Assembly: GCA_949128115.1 (NCBI GenBank)
Contig: OX421966.1
Span: 53,813,416 to 53,877,415, forward strand
Direction: 5' to 3'
Origin: Anaspis maculata
Taxonomy: Eukaryota; Arthropoda; Insecta; Coleoptera; Scraptiidae
Length of the DNA stretch: 64,000 nt
This document shows, in pieces, positions 1-64,000 of this stretch. A program made the translations under genes and the position numbers. The notes below the pieces were generated by a model. It ran no database searches. It had not been told where the DNA came from and saw only the letters and a program-made list of their open reading frames with translations. How positions within the stretch are numbered: position 1 is the stretch's first letter; the number at the start of each line of letters is the position of its first letter.

Positions 1-1004
1 TCTTCTGGGATATTTCAGAAATGACCAAAGATATCTTGGAATTCTTGAATATCTTGACATATTTGAGATAGTTATAAAATAGCGCAACTTTTTTTGTAAT
101 CTAACCGAATTTGTATCTCTTATCGTTTCCGAGATCCCAATAGTGAGCGTTAAAAAACGAGACAGCCTGTATCAAGGCCTGTCCTGTATGTATCGTGTCT
201 CTACTTTGTCAACGGTTTCACGAAATCTGAAGTTTTGCATTCACAGTTTCTCGAGTCTCAAGTTGAGTTGAATCGTTTCGTGTTTTTCCTTCACGTTCGA
301 ATCTCGAAATGAAGCATCTGAACGCATACGTCAACATGCTTGTCCGCATCTTGCTGTCAAGAGGTATCGTAAGCAGGTCGCATTATTGAATTTTCCAGTT
401 GACGTTGATGCTAATTTGACTTTTCACGTCAGATTGACATATAAGCTTCGAGTGTTGGCTGGCATAGGGCGCCAGTAGTTACACCAGCAAGCGGGTTGCA
501 TACTCTTGCGGCCCGCGCCCTATTGAAAATGTATCTATTCTAATCTTACTTTAACCTGCCAATAATCTCACCTTAATGCATGAGTGAGGCTCAAGACATT
601 AGACAAGGCAAATACTCGGCTCCAAATGGAGTTTCATAATGGCGTCCATTATGACACCGTTCGTTCTCGGTGTCATAATGAAGCTTTCACATTCATAGAG
701 CATTCTATTCAAATTAGAGCCCAAAGCACCTCGGGCTGTATAGGTACACCCGGAAAGGAAGAGTGAGAAGGGTTAGGCATACTACTAGGGCCGTAATAAA
801 TCTTGATGTTGTACTCGTACAGTAAAAATGTACATATGCAATGCTCTAAACACTCTAAAAGCTCTCGTCGGTCTGTTAGGAGGCAGTAAAAAGTGCATAA
901 GAGAGCACTGCCGTTTGTGAACTTACGTGCTTTATTTGCCAAAATGGTGTGAGCACGGCTTTATACCCCACATCACGATTACGTATTCATTTCGTTGTTC
1001 ACAG
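1..1004. other. Non-coding upstream stretch, probably intron
   Basis: I see no convincing gene here. The open frames are short and unlike known proteins. At 647-680 there is a perfect 13-bp stem (CATTATGACACCG with its complement) around an 8-base loop. The stretch ends in the acceptor TTGTTCACAG at 995-1004, which leads into the exon at 1005, so at least its right part should be intron. Confidence 0.5.
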
Positions 1005-1165
1005 CACGGATACGAGCATTACCAGAGCGAGTATGAAGAGAACAGGATTGATGGCAGCATCAAGGCGGCCATTTACGAAAATCGGATTTTTGTCAAAATC
1101 ACCGTCAAGAAGGAGGGCGAGAGGTGCTTCACCCAGCTGGAGGAGGCGCGGTTCACCAAAGTCAG
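1005..1165 (+). CDS. Internal exon of a TULIP/JHBP-like protein (partial gene)
   Basis: This is a 161-base exon between an AG acceptor at 1003-1004 and a strong donor (CAG/gtacgt at 1166). It is read in phase 0 from its first base and ends with two spare bases. The 53 full codons begin HGYEHYQSEYEEN and include RIDGSIKAAIYENRIFVKI and QLEEARFTKV. The composition and the alternating beta-strand pattern (short hydrophobic strand, gap, long charged strand) suit the middle of a TULIP-fold lipid-binding domain, the group that includes juvenile-hormone-binding and takeout proteins. The spare bases join exactly to the first base of the exon at 58229 to give a serine codon. Codon use is GC-rich compared with the flanking DNA. 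Earlier exons must lie outside the window. Other frames of this block are also open, so the frame choice rests on the splice phase and the plausible protein. Family assignment is inference; being a real exon is more secure. Confidence 0.6.
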
Positions 1166-2380
1166 GTACGTCGTCGGTAAACATAAATCGAGACATAAAT
1201 AATGATTATTTCTACTTTGGTGTCGTGCTGACTACTTTTTCACAGAGAATGTAATGCGAGGTGTAATTTGATGGAAATCAGGAAAATGCTGTTTATGCAG
1301 TAAGTAAGGAAACGAAGGTGATTATTTCACTGATATAGAAGTCTGCGACATGAGCATCGCGAGGGTTATGACCACATTAGTGAAATAATCACCCGCTTTT
1401 CTTAGGTGGATTCCTACGTGTTGCATACAGCTATCAAATCTTATTACTCTACTTGCGTCCACATAAGCTCAGAAAGTGCAATAGCACTAATGACTCTTTG
1501 TCAGAATAATATAAACTTCGAAATCAAATTATCAGTGAGTTCTGAAATTGTGTATGTACAGGTGTCCCGGAATTATTATTGCAACACAATTCACAGAGAG
1601 GTAGACGATTGAAAAATAAGGGATCTTCCTTAATGAAAATACTCTTGCAAACCTAATAACGGGGATACAGGCCTTCAAAGTTGTTTTTCTCAAAATAGTT
1701 TTTTTTGCATAACTTTTGAACCGTTGAGCCGATTTTATCGTAAAATTTGAACCAAAGTTTAATGAAATAGGTTTCTATCGAAAAGTGATAACGCATTTCA
1801 GCAAACATTGTAAGGGACGAAGATAATAGGGGGTACCTTCCCCCTTTCCCTCCTCTTTTTCACCCCCTTGAATATTTTTGAAAATGGTTGAAATTTTCAA
1901 ATCCTACGTTCAATTTAGAGAGAAAAGTTACTTCTGCAAAATGTTGATTAAAGGCTTCATTTTCGAGATATTTGGGTTTGAAACTTCGGAGAACATCTCG
2001 AAAACACCACTTTCAAGGCCTTAAAAATTTAAATTCAAGAAAACTTAAGATTCCTCAACTGAAATAAGTTATCTAGGTGTTTCAAGTTAATAAATCACCA
2101 TTTTTGCTGGAAAACATAAAGCTTTTCAGAAAAAAAAATGGGCTCTGAAAAGTGGCAATTTTGAAATGTTTTCTAAAGTTTCAAACACAAATATCTCAAA
2201 AATGAAGCGTCTAGTCAAAATTTTGCAAGAGTAACTTTTCTCTCTAAATTGAACGTAGAACCCGAGAACTGGAACCATTTCCAAAATCATTCAGGGGGTG
2301 AAAAATAGGGGGAAAGGGGGTAAGGTACCCCCTATTATCTTTGCCCCTGAGAATGTCTTATATAATGCGTTATTATTCTT

Positions 2381-4567
2381 TGTAGTATATTCTGGTCACG
2401 GCACCACTTCTGTAGTGTATCCTGGTCACGGCACCACTTCCGTAGTGTATCCTGGTCACGACACCATTTCTGTAGTGTAACCCCGTTTTCGATGTTGGCA
2501 GTGATCGTCGTTGTTTCTTCCCTTCCCCACGTCGTTTACATTTTACCTACGTTGTGTTGAGTTCTTACTCGAGATGAGAATGTGTCGTTGGGGATGAGGT
2601 TTGATTCTTGAATGAAACGCGAATGAAATGCAAGCAAAATGAATGTTTATTTGAAATCAATTTGCAAAGTTTTAAATGAATCTGTTTCTTTTCTCAAAAC
2701 ACCTCACAACAAGAAACTGACAGTGATAAAATGACATAACGTGAGTGAAGAACAATAAAACACAAACAAATGAAACAAGAAAAATCACAACAAGTTTTTT
2801 ACAACAATGAAATGAACACAAAATCAGATTAACAAAACGAAACAAGAAATCATGAAACATGTCAAACTGTCAGTTCAATCGCAAAAGAAAAGTGACGTAT
2901 TGGCCGACAGGCACACATGGGAAGAACACGTCAAAGAAACCCATGCATATAGCTTGGTTGGTTCCCTTCCCAAATGATCTGAACAAAAATTGAGTGTGAA
3001 TGAGTTATGATGGAATGACAGAGAAATCACTCCAGTTATACATTGATCAAGTCAGCGTGAATCGGTGCTTGAACCTTTTTGGAAGTTTGTTTTGTTCACA
3101 AGTTATTTACGTAACAACAAAAGGAAACTCGCTCGCTTACACTTTGAACGCTGAGCAATCTATTTTACACTCTACAAACAAAAGAAGTCAAATTGATAGA
3201 TGAGAAAACAATAAAGAAACGATCGGTAAACAAGTACATGAATCAGCAAGAAACAAATGTAAGTAATGGTGTAGGTAAATCAACAAGAAAACAAATAAGA
3301 TATAAATAGGTGAATAAATAAACATGAGACAGGAGAGAGATAAATGAGTAGAGAAGTTGAAGTTGGTCATACTCTTTGTAAGCAATTGGATGAAAGAAGT
3401 ATCCATAACGCATTCTCCCTGAATTCCCCAGCAGTCACCTATCACAAACCTCACAGATATCAGTGGCGTAACTAGAGGGGAGGTTTCGAGGTCAACCCCC
3501 CCCCCCCCCCCCCATTGGCCATCGAATTCCCTGAAAAAATTTTAAATGCGACGCTTTTTTATTCGTTTTGCTCGCATATTCGCATATTTTTCAGCTGTGA
3601 CCCCCTCCCCCATTGGACACTTCTAGTTACGCCACTGGCAGATACATACTCACATACGAAACAAAACAATGGTTAGTAAACAGTAATCACATACAGTAAA
3701 TAACAGTAAATACAATAAAATCGACTCGAGCCAACCTGTGGCCTCCTCTTCGTCGTTTTACATAATTTCCCCCCAAATAAGAAAAGGTTAGTAGACTCAA
3801 CAAGGCAGACTCATACGAGCAGGTGGAAACCCTCCCCCAGGACACGGAGAAGCGTGCACATCTCTCTTTCCTTCCTTTACTTCCATGTATAACCCGACAT
3901 ATGAACAATGAAATGAGAATGAATCATCAAAAGTACTGTTCCCTACTTAGCAGCTGATTTTGGCGTACAGGAGTTTCTTTTTGTCGTTTTACTGTTTGTG
4001 ACGTAACTTGTGGAAAAGAAACAATATGAAACCTCGAAATACGCACAATAGCGCAGTTCTGAGGTTACATCATGAGTGCGCAAAGTGCACGCCCACTGGA
4101 TTACGGCCTTCGCCATCAATATTGGGATCATTTGGGAAGTAGATAGATTACACAAAATTCAAATCAGTGCAAAGCACCTTGATTTCGAAGGATGAAACTG
4201 CGGGTTATGCAAGCCCGTTGAGAACAAAGAGAACACAGAATTTCGTGTTATCTACAATAATTTAGCAGACAAAATAGGTATCGAAATGCATGATTTAGTG
4301 AGTGGGTGGAAGCCAAAATTACGATACAATAATTAAAAAAAAGACCGACCTTAAATTAGGAGAAACCGACGTACACTCGTCGCACTGAAAAATCACGTGT
4401 TCTTCACTACCGTTGATTCTTTTCTCTCTGTCTGCCCGCGGCTGCCGCTCGCCCGGCTTGCCTAGCGCAGCGCCATCTCCCTCCCCCATTGGCAAACGCT
4501 ACGAACGTCAACGACTTAACCCACTCCAGGTACCAACGTACAAACAAAACAAAGGGGGAATACCACA
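2381..4567. mobile_element. Solo LTR, copy A (large LTR family)
   Basis: The sequence starts TGTAGTATATTC and ends AATACCACA, the TG...CA form of an LTR. It is flanked by a perfect 4-bp duplication TCTT (2377-2380 and 4568-4571). A second copy at 36757-38693 aligns over its whole length with the same ends. Copy A has three 30-bp repeats at its left end (TCCTGGTCACGGCACCAC core, 2381-2470), while copy B has fewer. It also carries a 177-bp insertion at 3461-3637 absent from copy B. No internal retrotransposon sequence adjoins it, so it is a recombination remnant. It interrupts the right arm of the palindrome 1559-4788. Confidence 0.85.
3461..3637. mobile_element. 177-bp hAT-like MITE inside solo LTR A
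   Basis: The terminal inverted repeats are CAGTGGCGTAACTAGAG on the left and its complement with one mismatch on the right. The matching position in LTR copy B has no such insert, so this is an empty-site-supported insertion. The flanks acagatat and gcagatac match at 6 of 8 bases, in line with an aged 8-bp hAT target duplication. The interior has a C run of about 17 (3497-3513). The TIR matches that of the element at 54598-55594. Confidence 0.75.
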
Positions 4568-4789
4568 TCTTTAATAAAGACCTATTTTAGTAAACGTTGG
4601 TTCAAATTTGAATGAAATCGGTTCAACGGTTTTCAAAAGTTATGCAAAAAAAACTGATTCAAAAAACGAACTTTGAAGGCCCTATCTCTGCTATAACGTT
4701 TGCGAGGGTATTTTTATCAACGAGGCACCCTTATTTTTCAATTTTGTACCTCCCTGTATATTTTGTTGCATTAATTTCGGGACACCTGT

Positions 4790-6250
4790 ATACAGGGTCT
4801 GGTTTTGGTTCTGGTTTCTGCGTCGAGAATATACGCGTACCTTCTACGGCACCTCCGTCAGAAGTCTCGACGTGTCGTGACCTACCGCTGAAGTCTCTCG
4901 ATGCTTCCAGAATGCAACGCGGAAATCTAGATTTCTCTAGAAAGTGCCGGGATGGTCGCGAACTTCGTAACAATACTATCGAACGTGCATAACAACTACC
5001 AAACTCGCCAAAGGAAAACCTGACATTTGCCTACAACAAGGGAAAAACAACATCATGTATACAATTTCTTTTCCACTTGTAGGTACGGTGTCAGTGAAAA
5101 ATATTCTTTTGGCTAAATTGAAACCCCCCGCGAAGCGAGCCTTTTGTGACGATTTCATTTAGGCCAGGGTTTACCCGGGCCGATGAAAGATAGTGATTTC
5201 ATGAATTTTGGGTTTCTTGTCATTGTGATTTTATATTGAAGTTTCCAGTTTCAAGAAGGTCTTATGGTGTTAACTATACTTACGGATCACAAACTTCACA
5301 TCCAATACGACACAACTGCACTTGATATGCGAGGCGCTCCAATGATCACGCTCTGCGCCATGCTCGGACTCGCGGTATAATGCCATTATTGCCATTGCAA
5401 TAAGAGCTTTCAGCGTTATTGTTTCCATGTTCAATACGGTTGATTAAAGTTCTCTTTTTAAGGAACCAAGGCAGGTCTCAAAGGTGCACTTTACCATGTA
5501 AAGTCGATTCAATCAATTCTTACTTCAACTATTAAGTGCAGAGCTGATGGTTTTTAATCTTTCTGGACCTCTTCGTGCCCGGTGCGTTGTGCAATCACGC
5601 GCGCTTTTCATTAAAGTTAATCGAAAAGCGCTCGTTTCATAAGCCCCAAGAGAGTCTCGCCGCGATGGGACATCAAAATCAACTCATCTGGTCGTGATTC
5701 GTTCAAAGTTTGAAGGACAACGTGAGTTTGCTTAATGAAAAGTGCCGCCTGCAGCGATTTCCGCGTGTCTTGTGTGTTGTTTTTTTTTGTGCCGAGTCTG
5801 ATGCATAACCCGTTTTTATCGTCAAGGGGTTGTGGGGTTGTATAGTTTGTTTACCGAACTTGTTTTATCTCGATTCCATGTTCTGGAATCAGGACCATCA
5901 GGACGAGCTGAACAAGTCTATACAAATACACTGATAGGATTAATGCGGGATGCGGAGAAAGCGAACATAAAATCTTTGATATTTTATAGATGCGCATCGG
6001 AAGCTCCTCTAGAGTCCTTTGTGCCTCTCGACAAGTTTTATTGCTCCTTTTCTATTAGAACTCCACAATCCGTTTGTTGATACGCCTAGATGGGTAGACA
6101 TTAGACAATCCATTATACTTCAATTCAATCCAACTCATTTGAATTGAATCACTTTTCCCGCTTTTGGAACCGCCTAGCCGATGATCATCTAGTATTAGGC
6201 CGCCATCCTGTTGTGATTTTTTCCCCGTTGTTCGAGAAAAGAACTGCTAA
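4790..6250. other. Gene-poor stretch with a dispersed repeat
   Basis: No gene is recognised. Bases about 4985-5110 (actcgccaa.ggaaaacctgac, then a caacatcatgta block) match 49880-49995 closely, so they are a copy of a dispersed repeat. Near 49.9 kb the same repeat precedes a gag-like relic, so it may be retroelement leader sequence. The rest (5110-6250) shows no clear structure beyond short simple tracts. Confidence 0.4.
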
Positions 6251-6305
6251 TGCCCGGTTGCACGAACGTGGTATCTAATTTTGCGACGTAGCAAATTGGA
6301 TCGGG

Positions 6306-6542
6306 TTGCAGGAACAGGGTATCAAACGAGGTAGCAAACAGGCTGTGGCTAAGGTTATCACGCATTTGAACTACTTGCATCTTTTTATGCGTATGCACGT
6401 ACCTAAAAGCGCTAAAAGGTCTGATTCGACACTTTATTTTGAATTTTCCAACGTCTCCAATTTTTATTCTTCTGAAGAAGAACAAGAAGTAGAAGATGCA
6501 GTTCGTTGTGTCATTGCCGATCAAAAAAAAACCGTCTTGTAG
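6306..6542 (+). pseudogene. Second, more decayed copy of the Harbinger N-terminal block
   Basis: The frame ends with SNVSNFYSSEEEQEVEDAV, closely parallel to the serine and acidic leader at 7388 (EFSSSEEEQDVAGAV). The nucleotide match spans about 6380-6530 against 7375-7500. It stops before the helical region. It has no function I can support and is useful only as evidence that the element carries duplicated 5' sequence. Confidence 0.45.
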
Positions 6543-7387
6543 ATAAGATGTACCTACCTCGCGTCGCGAGCTGTCAAAGTCAAAGAAGCGTCAGGAATTT
6601 CAGAGGTTAACAGCATTATTTATTTCTTCGAGTTTTGAAGAATAATATGCAAATCATTGCACCGAATTAAGGCATAAATCCATGCACAGGCTGTCGATCA
6701 GGTGAATATGACAAACTGCCTCCTTAAATGCTATTATGTCGATCAACAATTCCAGGTTCAGGCGATGGGAGTTACCGACTGAAATTGCGAACACTTGCTG
6801 GGTGCCTCCACGAGCCCTGTACCTGTACGGCGGAAACAAAGCTGTTTTTTACACCAAGAACGCGGAGCTCTTTATTGCAAAGTATTGCTCAGTCAAAGTA
6901 TGAGTGCTTCGGTGACAACGATGAGTTACAGGAGTACTGGGACTGTGATCCCGTGACGAAACTTGAACAATTTTGAGCCGCTAGTGACACTGTATCAAGC
7001 ATGTGTCAAGGTGATATCCAGTGCTGATTCAGTAGCTCCAGAACAGATTTTGACGACAGGAAATACTGCAGGAGTCGTTGGCATGAGCAACAGCAAAGAA
7101 ATTGAGAGAAAGGAATGAAACTGAATTCTGGATTTGTCAAGTTTTTCTTTGGTACAAAAATGGACCTCACACACTGAAAATGGCTGCCTCTTTTCTCTTG
7201 TCTTATTGTCTCTTGCCCTAACCCTTAGATGTGCACATTTAGGTAGTTTAGGTTCCTTGCCCATCAGGTCCCAACACGACCCACGACTCAGCAACTGCAA
7301 TAAAGAGTTAACCGGATCGAAACGTGTGGTGGACGGTTTGTTGTTGACCGGGCCGTCACAATATGTCACGCTGTATGCGTATCTAAA

Positions 7388-7672
7388 ATGTCTGACTCGG
7401 CGCTTTCTGAATTTTCGGAAGTCTCCGAATTTTCCTCTTCTGAAGAAGAGCAAGACGTTGCAGGTGCAGTTCGTCGTGTAAATGCTGAGCGGAAAAACCT
7501 CTTCGAGTTTTACAACGACAAGGAATTTAAGGAGCGATATAGGTTCACGAAGGACAATGTGTTGCGGATCGTGGATCTCATCGGAGTTGAAGACCTAGAG
7601 CTATCTTCTTCGGTGTATTTCTTTCCGCGCACCATTTCCACTCTTCAAATTTGCTTGACTCTTGTCAGCTAG
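7388..7672 (+). pseudogene. Harbinger nuclease (HARBI1-like) N-terminal fragment
   Basis: A 94-residue frame starts MSDSALSEFSEVSEFSSSEE, an acidic and serine-rich leader. It continues with KEFKERYRFTKDNVLRIVDL and then a hydrophobic LQICLTL segment. The F/Y..RFR(F)xkdxvxxlxxli pattern followed by a 'LxxcLxL' helix is typical of the helical domain before the DDE core in HARBI1-type nucleases. Intact family proteins run to about 350-400 residues, so this is a truncated relic. It lies inside the TAA-flanked element 6251-8001, which supports the assignment. Confidence 0.55.
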
Positions 7673-8214
7673 ACTTCAACTGTTTCAAATGTCCTCATAC
7701 AAACAAACCTGTATAACTGATTGCCTGCACCCATCAGCCAAAATTCTCTATTTTTGAGCACAAAATGTAAACCCAAACGTATACTCGGTTTGAATTATAC
7801 ACACCAGTGCTTTTCTCACTCACAATATCAGCTCAGCTTTCCATTCCCATATTTTATTCAATTTTTTGTTTGACACATTATGTCAGTCGTGACTCTAGAC
7901 ACTCCTTTTTATACGCCTACAAATAGCCTACCATTTGATATCGAGTTTGGTACCGAAGCTAATTTGCGACGGAGCAAATTTTAGTTTCTTGCAACCGGGG
8001 GTAAGAGTATCAAGTTTTAAGTTTGACTCAATCACGGATTTGAACACAATAAGACACAGAAATTATTTCAAACATGAAATCAGTGTATTGACTGCTATAG
8101 ATTTACACATACAATCTTGTCAAAATGGCAAAATGAAGAATGAAGGCTCGCCTTCATACCTAACCCTACCTCAACGCTGATGACTAAAATTAGCCCAAGA
8201 AAAATAGATTATGA

Positions 8215-10318
8215 CCTCAAAAAAAATACTGTAGTCGTGAAAATCACAGGTTTTGTTCAAAATTTTGTGCTCTTTCCAAATTTTTGGGTTTCAAAAAAAT
8301 CCCAGCGGAGGCTTTTTTTTTAGAGCTGTCAAAAATCTGAAAACTTATAATTCCGAACAATTTCAAATAAACTCAATTTTTCATGAGATTTTAAGTACAC
8401 ACAGTTATGTGAAGACTGCAAATGTTGAAAATCAACATTTGAATAATTTTGAACCAAACACGATGAAAAATTTCATAGTTCTATTGGAATATTTTGATTT
8501 GTTCTGTCAAATGGATATGATATAGGAAAAATAGTGAAAAAATCGCTTGAACCTTGAAAAAAATAAAGACGCCCTGAAAATTTGATATTCTGTTTAGACT
8601 TGAATGCCCCACTACATACCTAAAATGGACAGAAATCCCACCCCGGGGTTTTAAGTTATTGGAGGGGGGGGTGATCAGTTGCAACTCAAAATGGAGGGGA
8701 TGAAACCCGTTGATCCATTGTATGCAAATACATCGCATTTCGACGCATCATATCTCGTTGATACCATTTTGGCACAAAAGGTATCGATCATCATTGAGGG
8801 GGGGTCGTGGGAGGGGCGGAGCTCGGCTAGGTGATTATTCCTGTTTTCCTGGTCATATATAACCAATCACGACAAGTTTGGTATTTTTTCCGACTAAATT
8901 GAAACTCCGGACCTCGAATCCGATGTGTTAATTTGAATAGAAACAAGTTTGAACAAGTTAACTTGAAAAAACTTGTTTTTTTCTTTGACAATTTTGACAG
9001 TTTTTTTTTTCACTGTTAGAGGTCTGAATCCCTCGAAAATAGTTCATGGTCCATTAGACGGAAGTGTCGTTTTTACGAAAATCATCCACTCGATAGACTA
9101 TTCTGTTTCTGGATATTAAAAAATCAATTTGAACCTGTGAGTCGGTCCGGCGCGGTTTCTACTAATAACCAGAACACTGCAACATGCACCTGCAAATAAA
9201 ACTAGCTCGAACTATTGAACAAATGATAACTCATCTTTGAAAGTTTGAGGATCTCTGCAGAATTGAATTTGCTATAACATAAAACAAAATCGCTGAGAGA
9301 TCGCTCTGCAGAGTTTTGAGTTTGAGCTATTTATATTTGCAGGTGCATGTTGTAGTGTTCTGGTCAGTAGTAGACATCGTGCCGGATCGACTTACAGGTT
9401 CAAATTGATTTTTTAATATCAAAAAACAAAATAATACTGTTGAGTGAATGATCATCGTGAAAAAGACACTTGAATCTAATGGCTCTTGAAATATTTTCGA
9501 GGATTTCAGACTTCTAACAGTGAAAAAAAAACTGTCAAAATTGCCTAAGAAAAAAACAAGTTTTTTCAAGTTACCTTGTTCAAACTTGCTTTTAATGAAA
9601 TTTACACATCGGATTCGAAGTCTGAAGTTTGAATTTAGTCGGAAAAGATACCAAACTTGTCGTGATCGGTTCTATATGACCAGGAAAACAAAAAGAACCA
9701 CCTTGCTGAGCTTCGCCCATCCCACGACTCCCCCCTCAACAATGATCGACATTTTTTGTGCCAAAATGGTATCAAAGAGATATGATGCGTCGAATTGCGA
9801 TGTATTTGCATCCAATGGATCAACGGGTTTCGTCCCCTCCATTTTGAATTGCAACTGATCACCCCCCCTTCGATATCTTAAAACCCCGGGGTGGGATTTC
9901 TGTCAATTTTGGGTATGTAGTAGGGCATTCAAGTCTGAACAGAATATCAAATTTTCAGGACGTCCATATTCTTTCCAAGGTTATAGCGATTTTTTTACTA
10001 TTTTTCCTGTATCATATACATTTGACAGAAAAAATCAAAATATTCCAAGAGAACTATGAAATTTTCCATCGTGTTTGGTTCAGAATTATTCATATGTTCA
10101 TTCTCAACATTTGCAGTCTCCACATAGCTGTGTATACTTGGAATCTCATGAAAAATTGAGCTTAATTTGAAATTGTTCTGAATTATCAATCTTCAGAGTT
10201 TTGACAGCTCTAAAAAAAAAGCCTCCGCTGGGATTTATCTGAAACCCAAATATTTGAAAAGAACACAAAATTCTGAACAGAACCTGTGGTTTTCACGACT
10301 ACAGTATTTTTTTTGAGG
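8215..10318. repeat. 2.1-kb near-perfect palindrome (foldback element)
   Basis: The left end CCTCAAAAAAAATACTGTAG and the right end are inverted copies, and the arms match almost throughout. Examples are GTCGTGAAAA and AGCGGAGGC near 8300, which return inverted near 10220, and the TGCAACATGCACCTGCAAAT block near 9180-9200, which returns near 9340. The centre is a spacer of about 100 bases near 9210-9330. There is no coding capacity and no certain target duplication. Open frames inside it run through both arms and are not genes. Confidence 0.75.
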
Positions 10319-11110
10319 TTGAAGTGATATTTCAGCCTGATATATAATCACAATATATTTCAGGAAGATATATTTCCTGTACTAAATTAGCTAGGTTTCC
10401 TGAATTGTCTAGCAAGAGATGATTTTCCTCTAATAAATAATTATTTCAAAGCCGCCACAGATCAATACTCCGACAAACACCTGATTTTACACCTTGACTA
10501 ACATTTAAACTTTATTTGGGCAGCGTGGTTCGAAACTTCTTTTGTGGCTTCATCAGATTCGACATTTATGTTAGTGTTAGAGGATATGGTTACAGCTAGG
10601 CCCAGCTTCTGGACACTATGGAAAAAGTGAGTAAACTATGGCCGGGAATGTTGAACTCAATTTCAGCCTTCCAAAAACTTCGGATAATGGTGTACGCGAA
10701 ACAGTTACTCAGGACACAAGACTTTTATGTGAAGAACTTTATGATTCCGCCTCGTACCTACTGTTTTGTGCTGAGTAAACACATCATTGATCAAAACCTA
10801 CAAAGGTGTTCTTGTACTTGAAGTCCAACCAACATTTTTGAATGACTGCAGTTTGCTCGCTGGAACAAAGTTATTATTTTCAGAGAGGGAGGTTGTTATC
10901 CTTAACTTTTTTTTCAAGTTTATTCAAGCGCGTCAGCAGCAAGGCTATTGGCGCTGTCTTGATAGTACGTATTCACAGTTTATGTACAATAGTTTGTATG
11001 TTTCCATGTATTACATCAGAGCAATGATTTGGATATTATGGTCGCGTGTATGGCCCAATTTCTTTCAAGAAGTTCATGAGTTCGTCTGCTTCCTGTCCAG
11101 ATAGGATGTC
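10319..11110 (-). other. Probable 3' end of the minus-strand LINE plus unclear DNA
   Basis: Read on the minus strand, about 10580-10490 gives a GATGAAGCCACAAAAG motif followed by AAATAAAG. This resembles the 3' untranslated tails of insect non-LTR elements, where a GATGA..GCC hairpin precedes A-rich sequence. It lies where the 3' end of the LINE ending near 11110 is expected. The assignment is by position and motif only. Bases 10319-10480 show nothing recognisable. Confidence 0.35.
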
Positions 11111-12518
11111 TTGTAGTTCAGCTGGTAGTTGATATTTTCTTCTTGTTTCTTCCAACTCTGCACATTCCAGTATGCTCATGCTTGACAGTAAGCAGCTGTT
11201 GGCAAGTGCCCATTTCACATTGTGGTGGTTCCTTTAGAGACAGGATGTGTCTGTGAGTCGTGAGGGTGTGTCCGATGCGAAGTCTTCCTAGGATGACCTT
11301 GTCTTTTCGAGGAAGTTTTTTGAAGTCCCGGGGAGTGACGGATTCTTCTATGTCATGTAGTTGGGTTGTTCGTCCAGATCTACAGTGTTGATGCCATTTC
11401 TGTATCATGATGTTCTTGATTTCGTTTTCAGTAGCTGTCAAGTCTTCTGCTGTGCTGTTCGGCTGAGTTGATGTCCATGGTGCTGTCGTGTTGCGTTAGA
11501 GTGTTGTTGGATATTGGATTGGTGGGTGAAAGCGGCGTAGTTTTTCATATATTGGGAGTGGTATGCGTGGTTTGTTAGGTATCTGTGATATGTGAGGTGG
11601 GAATAGCAATGTTGTTGTGGGATTTTCTGTACCAGAAATCCGGGCTGCATACTGAAGCATGAGTCTGTCTTGTCTAAGGAACAGTGGTGGCTCATTTGCT
11701 TCGCGTTGGAGTGATGCTACCGGGCTAGTTTTGGAGGCGCCTAGTGCCACTCGAAGTGCAGTATTCTGGATAACATCGAGGGTCTTCAGTATAGAATAGG
11801 AGGCTGTTGAGTACACGATTGAGCCGTAGTCAATCGTGGAGCGTATCATGGATCTATAGATTTTTGGCAGTGTTTCTTCTTGGGCTCCTCATTGATGGCT
11901 TGACGGCACTTTCATGAGGTTTATATCTTTAGCACACTCTGTCTTTACATGGCTTATGTGCGATGTCCATTTAAGTTTGGAGTCGAAAATCAGTCCAAGA
12001 AATCGATGGCTTTCTACAACTGGTAAGCAAGCGTCATTGATTTTAAATGGTGGAAGGGGCTTCGGTTTTCTTCGGTGGAAGAATCTCATCACTTTTGTTT
12101 TAGTTTCGGAAAATTTGAAACTTTCTCCTTTTGACCAACTCACGACGTCGTTTAGGGAGTTTTGTAGCATTTGATGGACAGTATTGATGTTTTTCCCACG
12201 GCTGAAAATCACCAGATCATCAGCGAATAGAGATGCTTGGACTGGTGTTTGGATATTCGAGCTAACTTCGTTCATGGCGATCAAGAACAATGTGGTACTT
12301 ATAACAGATCTCTGTGGGACCCCATTTTCGAATCGGTATGTTCGGGAGAATTTTCCATTGACTTTCACTTTGTATGTCCTCAGGTGTAAAAAGTTATGTA
12401 TGAAGCCAAACATACTCCCTCCAATATGCCATTTATGGGCAGTTTTCATGATGTTGTATCGCTAGGTGGTGTCAAATGCTTTTTCTATGTCGAAGAATGT
12501 TACTACTATTTCTTGATA
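11110..12518 (-). pseudogene. Non-LTR retrotransposon (Jockey/I-type) reverse transcriptase, decayed
   Basis: Read on the minus strand from high to low coordinates. VVTFFDIEKAFDTT (RT block with the first catalytic Asp) lies near 12463-12518. A frame at 11889-12449 then has YRFENGVPQRSVIS (the usual 'GVPQGS' motif, degraded) and ASLFADDLVIFSRG (the FADD active site), followed by KTKVMRF and HRFLGLIFDSKLKWTSHI, the RT thumb. The segment 11496-11849 continues with IDYGSIVYSTAS and LKTLDVIQNTALRVALGA. Near 11118-11441 the C-terminal motif ILGRLRIGHTLTTHRH is followed by degenerate Cys/His residues. The RNase H region expected between these blocks is mostly missing. Frameshifts and stops make it inactive. 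The 5' part continues beyond two insertions, at 13976-14166 and 18531-18610. Confidence 0.85.
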
Positions 12519-13973
12519 GTTGCAGCGGTACGCTTTATGATTCTGCATTTTGTGATACTGCAATGAAATTTGGCATATGCAAACTACATAAAATTTCAAG
12601 TGATTTGACCTGCAGCACTCAAAAATTTGACCATTAGGGGGCGACCGGGGGCCCCTCAAAATTTCAAGATGTCTGAATTTTTCCCATGCGCCATTCAGTA
12701 CCGCCCTATCTATCGTACAGGACCTAAACAACTTTTTTCTTGACCATCATAACATTTTTCGTCATGTCAGTTCCATTCTTCTTATAGAAAAAAAATAATT
12801 TCTTTGCCTGGTCAACAAATTGAAAAATAATTATTTTTTTGGACCACCAATAGATTGTTCAGTAGTTTTTGTGCGATCATCGATGAATCCGCATCCCCTT
12901 GATTCATTTATGGAAAGAAAACTTTTGCAGTGCTATTTTTCAACAAAGGAGTGACTTCAACTTACCATTATTTTCAACATTACCTTCTTCAATGTTTTAC
13001 CCCGGTAAGTATGATTATTGTTAAACTAATATACAGCCTGAAGTTCTCTTTAACGATGTGGATAATGAAACTGCCTCAGATTCCACCTGGAAGCCGTACA
13101 TAATAATTTTTCTTCAAAGCCGTCAAATTTGGCATTTTTTATTTTCTAGCGGGAGCGGCCAAAATGTCAATACACACCACTCCGCCCATGATCACCGGTT
13201 TGCTCTAGCGGAAAACGATATTCACGCCTAACAATTTTGCATTTTGTGATACTGAAATGAGAGTTGGTGCGAAAGTACCGCAACCGGTGCTCTTGGGCTG
13301 AGTGGTGTGTATTGACATTTTGGCCGCTCCCGGTAGAAAATCAAAAATGCCAATTTTGACGGCCTTGCAGAAAAATTAATATGCACGGCTTCCAGGTGGA
13401 ATCTGAGGCCGTTTTATCATCCACACCGTTGAAGAAAACTCCAAGCTATATATTAGTACAATAATAATCATATTTTTAGGGATAAAACATTGAAATAGGT
13501 AATGTTGAAAATAATGGAAAGTTGAGGTCACCCCTTCGTTAGAGAATAGAACAGCAAAACTTTTGTTTTCATAAATGAATCAAAGGGATGCGGATTTATC
13601 GATGATCACACAAAATTAACTCAACTATCTATTTGTGGTCCAAAAAAATATATATTTCTCGACTTGTTGACCAGACAAAGGAATAATTTTTTTTTGTAAG
13701 AAGAATGGAATTGACATGACAAAAAAATGTTATGATGGTCAAGAACAAAGTTGTTCAGGTCCTGTACGGTAGATAGGGCGGTACTGAATAGTGCATGGTA
13801 AAAACTCTGACATCTTGAAATTTGGAGGGGCCCCCAGTCGCCCCCTAATAGACAAATTTCTGAGTGCTGCGGGTCAAATCACTTGAAATTCTACGTAGTT
13901 TGCATATGCCAAATTTCATTGCAGTATCACAAAATGCAGAATCAGGGTCATTTTGCTAGCGTACCGCTGCAAC
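12519..13973. mobile_element. 1.45-kb palindromic MITE inserted in the LINE RT
   Basis: The TIR begins GTTGCAGCGGTACGC at the left and its complement closes the right. TA flanks both sides (12517-12518 and 13974-13975). The arms extend inward: GCATTTTGTGATACTGCAAT, then the TTTGCATATGCC-type block, then the GGGGGCGACC block. The centre lies near 13230. On the minus strand, LINE coding (LIKFQTKIIEAFRNDH) ends just right of the element and resumes (VVTFFDIEKAFD) just left of it, so the insertion site is visible in the protein. No transposase is encoded. Confidence 0.85.
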
Positions 13974-14166
13974 TATGATCATTTCTGAACGCTTCAATTA
14001 TTTTGGTCTGGAATTTGATCAGGCCGTTAACAGTTGCAACTCTACGGAAGGATCCAAACCCTGATATAAACAAGCACGATTTTATTTTAATCATTACTTA
14101 TAAGGTTCTTCGCGGTTCTCAAAATTTAGCTGATCGCTAGTTTCTTAACATGACCCACCAGGTCTG
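13974..14166 (-). pseudogene. LINE reverse transcriptase, upstream segment
   Basis: The minus-strand translation gives GFGSFRRVATVNGLIKFQTK followed by an IIEAFRNDH block. This corresponds to the 'Q.GFR.GRST...L..' RT block just before the first catalytic Asp. Before it, a shifted frame reads like GHVKKLA...ILRTAKNLISND, the preceding RT block. Several stops and frameshifts are present. The segment ends at the 9-bp duplication shared with 18531-18539. Confidence 0.65.
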
Positions 14167-14298
14167 GTGCGGCGACAAAATATCCCACCACAAATATCCT
14201 GGCAATAATATCCCAGGTCAAAAATATCCCTGTCAATAATATCACTTTCAATAATGTCCCGGGCAAAAATATAGATGATATAATTATTATAGAATATA

Positions 14299-15382
14299 CC
14301 GGGTGATCATTTGAAAACTATCCACCTGCAATAACTCCCGATTCCTAGTGGAAATGTCTTCGAGCAAAAACAGGTCGATTTTTATATCGAGGGGGACATC
14401 TAAAACATACATTAGCGATTTTCTATCTCAAGCCCCCTCGCCCCCACTTACCCCAACTTTGAAATTTTGAATGACACTACCTATTTTGCGATACATCAAA
14501 TTCAACAGAATTAAATTCTCTTTCTGAAATTTTTTTTCTAAAATTGTTAACCCCACTCCTCTCCCCCCCTAAATTCTCCGAGTGTCCAATTGAATATTCT
14601 TGACCTCTGAATTCTGTTCAATGCAGTCAACGTCATCCTGCACAGCATCAAAAGAGAAAAAAATTTATGGAAAAAGTGCCACCCAAATTCACCCCTTCGC
14701 TCCTTCCTCCCCACCTTGAAAATCTAAAATAACAATACCTACATTGTGATACATCAAATTGAAGGAAACTCGATTCTCTTCCTAAAAACAATTTTTTCGA
14801 AATTTTCAACCCCTCCCCCAATTTAACTGGACATTTGGAGTCTTTTAGTAGGAAAACGGGGGTTTTGAAAATTTAGAAAAAATTGTGTTCAGGGAGAGAA
14901 TTTAATTTCCTTTAATTTGATGTATCACAAAGTAGGTATTGTCATTATAGATTTTTAAGGTGAAGAGGGGTTTATAAGGAGGGAAGGGGTGAATTTGGGT
15001 GGCACTTTTTTCATAAAAAATTTTCTCTCTCGATGCTGTGCAGGATGACGTTGACTGCATTGAAGAGAATTCAGAGGTCAAGAATATTCAATTGGACACT
15101 CAGAGAATTTAGGGGGGAAGGGGGGTGGGGTTAAAAATTTTAGAAAATTTTTCTCAGAAAGAGAATTTAGTTTTGCTGAATTTGATGTATCGCAAAATAG
15201 GTAGTGTCATTTGAAATTTCAAAGTTGGGGTAGGTGGGGGCGAGGGGGCTCAATATAGAAAGTCGCTAATGTATGTTTTAGATGTCCCCCTCGATATAAA
15301 AATCGACCTGTTTTTGCTCGAAGACATTTTCACTAAGAATCGGGAGTTATTGCAGGTGGATAGTTTTCAAATGATCACCCGG
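14299..15382. mobile_element. 1.08-kb palindromic MITE, CCGGGTGATC family
   Basis: The inverted ends are CCGGGTGATCATTTGAAAAC and its complement, with TA at 14297-14298 and 15383-15384. The arms match over most of their length: the AGGTGGATAG...CGGGAGTTATTG block, the GGGGGACATCTAAAACATAC block, and a C-rich tract opposite a G-rich tract. The centre is near 14840. It lies inside FB-C. TA target and TIR style match the element at 51861-53455 (CCGGGTGGGCC). Confidence 0.8.
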
Positions 15383-15386
15383 TATA

Positions 15387-16138
15387 CAGAGGGGTGCACG
15401 AAAAGCGCCCACCGCTGTAGGATTCCTAATTATTAACCGATTTTCAAAATTCAAAAACCTCATTCAATAGTTTCATGTCCACTATAATCTGATGTCAAAA
15501 AAATATTTTTTTTCTTGATATGTTTCTGAGCAACGATATTCAACTTCTTTTTTCAAATGGAACTATATCTTTTTTATTTTTTTTTCGGATTCTACTTTTT
15601 TTTCTGAATGTAGTCATGTAAAAATATCGCATTTCGCATTGACCGTTGAAAAAAAAACCAGTGAAATGTGATAAAAATGACTTTGTTGAAGCGGCATCAA
15701 ATCGCCTATGAAACTTTACTAAGTGAGCTATGGAACGCGAGATTTTGATAAATAATGTCAAATATCAATGTCAGCCGAGTAATCTGTGGAACAAAGTGAT
15801 ATTTGTCAACAAGCAAAGCCAACACTGCTTGTTGCAACAACAACAAAGCCACAACATTTCACTGTTTTTTTTTTCAACGGTCAATGCGAAATGCGATATT
15901 TTTACATGACTACATTCAGAAAAAAAAGTAGAAACCGAAAAAAAATTTAAAAAGATTTGGTTCCATTTGAAGAAAAAAAAGTTGAATATCGTTGCTCAGA
16001 AGCATCTCAAAAAAAAATATTTTTTTTTGACATGAGATTATAGTGGACATGAAACTATTAATTATGGTTTTTTAATTTTGGAAATCGGGTAATAATTAAG
16101 AGTCCTACAGCGGTGGGCGTTTTTCGTGCACCCCTCTG
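15387..16138. mobile_element. 0.75-kb palindromic MITE, CAGAGGGGTGCACG family
   Basis: The inverted ends CAGAGGGGTGCACGAAAA and CCCACCGCTGTAGGA are mirrored at the right end. TA flanks both sides (15385-15386 and 16139-16140). It begins two bases after the right TA of the preceding MITE, so one of them probably inserted at the other's target. T-rich and A-rich internal arms surround a centre near 15770. It has no coding capacity. Confidence 0.8.
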
Positions 16139-16140
16139 TA

Positions 16141-16390
16141 TTTAGATATGAATAAAGAATTTCAGACCCACCCGATAACGAGTCTATTGTCGTCTCAAGT
16201 ATCGTCCTTCTTTTCAGACCCGTCAGATAACGAGCTAATTTTCGACTCAAGTATCATCCTTCTTTTCAGACCCAACAGATAAAGAATTGATTACTGACTC
16301 AAGCATTATCCTTCTTTTCAGACCCACCAGATAAAAAGTTCATTTCTTACTCAAGTATCGTCCTCATTTTCAGACCCATCAGATAAGTAA
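16141..16390. repeat. 57-bp tandem repeat, about 4 copies
   Basis: The unit contains TTTTCAGACCCACCAGATAA followed by ACTCAAGTATCGTCCTTC. Copies start near 16162, 16213, 16266, 16318 and 16371 (the last partial). They are diverged from each other. The array lies between the right edge of a MITE and the second foldback-like unit, inside FB-C, so it is probably internal sequence of FB-C. Confidence 0.7.
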
Positions 16391-16402
16391 TTGCGAATCC
16401 GG

Positions 16403-18286
16403 AAAAGACATCCCCCACAAAACGTCCTCGGAAAAAACATCCCCCACAAAATGTCCCCTGGAAATTACATCCCCTGGAAATTACGTCCCCTGGAAATTAC
16501 ATCCCCTACATATTATTATTACGTCTCCCTAAAGTTATGTTCCTCCAATCTATTTTTGAGACCTTATGAGTCCCTTCATGTTTTTCATAGCTATCAGACT
16601 TCCAGTAAGGCTCCTTTTGCAGTCTTGTATTATTAAGAGCTCTACTATTATTTCAATATAATTTAAAGCCATGCTGAGTCCCCTTGCATTTTTCATGACT
16701 TTTGAAGCAGCAAGCAGCGGTGTACCGTCATGTCATGTTGGGACCCTGTTGTGCCCCATTATGTTTTTCCATGGGTTTCGGAATAGGTGCCAGTAAGTCC
16801 AATTTTAAGTTATTTGGTTACACAGAGCTCCATTGGGCCCCCTTGTATTTTCAATACCGTTCGAAGCCCTGTTAAGCCTCTGTCCACTTTTCCAAGCACT
16901 ACTAAGGCCCTCGTGCTTTTATGTGATATTCGGTCCCAAATTGGGTCCCCTCATATTTTCAAGTATAATTTGGAGCCCTGATGAGCCTCATTATGTTTTT
17001 TCATGGCTATCGAAATTCCTGTATCTAACCCCCCTTTGCCTTCTCTTATCATATAGCTTCATTGGGCCTCCTTTATAGTTCTTCTATGACTTTCGGAGCT
17101 ATATCGGGCCCCCTTAATGGTTTTTCTATGGCTTTCGGAGCTATATCGGGCCCCTTGTGTCTGAAGTGTAGTTTGGAACCCTAGTTAGCCCCCTTGTGTT
17201 TTTTCATGGCTATCGGAATTCCAGTAAGCCCTCTGTTGCCTACTTGTTAATCCAGAGCTCCGTTGGGCTCCCTTATTCCTTCAATGTCTTTTGAAGCCCT
17301 GCTGAGCCTCCTTACATCTTTTCGAAACATTCGGAGCATAAGTAAGCGCCTTGTGCCTTGATGTGATATTCGAAGCCCTATCGGGGCCCCTTGTGTCCTC
17401 AAGTGTAGTACAGAGCCCGAAATTGAGCCTAATTGGCCCACTTATGTTTTTATTGGCTTCCAGAGTACCAGTAAGCCCCCTTTTTCCTCTATTGATATGT
17501 AAAGCTACATTAGGCCCCCTTGTGTATTCAGTATCGTTTGAAGCCTTACTGCCTTGCATTTTTCCGTAGCATTCGGATCTCTATTGGGCCCCCTGGTGTC
17601 CTCATGTGTCGTTTGCAGCCCTAATGACCCCTCCCCTATATTTTTTCGTGGCTTTCAGAGTTCCAGTAAGCCCCCAGGCTTGGAAACCCTAGTGTAAATC
17701 CCTTGTGTCTTCATGAGGATTGGGCTTCCATGTGTACAAGAGTTCCAGTGAGCTCCCTTCTGCCTTTTTGTGTTACACATGGCTCCATTTGGCCCTCTTG
17801 TTTCTTCAACGTCTTTTGAAGCCCTACTGAGCCCCTTGCATCTTTCCGTGACTTTCCGGAGCATGAGTAAGCACCGAGGTAGGCACCTTGTGCCCTAATG
17901 TGATACTCGGATTACTCGGAGTCCTCTATCTGGCCCCCTTGTATCCTCAAGAAGTGTAGTATGGAGTTCTAATTAGACCACTTAGCCTCTTATTGGCTTT
18001 CAGAGTACCAGTAAGCCCCCCTTTTCTTATTGCTGAGCACAAACATGAAGGACACAAGAGACAGTCTTCACTCTATCTGGACACTCCACCAGTTTCGGAA
18101 GTAATATGACAACACAAAGAAGCTCTTCAGAGTAAGCATCCAGAGTAAACCAGAAGGGAGACTTATTTTTCCAGGGAAGTCTCTTCTGAGGACGTTTTTT
18201 TCCCGATGACGTATTTTCCTGGGGATGTATTTTCCCTGGGACGTCTTTTCCTTGAGACGTTTTTGCGGGGGACGTTTTTTCTTAAG
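16403..18286. mobile_element. Nested foldback-like element with GGGACGT-type termini (FB-B)
   Basis: The left terminus (16403-16512) is a short tandem array of CATCCCCCACAAAA / ACGTCCCCTGGAAATT motifs. The right terminus (about 18175-18286) is its inverted counterpart (GGGACGTCTTTT, GCGGGGGACGTTTTTT). TCCGG lies on both outer sides (16398-16402 and 18287-18291). The full 9-base flanks match only 6 of 9, so the target duplication is aged or uncertain. The cargo is a satellite array (16530-18030). A different non-satellite segment, 18030-18175, lies beside the right terminus. Confidence 0.6.
16530..18030 (-). repeat. Satellite array (about 40-bp monomers), reverse orientation
   Basis: On the minus strand this reads as runs of AAGGGGGCTCA..AGGGCT monomers of about 40 bases, the same family as 21590-25420 and 60190-61975. 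Monomer types recur in the same order, for example a CCTTGTGTC end and a TTTCGGAGC end, giving a roughly 240-bp higher-order unit. The + strand shows GCCCCCTTGTGTCCTC and AGTAAGCCCCC words. Open frames across it are by-products of the repeat. Confidence 0.8.
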
Positions 18287-18530
18287 TCCGGTGGTGAAGA
18301 ACTGTTACCTCCTTGCGATATTTTCAGATTGAGAAATTTTGTCGCGGGGATATTTTTGGGTGGGGTCTTTTTGGCTGGGATATTATTGGCGGAGATATTT
18401 TTGGCCTGGGATATTTTGTCACAAGGATATTTTTGGCGGGGATATTTTGTCGCAGGGATATTTTTGGCCGGGATATATTGGCGGGGATCAAGGCGGAATA
18501 TTTTTGGCTGGGATACTCTGTTACCCGACC

Positions 18531-18610
18531 CCAGGTCTGACTTTCCATTTTAGCGCTCTGTCGCCTCGGCTTCGCACTGCAGTCCTCAAACTACGTATAA
18601 GAGAGTCGCC
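18531..18610 (-). pseudogene. LINE fragment beyond the FB-C insertion
   Basis: On the minus strand the frame gives AKPRRQSAKMES. This fits the lysine/proline-rich linker that precedes the RT block 'ESYRPI.LTS' in Jockey-like elements, and the next block lies across the insertion at 14166. It therefore joins the LINE on the far side of FB-C. It is short and decayed, so confidence rests mainly on position and the 9-bp duplication. Confidence 0.45.
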
Positions 18611-20416
18611 TATCTTGTGCCGATTCCTAAATTGGGTATTTTCTTCCATGCTGAGCCAGTCTGCTCATGTCTCTTGAATTTGAGGTCGATCTCTTCACTT
18701 GATTAGCTTGGTAATAACCACCAATCAGCTGATTCTAATTCTGGATTCTCGGGAGGAGGTTATGGAACATTGCTTCACCTAGCACGTAGGCCTTGTTATT
18801 GAGCCCATTGTACTCCTTTCCAGACCAGCCAAGCTCACCGCGCCGTAGTGTGGTGCCTGGATGTTTGATGGTAGGTCCATCCAAGCACTGGGACCGACAA
18901 GCGCACGGTTGACCTGAACTTTGTCTTCAACCCCCGACGCAGGTGTAGATATCCGTCACATCCACGCTCTTCAATGGTACATTTCCGACTTTGTCCGTCT
19001 CCCTGACTGCGCCGTCGGTTTTTCTCCGCACATTACCGTACTGCCGTCTGCAAGCGTGATGTACTCAAGGGCTTGCCCAAGATCACCCGAAGAGGAGTTT
19101 CAGCCGCCTTAGAGTCAGATGAGACCCGCCAGCGGCTCGCCCACTAGTACTACCCACCTGCGGTCACCCATCCAACTTTCGACCGCACTGAGCGTTGCTG
19201 CAGTCGAGTTACCACTCGACTTTTTAGCGGTTTACGAACTGATTCAAATTAGAGAATTGATTATTATTAAACAACTTTGGATATTTTCATCAATATTATA
19301 ATTAAAACCAAGTCACCAACATCGAGGCTATAAGTCCAGGGCTCAGTGCAATAATTACAATTACACCAGCTCTGACCGCTGGAGCTGTCAAGCGATTCGG
19401 CATGACGAAATTCATCCCGTTGCATTATTCAATCATGGGATATTTAAAAAAGTGCCAATGATCCAGCAAAAATATACGCTTACATAATTACCATTTTTAT
19501 TGGCTTCCGCTGTTACGATTTCAGTATTTCCAATTCTTATTTTTTGATGGTTGATGTGGTGCGCCATAATATACCCGACGTTTTCCTGAGAAAATGAAAA
19601 ACACAACATCGGTGATGTGTGGCGTCGTCGGTCGTATATAAAATCCTGCAACTTATGCTCGTGTAACATATTTTTCTTCTGCTGAAGCACACAATATAAA
19701 ATTCAAATGCATGCCCGACTCTCTACCCCACACCAACCCTCTTGTCGTCGGTGCCTGGCATTTTATGCTAAATGTCTAATTCTTGTGGTTTTCCGCGATT
19801 CCGTATTATACACTCGTATAATGCCGCAATAAAAACGGTTTTTATATTTTTCCGCTGCCGCAGGTATGGATTTTAATGCGAATAGAATGTACCCTAAGCA
19901 CTATCCCGCCGGTTTATTGTACACTGAATGAGAATTAATGCCGGTGGATTATTTAGTGCCCGCTGCATTATTTATGGACGGTGGAAAATTAAAATCGAAT
20001 TTTATTGTGCTTCGAGTCGTTTGACGGTCGGCAGGTAGATAGAATGAATTGAAAAATGCGCTCAGGTGAGATATAATAATAATGGGATATCTTCCATCGA
20101 CATCGGTCACGTCAACTTATTCACGGAATTAACGCGGAGTGAACATGAATTGATCGGAAGTCGGAACGCAACCAATTTTTTTTTGCAAACTGGCGGATAT
20201 TTTATTATTTTATTTCAATAAAATCTATTTAGTTTCAAAATTCAATTAAACTGGACCAGAATTGAAGTGGAACACTCCGAAATTTTGCCTCGGTTGAAAT
20301 GAGGATATTTGGAGAAAGAACTGCCCGATTTTGAAAAGGACCCCGAACATTCCTTATGAGATTTAGCTCGCCGGGGGATCTGGCTCAAACTTAAATGTTG
20401 TAACCCTTTGTTGAGG
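18611..20416. other. Stretch without recognised gene
   Basis: Apart from the possible SINE fragment at 18838-18930, I recognise nothing. Bases 18950-19210 are GC-richer than the surroundings but have no convincing frame. Bases 20260-20330 (AATTGAAGTGGAACAC and following) resemble the terminal sequence of the element at 41402-42895, so a degraded relative ends near here. Open frames are short and unrecognised. Confidence 0.4.
18838..18930. repeat. Possible 5S-rRNA-derived SINE fragment
   Basis: The words GGTCCATCCAAGCACTGGGA, CCGACAAGCGC and GGTTGACCTGAACTT resemble the minus strand of the 5S rRNA promoter region (CCATCCAAGTACTGACC..., GGCTTAACTTC), which seeds SINE3-like repeats in insects. 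The similarity is from memory and partial. No full 5S gene is present. Confidence 0.3.
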
Positions 20417-21356
20417 TGATCAAACTTCATTATTGCGCAAGTCTTCTAAACTCAACGGTTCACCCTCTGGGGGTGAGGGAGCGGTGGTCACAGAACTAAT
20501 TAATTGCAATTATCGGCTCCAGTGAGCAAAAGGTGGATCCATTTCGACGCCACGAGGTGCTTCTAGGTCCCCATTCTTAGAACCACCCTTAGCATTTCAA
20601 AAAATGACTGGAAATTCGAAGTCGAATAACGACCAGAAGAAACGGCGATTTTTTTTTTGAATTTCTGATATATTGTCCATATTGGTCTGTTGTATTCACC
20701 CTCTACCCCTTTAGCCCCGATACCTAAGTAGTTTTTCCCAAATCGGCAGTGAAAGCACTCGTTGTACATTTTCTAGTTCAATGAGTTGAACCAATCATTT
20801 CTGGAAAAACTACCAGGGAATAGGGGTTGTAAGGGTAAGGGTGGGTAGGCATAAGGAGTGAATAATATGTATCACCCTTTCCTATATAGTAAAATAGTAG
20901 AAATTCATTTCAACTTATCAAAAAACAATTTATTTCCAGTAGCTTAGAGCAAAAGTTTATAATTTATTGCAGTGCGAACGTCATATCTAAGGTGTTGGCA
21001 TACGCAAGAAATACTTGATCAGCAACACTTCAAAGATACCGCTATTACGGTGCTAATAACCATAGCTGTTGAAGCACCTACTAAATTTGAAAAAAAAAAA
21101 AAAAAAGATACCGCTTTAGAAATTTAAAAAAAAATCCCTATCTATTTTGGTCATTTTCCGAAATGCTAGGGGTGGTTCTAAAAATAGGAGTCTTTCTTGA
21201 GATATTTTGACCAACTCAAAGTTATAGCAAGTATTACCCTAGAAGCACCAAGTGGCGTCGAAATATAAACTTTCTGCTCGTTTAGGCCAGTAATTACAAT
21301 AAATTAGTTCTACGCGACCACCGGCATTCCACCCTTTCTGGAGGACCAACGGTTCT

Positions 21357-21473
21357 AGGACAATTCGTCGCATGGACAATTTGTCGCGTGTAATTCGTCG
21401 CACGGACAATTCGTCGCACGGACAATTCGTCGCACGGACAATTCGTCGCGCGGAAAATTCGTCGCAAAAGGAC
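21357..21473. repeat. Left terminal 16-bp tandem array of FB-A
   Basis: There are seven adjacent units of ACAATTCGTCGCACGG with few substitutions (GCATGG, GCGTG, GCGCGG variants). The units abut without spacers, so this is not a CRISPR array. They are inverted relative to those at 25422-25669. Confidence 0.85.
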
Positions 21474-21589
21474 CGACACTTGTCGATGCGTGGCCAGACA
21501 ATTAGTCACACGAAACATTCGCAAGAGAACCGAAAAAGAAGCATGATGAAATCACCAAGGCCTCGGAACGTAAAGAGACTTATTACATT

Positions 21590-24500
21590 CACACGAAGAC
21601 AAAAGGGGGCTCAAAAGAGCTCAGAAAAAAAAAACAAGAAAACAAGGGAGTCCGATAGGGCTCCGAATATCACATGAAGGCACAATAGACTCACTTGACA
21701 GACTTACTGAGAGACTTCGACAGTCCAACAACTAGAGAAGGCACAAGGGTGCTTGGTGGAATTTTTAGAGCCACAAAAAAACACATAGGGGCTCATCAGG
21801 GCTCCAAACGACAAATGAGAACAAAAGGGAGCCCGATAGAACTCCGAAGCCATGGAAAAAAGCAAAGGTTCTAAGCAGGGTTTCAAACTAATGATATTGA
21901 TATAAACTTTTATATTGAGGACATAAGGGATAAGGGGGCCTAATGGGGCTCTCTATAAAAAACAACTTTTATATTGAGGACATAAGGGATAAGGGGGCCT
22001 AATGGGGCTCTCTATAAAAAACAAGGCCTAAAAAAGAAAAAACATAAGTGGCCTAATTAGGGCCATAAATCACACTTGAGGGCACAAGGGGGCTTGATAG
22101 GACTCCAAACATCACATGAAAACACAAGGTGCCTATTTAGGCAGCACCAAAAGTCAAGGGAAATGTGAGGAGGCTCAGCGGGGCTTCGAAACACGTTGAA
22201 AAAACAAGGGGGTCCAATGAAGCCTGCTTGAATTCAGATCGCTGGTTGTGAAAAAACATAAGGGGGCTGATTGGGGCTCCAAACTACTCTTTCGGACACG
22301 AGGAAGCCAATAGGGCTTCAAATATCACATGGAAGCATAATAGACCAAGAGCTAGCAACGTTTTATTTACCTCATAAGCAAAATGCGGTTTGACTTATGG
22401 GGCATGTAGAGATTATGATGGGCTTCCATAAAATCTTTGTCTTATGAAAAACACCCCTTGCTTTCTCACAAGACAAGCAAAAAAATGTGCCATTTGACAG
22501 CAGTATCCAACAGCAGATTTTCTGGGGTTCTTAATCGATATAAATATCAATTTTATCAGGAATGGATAGGTTGAACTATCTTTCAACTAAATTGAATGAA
22601 AAAGAACACCGAAATGTATTAGAAGCTACAAAAAACCAAATTTCCAAGCGGACAGAAGTTGGCATCGGTTTTTCTAGTAGGCGTGATTCGAGAATCGGCC
22701 ATCAAATGCGATCCAAACAGCTCGGCCTAGCCTACTAGCTTGAACATGCCAGTTGAGAAAGTATGGTTTTTGGTAGTTTCTAATACATTACGAGATTCGG
22801 TTCTATTCAATTTAGTTGAAAGATAGTTCAACCTATCTATTCCTGATAAAATTGATATTTATATCGATTAAGAACCCCAGAAAATCCGCTGTTGAATACT
22901 GCTGTCAAATGGCACATTTCTTCGCTTGTCTTGTGAGAAAGCAAGGGGTGTTTTTCATAAGACAAAGATTTTATGGAAGCCCATCATAATCTCTACATGC
23001 CCCAGAAGTCAAACTGCATTTTGCTTATGAGGTAAATAAAACGTTGCTAGCTCTTGGTCTATAAGGAACTCACTAATGCTCCAAAAGACACAGAAAAAGG
23101 CGAGGGGGCTCACCGGGGTCTTAAGAGATGTTGGAGAAACAATGGGGCCCACGAAAGATCACTAGGGCCTCCAACAGCGCAAAAAGGCTCAAGGGGCTCA
23201 CTAGAATTCTGAAGGCTTCAAAAAAAGGGCTCATCAGGGTTCCAAACGATACATGAGAAAACTAGAAGATCCGATAGAACTCCGTGAGCCACGGAAAAAT
23301 CCTAGGGGGCTCAGCAGGGCTTCAAAAGACGTTGAAGAAACAAAAAGGCTCTTAGAGGGTAACTAGGGCAACAAGGAGGCTCACTGATATTCTTAAAGCT
23401 ACGGGAGGAATAAAGGGGCTTATCAGGGCTCCAAACGATACATGAGGAAACAAGGGACCGGATGGAGCTCCGTAAGCCATGGAAAAATGCTATGGGGCTC
23501 AGCAGGGCTTCCAAAGACGTTGAAGAAACAAGGGGGCTCCTGGAGGGCTACTAGGGCCTCTAACAACGCAAGAAGGTACAATGGGGCTCACTGGAATTCT
23601 GAAAGCTACGGAAGAAATAAGGGAGCTCATCAGGACTCCAAACGATACATGAAGAAACAAGGGGGCTCGATGGAGCTCCGTAAGCCACGAAAAAGTGCTA
23701 TGGGGCTCGATGGAGCTCCGTTAGCCACAAAAAAATGCTATGGGGCTCGATGGAGCTCCGTGAGCCACGGAAAAATGCTATGGGGCTCAGCAGGGCTTCA
23801 AGAGACGTTGAAGAGACAAGGGGGCCTTTAGAGGGCAACTAGGGCAACAAGGGAGCTCACTGAAATTCTGAAAGCTACGAAAATGATAAGGAGGCTCATC
23901 AGGGCTTCAAACGATACATTGGGACACAAGGGGGGCCCGATGGAGCTCCATGACCTACGGTGGAGATTCTACCGGGACTCAGCAGGGTTTCAAAAGATAT
24001 AGATGACATAATGGAGCCCGAAGGAGCTCTGTTTAACAAAAGAATGCAAAAGGGGCTCACGTTTGGGCTTACTGGTACCCTGAAAGCCATGAAAAAACTT
24101 GACGGGCTAATTAAAACTACACTTGCAGACAAAGGGGAGGAAGGGAGACAAGAGTCGGAATATTATATGAAGACCGATAGGGCTCCTAATTACATGACAG
24201 CACAAAGGTGCTAAGTGCTCCGAAAGTAACGCAAAATACAAGGGGACTCAGCAGGTCTTCAAATTACATTGAAGACACAAGAAGAGGGCCAAATGAAGCT
24301 CTGGATAACATAAGATGATGAAAGAGGGCTTATTGGAATTCTGAAAGCTATGAAACACATAACAGCACTTGAGGACGCAAAGGGGCCCGATAGGAGGCTG
24401 AATATGACATGAGAGCACGAGGGGTTCACTAGTGCTCCGAAAGCCTTGGAAAAATAAAAGGAGGCTCAACAGAGTTTTAATCGACGTTGAAGACACGAGG

Positions 24501-25420
24501 GGGCCTACTGGAGATATGTTTAACAAAATAGGCTTATTGGTACGTATTTTCTCTGGAAGTCTATCAGCTCTGGGGCTTATCAGAGCTTCGATTACATTTT
24601 AAGAAACAAAGAGGCTAGGCAGGGCTCCGAATATGACATGTTGGCACACCGCTGCTTGCTGCTCCGGAAGTCACAGGAAATGCAAGGGGGCATAGTAGAG
24701 CTTCAAATAACACTGGGGCCCAGTGAGGCTCTTGATAACACAAGTTTGCAAAATAGGGGGTCTGGAACTCTGAAAGCTATGAAAAATATAAGAAGGGTAA
24801 TTATAGGGCTCAAAATTACACTTAAGGACGTAAGGAGCCCGACAGGGCTCCGAACACCACATGAAGGCACAAGGGGCTTACTAGTTCTCCGAAAGTCACA
24901 GAACGATGTAAGGGGGCTCAGCAGAGCTCAGAAAAAATACAGGGAAACTCATCAGGATAGGATTCCGAATATGACATGGAAAGACAAAGGTGCTTACTGC
25001 TACAAAAGTCACGGAAAGATGCAAGGGGCTCACCAAAGGCTCTAAACTGCACTTGAGACACAAGGAGACCCAATGGAGGTCTGGATAGCACAAGAACGCA
25101 ATAGAGGGCTTGCTGGGATTCTGGTAGTCATGAAGAGACCTGAAGAGCTAATTAGGTCTCCAAACAACACTTACGGACACAAGAGGCTCGATAGGGGTAT
25201 ATCACATTAAGGCAAACGGGGCTTACTAGAGTTCCGAGAGCTCGGTGCACTACTGGAAGTGCGCGGAGTAATGCAAGGAGACTTACTAGAGATTCAGACA
25301 TTGAAAAAACAAAGGTGTTCAAAAGGGTTTTAGAGATAATACAGTAAGATAAAAGGGGCTCATTAGAATTCTAAACACAAAACGAGTTAGTAAAATCAAG
25401 GCAAAGGGCAAAAAATATTT
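21590..25420 (+). repeat. Satellite array with higher-order structure
   Basis: Monomers of about 40 bases start AAGGGGGCTCA and end GA.ACAAG. At least six monomer types can be told apart: GCAGGGCTTCAAAAGACGTT, TCTGGATAACACAAGAAGG, GGAATTCTGAAAGCCATGA, ATCAGGGCTCCAAACGA, CGATAGGGCTCCGAATATCA and a CACGGAAAAATGCA form. They recur in largely fixed order, giving a higher-order unit of about 240 bases. Within 23430-23830 some monomers are locally amplified (a repeated GGGGCTCGATGGAGCTCCGT). A 60-base block is duplicated head to tail near 21905-22020. Many monomers contain the self-complementary GGAGCTCC. Confidence 0.85.
22343..23059. mobile_element. 0.72-kb palindromic MITE inside the satellite
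   Basis: The inverted ends are GACCAAGAGCTAGCAACG and its complement, flanked by TA (22341-22342 and 23060-23061). The arms are highly similar over about 300 bases each (GGGGTGTTTTTCATAAGAC, AACCTATC.ATTCCTGA and other blocks) around a centre near 22700. The arms look less diverged than most palindromes here, which suggests a younger insertion. It lacks coding capacity. Confidence 0.85.
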
Positions 25421-25421
25421 T

Positions 25422-25669
25422 GCGACGAATTGTCCGTGCCACGAACTGTCCACGAAAATTTGTCCGCGACGAATTGTCCATGCGGCGAATTGTCCGTGCG
25501 ACGAATTGTCCGTGCGACGAATTGTTCGTGCGGCGAATTGTCAGTGTGACGGATTGTCAGTGTGACGGATTGTCCAAGAGAAGAATTGTCCGTGCGATGA
25601 ATTGTCCGCTCAACAAATTGTCCGTGCGACGAATTGTCCGCGTCAAATTGTCCGCGACGAATTGTCCGG
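25422..25669. repeat. Right terminal 16-bp tandem array of FB-A
   Basis: About fifteen units of GTGCGACGAATTGTCC with variants (GCGGCGAATTGTCC, GTGACGGATTGTC, AGAAGAATTGTCC) form the inverted counterpart of the left array. Preceding bases (AAGGCAAAGGGCAAAAAATA) resemble those before the terminal array at 61980. A long open frame crosses it (arginine and cysteine repeats), but it is a product of the 16-base periodicity. Confidence 0.85.
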
Positions 25670-25724
25670 TCACGAGGGTAAACCGTTGAGTTTAGAGGAT
25701 TTGCATAGTGATGAAGTTTGATCA

Positions 25725-26207
25725 GTGAAAACCCGAAAAAACACAGTGGGTCTAATCAAGGCTCCAAATGGAACTTGAGGACCCAAAGGGACCCGATAGA
25801 GCTCTGAATATTACATGAAAGCATAAAGATATTGATGTTGCGCCCGTTTTCAGAGAGCGTCAGTATTCTCTCTGAACTAATAAGCCTAGGTCAGAATAAG
25901 ATCCGCTTAAAGCAAAACGAAAGTTGAGAATTACAACGCATTTAGATATTTTTCCGAGAACATCGAGATGCTGTATGATTTGGTCTATGACTATTTAAAT
26001 GGTTCTTGTGATATAATTCTGAATTTAATTTCTGAATTTTGATAAAATTTGGTACACAAAGTAAGTTGATGCATACCTACAAGCTGGTTACATTGACTTC
26101 TGTCAAATGTGTTAAAATATATATGATTAATTTTTTATCTATCTGAAAAACTTCTCGATGCCCTACCATCTTGTTGAATATTGACAATCAAAAGTGTAAC
26201 ACCCTGT
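25725..26207. other. Short satellite fragment followed by unclear DNA
   Basis: Bases about 25740-25840 are two to three monomers of the same satellite (CCGATAGAGCTCTGAATATT and neighbours), outside FB-A and just beyond the host palindrome. They may mark another, mostly lost copy. From 25840 to 26207 I see no recognisable feature. Confidence 0.5.
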
Positions 26208-26314
26208 ATTATTATATGAGTTTCATACGAGGGCTCGAAATCGAAGAGCGTGCAAGGAATGCCCCAAAACCAGTCGTGTGACAATACCACGTCTTATGAA
26301 ACTCGTATAATAAT
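26208..26314. repeat. 107-bp inverted-repeat MITE-like hairpin
   Basis: The left arm ATTATTATATGAGTTTCATA and the right arm pair over about 25 bases with few mismatches around a loop of roughly 57 bases. A CCCTGT word precedes it. No target duplication was resolved. Confidence 0.6.
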
Positions 26315-26932
26315 GTACTATTATTTATTTGATATTGAAGCAGTTAGCACGCCGACAGAAACGAAAATGCATTCCTTCCGCAGCATCGCACCCCGAAATC
26401 CGAATAAACGGAGTACTAAAGTTTAAAGCCAGAAGCAATATATCCTCGTCTGGCTTTATGCTCGGTTGATGATTCGAAATGGAAATTGTATCCTGCAGTG
26501 CAGTATTGCTTCATTATGGCGACGACGGAATGGCACCGGAAGCGGGAATTTCCTACATTTCACAAGTCAGGAGTCGGGTCCATTAAAATGCCGTAGGTAT
26601 TATAGGAACTGTCGATTTGTTGAGCGCTGAATTTTTTGATTTCTCTTTTGGCTAATCGAAAGAGATGATCGCATTGGAGCCTTTGATAGTTCCATTACAC
26701 GAAATGACGTGCGAAATCGGCGTTTCGAAAGTGGCATATTTTGCAGGTGGGCGATAACGTGCTGTTTCGATGACTGAGAGTTTTGACGTTTGAAATGTCA
26801 GAACTGACATGCAGACATGTTGGAATGTCAAACAGTCTCCATATCTCGTCCACAATAGGGAATTTTTCGCGAAACCTTGCAGTAATGATGAATGACAGAA
26901 ATGTCATGTATATGCCATTCACGTTTTAAATT

Positions 26933-27100
26933 CAGTAGAATGACTTTTTGAAGCAAAAATAAAGTGACAAGCTGAGGCGCTACGGCTACGGCTGATTGCA
27001 CCTGCAAAGTTTTGGAGCGAAACTATTAGCGGCCATCAGCCGTATCCTCCTTGAGCTCCAGCTTGTCACTTTATTTTTGCTTCAAAAAGTCATACTACTG
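26933..27100. repeat. Hairpin with 42-bp arms, one mismatch
   Basis: CAGTAGAATGACTTTTTGAA and the bases following it to 26974 pair with 27059-27100, with a single mismatch. The loop is about 84 bases, including GGCTACGGCTGATTG, and is itself partly self-complementary. Such clean arms imply a young inverted-repeat insertion or local inverted duplication. Confidence 0.7.
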
Positions 27101-27265
27101 AAAATAAAAAGTGTACAGGATATAGTTACGAGAACTACTGTCAATAGTGTCACTTGGCGAGTCGCAAAAATGGGCATCATCATAACATCCAAGTAATGTC
27201 AAAGTCAATTTTTATTATAAATTGAATAAATTCTCCCATCCTTCTCAAAGTGGTGTTGTGACAGT

Positions 27266-27460
27266 GAAGGTTTTTTTATTTTTCTTCGAATTACACCACA
27301 AATTATGGACTTCCTTGGCCAACCGGTTTCGCCGTTAGGCATCGTCACGGTTGAGAAGTGACATTTTGTGTTATTATAGACGATGCCTAACGGCGAAACC
27401 GGTTGGCCAATGAAGTCCATAATTTGTGGTGTAATTCGAGGAAAAATAAAAAAAACCTTC
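27266..27460. repeat. 195-bp near-perfect hairpin (CCGGTTGGCC family)
   Basis: The arms (GAAGG, T-rich, AATTACACCACAAATTATGG, then GGCCAACCGGTTTCGCCGTT and AGGCATCGTC) are mirrored with few mismatches around a loop of about 32 bases at 27346-27377. Arm length is near 80 bases. It has no coding capacity and no clear target duplication. Confidence 0.7.
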
Positions 27461-28334
27461 AATTTTCATTGCAAGCAAAAAAGTAACCTCAAAGCGAAAG
27501 CAAAAAAGACATCCAGTGGTCCAACCACATACTGGTGGTGCAACAGGTAGAAATCAGTAGCGGGATACTTTTGACTGTTTTGAGTTTTGACGTATATTTG
27601 ACGATTGACACTGTTGACATTGTAACGATGTTGATCTAAACTGCTCAACAACTGGAATGACGGTATCGAAAATTTTGCCCTTTTTCAAAATAACGTAACT
27701 TTGGATTGACACAACCAATTTTGAATGTGTTTTCACAGTTTTTTAGATTCATCTTTTGGCAATCCATCCCATTGACGAGATCAGGTTTTTAATTCCAATT
27801 ACTTTTTTTACAGGATGGAATGTAAAACATTGCAAAATTGTGCTAATTTTTTTTTTCGATTTCTAATGAATTATTCATGAAGCCTGATGTCTAATCTCAA
27901 AACGGATTTCGAATTTTCCAGATCAGAAGTCCAACAATGACGATATGATTTTTTAACTTTCCCGACCCACCACCCAACGAGGAGGGGAAGTATTGTGAAC
28001 GCGCTAAAAATTGTTCTCGAGATTTCGACGGATATATCCGTTTCAAGGTCCCCTATGACGATTAAGACCATTTCCAACGTGTAATTCCATCTTCAAAATC
28101 GACACGGTTTAGGTTTCCCGACTCATGTTTTTCAAAATGGAATTTGCACATTCCGTGAATTTGAATCAACTGCAGTGCAAACTTAGACATGCGATGAGCC
28201 CCACGAAATGTCCATTTTAGGTGCAGACATGCTGGGAATCAAAGTTTGAGAAAAGATTGAATTAATTTTTGGAGGAAGAATTTTCGAAATCTTCCTCCAA
28301 CGGTTCACGTTCACGGTTTTCGAGTTTTTCTCTC
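27461..28334. other. Stretch without recognised gene
   Basis: There are several short AT-rich frames, none recognisable. No tandem or inverted structure stands out. The stretch lies between two palindromes and may be remnant unique intron. Confidence 0.3.
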
Positions 28335-29852
28335 TGCTTTTATTTTCGTCCCTTAGGATTTGAATAGCGCCCCTTTTTCAAAATGGCGGATTTTATCTAG
28401 GGGCAGAAGGTATCGAATGGCCTGGTGATCTCCAGCTTCGTTAAAATATATGGAGCTATGTCTCGATCGATTTCTGGGACATCAAATACCTGTTAAAAAA
28501 ATGGTGGAGCATTGACATCTGTCGCAGGCAAATTTGGTGGAGGCGCCAAAATGAATTTGGTACGGTCATAAGAAAATTGCTGTAACATTTTTATTTTTCA
28601 ACCGATTTTTACACAAGGTATCTCATTTTGTAGAAAAGTAAATTCTTCTTGTTATCTGATACCTTTCATGGAAAAAGACATTGAGGAATGTTGAAGAAAA
28701 AAATTAAAAATAATTTGAGAAAAAAAAGATTTTTTTAATTTTTTTATTTTCATGAAAATTGCCTTATTTGTAGATTTTGATGTGCCTTTTCTAAATTTGC
28801 ACTTTTCCGATTGATATCTTTGCAGTGCGTACCGCCATGTTGAAAAAACGATATCTGAAGAGAAGTTTTTGACAATAACTAAATTTAAGTCCATGCGAGA
28901 TTGAAATGTTTATGGACGTATGAAAGTACATTCAATTCTCCACGATTTGACACTTGAACCATCTCCGTGCGAGTCGGGGTTCTTGAGCTAGAGCTTCCGG
29001 AAGTATCAATTTTCGGTGTTAAATAGTGACCGCGCCTACCAGATTTCACCACTGGATCACCACCATGTCTTATTCAAATTACCCAATGATCACGCGTCGT
29101 CATTTATCTCAAATCATGAACATTGGTGGACCTGGCACAGCCCTAAGAGGTGATTTTTAATTCTTTTGGAACCGAAAATTGATACTTCCAGGAGGTCTAG
29201 CTCAAGAACCGTGAGTCGCAGAGAGCTGGTTCAGATGTCAAACTGTGGAGGATTGAATGCGCTTTCATATGTATATAAACATTTCAATGTCACAAGGGCC
29301 AAAATCAATATATTGTCAAAAACTTCTTTTCAGACATCATTTTTTCAATATGGCGGCGCGTACTGCAAAGATATGAGTCAGAAAAATGCAAGATTGGAAA
29401 GGGCACATCAAAGTCTACAAATAGGGCCAATTGTATGAAAATAAAAAAATGTTGAAAATCTTTTTTTTCAAATTATTTTTTAATTTTTTTTTCAACATTC
29501 CTCAACGTCTTTTTTCAATGGAAGGTATAAGGTGACAAGAAGAATTCACTTTTTCACATAATGAAATGTCTTGTGTTGAAATCCGTTGCAAAATAAAATT
29601 GTTACAGCAATTTTCTTATGGCAGTAGTAAATTCCTTTTGGCGCCTCCACCAAATTTGCCTGCGGTAGATGGCAATGTTCCACAATTTTTTCAATTAGTG
29701 TTTGATGTCCCAGACACCGATTGAGACATAGCTCCATATATTTTAACGAAGCTGGACATCACTAGGCTATTTGATACCTTCTGACCCTAGATAAAATCCG
29801 CCATTTTGAAAAAGGGGCGCTATTCAAATCCTAAGGGACGAAAAGAAAAGCA
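28335..29852. repeat. 1.5-kb palindrome (GGCGCCTCCACC family, member 1)
   Basis: The outer arms TGCTTTTATTTTCGTCCC and TTAGGATTTGAATAGCGCC are mirrored at 29815-29852. Further inside, a CCATATATTTTAACGAAGCT block and GGTGGAGGCGCCAAAA pair with their complements. The centre lies near 29080. Internal blocks match the palindrome 33775-35640 but are diverged, so both belong to one old family. No coding capacity. Confidence 0.75.
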
Positions 29853-30118
29853 CTGCGGGTCAAATCGTTCATTTAGGTCTCAGTTGTAACCCTGCCAAGT
29901 GGTTTGCCTTTATCATCATTTGCAACTTAAATTCCCAATTTCGGTTGTACCACGTCCACTAGTTGTTGAGCAGTTTAGATGAGAGTAATGATGTGACAGT
30001 TGAACAACATGGCCCGACTTCCGCTTTCATCATTACATTCACTCCCGGAAACATTCATAACTATCAACATGATTACAAGTTGCAGCCATCGCATCCCTCC
30101 ACGTAAGGGCTCACGATC
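29853..30118. other. Spacer without recognised feature
   Basis: Nothing recognisable is seen. It ends with ACGATC at 30113-30118, the left flank of the LTR-like block at 30119. Confidence 0.3.
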
Positions 30119-30623
30119 TGTCGGAAAGGTGAAACAAGTGGATATCGCTACGAGCGACGATTCCTGTGCAATCTAGTAAACACGCGATATTTCTAGAGTC
30201 TCCCACAGCCGCAGTGTACAAATGCGCGGAGATCTGGACATTTCTAGAGTATACGCGATGCATTGAAATAAATACATGGAGACTCCAACGCCTGATTAAG
30301 ACACATCTGTTCATTTGGAGGCGGCGCCGGCTCCAGAGCACGGCAGAATTATACGCGAAATGTGTGGGGTTATTCGGGAATCGCCTAGAAAATTGTATGC
30401 CGGGTCACTGTCCAGTTTGCTGGAAGTTGATGGAAAGTTCGGGAACAGTATTCGGAGGCCTATATAAGGCATCAACCGCCATCTCACGGTCAGTTATAAA
30501 TTGGAATGCGAAATGGTAGCGAGCGGATTAAACGCGAGTAGTAATCACAGCGATATTCCCAAGTAAATCATTATTGGCGTGTATTTATTGTAGTACGCAG
30601 TAATAAACAGTGTGTCTCTCAAA
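30119..30623 (+). mobile_element. Candidate solo LTR with its own promoter
   Basis: The block starts TGTCGGAAAGG and is flanked by ACGATC on both sides (30113-30118 and 30624-30629), a possible 6-bp target duplication. It holds a TATA box (CTATATAAGG near 30461-30470), a TCAGTT arthropod initiator about 28 bases further on, and AATAAA near 30602, the U3-R-U5 order expected of an LTR. The right end (CTCTCAAA) is not the usual CA, so the 3' boundary is uncertain. The open frame inside has no known domain. Confidence 0.5.
30461..30495 (+). promoter_or_regulatory. TATA box plus TCAGT initiator
   Basis: CTATATAAGGC is followed 27-29 bases later by CGGTCAGTT. The spacing and TCAGT word match the arthropod RNA polymerase II initiator, and an AATAAA follows about 110 bases downstream. 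This is best explained as the LTR promoter rather than a host promoter. Confidence 0.5.
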
Positions 30624-30692
30624 ACGATCGTCTTATATTTGAACCCGTATGCGAAATACGTAACAATATTCAAACACCGTGGACGAGATATA

Positions 30693-31729
30693 CAGGGTGG
30701 TCCAGGTTATAGTAGCAATAATTCACCATTCGATAGTCCATTGAAAACTAGGTCGACATGCATATATGTTAATTTTTTTCTAAAACGCTTCCTATGAGAG
30801 ATACAGCCCTTCAAAGTTCAGTTTTTAAAATCTTCTTTTTGCAATAACTCTCAAGTCATCAAAGCGATTTTGACCAAATTTGGTACAAATACTTACGAAA
30901 TAAATACCCATCACTTGACGCAGATAACTTTTGTCAAAATTGTCCAGTGGCGTAGATACGGGGGAGTTGATTTACTTTTCACGCCCTATTCTCTACGCCA
31001 CTGGATATTTTTGGAAAACTATATTGTTTTCGAATTTCTTGTTCAATTTAAAAAAAAGTTGATCTTGTAAAATTTTGATTAGAGGCTTGATTTCCGAGAT
31101 ATTTGGGTTTTAAACTTTGGAAAACATCTCGAAATCGCCACTTTCCGGAGCCCAAATTGTTTTTTTCTGGAAACGCCCTGTTTCTCAGCAAAAAATGGCA
31201 GTAAATCAACTTAAACGACCTAGAAAACTTATTCCAGTTGAGGAATCATGAGTTTTCTTGGATTTTAATTTTTAGGCCTTGGAAAGTCGCGATTTCGAAG
31301 CGTTTTCCAAAGTTTAAAGCCCAAATATCTCGGAAATGAAGCCTCTAATCCAAATTTTACACGAATAACTTTTTTTTCTGAATTGAGCAAGGAATTCAAA
31401 AAAAGTATAATTTTAAAAAAATATCCAGTGGCGTAGAAAATGGGGTGGGAGAAGTTGAACAATGATCCGGTATCTACGCCACTGGACAATTTTGACAAAA
31501 GTTATCTACGCCAAGTGATGGGTATTCATTTCATAAGTATTTATACCAAATTTGGTAAAAATCGCTCTGATGACTTGAGAGTTATTGCAAAAAGATGATC
31601 TTAAAAACTGAACTTTGAAGGGCCCTATCTCCCTAAGGAAGCGTTTTGGAGAAAAATCAAATTATGCATGTCCACCTAGTTTTCGATGGACCATCGAATG
31701 GTGAGTTATTGCTACTATACCCTGGACTG
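30693..31729. mobile_element. 1.04-kb palindromic MITE, CAGGGTGGTCCAGG family
   Basis: The inverted ends CAGGGTGGTCCAGGTTATAG and CAGTCCAGGGTATAGTAGC are flanked by TA (30691-30692 and 31730-31731). The arms run inward through GAATTATTGCTACT, GAAAACTAGGT.GACATGC and a TTTGAAGGGC block. Each arm carries a 60-70-base insert with ends CAGTGGCGTAGA.../...TACGCCACTG (about 30950-31007 and 31425-31489), so those were present before or copied with the palindrome. The centre is near 31190. Confidence 0.8.
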
Positions 31730-33049
31730 TATGTAGATGGAAATGGAAGCTCGTTACGCTGCGGGCATACAACCAAAACTCGATTTACATATTGACCGGA
31801 ACCATAAACGTTACGCGACGTGAGATAATGAACCAATCCGTATCGTTCAAGAAGGTGGAGTTACGGTTGGATAGCGATAGTCTCGGCGATAGTGGTCGGT
31901 TCATTTTCTCACGTTCACATTACGCTTACTACTATCCTTACTGGACAGTAGCTTGACAGCTGCTGTTTGCTGTTTATACAACATGGCCGCCGATCTGTGG
32001 ACTGGAATATTGAAATTTATGAAATTTTAGGTGTGTCACGGAGGCTAATGACGGCTTTCAATTCAGCTAGCTATCATTATTATTATTACCACCCACGTTA
32101 CGCTCACTGCCGTGAAACACTTCCCCGGTCTTAACTCTTAATCCAGCGGAACTGCAAAGGATCCTTCAATGGTAATTTCCAAGCACACTTGCCTTTGGCG
32201 AAACAATTCCGCAGATCCTGACGTGCCTTTCCCATACTTAGGGCATACCCGCTCGTATACAACATCTCACACGCCGTGATGCTGCGCAATAAATTCGACA
32301 TTACGAAATAAATCCCAGTTTATAGTATCTGCCCCCTTTGTGAGAGAATTTATCGTCCTGCAATGACAGGGCTAAAATACTCATCCCCGTGATAATGTAC
32401 GACGTACTGCACAAGGTCTAGGTTGTTTGCTGAAACAAAAACGCGAAACAAAATCATTGGAATCGCAACTCGTTTCCTTGGGGATTTGCCGTCGTCGTTG
32501 TTGTTGTTGTATTATTATTTGCTTTTCTCGCATTTTTCAAACTGAATTTTCCCCGTGCAAAGGCGCACACTTGTTGGAATTTTCACGTTAAGTCTGCAGG
32601 AGGGGTCACGTACACGACGCGCGGTCGTGTTTACATTGGAAGCGCAATAATTTTCCACTATACCTGCCTACAAATTTGCCGCGAGAAGGGCGACGCGTTC
32701 TGTGTAAGAGTAAGAGTAAATTTGACTCCGGTAAGCAAAGCCCCTGGAGGTAAATAAACCGTAAATCAGGCTTGATTATCCAAAAATTGACACTCGCACA
32801 CGCCGGCGTGCGTTTTCCAGTTCGATCCGCTTTGTGAAATTTGCGCCTCTAATAATATCGCTTTCGTTAAAAATTTCATACACTCATTGTCGATCCACAA
32901 TTACTGGTCTCCCTAATTTCCCACTGTTTCTCAGGCCGATGATATTCTGATGGTACGCCCCCTCCCCTTCTCCTCGATATTACATTTGCTTGGCCTATGA
33001 TCGTCTTAACCCTTCTTTGTGTCCGTTCAGGAGGGAAACGACCCGAGGA
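31730..33049. other. Low-repeat stretch, nothing coding recognised
   Basis: A hairpin with 17-bp arms (one mismatch; ACGTGAGATAATGAACC) lies at 31818-31834 and 31898-31914. There is a short GTC/GTT triplet tract near 32490-32515 and a TAAGAG repeat near 32703. The 32100-33000 section looks like ordinary unique intron or intergenic DNA. Frames such as 32876-33112 (minus) have no recognisable domain. Confidence 0.4.
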
Positions 33050-33340
33050 GGACGAAGGTGGAGTTGAATGAAACACGCTCATTGCACAGAAAGTGAAATT
33101 TATTTGAAGCAAAATAAGTGCGAAATCATTCTTTATGGCTATTTTCTCAAAACACTTAACATGTGACTGACAGAATGGAGAAATTGAACAAATTGAACAA
33201 AAACAACTAAAACAATAATTGGATACAACACAACAAAATAAGTCAAACTGTCAAAACAGGGAGAGTGACGGATTCGGAAAAAGAGCACTCTGTGGAAGAG
33301 CTCGTTAAACAAACCCCTGAGTTTTACTCAAAGAAGAAGA
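33050..33340. repeat. Diverged relative of the large solo LTR family
   Basis: The order of short matches (GAATGAAAC.CG, TTTATTTGAA, TTTTCTCAAAACACTTAAC, GTCAAACTGTCAAAAC, AGAGTGACGGATTC, GGAAGAGCTCGTTAAACAAA) follows that of 2610-2945 in LTR copy A, but identity is low. It is an old fragment of that LTR or of a related one. No ends are visible. Confidence 0.5.
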
Positions 33341-33774
33341 TTCTCGAATATGTGACAAAGTGAAAAATGTCCCACTGATAATTTCAAATATTCGTGTATA
33401 ATACCACGAGTGCAATGAAAATTACCGATAATTCTGGGAAATGTGTGTTGCCTGAAAACTACATGAAAGGTCCAAAAATCTTTCGAGATGTTGATGTTCG
33501 CTTTTCGAAAATATGACTAAAAAAATTCTGCGACTTGTTTTCTTGAAATGACACCTTGCTGAAGTTGGGTCATTTTTGCACTCCTTCCATTGCCACCCTG
33601 TATACTGAATACAGGGTCGACAATCAAGAGATCAAAGACGGTCTAATGTAATAAAAAAAACTGCTCTATCAAGCATCACAAAAATTTCCAAAATCGGGTA
33701 ATTTTTTCTTCAGGTAACCCGAGGCAAAATATCGGGCTGGTCCACTGCAACTTTTGCCCAGTTGATCTTGGAAA

Positions 33775-35640
33775 AGACTAGTCGGGGGGCATAGATCGTG
33801 TCGTGTGCAGCTTCGTAAAGATATATAGAGTTATGTCTTAATCGATTCCTGGGGATCAAGGACTATGAAAAATTATGCTGGAATATAGAGGCACCAAAAT
33901 GGGCTTCTACTGGTAATAAGAAACTGGCTGTAGCTCGTTTGTTTTTCAACGGATTTCAACATCTGGAACGTCATTTTGTGAATAAAAAAATTCTCTTCTT
34001 ATTTCACACCTAAATTTACAAACATCATTCCGTGAAACTGTCAAAATTGTCTTTATAAGATATGCTAAATTCCGCAATTTTTTTAAGGTTATCTGATATT
34101 TTTGAAACTTGGCGGTATCATAGTTCTTCTGGTGCCCGTTCCGAATTTCTACTTTTCCACTTCGTATCTTCACGGTTTTGGCCGTCATATTAAAAAGATG
34201 GCGCCCAAAAAACAGTTTTTGTCAATATCTTGAATTCAATCGACTCAAGATTGAAACGTGTATATGCGGAGGAAAGCCCATTCAAATCTCTACAATTTGA
34301 CATATCAGTCATTTATGTGCGATTCACGGTTCTTGAGTTAAAGCTTTCAGAGCTTCCGGAAGCATCAACTTTCGGCATTCAATCAGCATGGTCAATTGAT
34401 ACCACCGTCATGTAGTAAGCAAATTAACCATAAATAGATCTTGGCCATTAACCATAGATGATAAAAATTTAGAAAATCGATCATGATGATGTGATTTGTG
34501 TAATTACAGGGTGAACTGTGGAAGCAAACTGACTTTAAAAAAGAAATAAAGGTAATATAGCATTTGAAGGATACCAGATACATTCGAAACTCATTAATAT
34601 GATGAAATTTGTGGTCATCATTCAGAATATCCACTTTTGCACTTCGTATCTCTCCTGTTCTGGCCATAATTTTGAAAAGATGGCGTCAAAAAACATATTT
34701 TCGAAAAAAAATTGGAAAATTCGTAATAAAACTTTAGGATCCATATCAAAAGTGAAGGTCTATTTGATTCTCTAGAATTTGACATCTAAATCACTCATGT
34801 GTCATGTCACGACTTACGGTTCTCAAGCTATACCTTTTCAAAGTCAATTTTCCCTTAGAGTTTACCCTGTAGTTCCATAACAACCGTTACCATGATTGAT
34901 TTTCTGGATAATAATGGTCTGTGGCTGACAACTTGTCATTATTTATGGTCAATTTGACTGCCACGTGGAGCTAAGATCAACTTGATATGCTGATTGGATG
35001 ACACAAGTTGATGCTTTAGCGAGTTCTAGAAGCCATAACTCAAGAACCAGAAGTAGCACGTACACGAGTAAGGTGTCAAATTGTAGAAAATTGAATAAGC
35101 TTCCATTTGCGTACAAACGCTTCCATCTCACATCGACTGAAATGAAGATATTGGAAAAAAAAACTGTTTTTCGGGCGCCATCTTTTCAATATGGCGGCCA
35201 AAACGGCAAATATACGAAGTGGAAAAGTGGAAATTCAGAAAGGGCACCTCAAGATCTATAATACTGCCAAGTTTCAAAACTATCAGATAACCTTCAAAAA
35301 AAAGCTGGAATTAAGCATATTTTTTAAAGACAATTTTGACAGTTTCCCGGAATGACGTTTGTAAATTTAGGTATGAAATAAGAAAATTTTTTTGTCTACA
35401 AAATGACGAGCCGGATGTTGAAATCCGTTGAGAAACAAACGAGCTACAGCCAGTTTCTTATTACCAGATGAAGCCCATTTTGGCGCCTCCACCATATTTG
35501 CCTGCAGCAGATGTAAACATTCCACCATAATTTTTCATGGTCGTTGATCACCCAGGAATCGATTAGGACTTATCTCTATATATCTTCACGAAGTTGCACA
35601 CGGCCAAGCCTTCTTTGACCCTATGCCCCCAGACTAGACG
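33775..35640. repeat. 1.87-kb palindrome (GGCGCCTCCACC family, member 2)
   Basis: The outer GACTAGTCGGGGGGCATAG is mirrored near 35620-35638. Inside, a GCAGCTTCGTAAAGATATAT block, a TTACTGGTAATAAGAAACTG-like block and a CAACGGATTTCAACATC block pair with their complements near 35420-35600. The centre is near 34700-34900, with extra non-mirrored sequence (about 34400-34700) that may be a further insert. Diverged blocks match 28335-29852. Confidence 0.7.
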
Positions 35641-35889
35641 TAGAAATGTTCTCACTCACGTTGAAACATATTTCATACTTTGAAAACACCCATCTTCAAC
35701 CCGCTACAGACAAAAAACTGTCTATTTTTAGTAAGCGGTTGGTGGATTTTGGTTAGTTTCAACCTACTGGGCTACTACAACATATCAAAAATTCAGGAAG
35801 TTTGACCTAGACCCATTTTCTATGTGAATCGTGCATGACTTCTTGTCTTTAAACCTTCTTCACCAGGAACTCGTCTGAAGAAAAATGAG

Positions 35890-36460
35890 GTATAATTCAA
35901 ATTGTCCCAAATTCTTCAAAGGTTGAATGTTCCAGAGAACTGAGACTTTGCCAGGGTTGACTTGGATCCTGTTGAGCTGTGATGTGTCCAAGGTACCGTA
36001 TTTTTGCACTCGCGAACGTACACTTACCGCGATAAGCGCGGAGTTGGAAAAGTCTTCCGTTGACCACTGCTTCAAAGTCTTTGAGATGATCGTTGAATGT
36101 GTCCGATAATATCAGCAAGTCATCAAGATACGCGAGGAGTTGGACGTCCGGAATCCCACGACGGAAGGCTGCCGGTGCTTCACACAAACCGAATGGCATC
36201 ACGCGGTATCGGTACGTGCCAGAGAGCACAACAAAAGCGATCATGTTGGGGTCTTGCTCTCAAATTTCGATCTGGTGGTAACCGGATCTGAGGTCCTTAG
36301 CTGGCAAAACAAAAGTTTATTTAGAGGGATCCATTCTTGGCAACGGTTACAAGTCAGTGCGAGTAACGGCATTGAGGGCGCGATAGTCGATGCCCATGCG
36401 TACACTGTCGTCCTTCTTAGAGACGAGGACAGTTGTTGGGGCAGTTTTTCGACGGCTGGT
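35890..36460 (-). pseudogene. Ty3/gypsy reverse transcriptase fragment
   Basis: Minus-strand frame, from high to low coordinates: TTVLVSKKDDSVRMGIDYRA with LNAVTRTDL, then PLPRMDPSK, LRSGYHQIEI, YRVMPFGLCEAPAAFR, VQLLAYLDDLLILSD and RYLGHITAQQD. These are consecutive RT motifs of the Ty3/gypsy group, including the YLDD catalytic box. At least three in-frame stops interrupt it. No RNase H, integrase or gag was found beside it. The solo LTR starting at 36757 has its own target duplication, so it need not belong to this fragment. Confidence 0.85.
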
Positions 36461-36756
36461 GACGACCATGGATTGTGGCTTGCTTCCTCAATGTACTCCT
36501 ACGGAGATCATCCCGTCAAGCACTCAGTTCCTTATTCGGGGAACTAAAACTAAGGTCGTGCATTACCAAACGAACCCTTGTTTTCTGATACTCGGAAAAT
36601 CAATGCTACAGTTCATTGATAATTACTACATAGTGTTCATGCAACTTGCATGTACTTCTCGACATTACGCACAACTGAATTAAACTCTGGAAACTAAGGT
36701 TTCAGTAAATTTCGCTGTAGGTGCTAGTTTTCCGTGAAGCCGATGGTACTTGGTAC

Positions 36757-38693
36757 TGTAGTGTATCCTGGTCACGGCACCACTTCTGTAGTGTATCCTA
36801 GTTCACGATGTTTGGCTGTGATCGTCGTTGTTCCTTCCCTCTCCCACGTCGTTTACATTTTACCTACGTTGTGTTGAGTTCTTACTCGAGATGAGAATGT
36901 GTCGTTGGGAATGAGGTTTGATTCTTGAATGAATTGCGAATGAAATGCAAGCAAAATTAATGTTGTTTGGAAATCAATAGCAAAGTTTTTGAATGGATTT
37001 GTTTCTTTTCTCAAAACACCTAACAACAATAAATTGACAGTGATAAAAATTGCCCAACATGAATAAAGAACAACAAAACACAAACAAATGAAACCAGAAA
37101 AGTCATTACAAATTATTTGACAATGCAGGAATCTACAACAATAAAATGAATACAAAATCAGATTAACAAAGCAAAACAAGAAATCATGAAACATGTCAAA
37201 CTGTCAATTTAATCGCAAAAAAAAGTGACGTATTCGCTGACAGGCACACATGGGAAGAACACGTCAAAGAAACCCCTGCGTATTGCTTGGTTGGTTGCTG
37301 AAAAATCTCTTCCCAAATGATCTGAACAAAAGTCAAGTGTGAATGAGTCACGATGAAGTGACCGAGAAGTCACTCCAGTGATGCATTGATCAAGTCAGCG
37401 TGAATCGGTGCTTGAACCTCTTTGAAACGTTTGCCTCGTTCACAAGTTAGTTAGTTAACAACAAAAGGAAACTCGCTCGCTTACGCTTTGAACGCTGAGC
37501 AATTAATTTTACTCTTCACAAACAAAAGAGGTCAAATTGATAGATAAATAAACAATTAAGAAACGATCGGTGCACAAGTTAATAAATCAGCAAGAAACAA
37601 ACGATAAGTTATTTGTGTAGGTGAATAAACAAGAAACAAACAAGAGATAAATAGGTAGATAAATAAAAACAAGAGACAGGTGAGAGATAAATAAGTAGAG
37701 AAGTTAGAGTTGGTCATACTTTGTGTAAGCAATGGGATGAAAGAAGTATCTATAACGCTTTCACCCAAAATTCCCCAGAAGTTACCCATCACAAACCCGA
37801 CAGATGCATACATACATACAAAACAAAACAATGGTTAGTAAACAGTAATCACATACAGTAAATAACAGTAAATACAAGAAAATCGACTCGAGTCAACCTG
37901 TGGCCCTCTCTTCGTCGTTATACATAATTTCCCCTCCAAATAAGAAAAGGTTAGTAGACTCAACAAGGCAGATTTATACGAGCAGGTGGAACCCCCCTCC
38001 CCCTCCCCAGGACACGGAGAAGCGTGCAAGTCTCTCTTTCCTTCCTTTACTTTCATGTATAACTTGACAATGAACGATACAATCATAAAAAGTGCGGTTT
38101 TCTACTTAGCGGCTGAATTGGCGTAGCAGAGATTTTTTTTGTCATCTTACTGTTTGAGACGTAACTTGTGGAAAAGAAACAATTAATAAAACCTCGAAAT
38201 ACGCGCGAGAGCGCAGTTCGGAGACCACGTCATGAGTGCACAAAGTGCACACCCACTAGATTTACGGAATTTGCCATCAACATTGGGATTATTTGGGAGT
38301 AGATAAATTACACAAAATGCAAAGCAGTGCGAAGCACCTTGATTTCAAAGGGGAAAACTGCGGGTTATGCAAGCCCGTTGAGAACAAAGAGAACAAAGAA
38401 TTTCAGGTTATGTACAATAATTGTGAGGCAAAATGTGTATCAAAATACATGATTTGATGAGTGGGTGGAAGCCACTTGACCTTGAATACGTGGAAACGAC
38501 GCACTCCGGAGCACTAAAAATCACGTGTTCTTTACCACAGCTGATACTCTTGTCTCTCTGCCCGCGGCTGCCGCTCGCCCGGCTCGCCTAGCGCAGCGCC
38601 ATCTCCCTCTCCCATCGGCAGACGTTACGAACGTCAACGACTGTACCTACTTCAGGTACCAACGTACAAACAAAACAAAGGGGGAATACCACA
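36757..38693. mobile_element. Solo LTR, copy B (large LTR family)
   Basis: The sequence starts TGTAGTGTATCCTGG, ends GGGGGAATACCACA, and is flanked by GTAC on both sides (36753-36756 and 38694-38697). It aligns with 2381-4567 over its length. It is shorter, mainly because it has fewer 30-bp units at the left end and lacks the 177-bp MITE. The shared CCCGCGGCTGCCGCTCGCCC block lies near the right end. No internal region remains. Confidence 0.85.
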
Positions 38694-39717
38694 GTACTTC
38701 CCATAACAGAGTTTTTCTTAAAAACTTCTCAAGAACTTTTCCGTGAAAGTAGGTATGACGCTCTAATCACATCCATAGACTTTGTTTGAAAAACTCTTTT
38801 GGCGTCCGTTTCTTCTTCCCTCCGTAATTGCAGTACGACTCTTCAACGAGACGCTCTATCATTGTTATTCTTATATCCTTCGATTATAAGAGCCGACAGC
38901 CGTATGAGTTGTCCACATCTCAACCACGCTCTTATTTTTTTTTACTCTTAGACTTGCCGCAAAGACTTTTGCTTGTTCACTTTCGCGAAACTCGAGGGAA
39001 AACCTATACACGTCGCGTGCGTTCTCGATATGGTGAATGCTACCTCATTAAATTTCCTTCGGATAGCTCGCCTTTTCACACTCGACCGACTCCTCCCTCG
39101 GTCGGGCGCTATACCCTTGTGGGAGGGAAAATCACGGGCCCATAAGAAAAAAGAGGGCGCTTCATAATAACGCAATTTATATCAAGCTCAAGATCTATTG
39201 GAAAGGCACACACACACACATCGGCACAGCAAGCAGACTCACAGACACAAAAAAAGATCTCGATGTTTTTTCGTGCGAGAGATTTTTTCATTTCCGCCCA
39301 TCTAGCACGTGTTTTGTGTACTTTTCTGCCCGCATGCCGCGTCTACTGTTTCCTGTTCATTCCGGTCCGATCAAAGCAGGAGGACGGTACCAGCTGCCTC
39401 AGCAGTCAGTATCGACAGTGATTTTTACGTCAAGGTTACTGTCTCAGGACATTTTCCGCCGGCTCGAACAGTCTTAATACTAACCTGGAACTCGTCAAAG
39501 AGAGAGAATGGAGCATCCTAGATGGAAACACAAAGGATGATTAGGAAGAATAATATACGTACAGAGAGAACACTCTTATCAACTTGGGTAAAATTGGAAA
39601 AGTCTTTTGGCAGGTACTTACTCAATGTCATGCTTGGAAAAATTGTGAGATGGGAGTCAAGATCAAGTATTGACTGAACTGAGAACACACAGAGATTGCG
39701 ATTTGAAGAAAACAGTC
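38694..39717. other. Stretch without recognised gene
   Basis: There is a CA dinucleotide tract near 39209-39222. Several frames of 60-105 codons overlap on both strands but share no recognisable motif. Nothing else stands out. Confidence 0.35.
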
Positions 39718-39799
39718 TACAGGGTGGATCAGTTTGAACCGATCAGACTTTGGAAACATATTCTCTCCATCCTCCTGATTCAGATAGATATAATATATA

Positions 39800-39959
39800 G
39801 ACAATACAAATAGAGAAGACTATATGTTATCACCACCGTCGTCACGGATATTGGGGCATCAAAAATCAGCCAACCTTTTTTTGAATGATGGACTCGCCTG
39901 GTTCCTACGCAACCGCAAAAATCCGTGACAACATAATGGTCTTTTCTATTTGTATTGTC
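39800..39959. mobile_element. 160-bp hairpin MITE
   Basis: The inverted ends GACAATACAAATAGA and TCTATTTGTATTGTC are flanked by TA (39798-39799 and 39960-39961). The arms continue with AGACTATATGTTATCA opposite TGACAACATAATGGTCT. The loop is about 85 bases. It interrupts the left arm of the outer element. Confidence 0.8.
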
Positions 39960-39990
39960 TATACGTGCCTCTCACTTGATTCCTATAATA

Positions 39991-42900
39991 GGCCAGTCAA
40001 ATTAGAACAAATTTTTTCCGTTTGAGGGAAAAAACTGTTGGAGTTTTGGAAATTTGACAGTAATGTCCGGTGAGGTGGACTGTTGAACATACTAAAAGTC
40101 CCTAACTCTACCTATTGAGCTCGAGCCGCCATCTTGGAAAAATGGTCCTTCGATCCAGTTTTCTGCTTATATTCCGCTAATCATCAGAGATATTCAATTA
40201 AGTTTGATAAAAAATCAAGGCTTTAAAATTGTCTACAAAAATTGTTTCATACCGATTTTTTTTCTCGTATCTGTTGAAATTAATTAAATTAACAAAAAAT
40301 AATAATGAAATAAGCAACTTTTTGCCTATGGCTCGAGATATTGTCTTTGAAATTCGTGAAGATGTTGGCAGTCTACATCAAAGCTAAACGTGACAGTTGA
40401 GATAGGAAAAAAATGCGAAAATATTTTTTAATTTTTTTTTAAATTAAGCAAAAATTTGGTTTTCGAGCTTGACATTTCCAACAGGGCGGAGTGAAGGTTT
40501 TAATCGAACATCATTCAGTTTTGATATTTACATATTGTAAGATAAGATAACATCAGTATTGTGCCTCCACGAGCTTCTGGAATGCTCGATATTAATTAAA
40601 CTAAAAATTAATAGCTAAGTCCAAAAAGTGTTGTCGATTGGTTCTGAATGGAACATTTCGAAACAAAACACATCAGCAAAGAATATACAGGAGGTCAGGA
40701 TACAGGATGTGCCTTATCCAAAATAGTACAAAAGAATCAATCAAAATGTTAAAATCCACCCTGTATAACAAAAAAGAACGATACAAAATGAAAGTAGTAG
40801 ATCATACCTGGTGCCAAAAATACAGCTTTTACATTGCTGGGAAAAAGAACAAAATTAATCGATTTATTTAAAAGTTATTGGTCCTCAAACTTGACTTTAC
40901 AAATTTCAGCCAGTCAAATGGGAAAAAGTAGAGAGAAGTAACTGTCGAGGTTTCAGAAATTTGACAGGGATGTTCGCTAAGGTATACTAATGAACATACT
41001 AAAAGTCCCCGCCTCTACCTGTTGTGCTCGAGCCGCCATCTTGGAAAAATGGGAATAAACTTGATCGAAGGACCATTTTTCCAAGATGGCGGCTCAAGCG
41101 CAATAAGTAGAGGCGGGAACTTTTAGTATGTTTATAAGTATACCTCAGCGAACATCCCTGTTAAATTTCTGAAACTCCGACAGTTACTTCTCTTTACTTT
41201 TCCTTATTTGACTGGCCGAAATTTGTAGAGTCAAGTTTGAGGACTAATAACTTTCAAATCAATCAATCAATTTTGTTCTTTTTTCCAGCAATGTAAAGGC
41301 TGCATTTTTGGCATCAGATATGATCTACTTCTTCCATTTTGTATCGTTACTTTTTGTTATACAGTGTGGATTTTAACATTTTGATTGATTCTTTTGTACT
41401 ACAGTGCTCAACAATTGAAGTGGAACACCTGAAAATTTTGGTCAAATTTAAATGGTCGTATTTTCTTAAGAAAAAACCGAATTGCAATGAGCTTTTTTTC
41501 CTGGGCAGCTAATGTCTTAGACTACAGCATGATGGAATAATTTTTTGTTACAAGCTTGTCATATTATTTCTACAGGGTGAAGTAGTGAGGTACTGCAAAA
41601 AATGTAAAGTTTACACCTCTCCCGATCCGCGAAAAAAATTTTTTCAATTTTTTCAACTCGTTCTGGAAAAACATTGAGCCCATACCTCGAAACTGTTTTT
41701 TGGGTTTTTGTCTAGCTGTGTTAATTACAGGGTGATCTCAAAAAAGTGAAATTTTAGACTTTCAATGATAACTTCTTTCATTGTTATCCGATTTTCAACA
41801 TCTTTAGCTCATATTAAAGCTGATACTTCAGGCGAGAACGTTGTGAGGTCGAAACTTATTGAAAACATTAATTCGATATAAGGGGACGTATCAGAAGCGA
41901 CCCGAATGTTAAACAGCTTCCGAGTATCTGTTTGATAAAAGACAAAAACAAATTGAAACTTGTCCCCAGAGGATCCGCTAATTTGAACCATTTCGATCTG
42001 CATCTCGTTTTAGTTGTCCAAGAAATTTCCGTGGTAGAATCAAAACTTGACTGCGTTTTTCCGCGAAAAAATCGCATCTCTTATTTACCTGAAGGCGGCC
42101 GTAACCCAAGTTACAAAATTCACAACAATTCCAAAAATTCTCTTTGACAATAAAACACGTATACCTGCCAGTTCTGAATCTTGTAACTTGGGTTACGGTC
42201 GCCTACAGGTAAATAAGGGATGCGATTTTTTCGCGGAAACACGCAGTCAAGTTTCGGTTCTACCACGGACATTATCTTGGACAACTAAAGCGAAAAGCAG
42301 ATCAAAATGGTCCGAATTAGCGGATCCTTTGAAGACACGTTTCAATTTGTTCTTATCTGTTATTAAACGGAAAGTCGGAAGCTGTTTTGCATTCGGGTCA
42401 CTTTTGACACATTCCCTTATATCGAATTGTTGTCTTCAATGAGTTTTGACCTCACACTGTTCTTGCCTGAAGTTTCAGCTTCAATATGAGCCAAAGAAGT
42501 TTAAAATCGGATAACAATGAAAGAAGTTACCATTGGAAGCCTAAAATATCACTTTTTGAGATCACCCTGTAATTAACAGAGATAAACGAAAACCCAAAAA
42601 ACCGTTTCGAGGTATGGGTTCAAAGTTTCTCCAGAACAAGTTGGAAAAATTCAACAAAATGTTTTCGCGGATCCGGAGGGGTGCAAACTTCACATTTTTT
42701 GCAGTACCTCACTACTACACCCTGTATAAATAATATGAAAAGCTTGTAACAAGAAAGAATTATGTCATGCTGTAGTCTAAGACATTAGCTGTCCAGGGAA
42801 AAAAACTTATTGCAATTCGGATTTTGCTTCAGGAAATACGACCATTTTAATTTGACCAAAATTTTCAGGTGTTCCACTTCAATTGTTGAGCACTGTATTT

Positions 42901-43648
42901 TGGATAAAGCACATCAATATAGGGCTTATATACAGTTGAATAACCTTTGGACCTCCTGTATATCCTTTGCTGATGTCTTTTGTTTCAAAATGTTACCTTC
43001 AGAACCAATCGACAACACTTTTTGGACTTAGCTATTATTCTTTTACTTTAATTTATATCGAGAATTCCAGAAGCTCGTGAAGGCACAATACTGATGAAAT
43101 CTTATCTTACAATATGTAAATATCAAAACTGAATGATGTTCGATTGAAACCTTTACTCCGTCCTGTTGGAAAAGTCAAGCTCGAAAACCAAATTTTTGCT
43201 TAATTTGAAAAAAAAAATTAAAAAATATTTTCGCAATTTTTTGTTCTATTTCAATTGTCACGTTTAGCTTTGATGTAGATTGCCAACATCTTCACAAATT
43301 TTAAAGACAATATCTCAAGCCATAGGCAAAAAAATCGCTTTTTTTTTCTTTATTAATTTAATTCAATTAATTTAAACAGATACGAGAAAAAAATCGGTAT
43401 GAAACAATTTTTGTAGACAATTTTATAGCCTTGATTTTGTATTAAACTTGATTGAATATCTCTGATGATTTACGGAATATAAGCAGAAAACTGGATCGAA
43501 AGACCATTTTTCCAAGATGGCGGCTCGAGCTAAATAGGTAGAGTTGGGGACTTTTAGTATGTTCAACAGTACACCTTACCGGACATTACTGTCAAATTTC
43601 CAAAACTCCAACAGTTTTTTCCCTCCAGCTTTCCTTATTTGACTGGCC
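39991..43648. mobile_element. Palindromic MITE, GGCCAGTCAAAT family, with nested inserts
   Basis: The ends GGCCAGTCAAAT and ATTTGACTGGCC are flanked by TA (39989-39990 and 43649-43650). The left arm is 39991 to about 41060. The right arm is about 41065-41401 plus 42896-43648, split by the element at 41402-42895. Blocks such as GCCGCCATCTTGGAAAAATG occur at 40128-40147 and again at 41033-41052. The inner copy with CCAGTCAAATGGGAAAAAG ends at 40912-41217, so a shorter member of the same family is nested at the centre. Confidence 0.75.
41402..42895. mobile_element. 1.5-kb palindromic MITE, CAGTGCTCAACAATTG family
   Basis: The inverted ends CAGTGCTCAACAATTGAAGT and the mirrored CCACTTCAATTGTTGAGCAC are flanked by TA (41400-41401 and 42896-42897). 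The arms match closely over about 700 bases each (GACATTAGCTG block, GTACCTCACTACT block, CGCGGATC block, TAACTTGGGTTACGG block). The centre is near 42150. It splits the right arm of the GGCCAGTC element, so it is younger than that one. Confidence 0.85.
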
Positions 43649-43659
43649 TATAAAAGATA

Positions 43660-44016
43660 CAGGGTGTCAAAGTTCACTTTTTTCGATTGCAAAAAATTTG
43701 TAACTTGCGAACTATTGATTCAACCAAATTAGCCTAAATTCAGCACAGGCTAGTTTGTTGAAATTATCTACCTATCTGTGAAACTTCAAAGGAATCCATT
43801 CAATGGTGTAGGAGTTCTGGAGAGAACATTATTCGAAAGTTTCTTCAGATGCTTCCAAATTGATGACTCCCGTAACTCCTACGCTACTGATTGAATTCTT
43901 TTGATATTTTGCAAGTAGGTAGATGTATCCAACAAACCAGCCAATGTTGAATTGGAGTTAATTAATAGTAATACTTCGTACGTTATATATCAAAAATAGT
44001 GAACATTGACACCCTG
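43660..44016. mobile_element. 357-bp MITE, CAGGGTGTCAAAGTTCAC ends
   Basis: The inverted ends CAGGGTGTCAAAGTTCAC and the complement of CAGGGTGTCAATGTTCAC are flanked by TA (43658-43659 and 44017-44018). The inner arms are mirrored (AATTCAATCAGTAGCG-type block near 43885 with ATTCAATGGTGTAGGAG near 43800). It interrupts the right arm of the outer element. Confidence 0.8.
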
Positions 44017-44125
44017 TATATTTTTTAGGAAACGAGTGAGATGCACGTATGTTCTATTTTTCTGAATCAGGAGGATGAAGAAAATCTCATTCCAAAGTTT
44101 GATCGGTTAAAACTGATTTACCATG

Positions 44126-44483
44126 TACAGGGTGGAAAATTAGCAGAAGCAAGTATTGAGGTTGGATGAGAAACAAATGGATTCTGTGTATGGAAAGAAT
44201 ACCAACCAAGAATCGCCAAGCTTCTTAAGTGTTTATGAGAATATAGCACCCGTTCCAAGTCCTTGAAAAAGTAAATCAGCTTCAAACATGTCATCTTTTC
44301 ATTTGATGGTAGTAGTCGGTTTGCTTTCTGTTCTAGACGATACAGAAAGTAAAACATTGTAATTATTCAATTAAATAACTAATTGAATAAGTCCTATAAC
44401 GCCATGCTGAGATCCAAAGAATCTGAATAATCTTGTACTGAGGACCAGATTAACCCATGGAGCTGAAATTCGTCACCCTAAAC
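44126..44483. other. Spacer without recognised gene
   Basis: Nothing recognisable is seen. It starts with a CAGGGTGGAAAATTAG word like MITE ends elsewhere here, but no matching partner was found nearby. Confidence 0.3.
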
Positions 44484-44858
44484 TTACCGGGAACTAGACG
44501 ACGGCTGGTTGAAATTTGTGAAAATCAGATGTCGGATTTTGACGGGGTATTTTTTTTTCAAGTTTCGCAAACGAACCGCATTGCAAGTTGATGATGGGAA
44601 ATTTTCGAAATTTCTGCTGAATTTGAGGGGATTTTTCAAAAATTCATAATCATTTGGTGAAAAATTTGATGTGAAATGCCGACCGGGAAGTTTCGGGGAC
44701 CTAGTGTCGTCCGATGCCAGCCATTTGGCGGGGCGGGCTTTTCTTGAAATTTTGACGAAAAATGTTGAAAAATCGAAGCAAGGGCCGCCCCATCTGACAG
44801 GAACGTCGATTGACGACGCTCTCGATTTCGAAAAGCAGCACACACAACACCTCGGCAT
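44484..44858 (-). pseudogene. THAP-type zinc-finger-like frame, probably decayed
   Basis: A minus-strand frame of 124 codons begins MPRCCVCCFSK, continues with ARPAKWLASDD, and then HFTSNFSPNDYEFLKNP. Those three elements fall in the order of a THAP domain (start with a Cys-rich strand, Lys-Trp-Leu helix, then HF.p.DYE). The second C..H pair of the C2CH set is not intact, and the AVP box is not recognisable. THAP domains occur in P-element-type and other transposases as well as in host factors. With no catalytic domain nearby, I infer a transposase-derived or domesticated relic. It could also be a chance resemblance. Confidence 0.35.
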
Positions 44859-46065
44859 TTAAACAGTGTTTTTGGAATAACAATGACCCTGTCAGGGTAC
44901 GAAATGTGACCGTAGTGGTCCAGTAGACCCTTGGCCGTTTGCCAAGCAACTCAAACACAAGGTCCTCTTCAAATTAAACGAGATATGGACCAAAATTTCC
45001 AGGCCGGCTCTGGTATTGGAGGAGTAATTTGATCAACACAGAGGAACTGAGGAAGCGAAATGGATATAAGAGGTACTTACGATAAATTTATACTGGGGCC
45101 AGATTTAAGCAGTTCACATTTGCAAAAAAAGGTGCCTCTTTCCTTCTTCAGAAGCAAATTCCTTGGCGAGTGCACACTTTTCTTGACGCGAGTTGTTTGA
45201 TGAGAACTCCAGGATAATCTGCCGCAGGCTTTCGGCTGTACCATCACAAACGGTTTACCTTTCCGCCTGCAAACTTTTTCATAGCTTCGATTGCCTATTT
45301 TTACTAATTTTGGATGGAAATACGGCGTGGCGTCATTTCTGCTGGTTCGATGTAAACAATGCAAATGTCAAATGTGGCGTTTGGCGTTGGCCGCGTTGAC
45401 GTGAAGTTGCCGCCAAGTGGAATGGTTATGAATCGGCAGCCAACTTCATGTTTGGTTAGAAATGAAAGATTCGGAAAAATTACAAGTTTCACCATAATAT
45501 AGAGGATATAGAATCTTCACCTATAATCAAAGCTGTTGAAAATTCGTTTGAAAAATGGCCCAGACACGATTCGTTCATAATCGACCTTTCTCGTGCAAGC
45601 CAGACCTTTCGCGTCAATCGCGTCATGCAAAGCAGATCCAGAGGTGACCCGATACAATTCGTGGGATTTTTAATAATTTTCGGAGCTGAATAGGTGATTT
45701 TTTGTTTTTTATGAGCATTCACCAATTTGTTTTCAATTTCCAGCAAAACGACTTGGGAATTTCTTTACATGACCGTGATCGTCTCTTCCGACTATCGATT
45801 TTCAACAGTCAGATTTGGAATTTTGACGTTTCTGGGCGCGGAATTGAGTGGAATTTTTTGACAGCTGACAGGAGCAGCATTTTGTTTGTATTTATTAACC
45901 AATCGACGTGCAATTTCAAATACACATATATCTACTTGTGACCGAAACTCATTTCCATTAGTTGAATTTGACATTTTGACGTTTCCGAGGCCGAAATTAA
46001 TTGATTTGTTTTTGACACATGCACATTGAGACGGGCGCCATCTACTTTTGCATTTTTAGCGCACT
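44859..46065. other. Stretch with overlapping unrecognised frames
   Basis: Frames of 60-95 codons on both strands (for example minus 45077-45364 and minus 45489-45746) show no domain I know and are not bounded by convincing splice sites. No repeat structure is evident, so this may be low-copy DNA. Confidence 0.3.
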
Positions 46066-46140
46066 TCTCCAAACGGGAAGGCGCTTTTGTCCTCGCTTTG
46101 TCCGTCCGTCCGTCCGTCCGTCCGTCCGTCACAGCATTTA
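46066..46140. repeat. (CCGT)n microsatellite at a repeat terminus
   Basis: About eight CCGT units (46098-46132) follow AAGGCGCTTTTGTCCTCGCT. The inverted counterpart lies at 56409-56470: GACGG units followed by AAAGTGAAGCTAAAAGCGCC. The shared flank shows that both come from one repeat family. Confidence 0.75.
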
Positions 46141-46164
46141 GTCCTAGGCGAAAAGGTTTTTGCG

Positions 46165-46900
46165 GAAAAAATTTACTCCATTGGGTAGCTCACGACCTTG
46201 TATCTCGAACCAAGAAAAATCTTGACGAAATAATAATAAACAATGACAATAATAACAATTTAGTGTGACGCGGCATCGCCGTTGAATGCTGCATTTCAGA
46301 AGCCGGCCTGATCTCGAAAGTTATCACATGCGAGGAAGTACCCGATCTTATCATTTTACCATAATACATATGTGGAGTTATATTTAGAGAATGATTTGAA
46401 CTTTATTTTAATGAAAATTTCACATCGGTGCGAGGTGCCGATTAGTAGTTATTAATTTTTGAAAATGACTCCGAAACTACGGCTCGGCCGCAAATGATTT
46501 ATTCGTTGCTTGCTGGTGCTTGATATCCTTTCCTCCGAACAAAACGAAATTCAATACAGGAAATATTTCAACTCGAATGGGTAGCTCATGGCCTTGGTAC
46601 GCGAATCAAGAAAAATTTTGCCGAAATAATCATGAACAATTACAAAAATAACATTTTGGTGTAGGGCGGCTTCGCCGATCAAGTGCTGGCATTCGCGGTA
46701 AGATGTAGAAAGTTGCGATATGCAGGCAACTACAATTTCTTAATGAAATACATCACTGCATGTACGGCATTATATTTAGAGAACAATTTGAACTTTCTTT
46801 TGACAAAAACCCCACTTCGATCCGACCGTTGGGTCAATTGTTATCAATTTTTGAAAACGACCGCAAAGCCACGGTTCGGCGCATATTACACGACCCTACA
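46165..46900 (+). repeat. Diverged head-to-tail duplication, about 405-bp spacing
   Basis: The blocks GGGTAGCTCA.G.CCTTG, CAAGAAAAAT.TTG.CGAAAT, TATATTTAGAGAA and GA.TTGAACTTT occur in the same order at 46180-46430 and 46580-46810. Each ends in a TATCAATTTTTGAAAA.GAC block. The copies are well diverged. No protein is recognised. Confidence 0.65.
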
Positions 46901-47479
46901 AATTTAAAATCAGACGTGCCGAAATAGTAATTGAACATTTTGAAATAGTCAATACTAGGTACCTGAAGGATAATGGCACTCAAATTACGAAAGATGTTCG
47001 CTCAATAACAAAAAAAAAAGTAGGTAGGTATCACTAAAAATCATGTGACAAGGCTACCATTTTTTCGGTCTTTCGATAAAAAAGAAATGTTCCAATTCAA
47101 AAGTGAACCCGATATTAGTGTTCAGGAGGTCGAAATCAGTTGGAGAACATTTTTTTATATAAGTAACAGAATGACGCTTATGTGGCCGGTTTGTCTGTCT
47201 GTCTGTCTGTCTGTCCGAGTCCGTGCAGAAATTAAGACGCTGTACTCCTTCTCGAGAATTGAAACAAGAGTCTTGGAACTTTTTTCCGATTAATAGCTGA
47301 TGTCCCCAAGGGTGGCCAATGGGCACTATTTTTGTTATCCATACATCGTTATCATTATTCTCAAAAAACAGAGATCTCCTGTGCACTTCGATGAAGTTTT
47401 CTCGGGAAATAAAGCTACAGCCCTTGAAGATTGAACTTTATCCGGTGGATAGCTTAGGTCCTCAAGGACCAAATAGGCA

Positions 47480-47900
47480 GGTTGGCTTTCATAATTCGGC
47501 CGCCATCTTGGCTGCCATATTGAAATTTCTTATTAGTGGAACGATTGCCATGAAACTTGAAACTTACCCTTGTCTAGTACGATCATTCTTATTTTCAAGC
47601 CAAATTTCATGATTGCCCCACCATCTTGGCCGCCATATTGAAATCTCTTATAAGTGGAAGGATTTTTATGAAACTTGAGAGTTACGCTTGTCTCGTACGA
47701 TCATTCCTATTTTCAAGCTGAGTTTCATAATTCTGCCGCCATCTTGGCTGCCATATTGAAATCTCTTGTTAGTGGAACGATTTTCATGAAACTTGGAACT
47801 TACCCTTGTCTAGTACGATCATTTTGATTTTCAAGCCGAATTTCATGATTCTGTCGATATTTTGGCCGCCATATTGCAATTTTTTGCCCAAGACGGTAGA
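47480..47900 (+). repeat. 122-bp tandem repeat, about 3.5 copies
   Basis: Each unit holds GCCGCCATCTTGGC.GCCATA, TTGAAAT.TCTTAT.AGTGGA, ATGAAACTTGAAACTTACCC and a TTGTCTAGTACGATCATTC block. Copies start near 47502, 47626, 47738 and 47860. The same unit occurs inverted at 55810-56165. Confidence 0.8.
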
Positions 47901-48039
47901 ACCCTAATCACTTAACATCTTGCGTTCACTAATCCTCCAAAAAGGAAGTGCGCTACTGAGCCTCATGCCCATGAGACATATTCGCTTGTTTGATGTATTT
48001 ACATGAAATTCTCCCTATTTGATAAATATCAAACAGCTA

Positions 48040-48690
48040 AATTTGACATTTTGACAGTTTCAAGGCCGCCATATTGAACTTTTGCATTTTCCAACAGATC
48101 GGATTGGGATTCTCAACTTACACCTGCTTTGGGTAGGTTATGGAGATGTGGTTGTTAAATTTCGATTTTCGACGTTTCAAATGGCCGCCATATCAAATTT
48201 TTGGATTTTTCAACTGATCGGATTGGGATTTTTAACTTGTACCTGCTTTGGATAGGCAATCGAGATGAATTTGTTGAATTTTGATTTTTGACGTTTCAAA
48301 AAGCCACCATATTGAAGTTTTTCTGCATTTTCCAACCAATCAGATTAAAATTTCCAACCTGTACTTGCTTTGGTATAGACAATCGAGATCCATCTGTCAA
48401 ATTTGACATTTTAACGTTTCAAAAGGCCGCCATATTGAACTTTTGCATTTTTCAACAGATCAGATTGGAATTTTCAGCCTGTACTTGCTTTAGTTAGGCA
48501 ATCGAGATGCATCAGTCAAATTTCAATTTTTGACGTCCCAGAAGACCGCCATATCTAATGAACTAATGAACTTTTGCATTTTTTAACTGATCCGATTGGG
48601 ATTTTTAACCTATACCTCAAAATGCGTCTGTCAAACTTTGATTTTTGACGTTTCAAGAGACCGTCATATAGGCGCTCTGCATATTTTGAA
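48040..48690 (+). repeat. 120-bp tandem repeat, about 5.5 copies
   Basis: The unit contains CGTTTCAAAAGGCCGCCATA, TTGAACTTTTGCATTTTCCA, ATCGGATTGGGATTTTTAAC and CTGTACCTGCTTTGG..AGGC. Successive copies start near 48060, 48172, 48291, 48415 and 48530, with a last degenerate copy near 48650 and an isolated relative near 49305. It is related in style, but not identical, to the 122-bp repeat beside it. Confidence 0.75.
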
Positions 48691-49879
48691 TATCCCGCCC
48701 GTTTCAGCATCCTCATGCGGCAGTCACGAACATAATATGTGTGAGGAAAATTGTCAATATTGAGATTTATAATTGTTGAAATTGACAATTGCAGGTGATA
48801 TGATTATTCAAATGGCATTGTTGTTATGGAAACAGATAACTTCCTGCAGCAAGTGTACACAAAATCGCACTTCTGGCGCTGAAGCAAATTCGCCGAGTGC
48901 TTATTGAACTTTTCTATTTTTCAACCGATTAAGATTTCAAGCCTATTCGCGATTTTAACTACCGATGAGGGCGCTGTAAACAATATGGGGGATTGTAAGT
49001 TGTTCTGTCACCTGTCATCGTGCGTTGTATAACGGTTGTAGGTATTATTTGCGGTATTTGAGTTAATAATTAGTATTGATCGCTATTCAGAAAAAGTTAA
49101 TTTTCTTGAGTAACTCGATCACCTATACAAGAATCCTCACAATTCGTGCGAACGTCACTGGTTATTTGACAGAAGCGACAGAACTGAGATGACGTAAAAA
49201 CTTACAAACTCACTTCGCGATTTTAGCCGCCAGAGGGCGTCTAGATTTTTGAAATCGCGAGATAAGAAGACAATCGAGATCCATCTGATAAATTCAGCTT
49301 TTTGACATTTGCAATGCCGCCATATCAAACTTTTGTATTTCTTACCAGATTCCAATGAGATTTTAAACAAATGAGTACTTAGTCAAGATGGACAATCGAA
49401 ATGCATTTGTCAAATTCAACATTTTGCACATACTTTTATTTCATCTCAATTTTTCCCTCACATATTGAAAAAGGCTCCTAAGTAACACAAATACACGGTT
49501 CTTCTTGTTTTTCCACTATACAGTGTCTTCCACGGCAGAGCCTTTTTCACGGTTCAGGTTTTCATAACTCACATCGTCGCTTTCATTTTCAAAATTGTGG
49601 TACTTCATCAATGTTTCTAGTATTTTTAGTCCCTACCTTGAACAAAAGTAGAAATACATATCAATTAACAAAATAATGGTGTATCGATTTTCCCCGACAA
49701 CTCTTCACCGACCAGACACTACCCACTGACATGCGTTTCGTTCACAATAGAACCCTACAAGTCGAGGCAGAAATTTCAAAACACGCGAATAACAAACATC
49801 TTTTCGAATTCATGTTACTCTTACACAGTCAGTTGGTTACGGCTCTTGGAAAACTTCATCTGACCAAAACACTATCGAC

Positions 49880-50400
49880 GGACATGCATAAAATTACTGA
49901 ACTCGCCAAGGGAAAACCTGACATCTGTCCAAAACAACGGAAAATCAACATCATGTAAACAGTTCCCTTTCTTCTTGTCCGGTGTTAGTGGAACAAATTC
50001 CCTGTCTACTTTTCAACCAATGCTGTCACCCAGGCGACGGCTTGCCGGCGCCGGTGACAGCTAGTCAGATTTAAAGTATGACAAGCTAAATGATTTGATA
50101 CAGGCGATGAAAACGCACTTACTTACGCGAAAATCCGACACGGCATTGCAAAATAAGCTATCACGATCTAGACAAGGCGATAAAACCCTAAATCAATTTG
50201 GTATAGAACCAGGGGACTTATTTGTTAATCTAACCATTTTGCAAGCAAGCGGCATTCATGATGCCGCTTCAAAATTTTGAAGCCTATCAATGATACAACA
50301 TTCGGCCTGCTTTCTCGCCAAGGCCAAATGTTCGACCCTCTACAAACACTCAGCTTAGCTGTGCTACTTGCTACAGGCTTCCTCAAACTTTCTTTTCAGT
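49880..50400 (+). pseudogene. LTR-retrotransposon gag fragment
   Basis: The frame at 50095-50280 reads AMKTHLLTRKSDTALQNKLS, then SRQGDKTLNQFGIEPGDLFV and NLTILQASG. In another frame it goes on with KPINDTT. The order 'LL.R..D.ALQ.KL...RQG..T...FG.E...LF..LT..QA.G...A...(P)IN' fits the capsid region of insect Ty3-type gag proteins. A stop and a frameshift separate the parts. The upstream 49880-49995 repeat also occurs at 4985-5110. No pol was found nearby. Confidence 0.5.
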
Positions 50401-51858
50401 TATTAGAAATACTAAACCTTTGGCCCCAATTGGCCAATAAATTATCCCGCGGTTAAACCAGCCCGCTGCAGTACAGGCCCCGTCAGGCAGGTATAATTAA
50501 AGGAAAACGAAGCGGATATTCGACTCTTCATTGGTGCGTTCTCCATTACAACCAGGAATTCATCAAGATCATGTGTCAATTAAGCTTTTCAGCCGCAGCG
50601 CCACCCATACACGTCGGCAATGATTGCAAGGCATTCATCACTACTACCACCTGTAAATCTCCCACATTACACCCACACTCCATGCCTTGCAAATGCAACT
50701 CCCTTTTTGGATTCTACTCCCATCACGCTTGTTGCATTTTCTCCTTTTTACAATCCACAGCACCGATGCCACAACCACGAGCGCCATCAGCATCGATCAA
50801 ACGGAAATAGACTTTCATTCCATTATTTCAATCGAAAGATTTGCCATTGCAAGGACATAAAACCGATGATAATCTCGTAAACGTCGTCGTCGGCGGCGGC
50901 TTAAAGGAACGAGAAGAGAAAGGCCCGAAGAGGGTGGATCGTAAAAGAGATACGGGCGCGCACACACACACGTACCCATAGTTTCAAAGGAAAATTCCTG
51001 AACGGCAGTGAAATTTTGGCGGCACACGGAAACATTTTGCGGGGAATGTCTTCGAGGCTGGATGCGCCGCTAGTCCGTGACAAATCCCGAAGGATGTAAT
51101 CAGAAGCCAGAACTTCTTGACTGCGTTTAATTCAACAGCTTTTCAGGTCGATGACTTACGAAGATTTTTTTCGAGAGCAGCATTTAGGATTTTATGTCCA
51201 GTTCTCTAGTTTTATTATGTTATTTACGTTTTTATACCGTCTTGCAAGTTGAAGCGCGATGGGAATCGAGTAAACAGGATAAGAGAATGCGTAACATCAG
51301 GGGGTGGTATTATGCGCTGACGGCAGCACTTTTCATCAAGTCGTTTTCTAAAGTTTAAGTGGAGACATGCGAAGGTTGATTTTGATGTCCCATTGAGATT
51401 TGGTTATAAAACCGTATTATACAGACGCTTTTTAGATTGGACGTAATTTGGAACGAGCATGTTGTGTAACTTGGTCTCTGGAGGGGGGTCGAAACAAAAT
51501 GTGATTGGACTATTAGAGGAATTGATCTCATCCATTTCGGTTCGAGGCTAGGTTTCAGGTTTCTTATTGCGTTAATCGGTCATAATTGTATACGCTGTTC
51601 ACAATTAGGTATTGGGGGATAGCTTGCATCGGCCTGGGCAAGCCTGGGCCTAAGCGAAAGCTTCGCAAAGGTTTTTTTAGTTAGTCATGAGAATCTAAAC
51701 TATGAGTGTCGATGGAAATCCTGCTTAGGATTATGTTTTTTCGTTGTTTTAGACAGATGGAGATTTTCGCTTTGCAAGTTTTGCAAGCGATACGCATGTC
51801 AGTAAGTGGTATGTGGTCAGTTGAAATTTAAAAAAAAAACAAACAATTATTGATGGTG
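50401..51858. other. Low-repeat stretch, nothing coding recognised
   Basis: There is a short CG-rich triplet run (GTCGTCGTCGGCGGCGGC near 50883) and a CACACACACA tract near 50961. Frames of 60-86 codons overlap on both strands and share no motif. No palindromes or tandem repeats were seen, so this may be old unique intron. Confidence 0.35.
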
Positions 51859-51860
51859 TA

Positions 51861-53455
51861 CCGGGTGGGCCATAAAAAACCGTGCTCGGAACTTTTCCTT
51901 CTAAAATTTTTATTTCGCCACCGATTTTATCGAACTTTTCAGCATTGGATAGCCAATTGAATAGGCTATCATTTCTGTATTACAAAATGGCCGACATATT
52001 AAAATTCAAGATGACCAAAATAATTGAAAATAGGCCTTCATTTGTTCTCATTGCTTTTTATTGAAAGTTACCAGAAAGTCAAAACCAATAATGTATTATG
52101 AAGGAATAGACCTTTCTTGTCAATTCAAGACCACAACCAGTAAAATCGGGTCATCGGCTAAGGAGCTATTGCGAGCTGAAGCGAAGCCTACTTTCCATTT
52201 TTTTCATCTCCGCATAATTGATCAAAATTTAGGTATCCTGTCCGCCAATCCGCCATTTGCTCATTTCTCAACCGATTTTTTTAAATTTGGTAATAATGGC
52301 TAGCCAATTGGACCGGCTATCTTTTTCATATGAGAGAACGACGTACATTTTAAAATCCAAGATGGCGGGAGCAATTGAAAATAGAATTTCTTTTGTCTGT
52401 ATTGCTTTTTAATAAAAATTAGCAGAAAGTCAAAACCAATAATTATTATGAAGGAATAGGCCTTCCTTGACAATCCAAGACCGCAACCAATCAGATCGGG
52501 TCATCTGTAGGAGCTACGGCAAGTTGAAGCGAAGCCTACCTACTGGTTCCTTCATTCCCGCATAAATGACCCAAATTTAGGATTCCTGCCCGCCATATCC
52601 TCATTTTCCAACCGATTTCTTCAAGTTTGGTATCAATGGCTAGCCAATTGGACAGGCTGCCGTTTCCATATAAGAAAATGGCCAACATGTCAAAATTCAA
52701 GAAGACGGAAACTGTTGAAAATGTAATTTCAACGTCCTTTAATCGTCCTTGTTGGAATAGAAAAACGGAAAGTACGCTTGGCTTCAACCGGCCGTAGTTC
52801 CTCATTAGATGAACCGATTTGATTGGTTGCTGTCTTGAATTGTCGAGGAAGGTCTATTCCTTCATAATAATCGTTAGTTTTGACTTTCTGTTCATTTTAT
52901 TAAAAAGCAATGAAGACAAAAGAAATTCTATTTTCAATTGCTTCTGCCATCTTGGATTTTGACAGGTCTGTCATTATTCATATGGAAAAGGTTGCCTGTC
53001 CAATTGGCTAGCCATTGATATATAAATTTGAGAAAATTGGTTGAGAAATGAGCGTATGACGGATTGGCGGGCGGATACCTAAATTTGGGTCAATTATGCG
53101 GAAATGGGAAAAATTTAAAGTAGGCTTCACTTCAACTCGCAATAGCTCCTCAGTAGATGACCCGATTTCATTGGTTGTGGTCTTGAATTGACAAGGAAGC
53201 TCTATTCCTTCATAATACATTATTGGTTTTTACTTTTTGTCCTGGTAACTTCCAATAAAAAGCAACAAGAACAAAAGAAGGCCTATTTTCAATTGTTTTT
53301 GCCATCTTGAATTTTGGTATGTCGGCCATTTTGAAATACAGAAATGATAGCATATTCAATTGGCTATCCAATGCTGGAAAGTTTGATAAAGTCGGTGGCG
53401 GAATAAAAATGTTAGAAGGGAAAATTCAGAGCACGGTTTTTTATGGCCCACCCGG
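51861..53455. mobile_element. 1.6-kb palindromic MITE, CCGGGTGGGCC family
   Basis: The inverted ends CCGGGTGGGCCATAAAAAAC and the complement at 53436-53455 are flanked by TA (51859-51860 and 53456-53457). The arms include CCGTGCTC, TTATTTCGCCACCGA and repeated GCTAGCCAATTGGACAGGCT blocks. Three diverged subrepeats of about 310 bases lie within each half (51940-52240, 52250-52550 and so on). The centre is near 52670. Confidence 0.8.
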
Positions 53456-54597
53456 TAGCTAAATCGTTTTATACTCCCTCTCGATTTTTCTACGTGTCAA
53501 GTACATCGCTAGCGACATCTTTTAACCATGGAGTGAATTTGAATACCACACGCTCAACTTCAAATCCACTTATTGATTTTTCCTCCGCGTGTTTTCGACC
53601 CGTACAAGCGGTGCGCTTCAGTTGTTTGAAAGAAATAAACGTAGGCAGTTTTTACTTTTTCCTTTAGTATCATTGTATCATGTATTATCACTTTTCTATA
53701 CACTCAAGATTTATTCAGAGGATATGAGCAAGGATTTGGTCGAGTTATGGGATTATCCGGAATTTTTGTAAAAGAAAAAGCTAACAATAATAGTGCTATT
53801 CTGTAAAAAATTACATTCCATAAACGCTCTGTTATGTGAAAATTCCTGTCGGCCATTGGCTGTTGCCTAGGTAATAACAGCGTAACAGAGCCTTCATGGA
53901 ATGTAATTTTTTATGAATCGCACCATCAATTTGATATCCAGCAATAATTTTTGCCTGCGGCGTGCGCCAGGAGACTGCGCCCTCTGATGGACTCCCCCCT
54001 ATCCTTCCCACTTGCATTTTGACGTGTTCTTTGTCAAACATGGTCACCCCAGACATGCCAAGTGTCAAAAAGATGTATTTTAATTCGGGGCCCGAAACGT
54101 CATAATTTCAAATTTGACATAAGCAGATCGATTGCCAAACACAAGTGTGTTGGCAATTCATCGTCGATTGGTTGAATAATGCAAAAGAATACGACAACTG
54201 TCCCGGATGTCAAAAAGATTGATAAAACTCCGGCCCCTGACCAAAACAAATCGTTGACAAAACAGGAACAGGCACGTATTAAGGATTCCAATCCTAGTTG
54301 TTCTATTGCAAATTGAAAAAGAAAATTGCGGACGTCCACAGATTGAATAATTACAACTCATGTTGCAAATTGAAATGCAAAATAACGGATTCGGTCGTCT
54401 GGGTGCTTTGGAAAAGTAATGGCGGGTACGATCAGAGCCGATCAGACGCGATGTCATTCGGCCCACTTTCCCAACGAATTTTTCATGAATTTCCACTGCA
54501 AATATAGGAAAAATAATAGCGGACGATTATTCCAGCTGCTTTCCTTTATTTTATTGGAGAAGATGCAATTTTCCGATTTTATTTTCGATCTTATATG
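53456..54597. other. Spacer with one hairpin
   Basis: A hairpin with 30-base arms (AAAAAATTACATTCCATAAA at 53805-53834 against 53883-53912, few mismatches) is a small MITE-like insertion. The remainder has short unrecognised frames. Bases near 54160-54180 (ATTGGTTGAATAATGCAAAAG) resemble the inverted 120-bp tandem unit of 48040-48690. Confidence 0.45.
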
Positions 54598-54739
54598 CAG
54601 AGGCGTATCAACGCGTGGGGGGCAAGTGGGGCACGTGCTATAGGCGCAAATGAGAGGAAAAGATGAAAATGTAAAAAATAAAAAAAAATTAGATAAACGA
54701 ATCAAAAACCAAGTTCTTTAAACTTAATGTAATTATATA

Positions 54740-55183
54740 CAGGTGTCTCAAAACTCGCGCTTCAAAGAAAATGAGGAAAACTAGATGGCAGTCAGATGTA
54801 TAATACCGAGGGAAAAAAATCTACCTCAAATGGTATTTGAGAAAAGACAGAGTTAAGTTAACCAATCAGAGACCTGTACATTTGAGGTGTGTTGCCTCAA
54901 TAACAAGTTGCTAGGTTCAAGTATTCCAAATCTGGCAGTGTCACAATTACAGTGAGACAAACATTTATTGCAAAATGACAGGCAGTTGGTATTACTTTCA
55001 AAACTTAGCAACCGGTTAAATGTTGCGAATTCACCTCGAATTGACCCTCCGAGATTGGTGAATTTAAAAAACCATGACTCCTTCATGCAAGCAGCAATAA
55101 AAAAAATTCTTTCGTTTTCTGGGATCCCATTGTCCTCGGCACCATGTCAGTGTTCTCTGGAGCGCAAGTTTTGAGACACTCTG
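54740..55183. mobile_element. 444-bp MITE, CAGGTGTCTCAAAACT ends
   Basis: The inverted ends CAGGTGTCTCAAAACTCGCG and the complement of CAGAGTGTCTCAAAACTTGC are flanked by TA (54738-54739 and 55184-55185). Inner arms include a CATGGTTTTTTAAATTCAC-type block. It is nested in the hAT-like element, so it is younger than that one. No coding capacity. Confidence 0.8.
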
Positions 55184-55333
55184 TATAATTTAGATGTTTG
55201 AACTGTTGGGCGCAATTCGTGTGAGCAATAACTGACAAGCGAAATGGAATTAGAGAAAGGGGGAAAAACCAAAACAATTACATTGAAACAGACGATCGAC
55301 TTTTTCATCTGATCTAGGTATAACCTATAACAG

Positions 55334-55462
55334 GGGCCCTATTTTCGGAACCAGGCATCAGCTCATCAGGTGATGTAGCCTAGGTGACAGCCAATCACAG
55401 CCCTGGTTGCCCAGCAACTTCGCATGGGAACGGATCACACGTCTCCCAATAATAGGGCCCCA
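55334..55462. repeat. Small GGGGCCCTATT inverted-repeat element
   Basis: CAGGGGCCCTATT near 55331-55344 pairs with AATAGGGCCCCAG near 55450-55463. The interior has partly mirrored GTGATGTAGCC/CCAATCACAG words. It lies inside the hAT-like element and no target duplication was resolved. Confidence 0.5.
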
Positions 55463-55799
55463 GGGGAGCCCAATTTGTAATTGGCCCACCTGAACTCTGA
55501 AAAACTGCCTGAGGCGCATTTCCCAGGGTTTCTTATTCAGGGGTGCAATTTTCATGTTTTGCCCTAGGCGCAATTTACCCTAGATACGCCACTGCTTATA
55601 TGTCGGACAAAATCGTATCATAGCAGGCTGTGACGCTTGACATGACAAAATTAATAATGAACCCCAGAAGTGTCGGCAAGTTTTAATTCTGAGGAGAAGG
55701 TTGAACAAGCGAATATGCCTCACGGGCGTGAGACGCAGTAGTGCACTTCGTTTTTAATAGATTAGTGAATGCAAGATGGTAATCAATCAGGGTTCTGTC

Positions 55800-56170
55800 G
55801 TTATTTGAGCTAAAATTCGGATATGGCGGCCAAAATAGCGGCAGAATCATATAGTTCTACTAGACAAGGGTGAGTTCCAAGTTTCATGAAAATCGTTCCA
55901 CTTATAAGAGATTTTAATATGGCGCCCAAGATGGCGGCGGAATGTTGAAATTCAACTAAAAAATAAGAATGATCATACGGAACAAGGGTGAATTCCAAGT
56001 TCCATGAAAATCGTTTTACTTATAAGAAACTCCAGTATGGCGGCCAAGATGGCGGAAGAATCATGAAATTCGGCTTGTAAATAAGAATGATCTCACTAGA
56101 CAATAGTTAGTTCCAAGTTTCATGAAAATCGTTACCTCAAGAGATTTTCAATATGGCGACCAATATGGCG
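55800..56170 (-). repeat. Inverted copies of the 122-bp repeat
   Basis: About three units, in reverse orientation to 47480-47900, carry ATGGCGGCCAAGATGGCGG, TTCCAAGTTTCATGAAAATC and ACTTATAAGA words. They form part of the right arm of the 9-kb inverted domain. Confidence 0.8.
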
Positions 56171-56635
56171 TAAGCGTATCAATTGTCTTAAATCGGATGT
56201 ATCTTGATGACTTGATGTGGTTCACAATACATTGCCTGCAAATTTTATTCCAATCGGATCACTTTTCGAGAAATTCAAAATTGCGAATCAAAGATGGCGG
56301 CAAAGTAACAAAAAACCAAAAGTCAACTTGGCATCCTGGACATAAATGTAGGTACTATTGATCAACACACCACATCAATATCTCTTTCCTGAGCAGTTAT
56401 CCCGGGTGCGGACGGACAGACGGACGGACGGACGGACGGACAAAGTGAAGCTAAAAGCGCCTTCCTCCCATTTTTTGGGAAAGTGTACTAAATAAAGTGA
56501 GGAACTGAGATAAAATATTGTATGCATTTGATCTGATTTGTAATCCGGGGTGAACCCCATCAATTTCAGAGGCGCTGTAGGTCTACAAACCGCCTCAAGA
56601 GTTGCCAAGTTCATGTTTAATTTCAAAACTAGGGT

Positions 56636-57473
56636 ATCGTCACATGACGTCACGAGGTGATGACCTTGGAGGGGGAAGGCGCGAAATCGAGTATCCTGAC
56701 AACCGCCACTTTCCCCATATGACTCAATGCTAATGCGAAATGCTTCCCTTTACATTCTACGTCATTTTGACGGAAACGTATGCTTGCAGGCGCTTGCCCA
56801 TGCTTTTATCTGTGATTCTGTATACACCTGAAAAATAATTGAAGATTTCTCCATAACTCAATGTTTGACAAATTGATTGTAATATTCTGAACAGTGTCGA
56901 GATATAAACTACCTCTCGATGACACTATAAATAAATAAATAAATAACAAGACAGAGGATAATTATTTTATGTAAACGTGTTGTGCGCGTTTGAGGCCCGG
57001 TTTAGTTCGAGCACGTCTCACTAGGTGGCCCTTGTGTCGATGGAAACTGTCACTTTTTGCTGCTATCAACCAAACCGTCAACCATTTATTCGGTCATTTT
57101 GCAGCTTTCCGCGCCTAGTGTCTAACGTTGCAAAAAGTTTTCCTCTGTTCTGAAGTGCTTCCAAGTATGAAAATCAGTTTTCAGTCGACAGTGAGTGACA
57201 GTTTTCGTCGACACAAGTGCCACAAACGCACACAACACGTTCTCCTAAAATGATTGTTCTACATCTTGTTACGGGGAAATCTTCAATAATTTATCAGGTA
57301 TATACAGATATAGGCATGAGCAAGCGTCGGCAAGCATAGTTTCCGTCAAAATGGCGTAGAATTTAAATAAAAACACTTCGCATTAGCATTGAGTCATATG
57401 GAGAAAGTGGGGGTTGTCAGGATACTCGATTTCGCGCCATGGGCCGCCATTTTGATGACCTAAGTGACGATCT
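56636..57473. repeat. 0.84-kb palindrome
   Basis: The outer blocks TATCGTCAC..GA.GTCA, GCGCGAAATCGAGTATCCTG and GACTCAATGCTAATGCGAA are mirrored at 57365-57473. Inner arms (GAAGATTTC/GAAATCTTC, CGTGTTGTG.GCGTTTG) continue to a centre near 57080. It has no coding capacity and no certain target duplication. Confidence 0.7.
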
Positions 57474-58228
57474 TCTATTGTCTCACGTTGTCAAAATGTC
57501 AAAAAGTTGTATTTTGATTTTGATCTAAATTTCTCGCGAGCTCCAAATGCGGGGATAGTTTTCACTCCTCATTGTAGTCCCCTCTTTACCATCGGTTTCA
57601 AGTTAAGAGCCGGGGGAGGCTGCAAATCGATGTGGAAGTTTGACATTTCTTTGACATTCCTTTGACATTTGATGGCGCAATTCTCGTCGATCACAAGTTG
57701 AACTTGAATGAGCCATGTTTGTCTATAATGTAAATAATTAGATTAGATTCCAACTACTGCAACCATACATACTCGAAGATGGGAATTTTCGCCCCTGAAC
57801 ACGATCCTGAACCGGGAACAACTAGTGGTTAATCTGCCACGTTCGCAATAAACAAACAAACCATCAGTAGTGTGAAGTGGGAATGGTATAAATAAAACAA
57901 CGCGAAATCGGAACTCGTACACAGCCGAGGGTCCGATGGCACGGCAAAAGGCCTAATTTCCAACCGAGCACGAAACTCATTCTATTAATCAGCTCGGAAA
58001 ATTAGTATCATCAATAAACTGTTCTCTCTCTACTTCTCTAGTCCCTACAGTGCTCGTGATGCTCTGATGCTGATGCGCCACCACTGTCAAGGGCGGCCTT
58101 CTAAAACGAACCCAGTACTTATTTAAGCACACAATTAAACACCAAACGGCAATGCTGCGTTTGCTAGCTATAAACTCTAGAACGGCTGTGCATCGTTTGT
58201 CAAAATTTAATTAAAATTTTTGTTTCAG
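57474..58228. other. End of the intron, no element recognised
   Basis: No tandem or inverted structure stands out. The stretch ends in TTTTTGTTTCAG, a good acceptor, before the terminal exon. It is possibly original intron sequence. Confidence 0.4.
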
Positions 58229-58406
58229 TGACATTGACATCGACATATCGGGCCTGGCTTCGCTGAGTTGGCTGGATGCCCAGCTGAAATCCTGGGTGGT
58301 TGGCCACTTGCGGTTGGTGGTCCTGCCGGTGCTGGAGCGGCACGTCAAGGATGCGTTGACGCACGCCATAGCCAACACGGATTGCGTTGCGCTGTTGGTT
58401 GATTGA
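58229..58406 (+). CDS. Terminal exon of the TULIP/JHBP-like protein
   Basis: The exon follows a clean acceptor (TGTTTCAG at 58221-58228). Its first base completes a codon begun by the exon ending at 1165. The 58 following residues run DIDIDISGLASLSWL, then DAQLKSWVVGHLRLVVLPVL and ERHVKDALTHAIANTD, ending in a stop at 58404-58406. The pattern (alternating strand, Gly-Leu turn, amphipathic helix with LKSWVVGHLR, then a second long helix before the C-terminus) suits the C-terminal end of TULIP-fold lipid binders such as JHBP or group-7-allergen-like proteins, usually secreted. The GC-rich codons contrast with the AT-rich surroundings. I cannot tell the ligand. The family call is moderate; coding status is firmer. 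Confidence 0.65.
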
Positions 58407-58520
58407 TTAAATCTCGTTTGTTTTTATCGCTCAGTTTACACGTGTCCGGTTTAATCGGCGCGTTTTCGTCCTCTCTCTTCACACACAGGGTTCACTTTGT
58501 ATCACTTGGAACGTTTCGAC

Positions 58521-58526
58521 AATAAA
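58521..58526 (+). terminator. Candidate polyadenylation signal
   Basis: AATAAA lies 115 bases after the stop of the terminal exon, followed by T-rich sequence (CTTGTTTTTTGCTTTTACTC). The position is plausible for a short 3' untranslated region. Confidence 0.5.
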
Positions 58527-58749
58527 AAGAACTGTTTCGACGCCAATTCTTGTTTTTTGCTTTTACTCTCTTGGCCCCCACTAATGGAAAGGAAAGCATT
58601 GTGATCGTGCGAAAAAAATTAGATAACGACAGACAAACCCGTTTTGAGGTCCCCAAAATGAATGTGACCAGCGATTTGGGACGAGATACGAGAGCGTAGA
58701 CAGATGGAAATGTAGTCAACTTCGTTTCAGCCACGGAAAACAAGTTCAT

Positions 58750-59926
58750 GCGTTTGTCTTCGCCAGTGCCAATGTCGTTGCGTTTGTTGTTGATTTGGTC
58801 AAACCTTTTGCCGTATTACAGAAGAATCTACACCAGTGCCAACCCCAGACGTTGGATAAGCTCATGCAGTTCTGTCAAGCTATCGAGGACACTAGCGTGT
58901 CAGCCATGCGGTACAGACTTCCACCGGTCGATCGAGGACAATTGTTGGAGCCGGATCTGACATACGACGAGAGTACTTCTAGGGTGGAGAGTGGAAAGTG
59001 AAGACCGAATATCCGTCTACACAGGAGTACCAAGTGGAGCGGGTACGCCAGCTAAAGTCTTCGCTGTCAATCCACCTCCACCGGTCGATCGTCCTACGCA
59101 ATCCAAGAATGTGTGTTGAAATTGTGGGAAAACGGGACATTTTGCGGGAGCCTGCATTGTACCAGAGAACGTATATTGTCATCGCTGTGGCGAACAAGGA
59201 TCTTCCTACGCCCTTGCTGCAAGTGCAAGGCGAAGAGAAGGAATAAAGCGTAGGAATTCGGAAAACTAGAGAGCGAGCGTTGAATATCAGATAAGAGTCA
59301 GAGCCGGCGTAGAACGGATAAAGCAAAGGTACTATTTCTATTTCTATTTCATCGGCGCATCAGCAACGTGTTCACCAGGAGCTATACCAGATGTCGGAGC
59401 TTGGGGTTGTGGAGCTTTTCACCAGTCCCTGACCATCCAATAGTCATGGTGAGGAAGAAGAATGGGTCCTACCGATTCTGTGTCGATTACCGCAAGGTGA
59501 ATTCGGGACGAATATCTGTTGCCGTACATTTCCATTATCTTGGACCACTTGGGAAACGCGCGTTTTTTATCATCCCTTGTCATAAATAGCGTTTACTGGC
59601 AAATTCCCGTCGAAGCAACAAGTCGTCCAAAGATCTTGAAGGTCGCAGTGCAGAAAGGATCCTCTAAGACCAAACGACCACATCTAATCTACAACGAGTC
59701 GTCCGGTGACAGCGTTTACGGTCCCAGGCCGTGGCCTATTCCAATTCCACCGCTTACCATTTGGCCTGCATGGAGCCTCAAGTACATGGCAGAGGCCCAT
59801 CGATAAAGTCTTGGGACTCTTGGGTCTTGATTTGGAGAAGCACGTTCTCGTGTATCTCGACGACATCGTCATTGTCTCCGAAGATTTCCGTCAACACCTG
59901 GACGAATATTCATGAACAGCAGACGG
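58750..59926 (+). pseudogene. Ty3/gypsy gag end and reverse transcriptase (5' part of a split element)
   Basis: Near 59114-59218 two CCHC-like knuckles read C.NCGKTGHFAGAC and then YCHRCGEQG. A stop replaces the residue after the first Cys. The RT follows: KKNGSYRFCVDYRKVN (59455-59502), then FLSSLVINSVYWQIPVEATS, and GLFQFHRLPFGLHGASSTW with LEKHVLVYLDDIVIVSEDF (59730-59885), where YLDD is the catalytic box. Upstream, 58750-59000 is probably gag (a KLMQFCQAIEDTSVSAMRY frame) but is not diagnostic. Reading-frame shifts and stops make it inactive. Coding stops near 59926 and resumes in the same order at 62680, after a satellite-bearing insertion. Confidence 0.8.
59629..59696. other. 68-base insert flanked by an 8-base direct repeat
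   Basis: AGTCGTCC occurs at 59621-59628 and 59697-59704. The RT frame before the first copy and after the second differ by one base. The intervening segment plus one repeat copy is 76 bases, exactly the offset needed to explain the shift. It could be a small insertion with an 8-base target duplication, or a templated duplication. Confidence 0.55.
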
Positions 59927-60189
59927 ATTAGCCGTTCGGCCCATTTCGTGCTGGAAATCTCGTATTCTGCCATGGTTACAACCATGGAGGTTACTTCTAA
60001 CCTCCATGGGTAACGACAACGACCAGGTAATCAAGAAACGTCAGGAAAAATAATTATTTTGACATGATTATGACATAGGGTTAGGGCCGTTCCAAAATTC
60101 TTCGATGGAACCCCTTCTATCGTAATTCGTGTAAATTTTCAACCCCTATTTTTTATTTCTACGTAGGTATCTATTACAATAATAGAAAG
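59927..60189. other. Junction between gypsy RT and satellite
   Basis: A hairpin (GGAGGTTA with its complement TAACCTCC) lies near 59985-60010. I see no 16-base terminal array on this side, so the left end of the inserted satellite unit is lost or different. Confidence 0.45.
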
Positions 60190-61975
60190 TGGGTAGTGTG
60201 AGAACTCTTGACATATTTGAAGCTCCCAATAAGGAAGCTACATAGGGAAGCTTATCAGAGCTCCAAACGACAGATGAGGACAAGAAGGGGTCCGATGGGG
60301 CTTCAAATGTCACATGAAGTCACAAGGTTGCTCACTAGAGATTTGGAAGCGTCAAAAAAATGCAAAGGGGTTCAACCGGACTTTAAAAGACATTTACGAG
60401 ACAATGAGGCTCAGCAATTCAGCATAGCTTGTATAACTAACAATGGAATCAGGCATGGGGGCCAATGGGGTTCTAAATAGATAACACAAGAAGGCCAAAT
60501 AGTGTCTACTGGAAATATGCAGCCATTGGAAAGCATAGAAGAGGTTATCAGAGTTCCAAACGCCAGGGGAGGACACAAGGGTCCAAATAGTGCTCCGAAA
60601 TAATGATGCACAAGGTAAGGTTGCTTATTAAATCGTTCAACGGGGTTGCTTACTAGAGATTTGGAAGCTCCAAGAAAAATGCAAGGGGGCTCAACAGAGC
60701 TTCAGTAGACATTTACAAAAGAGGCAGGACTTCTAACAACCGAATAATGCCCAAGGGGGGCCAATGAGGCTCAAAATAACACAAGAAGGCAAAATGGGGC
60801 CTACTGGAATTCTGAAAGCCATAACAGAGCATGTGAGCTCATCAGAGCTCTAATAAACGACAGATGGAGACACAAAGGAAGCCCGATAGGGCTCGAAATA
60901 CCTCTTAAAGGCACAAAGATGCCTAATAAATTACCCACAGGGTTGCTCACTAAAACTCTGGAAGCCACAGACAAATTCAAAAAGCTCAGTATGGCTTCAA
61001 AAAACATTTACGAAACAAGGGGGCCAAGCAAGGCTTTGACAACGCAGTAAAAGATGGAATGGGGCCTTTTGAAATCCTATGAGCGTTAAAAATCATAAGG
61101 AAGCTTATCAGAGCTCAAATCGACAGATGAAGACAGAAAGGGGGGCCTATGGGGCTCGGACTAACACGTGAAGGCAGATGACTGCTTACTTAAGCTCCGA
61201 AAGCCCCGGAAACAATGCAAAGGAGTTGAACAGGGCTTTGTAAGACATTTCCGAAGCAAGGGGACCATTAGGGCTTTCTTTTTACAACGCAATAAGGCAC
61301 AAGGGGGGCACTGAGGCTCTGGATAACACAAGATTACGGCAAAATAAGGCCTACATCAATCCTAAAAGTCATAAAAAAAACATAAGAGAGCTTATTAGAG
61401 TTCCAAACGACAGATGAGAACATAAGGGAGTCTGCTAGTGCTCCGAATAACAGATAAAGGCACCACAGGTTGCCTACTACAGCTCTCTAAGCCATGAAAA
61501 TTGAAGGGGGGGCTTTGCAGGGCTTCAAAAAACAATAACAAAACAAAAAGGCCCAGTATGGCTTCTAACAACGCAATAAGGCACCAATGGGAAGGGGGCT
61601 AATGGGGCTCTTGATAACATAGAGGGCAAAATGGGGGCTAGTGGAAGTCTGAAAGCCATTAAACATAAGGGATAGCTTAATTGATCTTAAAACAACGAAT
61701 GAGGTCACAAGGGGGCCGATCGGGCTTCGAATAGCAGATGAAGGCACGGGGTTGCTTAGTAAATCTCCGAAAACCATACAACAATGCAAGGGGACTCAAT
61801 AGAGCTCTTGACAACATTGAAGGGGAAGAGAATTCTAGAGGCAACCCAATAAGGTTCAAGGGTGTCCAATGGGCTCTGAATATCATAAGAAGGCTAAAGA
61901 GGCTAGAAGACTCACTGGAGCTCTAAAAGCAACAAAAAAGCGCAATAGGGGCTGTTAAAGTTTAGGCAAAAGGTG
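60190..61975 (+). repeat. Satellite array, third locus
   Basis: This is the same roughly 40-base monomer family and orientation as 21590-25420. Typical words are AAGGGGGCTCAACAGAGCTT, CATCAGAGCTCCAAACGACA and CCGATAGGGCTCGAAATA. Monomers are more diverged and there are local deletions. The array interrupts the pol gene of the gypsy element. Confidence 0.85.
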
Positions 61976-62040
61976 AAAAAATTTTGTCCGCGCGACGAAT
62001 AATTATTGTCCGTGCGACCAAATTTTCGGGTCCTATGTGG
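61976..62040. repeat. Terminal 16-base repeats beside the third satellite array
   Basis: About three units (GCGCGACGAAT.ATTATTGTCC, GTGCGACCAAATT) follow a GGCAAAAGGTGAAAAAATTT lead, like the lead before 25422. This marks the right end of an FB-A-type element. Confidence 0.7.
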
Positions 62041-62626
62041 GTCACGCTCCTATGTGGGCTGGTTAATGCAGAGGACGTAATAGACACTGTCGGAGATGGT
62101 CAGCATGAAACAGAGTCTATCACTACACTGCACGGTGATCACAGGTGAGTAGGTAATATCGATGTCTCAGCCAGAGCCTATGGAGACGAATGAGTATTAA
62201 CTCTGAAATAGGATTGAGTCGAGGTACCACCAGCAAGTTCGAAAGAGTAGAACAGTAGAGTGGCCTCAGATTGACTGACTCATGAAGGATTGGATTCGCC
62301 AAAAATTGGTTCTCGCCTGAAGGATCTACAACAAAGAATCCATGGCTACGTAAATCTCAATAATCTTCAAGAAGTGATTGTAAGGACCTCTTCAAATGAT
62401 TGGAGGGTAGCTAGTAGTTGACGATGAATTTGGCCGTCAACAACTCAAACGGCACTTGAGACTGCCCAATCTGCCGAAGGTTTAGGCGACATCTGCAATG
62501 CGACCTGGCGACCAGGCGACCTGCTATGATGAAGATTCAGGAGGTACAAAATAGGTTTAAAGAAACCTTACCAGATTCATCCACAAAAGCATTTCTGACA
62601 AAGCAAAATCTCGCTTCAAAATTTTT
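62041..62626. other. Unclear DNA between satellite and gypsy pol
   Basis: TCCTATGTGGG is repeated at 62031-62041 and 62050-62060. Otherwise nothing is recognised. It may be sequence of the inserted unit beyond its terminal repeats, or decayed gypsy coding. Confidence 0.35.
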
Positions 62627-63999
62627 TTGTTGACCTTTGTTTTCCTGAGGTTTCTAACTTACCTGGTACAATTATTTGCACACTGCGATAATCAGTATGA
62701 TCGGTCCTTTCGCGAACGCACGAAGCGTGCCGAACGGCTAACCCGTCTGCTATGTAAAAATATGCCACCTGCATATCTTGAGAGAGGTCTTCGCACGGTT
62801 GGGAAAAAAACGGTCATGATCATGGTCAGCAAGGAAAAATGCTGATTCCGCTTGTCGGAGATCAAGTACTTGAGCTTTGTCGTGGATTGTCATGACTCAC
62901 AAGCCGCTTCCGGCAAAGTCCGGGCCATTGTCGACATTCCGGCACCGAGAACCGTCAAAGAGGTGAGATGCATCCTTGGAATGGCTAGATGGTATCGCCG
63001 CTTCCAAAGAGCTGAAATAGTACCTGATAACGGTTCCGGTAATGACTTGTACCGACTTTTCCCGACCGTTTACAATCCAGACCAACGCGAACGATTACGG
63101 CCTAGGTGCTGTCCTCACCCAAACCTACGACGGTGAGGAACACGTGATAGCCTACATCAGCCGCTCCTTAGGAAACTATAGCGCAATGGAAAAGGAGTGC
63201 CTCTCGTTGGTGTGGGCCATCAAAAACCCGAGGCCGTATGTCGAGGCCACTCATCTTTCCATGGTAACAGACCACTTCGCCCTTCAATGGTTGAATAGCT
63301 TGAAGGACCACAACGGCCGTCTGGCAAGATGGAGTGTTAGGCTGCATTAGTACAGCTTTTCTGTCGTCCATCGGAGGGAAAGGGACAACGTCGTGCCGGA
63401 TGCACTGAGCCGTGCCGTCCCGAGGATCGCCGTGGTGTGCACTGTCGACTTTGAGAGTACTTCTGATGAATGGTACAGCGGAATGCTGCAAAAGGTCTTG
63501 GGTAACCTAAAAACCATCTCTTGTGACGAGTGGAGAGCGCTGTGGTGAAGAAAACCTGCGAGACACCGGATTGCTTTTTGGGACATGCACGGAGCTTGAA
63601 AATCGTCTCAACAGAGGATTACCGCGAGGGCATTCTCGACGCCGCTCATGGATCGCTGACGTCTGAGTTTGGTGGGTCCTCCCAGACCCATCACCGAGTA
63701 GCACGTTAATACTGCTGGCCTGGGATGGCGTCGGCCGTTGTCCAATATCTGCAGAAGTGCATGATCTCAAAAACCCAAACAAAAGGCATCTGATGTGTAG
63801 CCGACTGGATGTCTCCGCTCCATAGGAGGTTAGTTATGTGGACTTGGTGGGGCCCTTGCGCAAGTCACAAGCGGGCAATCTGTAGGTATATCCTGTCGGT
63901 GCTTGACCGCTTCTCCAAGTTCCCTATTTTCCTTTCTCTTCGGACCGCTTCGTCCAAAAACATCATCCACCTTCTAGAGGACCTCGGGTTCTTACTATT
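62627..63999 (+). pseudogene. Ty3/gypsy RT end, RNase H and integrase (3' part, runs to window end)
   Basis: RT thumb and connection: a shifted frame near 62700-62760 gives VLSRTHEACRTANPSAM, then EIKYLSFVVDCHD, AIVDIPAPRTVKEVRCILGM and ARWYRRF. RNase H (63042-63420): NDYGLGAVLTQTYDGEEHV, AYISRSLGNYSAMEKECLSL, VTDHFALQWL and NVVPDALSR. Integrase: a degenerate zinc-binding region near 63650-63780 (YCWPGM, KCMISKTQTKG), then a catalytic-core start with VLDRFSKFPIFLSL and NIIHLLEDLGF before the window ends. Several frameshifts and stops separate these blocks. Domain order RT-RNaseH-INT is that of Ty3/gypsy. Together with 58750-59926 it is one element split by about 2.7 kb. Confidence 0.85.
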
Positions 64000-64000
64000 C

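Follow-up and report, generated by a model that had tools for sequence, protein, structure and literature searches.

How tandem repeats come to be scattered through genomes is an old question, and it is raised in readable form by a repeat block in the 64 kb of Anaspis DNA analysed here (64,000 nucleotides, hereafter the window), in which satellite-like sequence stands between inverted arrays of a 16-mer. The initial annotation interpreted the block as a satellite carried as cargo by a non-autonomous foldback element, an interpretation that is supported by the present analysis with the amendments given below. The block seems to belong, as one copy among many, to an extensive family of jumping genes of Mutator type.

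The block, here termed element B, is a complete transposable element of 4324 bp with exact ends at 21351 and 25674 of the window (21351..25674, plus strand). It is non-autonomous and belongs to the GGTTCTA/CGTGACC family of foldback elements, with 0 mismatches in both 17-base ends and with its parts in the same order as in other copies. It had been placed at 21345..25668; the element is real, and its limits are corrected accordingly. Each end consists of a 7-bp outer motif followed by GGA and then by the 16-mer array (GGTTCTA+GGA and CGTGACC+GGA). On the left, the motif H (GGTTCTA, 21351..21357, plus strand), which is kept at one end of the copies, precedes 6.9 copies of GGACAATTCGTCGCAC with a period of 16 (21358..21466, plus strand; TRF and scan); on the right, 16 copies of the same period on the minus strand (about 25421..25668; TRF and scan) are followed by the motif T, reading CGTGACC from outside (25668..25674, minus strand). 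A scan of the 64 kb with GGACAATTCGTCGCAC (≤4 mismatches) returned 28 matches, eight on the plus strand at the left end, 15 on the minus strand at the right end, and five elsewhere.

As the initial annotation had recognized, these inverted arrays bracket the satellite. The approximately 3.95 kb between them is made up of diverged 40-bp units, all on the plus strand (21530..22339, by unit model, and 23063..25400, by TRF and unit model), and of a nested palindromic insertion of 723 bp with 304-bp arms that are 94% alike (22340..23062). TRF detects the 40-bp period at 23662–23788. At a threshold of ≥8 bits, the unit model found 60 units in the window, 34 of them within element B, and 0 in a single shuffled window that preserved base composition only; its training set comprised 16 elements, element B among them, such that it is partly tested on the same elements. 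A permissive count gives some 50–60 diverged units in the body. The satellite is degenerate, with a lag-40 identity of about 0.35, which is an undercount since spacing varies, and no long reading frame was found in the body of element B. An isolated fragment of the 40-bp body, at which no terminus was seen, lies outside the element (25735..25823, plus strand; unit model).

Element B sits in one arm of an older palindrome, the other arm of which retains the empty site. Alignment of the arms identifies the intact arm (20424..20572) as a paralogous empty site; the interrupted arm comprises an inner part (21238..21341) and an outer part (25684..25732, or 25675–25732 with the right duplication copy). 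Once element B and one 9-bp copy are removed, the arms are identical at 111 of 142 positions. The 9-bp target duplication has decayed: its left copy, AGGACCAAC (21342..21350), and its right copy, AGGGTAAAC (25675..25683), agree at 6/9 positions, and the empty arm reads AGGGTGAAC. That the block splits one palindrome arm had been proposed from the outset, together with the possibility that the outer arm is an independent repeat copy; the outer arm is contiguous with the inner arm, and the proposal therefore stands.

The components of element B recur throughout the genome, where 7181 matches to two units of the 16-mer, 266 to the H end, and 5855 to a 25-mer of the body were counted, the reversed-pattern control returning 0 in every case. 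A DNA search against a phage collection gave no match. In the samples read, satellite arrays are bounded by 15/16-mer termini, as had been predicted for the 16-mer. The loci picked by the 16-mer were the first 20 of 22 clusters on C1 among 100 perfect matches listed, a sample that favours young copies; 19 of these 20 show the 40-bp body directly beside the array. In L017 a two-unit array stands without body next to it, and the two arrays of L025 share one orientation. Loci picked by the body (eight of the first nine C1 places with a perfect match, among the matches listed, the ninth lying inside L009) were read toward one end only and again favour young copies; an array of a 15/16-mer is present at the end read in seven of the eight (five by program, two by eye). 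The eighth, L054, consists of body throughout the 1.7 kb read, the stretch ending before a terminus was reached. L051 and L052 in these samples represent a local duplication and are not independent.

Sixteen copies, 15 from C1 together with that of the window, were compared in terms of their ends and flanks. Both ends are recognizable (≤2 mismatches) in 13, each of which pairs an H end with a T end, and the direction of the body relative to these ends is constant. Duplications of about 9 bp had been anticipated at the flanks, and target duplications of 8–9 bp (score ≥6) are present in 9/16 copies versus 0/240 cross-paired controls; a scoring duplication is absent from six of the 16 (L014, L018, L021, L026, L028, and the window copy), three of which have a damaged end, and the duplication of L013 is 7/9 only. 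Ten of the 16, picked for their lack of a large insertion, are collinear end to end, with a mean identity of 89.5% (86.4–97.8%), whereas the best block matches inside copy L020 reach 77–84%. Units of an ordinary satellite would be more alike within arrays than between them, and the opposite is seen here. Since similarity between copies exceeds that between the blocks of a single copy, the array appears to have been made once and then copied, and the satellite in the Anaspis genome, unlike an ordinary one, seems to spread by transposition. Array length differs from copy to copy. Several families with different 15/16-mers have the 40-bp body in common. The body was also considered as protein-coding sequence and set aside as such on frame length, the longest stop-free stretch being 104–200 aa in each of 15 copies.

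A candidate source of the mobilizing enzyme is provided by relatives that carry a transposase gene. The genome contains 67 MULE matches, and in six of ten MULE loci read (L032–L035, L037, and L038) 15/16-mer arrays lie beside the frame, inverted on both sides in four of them. L036 (C9) is a related element of 4952 bp with inverted 15/16-mer arrays and a perfect 9-bp duplication, GCTCTGTTT, in which an intact 482-aa FLYWCH+MULE frame is flanked on both sides by the 40-bp body; a second, end-truncated copy of this type lies 10 Mb off, with array and body 92–97% alike. Three of the ten loci (L029–L031) have neither 15/16-mer arrays nor the window 16-mer nor the body. As the body is present in only one of the seven arrayed MULE loci read and the other six are without it, it belongs to a subset. 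Residues D207, D269, and E399 are invariant across eight aligned proteins. Among 89 protein matches, 30 retain only about the last 61 residues, and at the three such loci read (L041–L043) both flanks match those of a full-length C5 gene at 84–86%, body included. Deletion derivatives of one transposase-bearing relative thus exist. A transposase gene enclosed by arrays of the 16-mer of element B itself (GGACAATTCGTCGC arrays), and with it an autonomous partner, was not found, and a relic on C4 (a transposase fragment, 58% identity) has neither arrays nor body in 6.5 kb.

The exact ends, the duplications, the paralogous empty site, the collinearity of copies, and the body shared with transposase-bearing relatives are the observations on which we read element B, with a probability of roughly 0.88, as a non-autonomous foldback of the Mutator/Phantom (FLYWCH+MULE) type, the 40-bp body having been spread by transposition. 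Element B would move whole, in a cut-and-paste manner, leaving target duplications of 8–9 bp, and a FLYWCH+MULE transposase may act in trans by recognizing the terminal arrays. The 40-bp array probably originated in an element ancestral to these, being also part of the transposase-bearing relatives, and its repeat number may change later by slippage or unequal exchange. The earlier view of a satellite moving in a non-autonomous foldback is accordingly upheld for the movement, for which the ends, duplications, and empty site speak, but not for the notion of cargo: since the body also surrounds the transposase gene of autonomous-looking relatives, the array does not look like a picked-up satellite and is instead the body of the element.

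That these tandem units are a true satellite, captured once or repeatedly as cargo by unrelated foldbacks and existing in free arrays as well, is unlikely. Repeated capture does predict the same unit in several families with different terminal repeats, and the tandem arrangement, the body filling the whole 1.7 kb read at L054, and its presence in just one of the seven arrayed MULE loci would also suit it; however, copies are collinear and of fixed polarity, the body stands on both sides of the transposase gene in L036, terminal arrays occur at the end read in seven of eight body-picked loci, and the 100 perfect body matches listed, which represent one unit type only, are dispersed at no more than two per 1 kb. 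Far less probable still is a structure that grew in place, with the arrays as rearrangement breakpoints or recombination hot spots. Variable array lengths and the six copies without a scoring duplication could be expected of such sites, but this is already contradicted by exact shared ends, by the excess of duplications over controls, and by the paralogous empty site.

The assignment to Mutator/Phantom has its own competitor, namely a foldback of another superfamily with 7–9-bp duplications (P/Galileo, hAT, or Merlin) that shares its body with Mutator relatives by exchange only. Target duplications of 8–9 bp also occur outside Mutator, for example in the Merlin superfamily, and are not unique to it, and the search for MULE transposases revealed none that acts on the family of element B; we nevertheless judge this quite improbable given the FLYWCH/MULE genes between such arrays in the Anaspis genome and the asymmetric 7-bp ends followed by GGA, a feature of Tm1. 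The likeness to Foldback and Galileo elements drawn in the initial annotation holds for the foldback termini; those transposase genes that were encountered in such elements here are of the Mutator/Phantom type and not the P type of Galileo. The 8–9-bp duplications and the inverted termini of 15/16-mers in variable number are as in Mutator/Phantom foldbacks, whose terminal repeats measure 12–16 bp, and the asymmetric motif with GGA is as in Tm1; FLYWCH+MULE is present in related families of the same design, none having been found with the window's own 16-mer.

Inverted termini built of short tandem repeats, with outer and inner domains, are found in the TU elements of sea urchin (about 15 bp) and the FB elements of Drosophila, and neither is known to us to combine a FLYWCH+MULE gene with an adjoining 40-bp tandem body. 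Helentrons belong to the rolling-circle class, for which one would expect neither target duplications nor arrays inverted at the two ends. Those of the Pacific oyster resemble the present case in that short satellite-like arrays are dispersed within non-autonomous mobile elements, according to the available part of that account (PMC7492417). A close counterpart in architecture is Tm1, a Mutator/Phantom foldback of root-knot nematodes, which like element B has asymmetric 7-bp outer motifs, GGA, and then inverted tandem repeats (13–15 bp and variable in Tm1), and for which the sections available report duplications of 8–10 bp, mostly 9 bp, an autonomous copy with FLYWCH+MULE, and derivatives that retain only the transposase part 3′ of the MULE domain, as in the Anaspis relatives (PMC3169594). 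Its interiors are given there as histone-hairpin, MITE-like, or transposase sequence; unlike in element B, a tandem-repeat body is not described in those sections (PMC3169594). The MULEs of Aedes aegypti (Muta1, Muta5, and others), as far as the excerpted text extends, encode transposases of 416–554 aa, with FLYWCH in 13/14 families, and are alike in their 8–9-bp duplications and long terminal repeats, most with subterminal tandem repeats of 9–15 bp; Muta1 transposes in yeast and has hundreds of non-autonomous derivatives, and the derivative interiors are reported to vary in content and to include pieces of host genes, in contrast to the one common tandem array seen here (PMC5225508). Tetris of Drosophila virilis, known from three structurally complete copies without a transposase found, is likewise a foldback, probably of Mutator type, with 8–10-bp duplications and a tie to satellite-like arrays; in the portion of the report consulted, its 220-bp repeats lie within the terminal repeats and grow into long satellite arrays, whereas element B has a separate 40-bp body unit in fixed order (PMC4079207). 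The 40-bp units run in one direction between the arrays, and the satellite-forming repeat is thus not inside the terminal inverted repeat. In the literature searched, no tandem-repeat body was found in Mutator/Phantom foldbacks like Tm1 and Muta1.

How a tandem array becomes scattered can be traced here: the array belongs to a transposon, was copied in fixed order, and is seen in transposase-bearing copies, in deletion derivatives, and in dispersed matches that number in the thousands. Intact candidate transposases are present in the genome, so that an experiment could show whether the enzyme binds terminal and body repeats. A more speculative possibility, which we regard as rather doubtful, is that the 40-bp body has a function and is under selection throughout one entire clade of Phantom transposons, flanking the transposase gene on both sides and kept in at least four families as their 15/16-mers diverged; this would be a distinct architecture, with repeats both as ends and as body, in which tandem arrays aid transposition, perhaps by offering additional DNA for binding or looping, and at the same time disperse satellite-like sequence genome-wide. 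In one weevil genome study, mostly tandem sequences were removed from the repeat library, according to the part of the text available (PMC8576890). Libraries purged in this way could miss elements of this kind.

Two further members of this design lie in the window. Element A (14167..18530, minus strand), like element B complete, has two-domain terminal repeats and a perfect 9-bp target duplication, CCAGGTCTG (9/9), at 14158 and 18531 and nowhere else on the plus strand of the window. It comprises a left outer array of the 15-mer AATATCCCAGCCAAA type (14179..14272, plus strand; TRF and scan), nested sequence within the left terminal repeat consisting of two palindromic elements and a 52-bp tandem repeat (14295..16390), a left inner array of the 16-mer TCCCCTGGAAATTACA type (16399..16510, plus strand; TRF), a body of the same 40-bp unit as in element B with 15 units at ≥8 bits (16540..18033, minus strand; unit model), and right inner (18197..18281; TRF) and outer (18336..18517; TRF and scan) arrays on the minus strand. 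A reading of element A as two nested elements, an outer and an inner one, was rejected; since locus L055 has outer array, inner array, and body in the same order, with the array domains parted by a short spacer only, element A is taken to be a single element with two-domain termini. Relic C (60217..62050, plus strand), partly read by eye, retains 40-bp body (10 units at ≥8 bits); a left terminus was not found, and its decayed 16-mer terminus on the right is marked by one of the five stray GGACAATTCGTCGCAC matches, at 62012.

The family to which element B (window 21351-25674, 4324 bp) belongs is most probably a foldback family of the Mutator/Phantom class with a tandem-repeat body between its terminal arrays, the class being known and the architecture apparently new. 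Tandem-repeat detection places the 16-mer arrays of element B at 21358-21466 and 25421-25668 in opposite directions, and a scan of the 64 kb with up to 4 mismatches counted 8 units at one side, 15 at the other, and 5 matches elsewhere, bearing out the inverted arrays of about 7 and 15 units described in the initial annotation. Tandem units of roughly 40 bp, diverged from one another, fill the interior, and a 723-bp palindrome is nested among them. When the window was scanned with a unit model whose training set of 16 elements included element B, 60 units scored 8 bits or more, 34 of them inside element B, against none in one shuffled window; they lie mainly at 16.5-18.0 kb on the minus strand, at 21.6-25.4 kb, and at 60.2-62.0 kb. 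Element B interrupts one arm of a palindrome whose opposite arm is continuous at the corresponding point, and the arms are identical at 111 of 142 positions after deletion of element B and one duplication copy. The host palindrome was thus split by insertion, as had been proposed, and its outer arm is not an independent copy. The target duplication of element B itself agrees at 6 of 9 positions.

Outside the 16-mers lie two distinct 7-base ends, GGTTCTA and CGTGACC. In a set of 16 copies (15 from contig C1 plus element B), both ends are recognisable in 13, each of which has one of either type and a body running in a constant direction from the GGTTCTA end to the CGTGACC end. The anticipated target duplications of about 9 bp are present as 8-9-bp direct repeats in 9 of the 16 copies versus 0 of 240 cross-paired controls; they comprise two perfect 9-mers, two 8/9 matches, and five perfect 8-mers, one offset by one base. 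Locus L013 has a 7/9 duplication, and no scoring duplication was found in six of the 16 copies, three of which have one damaged end.

Across the assembly (757.8 Mb, 50 contigs), a two-unit 16-mer pattern gave 3482 forward and 3699 reverse matches, with none for the control. The 100 matches listed include 22 clusters on C1; at 19 of the first 20 of these, the 40-bp body adjoins the array, the exception (L017) being a two-unit array with no body alongside. Both arrays were captured at 15 of the 20 loci and converge in every one; at L025, two arrays share one direction. Loci were also chosen by the body, as eight of the first nine perfect C1 body matches, each covered for 1.7 kb toward one end; the ninth falls in L009, which has arrays at both ends. 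Seven of the eight have a 15/16-mer array at the end examined, five recognised by program and two by eye, and the eighth, L054, is 40-bp body over the entire stretch covered. The end is identical in type to that of element B at L049, L053, and L056, while the L050 array consists of 15-mers of element A's outer type, and L051 and L052, which are one local duplication, share a worn GGAAAGAATTTCCCC-type array that the program missed. The expected bounding of 40-bp arrays by terminal arrays therefore holds at most loci of both samples, with termini that include other 15/16-mers. L055 has an outer 15-mer array, an inner 16-mer array, and the body in that order, which indicates that both array pairs nested at 14.2-18.5 kb of the window make up one two-domain terminus. 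They belong to element A (14167-18530), whose flanking sequence, CCAGGTCTG, has just two occurrences on the plus strand of the window, at 14158 and 18531. Later insertions are present in the left terminus of element A, where back-to-back palindromic elements (14295-16141; largest arms 411 and 169 bp) are nested.

Several of these loci carry further repeats. A AATTGTTCGAAAATC array lies 42-47 bp beyond the GGTTCTA-side end at L049 (975-1187, reverse orientation) and L053 (950-1188), and may be a separate array family or part of a composite element. The 16-mer TTTGCTCAGAATCCGC at L009 (8659-8954, 18.5 copies) somewhat resembles the Tm1 repeat CGATTCAGTATCCGC. An older 40-bp body at L028 (443-911 and 5021-5800) has apparently been invaded by an element B family copy; a worn array of the 15-mer TGTCGGGATTAAGGA ends that older body and may represent a further terminal family. 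The terminal array of L052 contains a palindromic insertion (~530-1470) with TAGGGTTGCCAGA ends and, by eye, an apparent 8-bp duplication, GCAATCTC.

Judged from its sequence, the 40-bp array of this family differs from an ordinary satellite. Ten copies, picked from the 16 for absence of a large insertion, align end to end with a consensus of 3016 bases at a mean identity of 89.5% (range 86.4-97.8%), whereas gapped block matches inside copy L020 reach 77-84%; units are thus closer to same-position units elsewhere than to their neighbours. Lag-40 identity within the consensus is 0.36, an underestimate because unit spacing varies. L020 contains 54 units at a permissive threshold, many spaced 38-42 bp, and the first half of the body differs in unit count from copy to copy. 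A body 25-mer gave 5855 matches assembly-wide (control 0); the 100 listed, which are perfect matches to one unit type and leave long arrays of other units outside their scope, are dispersed on C1 and C2, no more than two falling within 1 kb.

Transposase genes occur in related families. The assembly has 67 MULE-domain matches, and among ten such loci read, six (L032-L035, L037, and L038) have GGACAAAATAGCGC-type 15/16-mer arrays beside the frame, inverted at both sides in L033, L035, L037, and L038; Pfam identified MULE in all four of the latter and FLYWCH in three. The unit-model scan found no 40-bp body at any of the six, and no 15/16-mer arrays were detected at L029-L031. At L031 (C6:2576000-2585000), an element that holds a MULE transposase together with a ULP1-protease/PHD protein is present as a 4.36-kb near-perfect inverted duplication (99.3%), and repeats spaced ~146 bp lie at the outer ends. 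At the tenth locus, L036 (C9 51756980 to 51761931), inverted GGACAACTTGACGCC arrays enclose 40-bp body on either side of a 482-aa frame that contains FLYWCH and MULE domains. GCTCTGTTT occurs at each outer end and is otherwise absent from the 10 kb. At 1.9-2.0 kb of the joined stretch, array units run in opposite directions, which suggests that two ends adjoin each other internally there. A second copy 10 Mb away has a transposase 95% alike, with one stop, and array and body 92-97% alike, which indicates that all three were copied together. Its match ends at the element boundary on one side and is cut short on the other; farther out, the DNA is dissimilar save for a 321-base stretch 80% alike to a site outside the first copy.

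A search with the 482-aa protein, in which 88 of 212 candidates were scored, gave at least 89 matches, 30 of these 89 starting at residues 418-422 and stopping at 472-481. Three of these 30, L041-L043, consist of body, the final ~61 codons, and a 3' region that contains array units, and match the sequences flanking the full-length C5 gene on both sides at 84-86%; body-bearing non-autonomous copies can therefore arise through loss of most of the transposase. The protein has 235 relatives at E below 0.001, with Meloidogyne, aphid, and firefly among the 120 listed. The aspartates and glutamate expected of a DDE enzyme, located by motif, are invariant across 8 aligned proteins.

Tm1 of root-knot nematodes (PMC3169594) resembles the element B family in its asymmetric 7-mer ends followed by GGA, has 13-15-bp repeats, mostly 9-bp duplications, and FLYWCH plus MULE, and includes partial-transposase derivatives of the L041-L043 sort. 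Muta1 of Aedes (PMC5225508) has duplications of 8-9 bp, subterminal repeats of 12 bp separated by 3-4-bp spacers, and the ability to transpose in yeast; FLYWCH is present in 13 of 14 Aedes families there. No element whose body is likewise built of tandem repeats was found in the accessible parts of the open-licence literature on foldback, satellite, terminal-repeat, Phantom, and FLYWCH elements. Tetris of Drosophila virilis (PMC4079207) also connects foldbacks with satellites, but its repeats sit inside the termini, unlike the 40-bp body.

Elsewhere in the window, relic C, a decayed 40-bp body with a 16-mer terminus, is enclosed by a stretch (59915-62755) that has, by eye, AGCAGACGGATTAGCCGTTCGG at one boundary and a nearly exact inverted copy of it at the other; this stretch seems to interrupt a gypsy-like reverse transcriptase and is perhaps a further transposon carrying relic C. 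Tandem repeats of 118-119 bp lie at 47487-48554 and 55864-56133, and by eye the units of the two arrays look mutually reverse-complementary.
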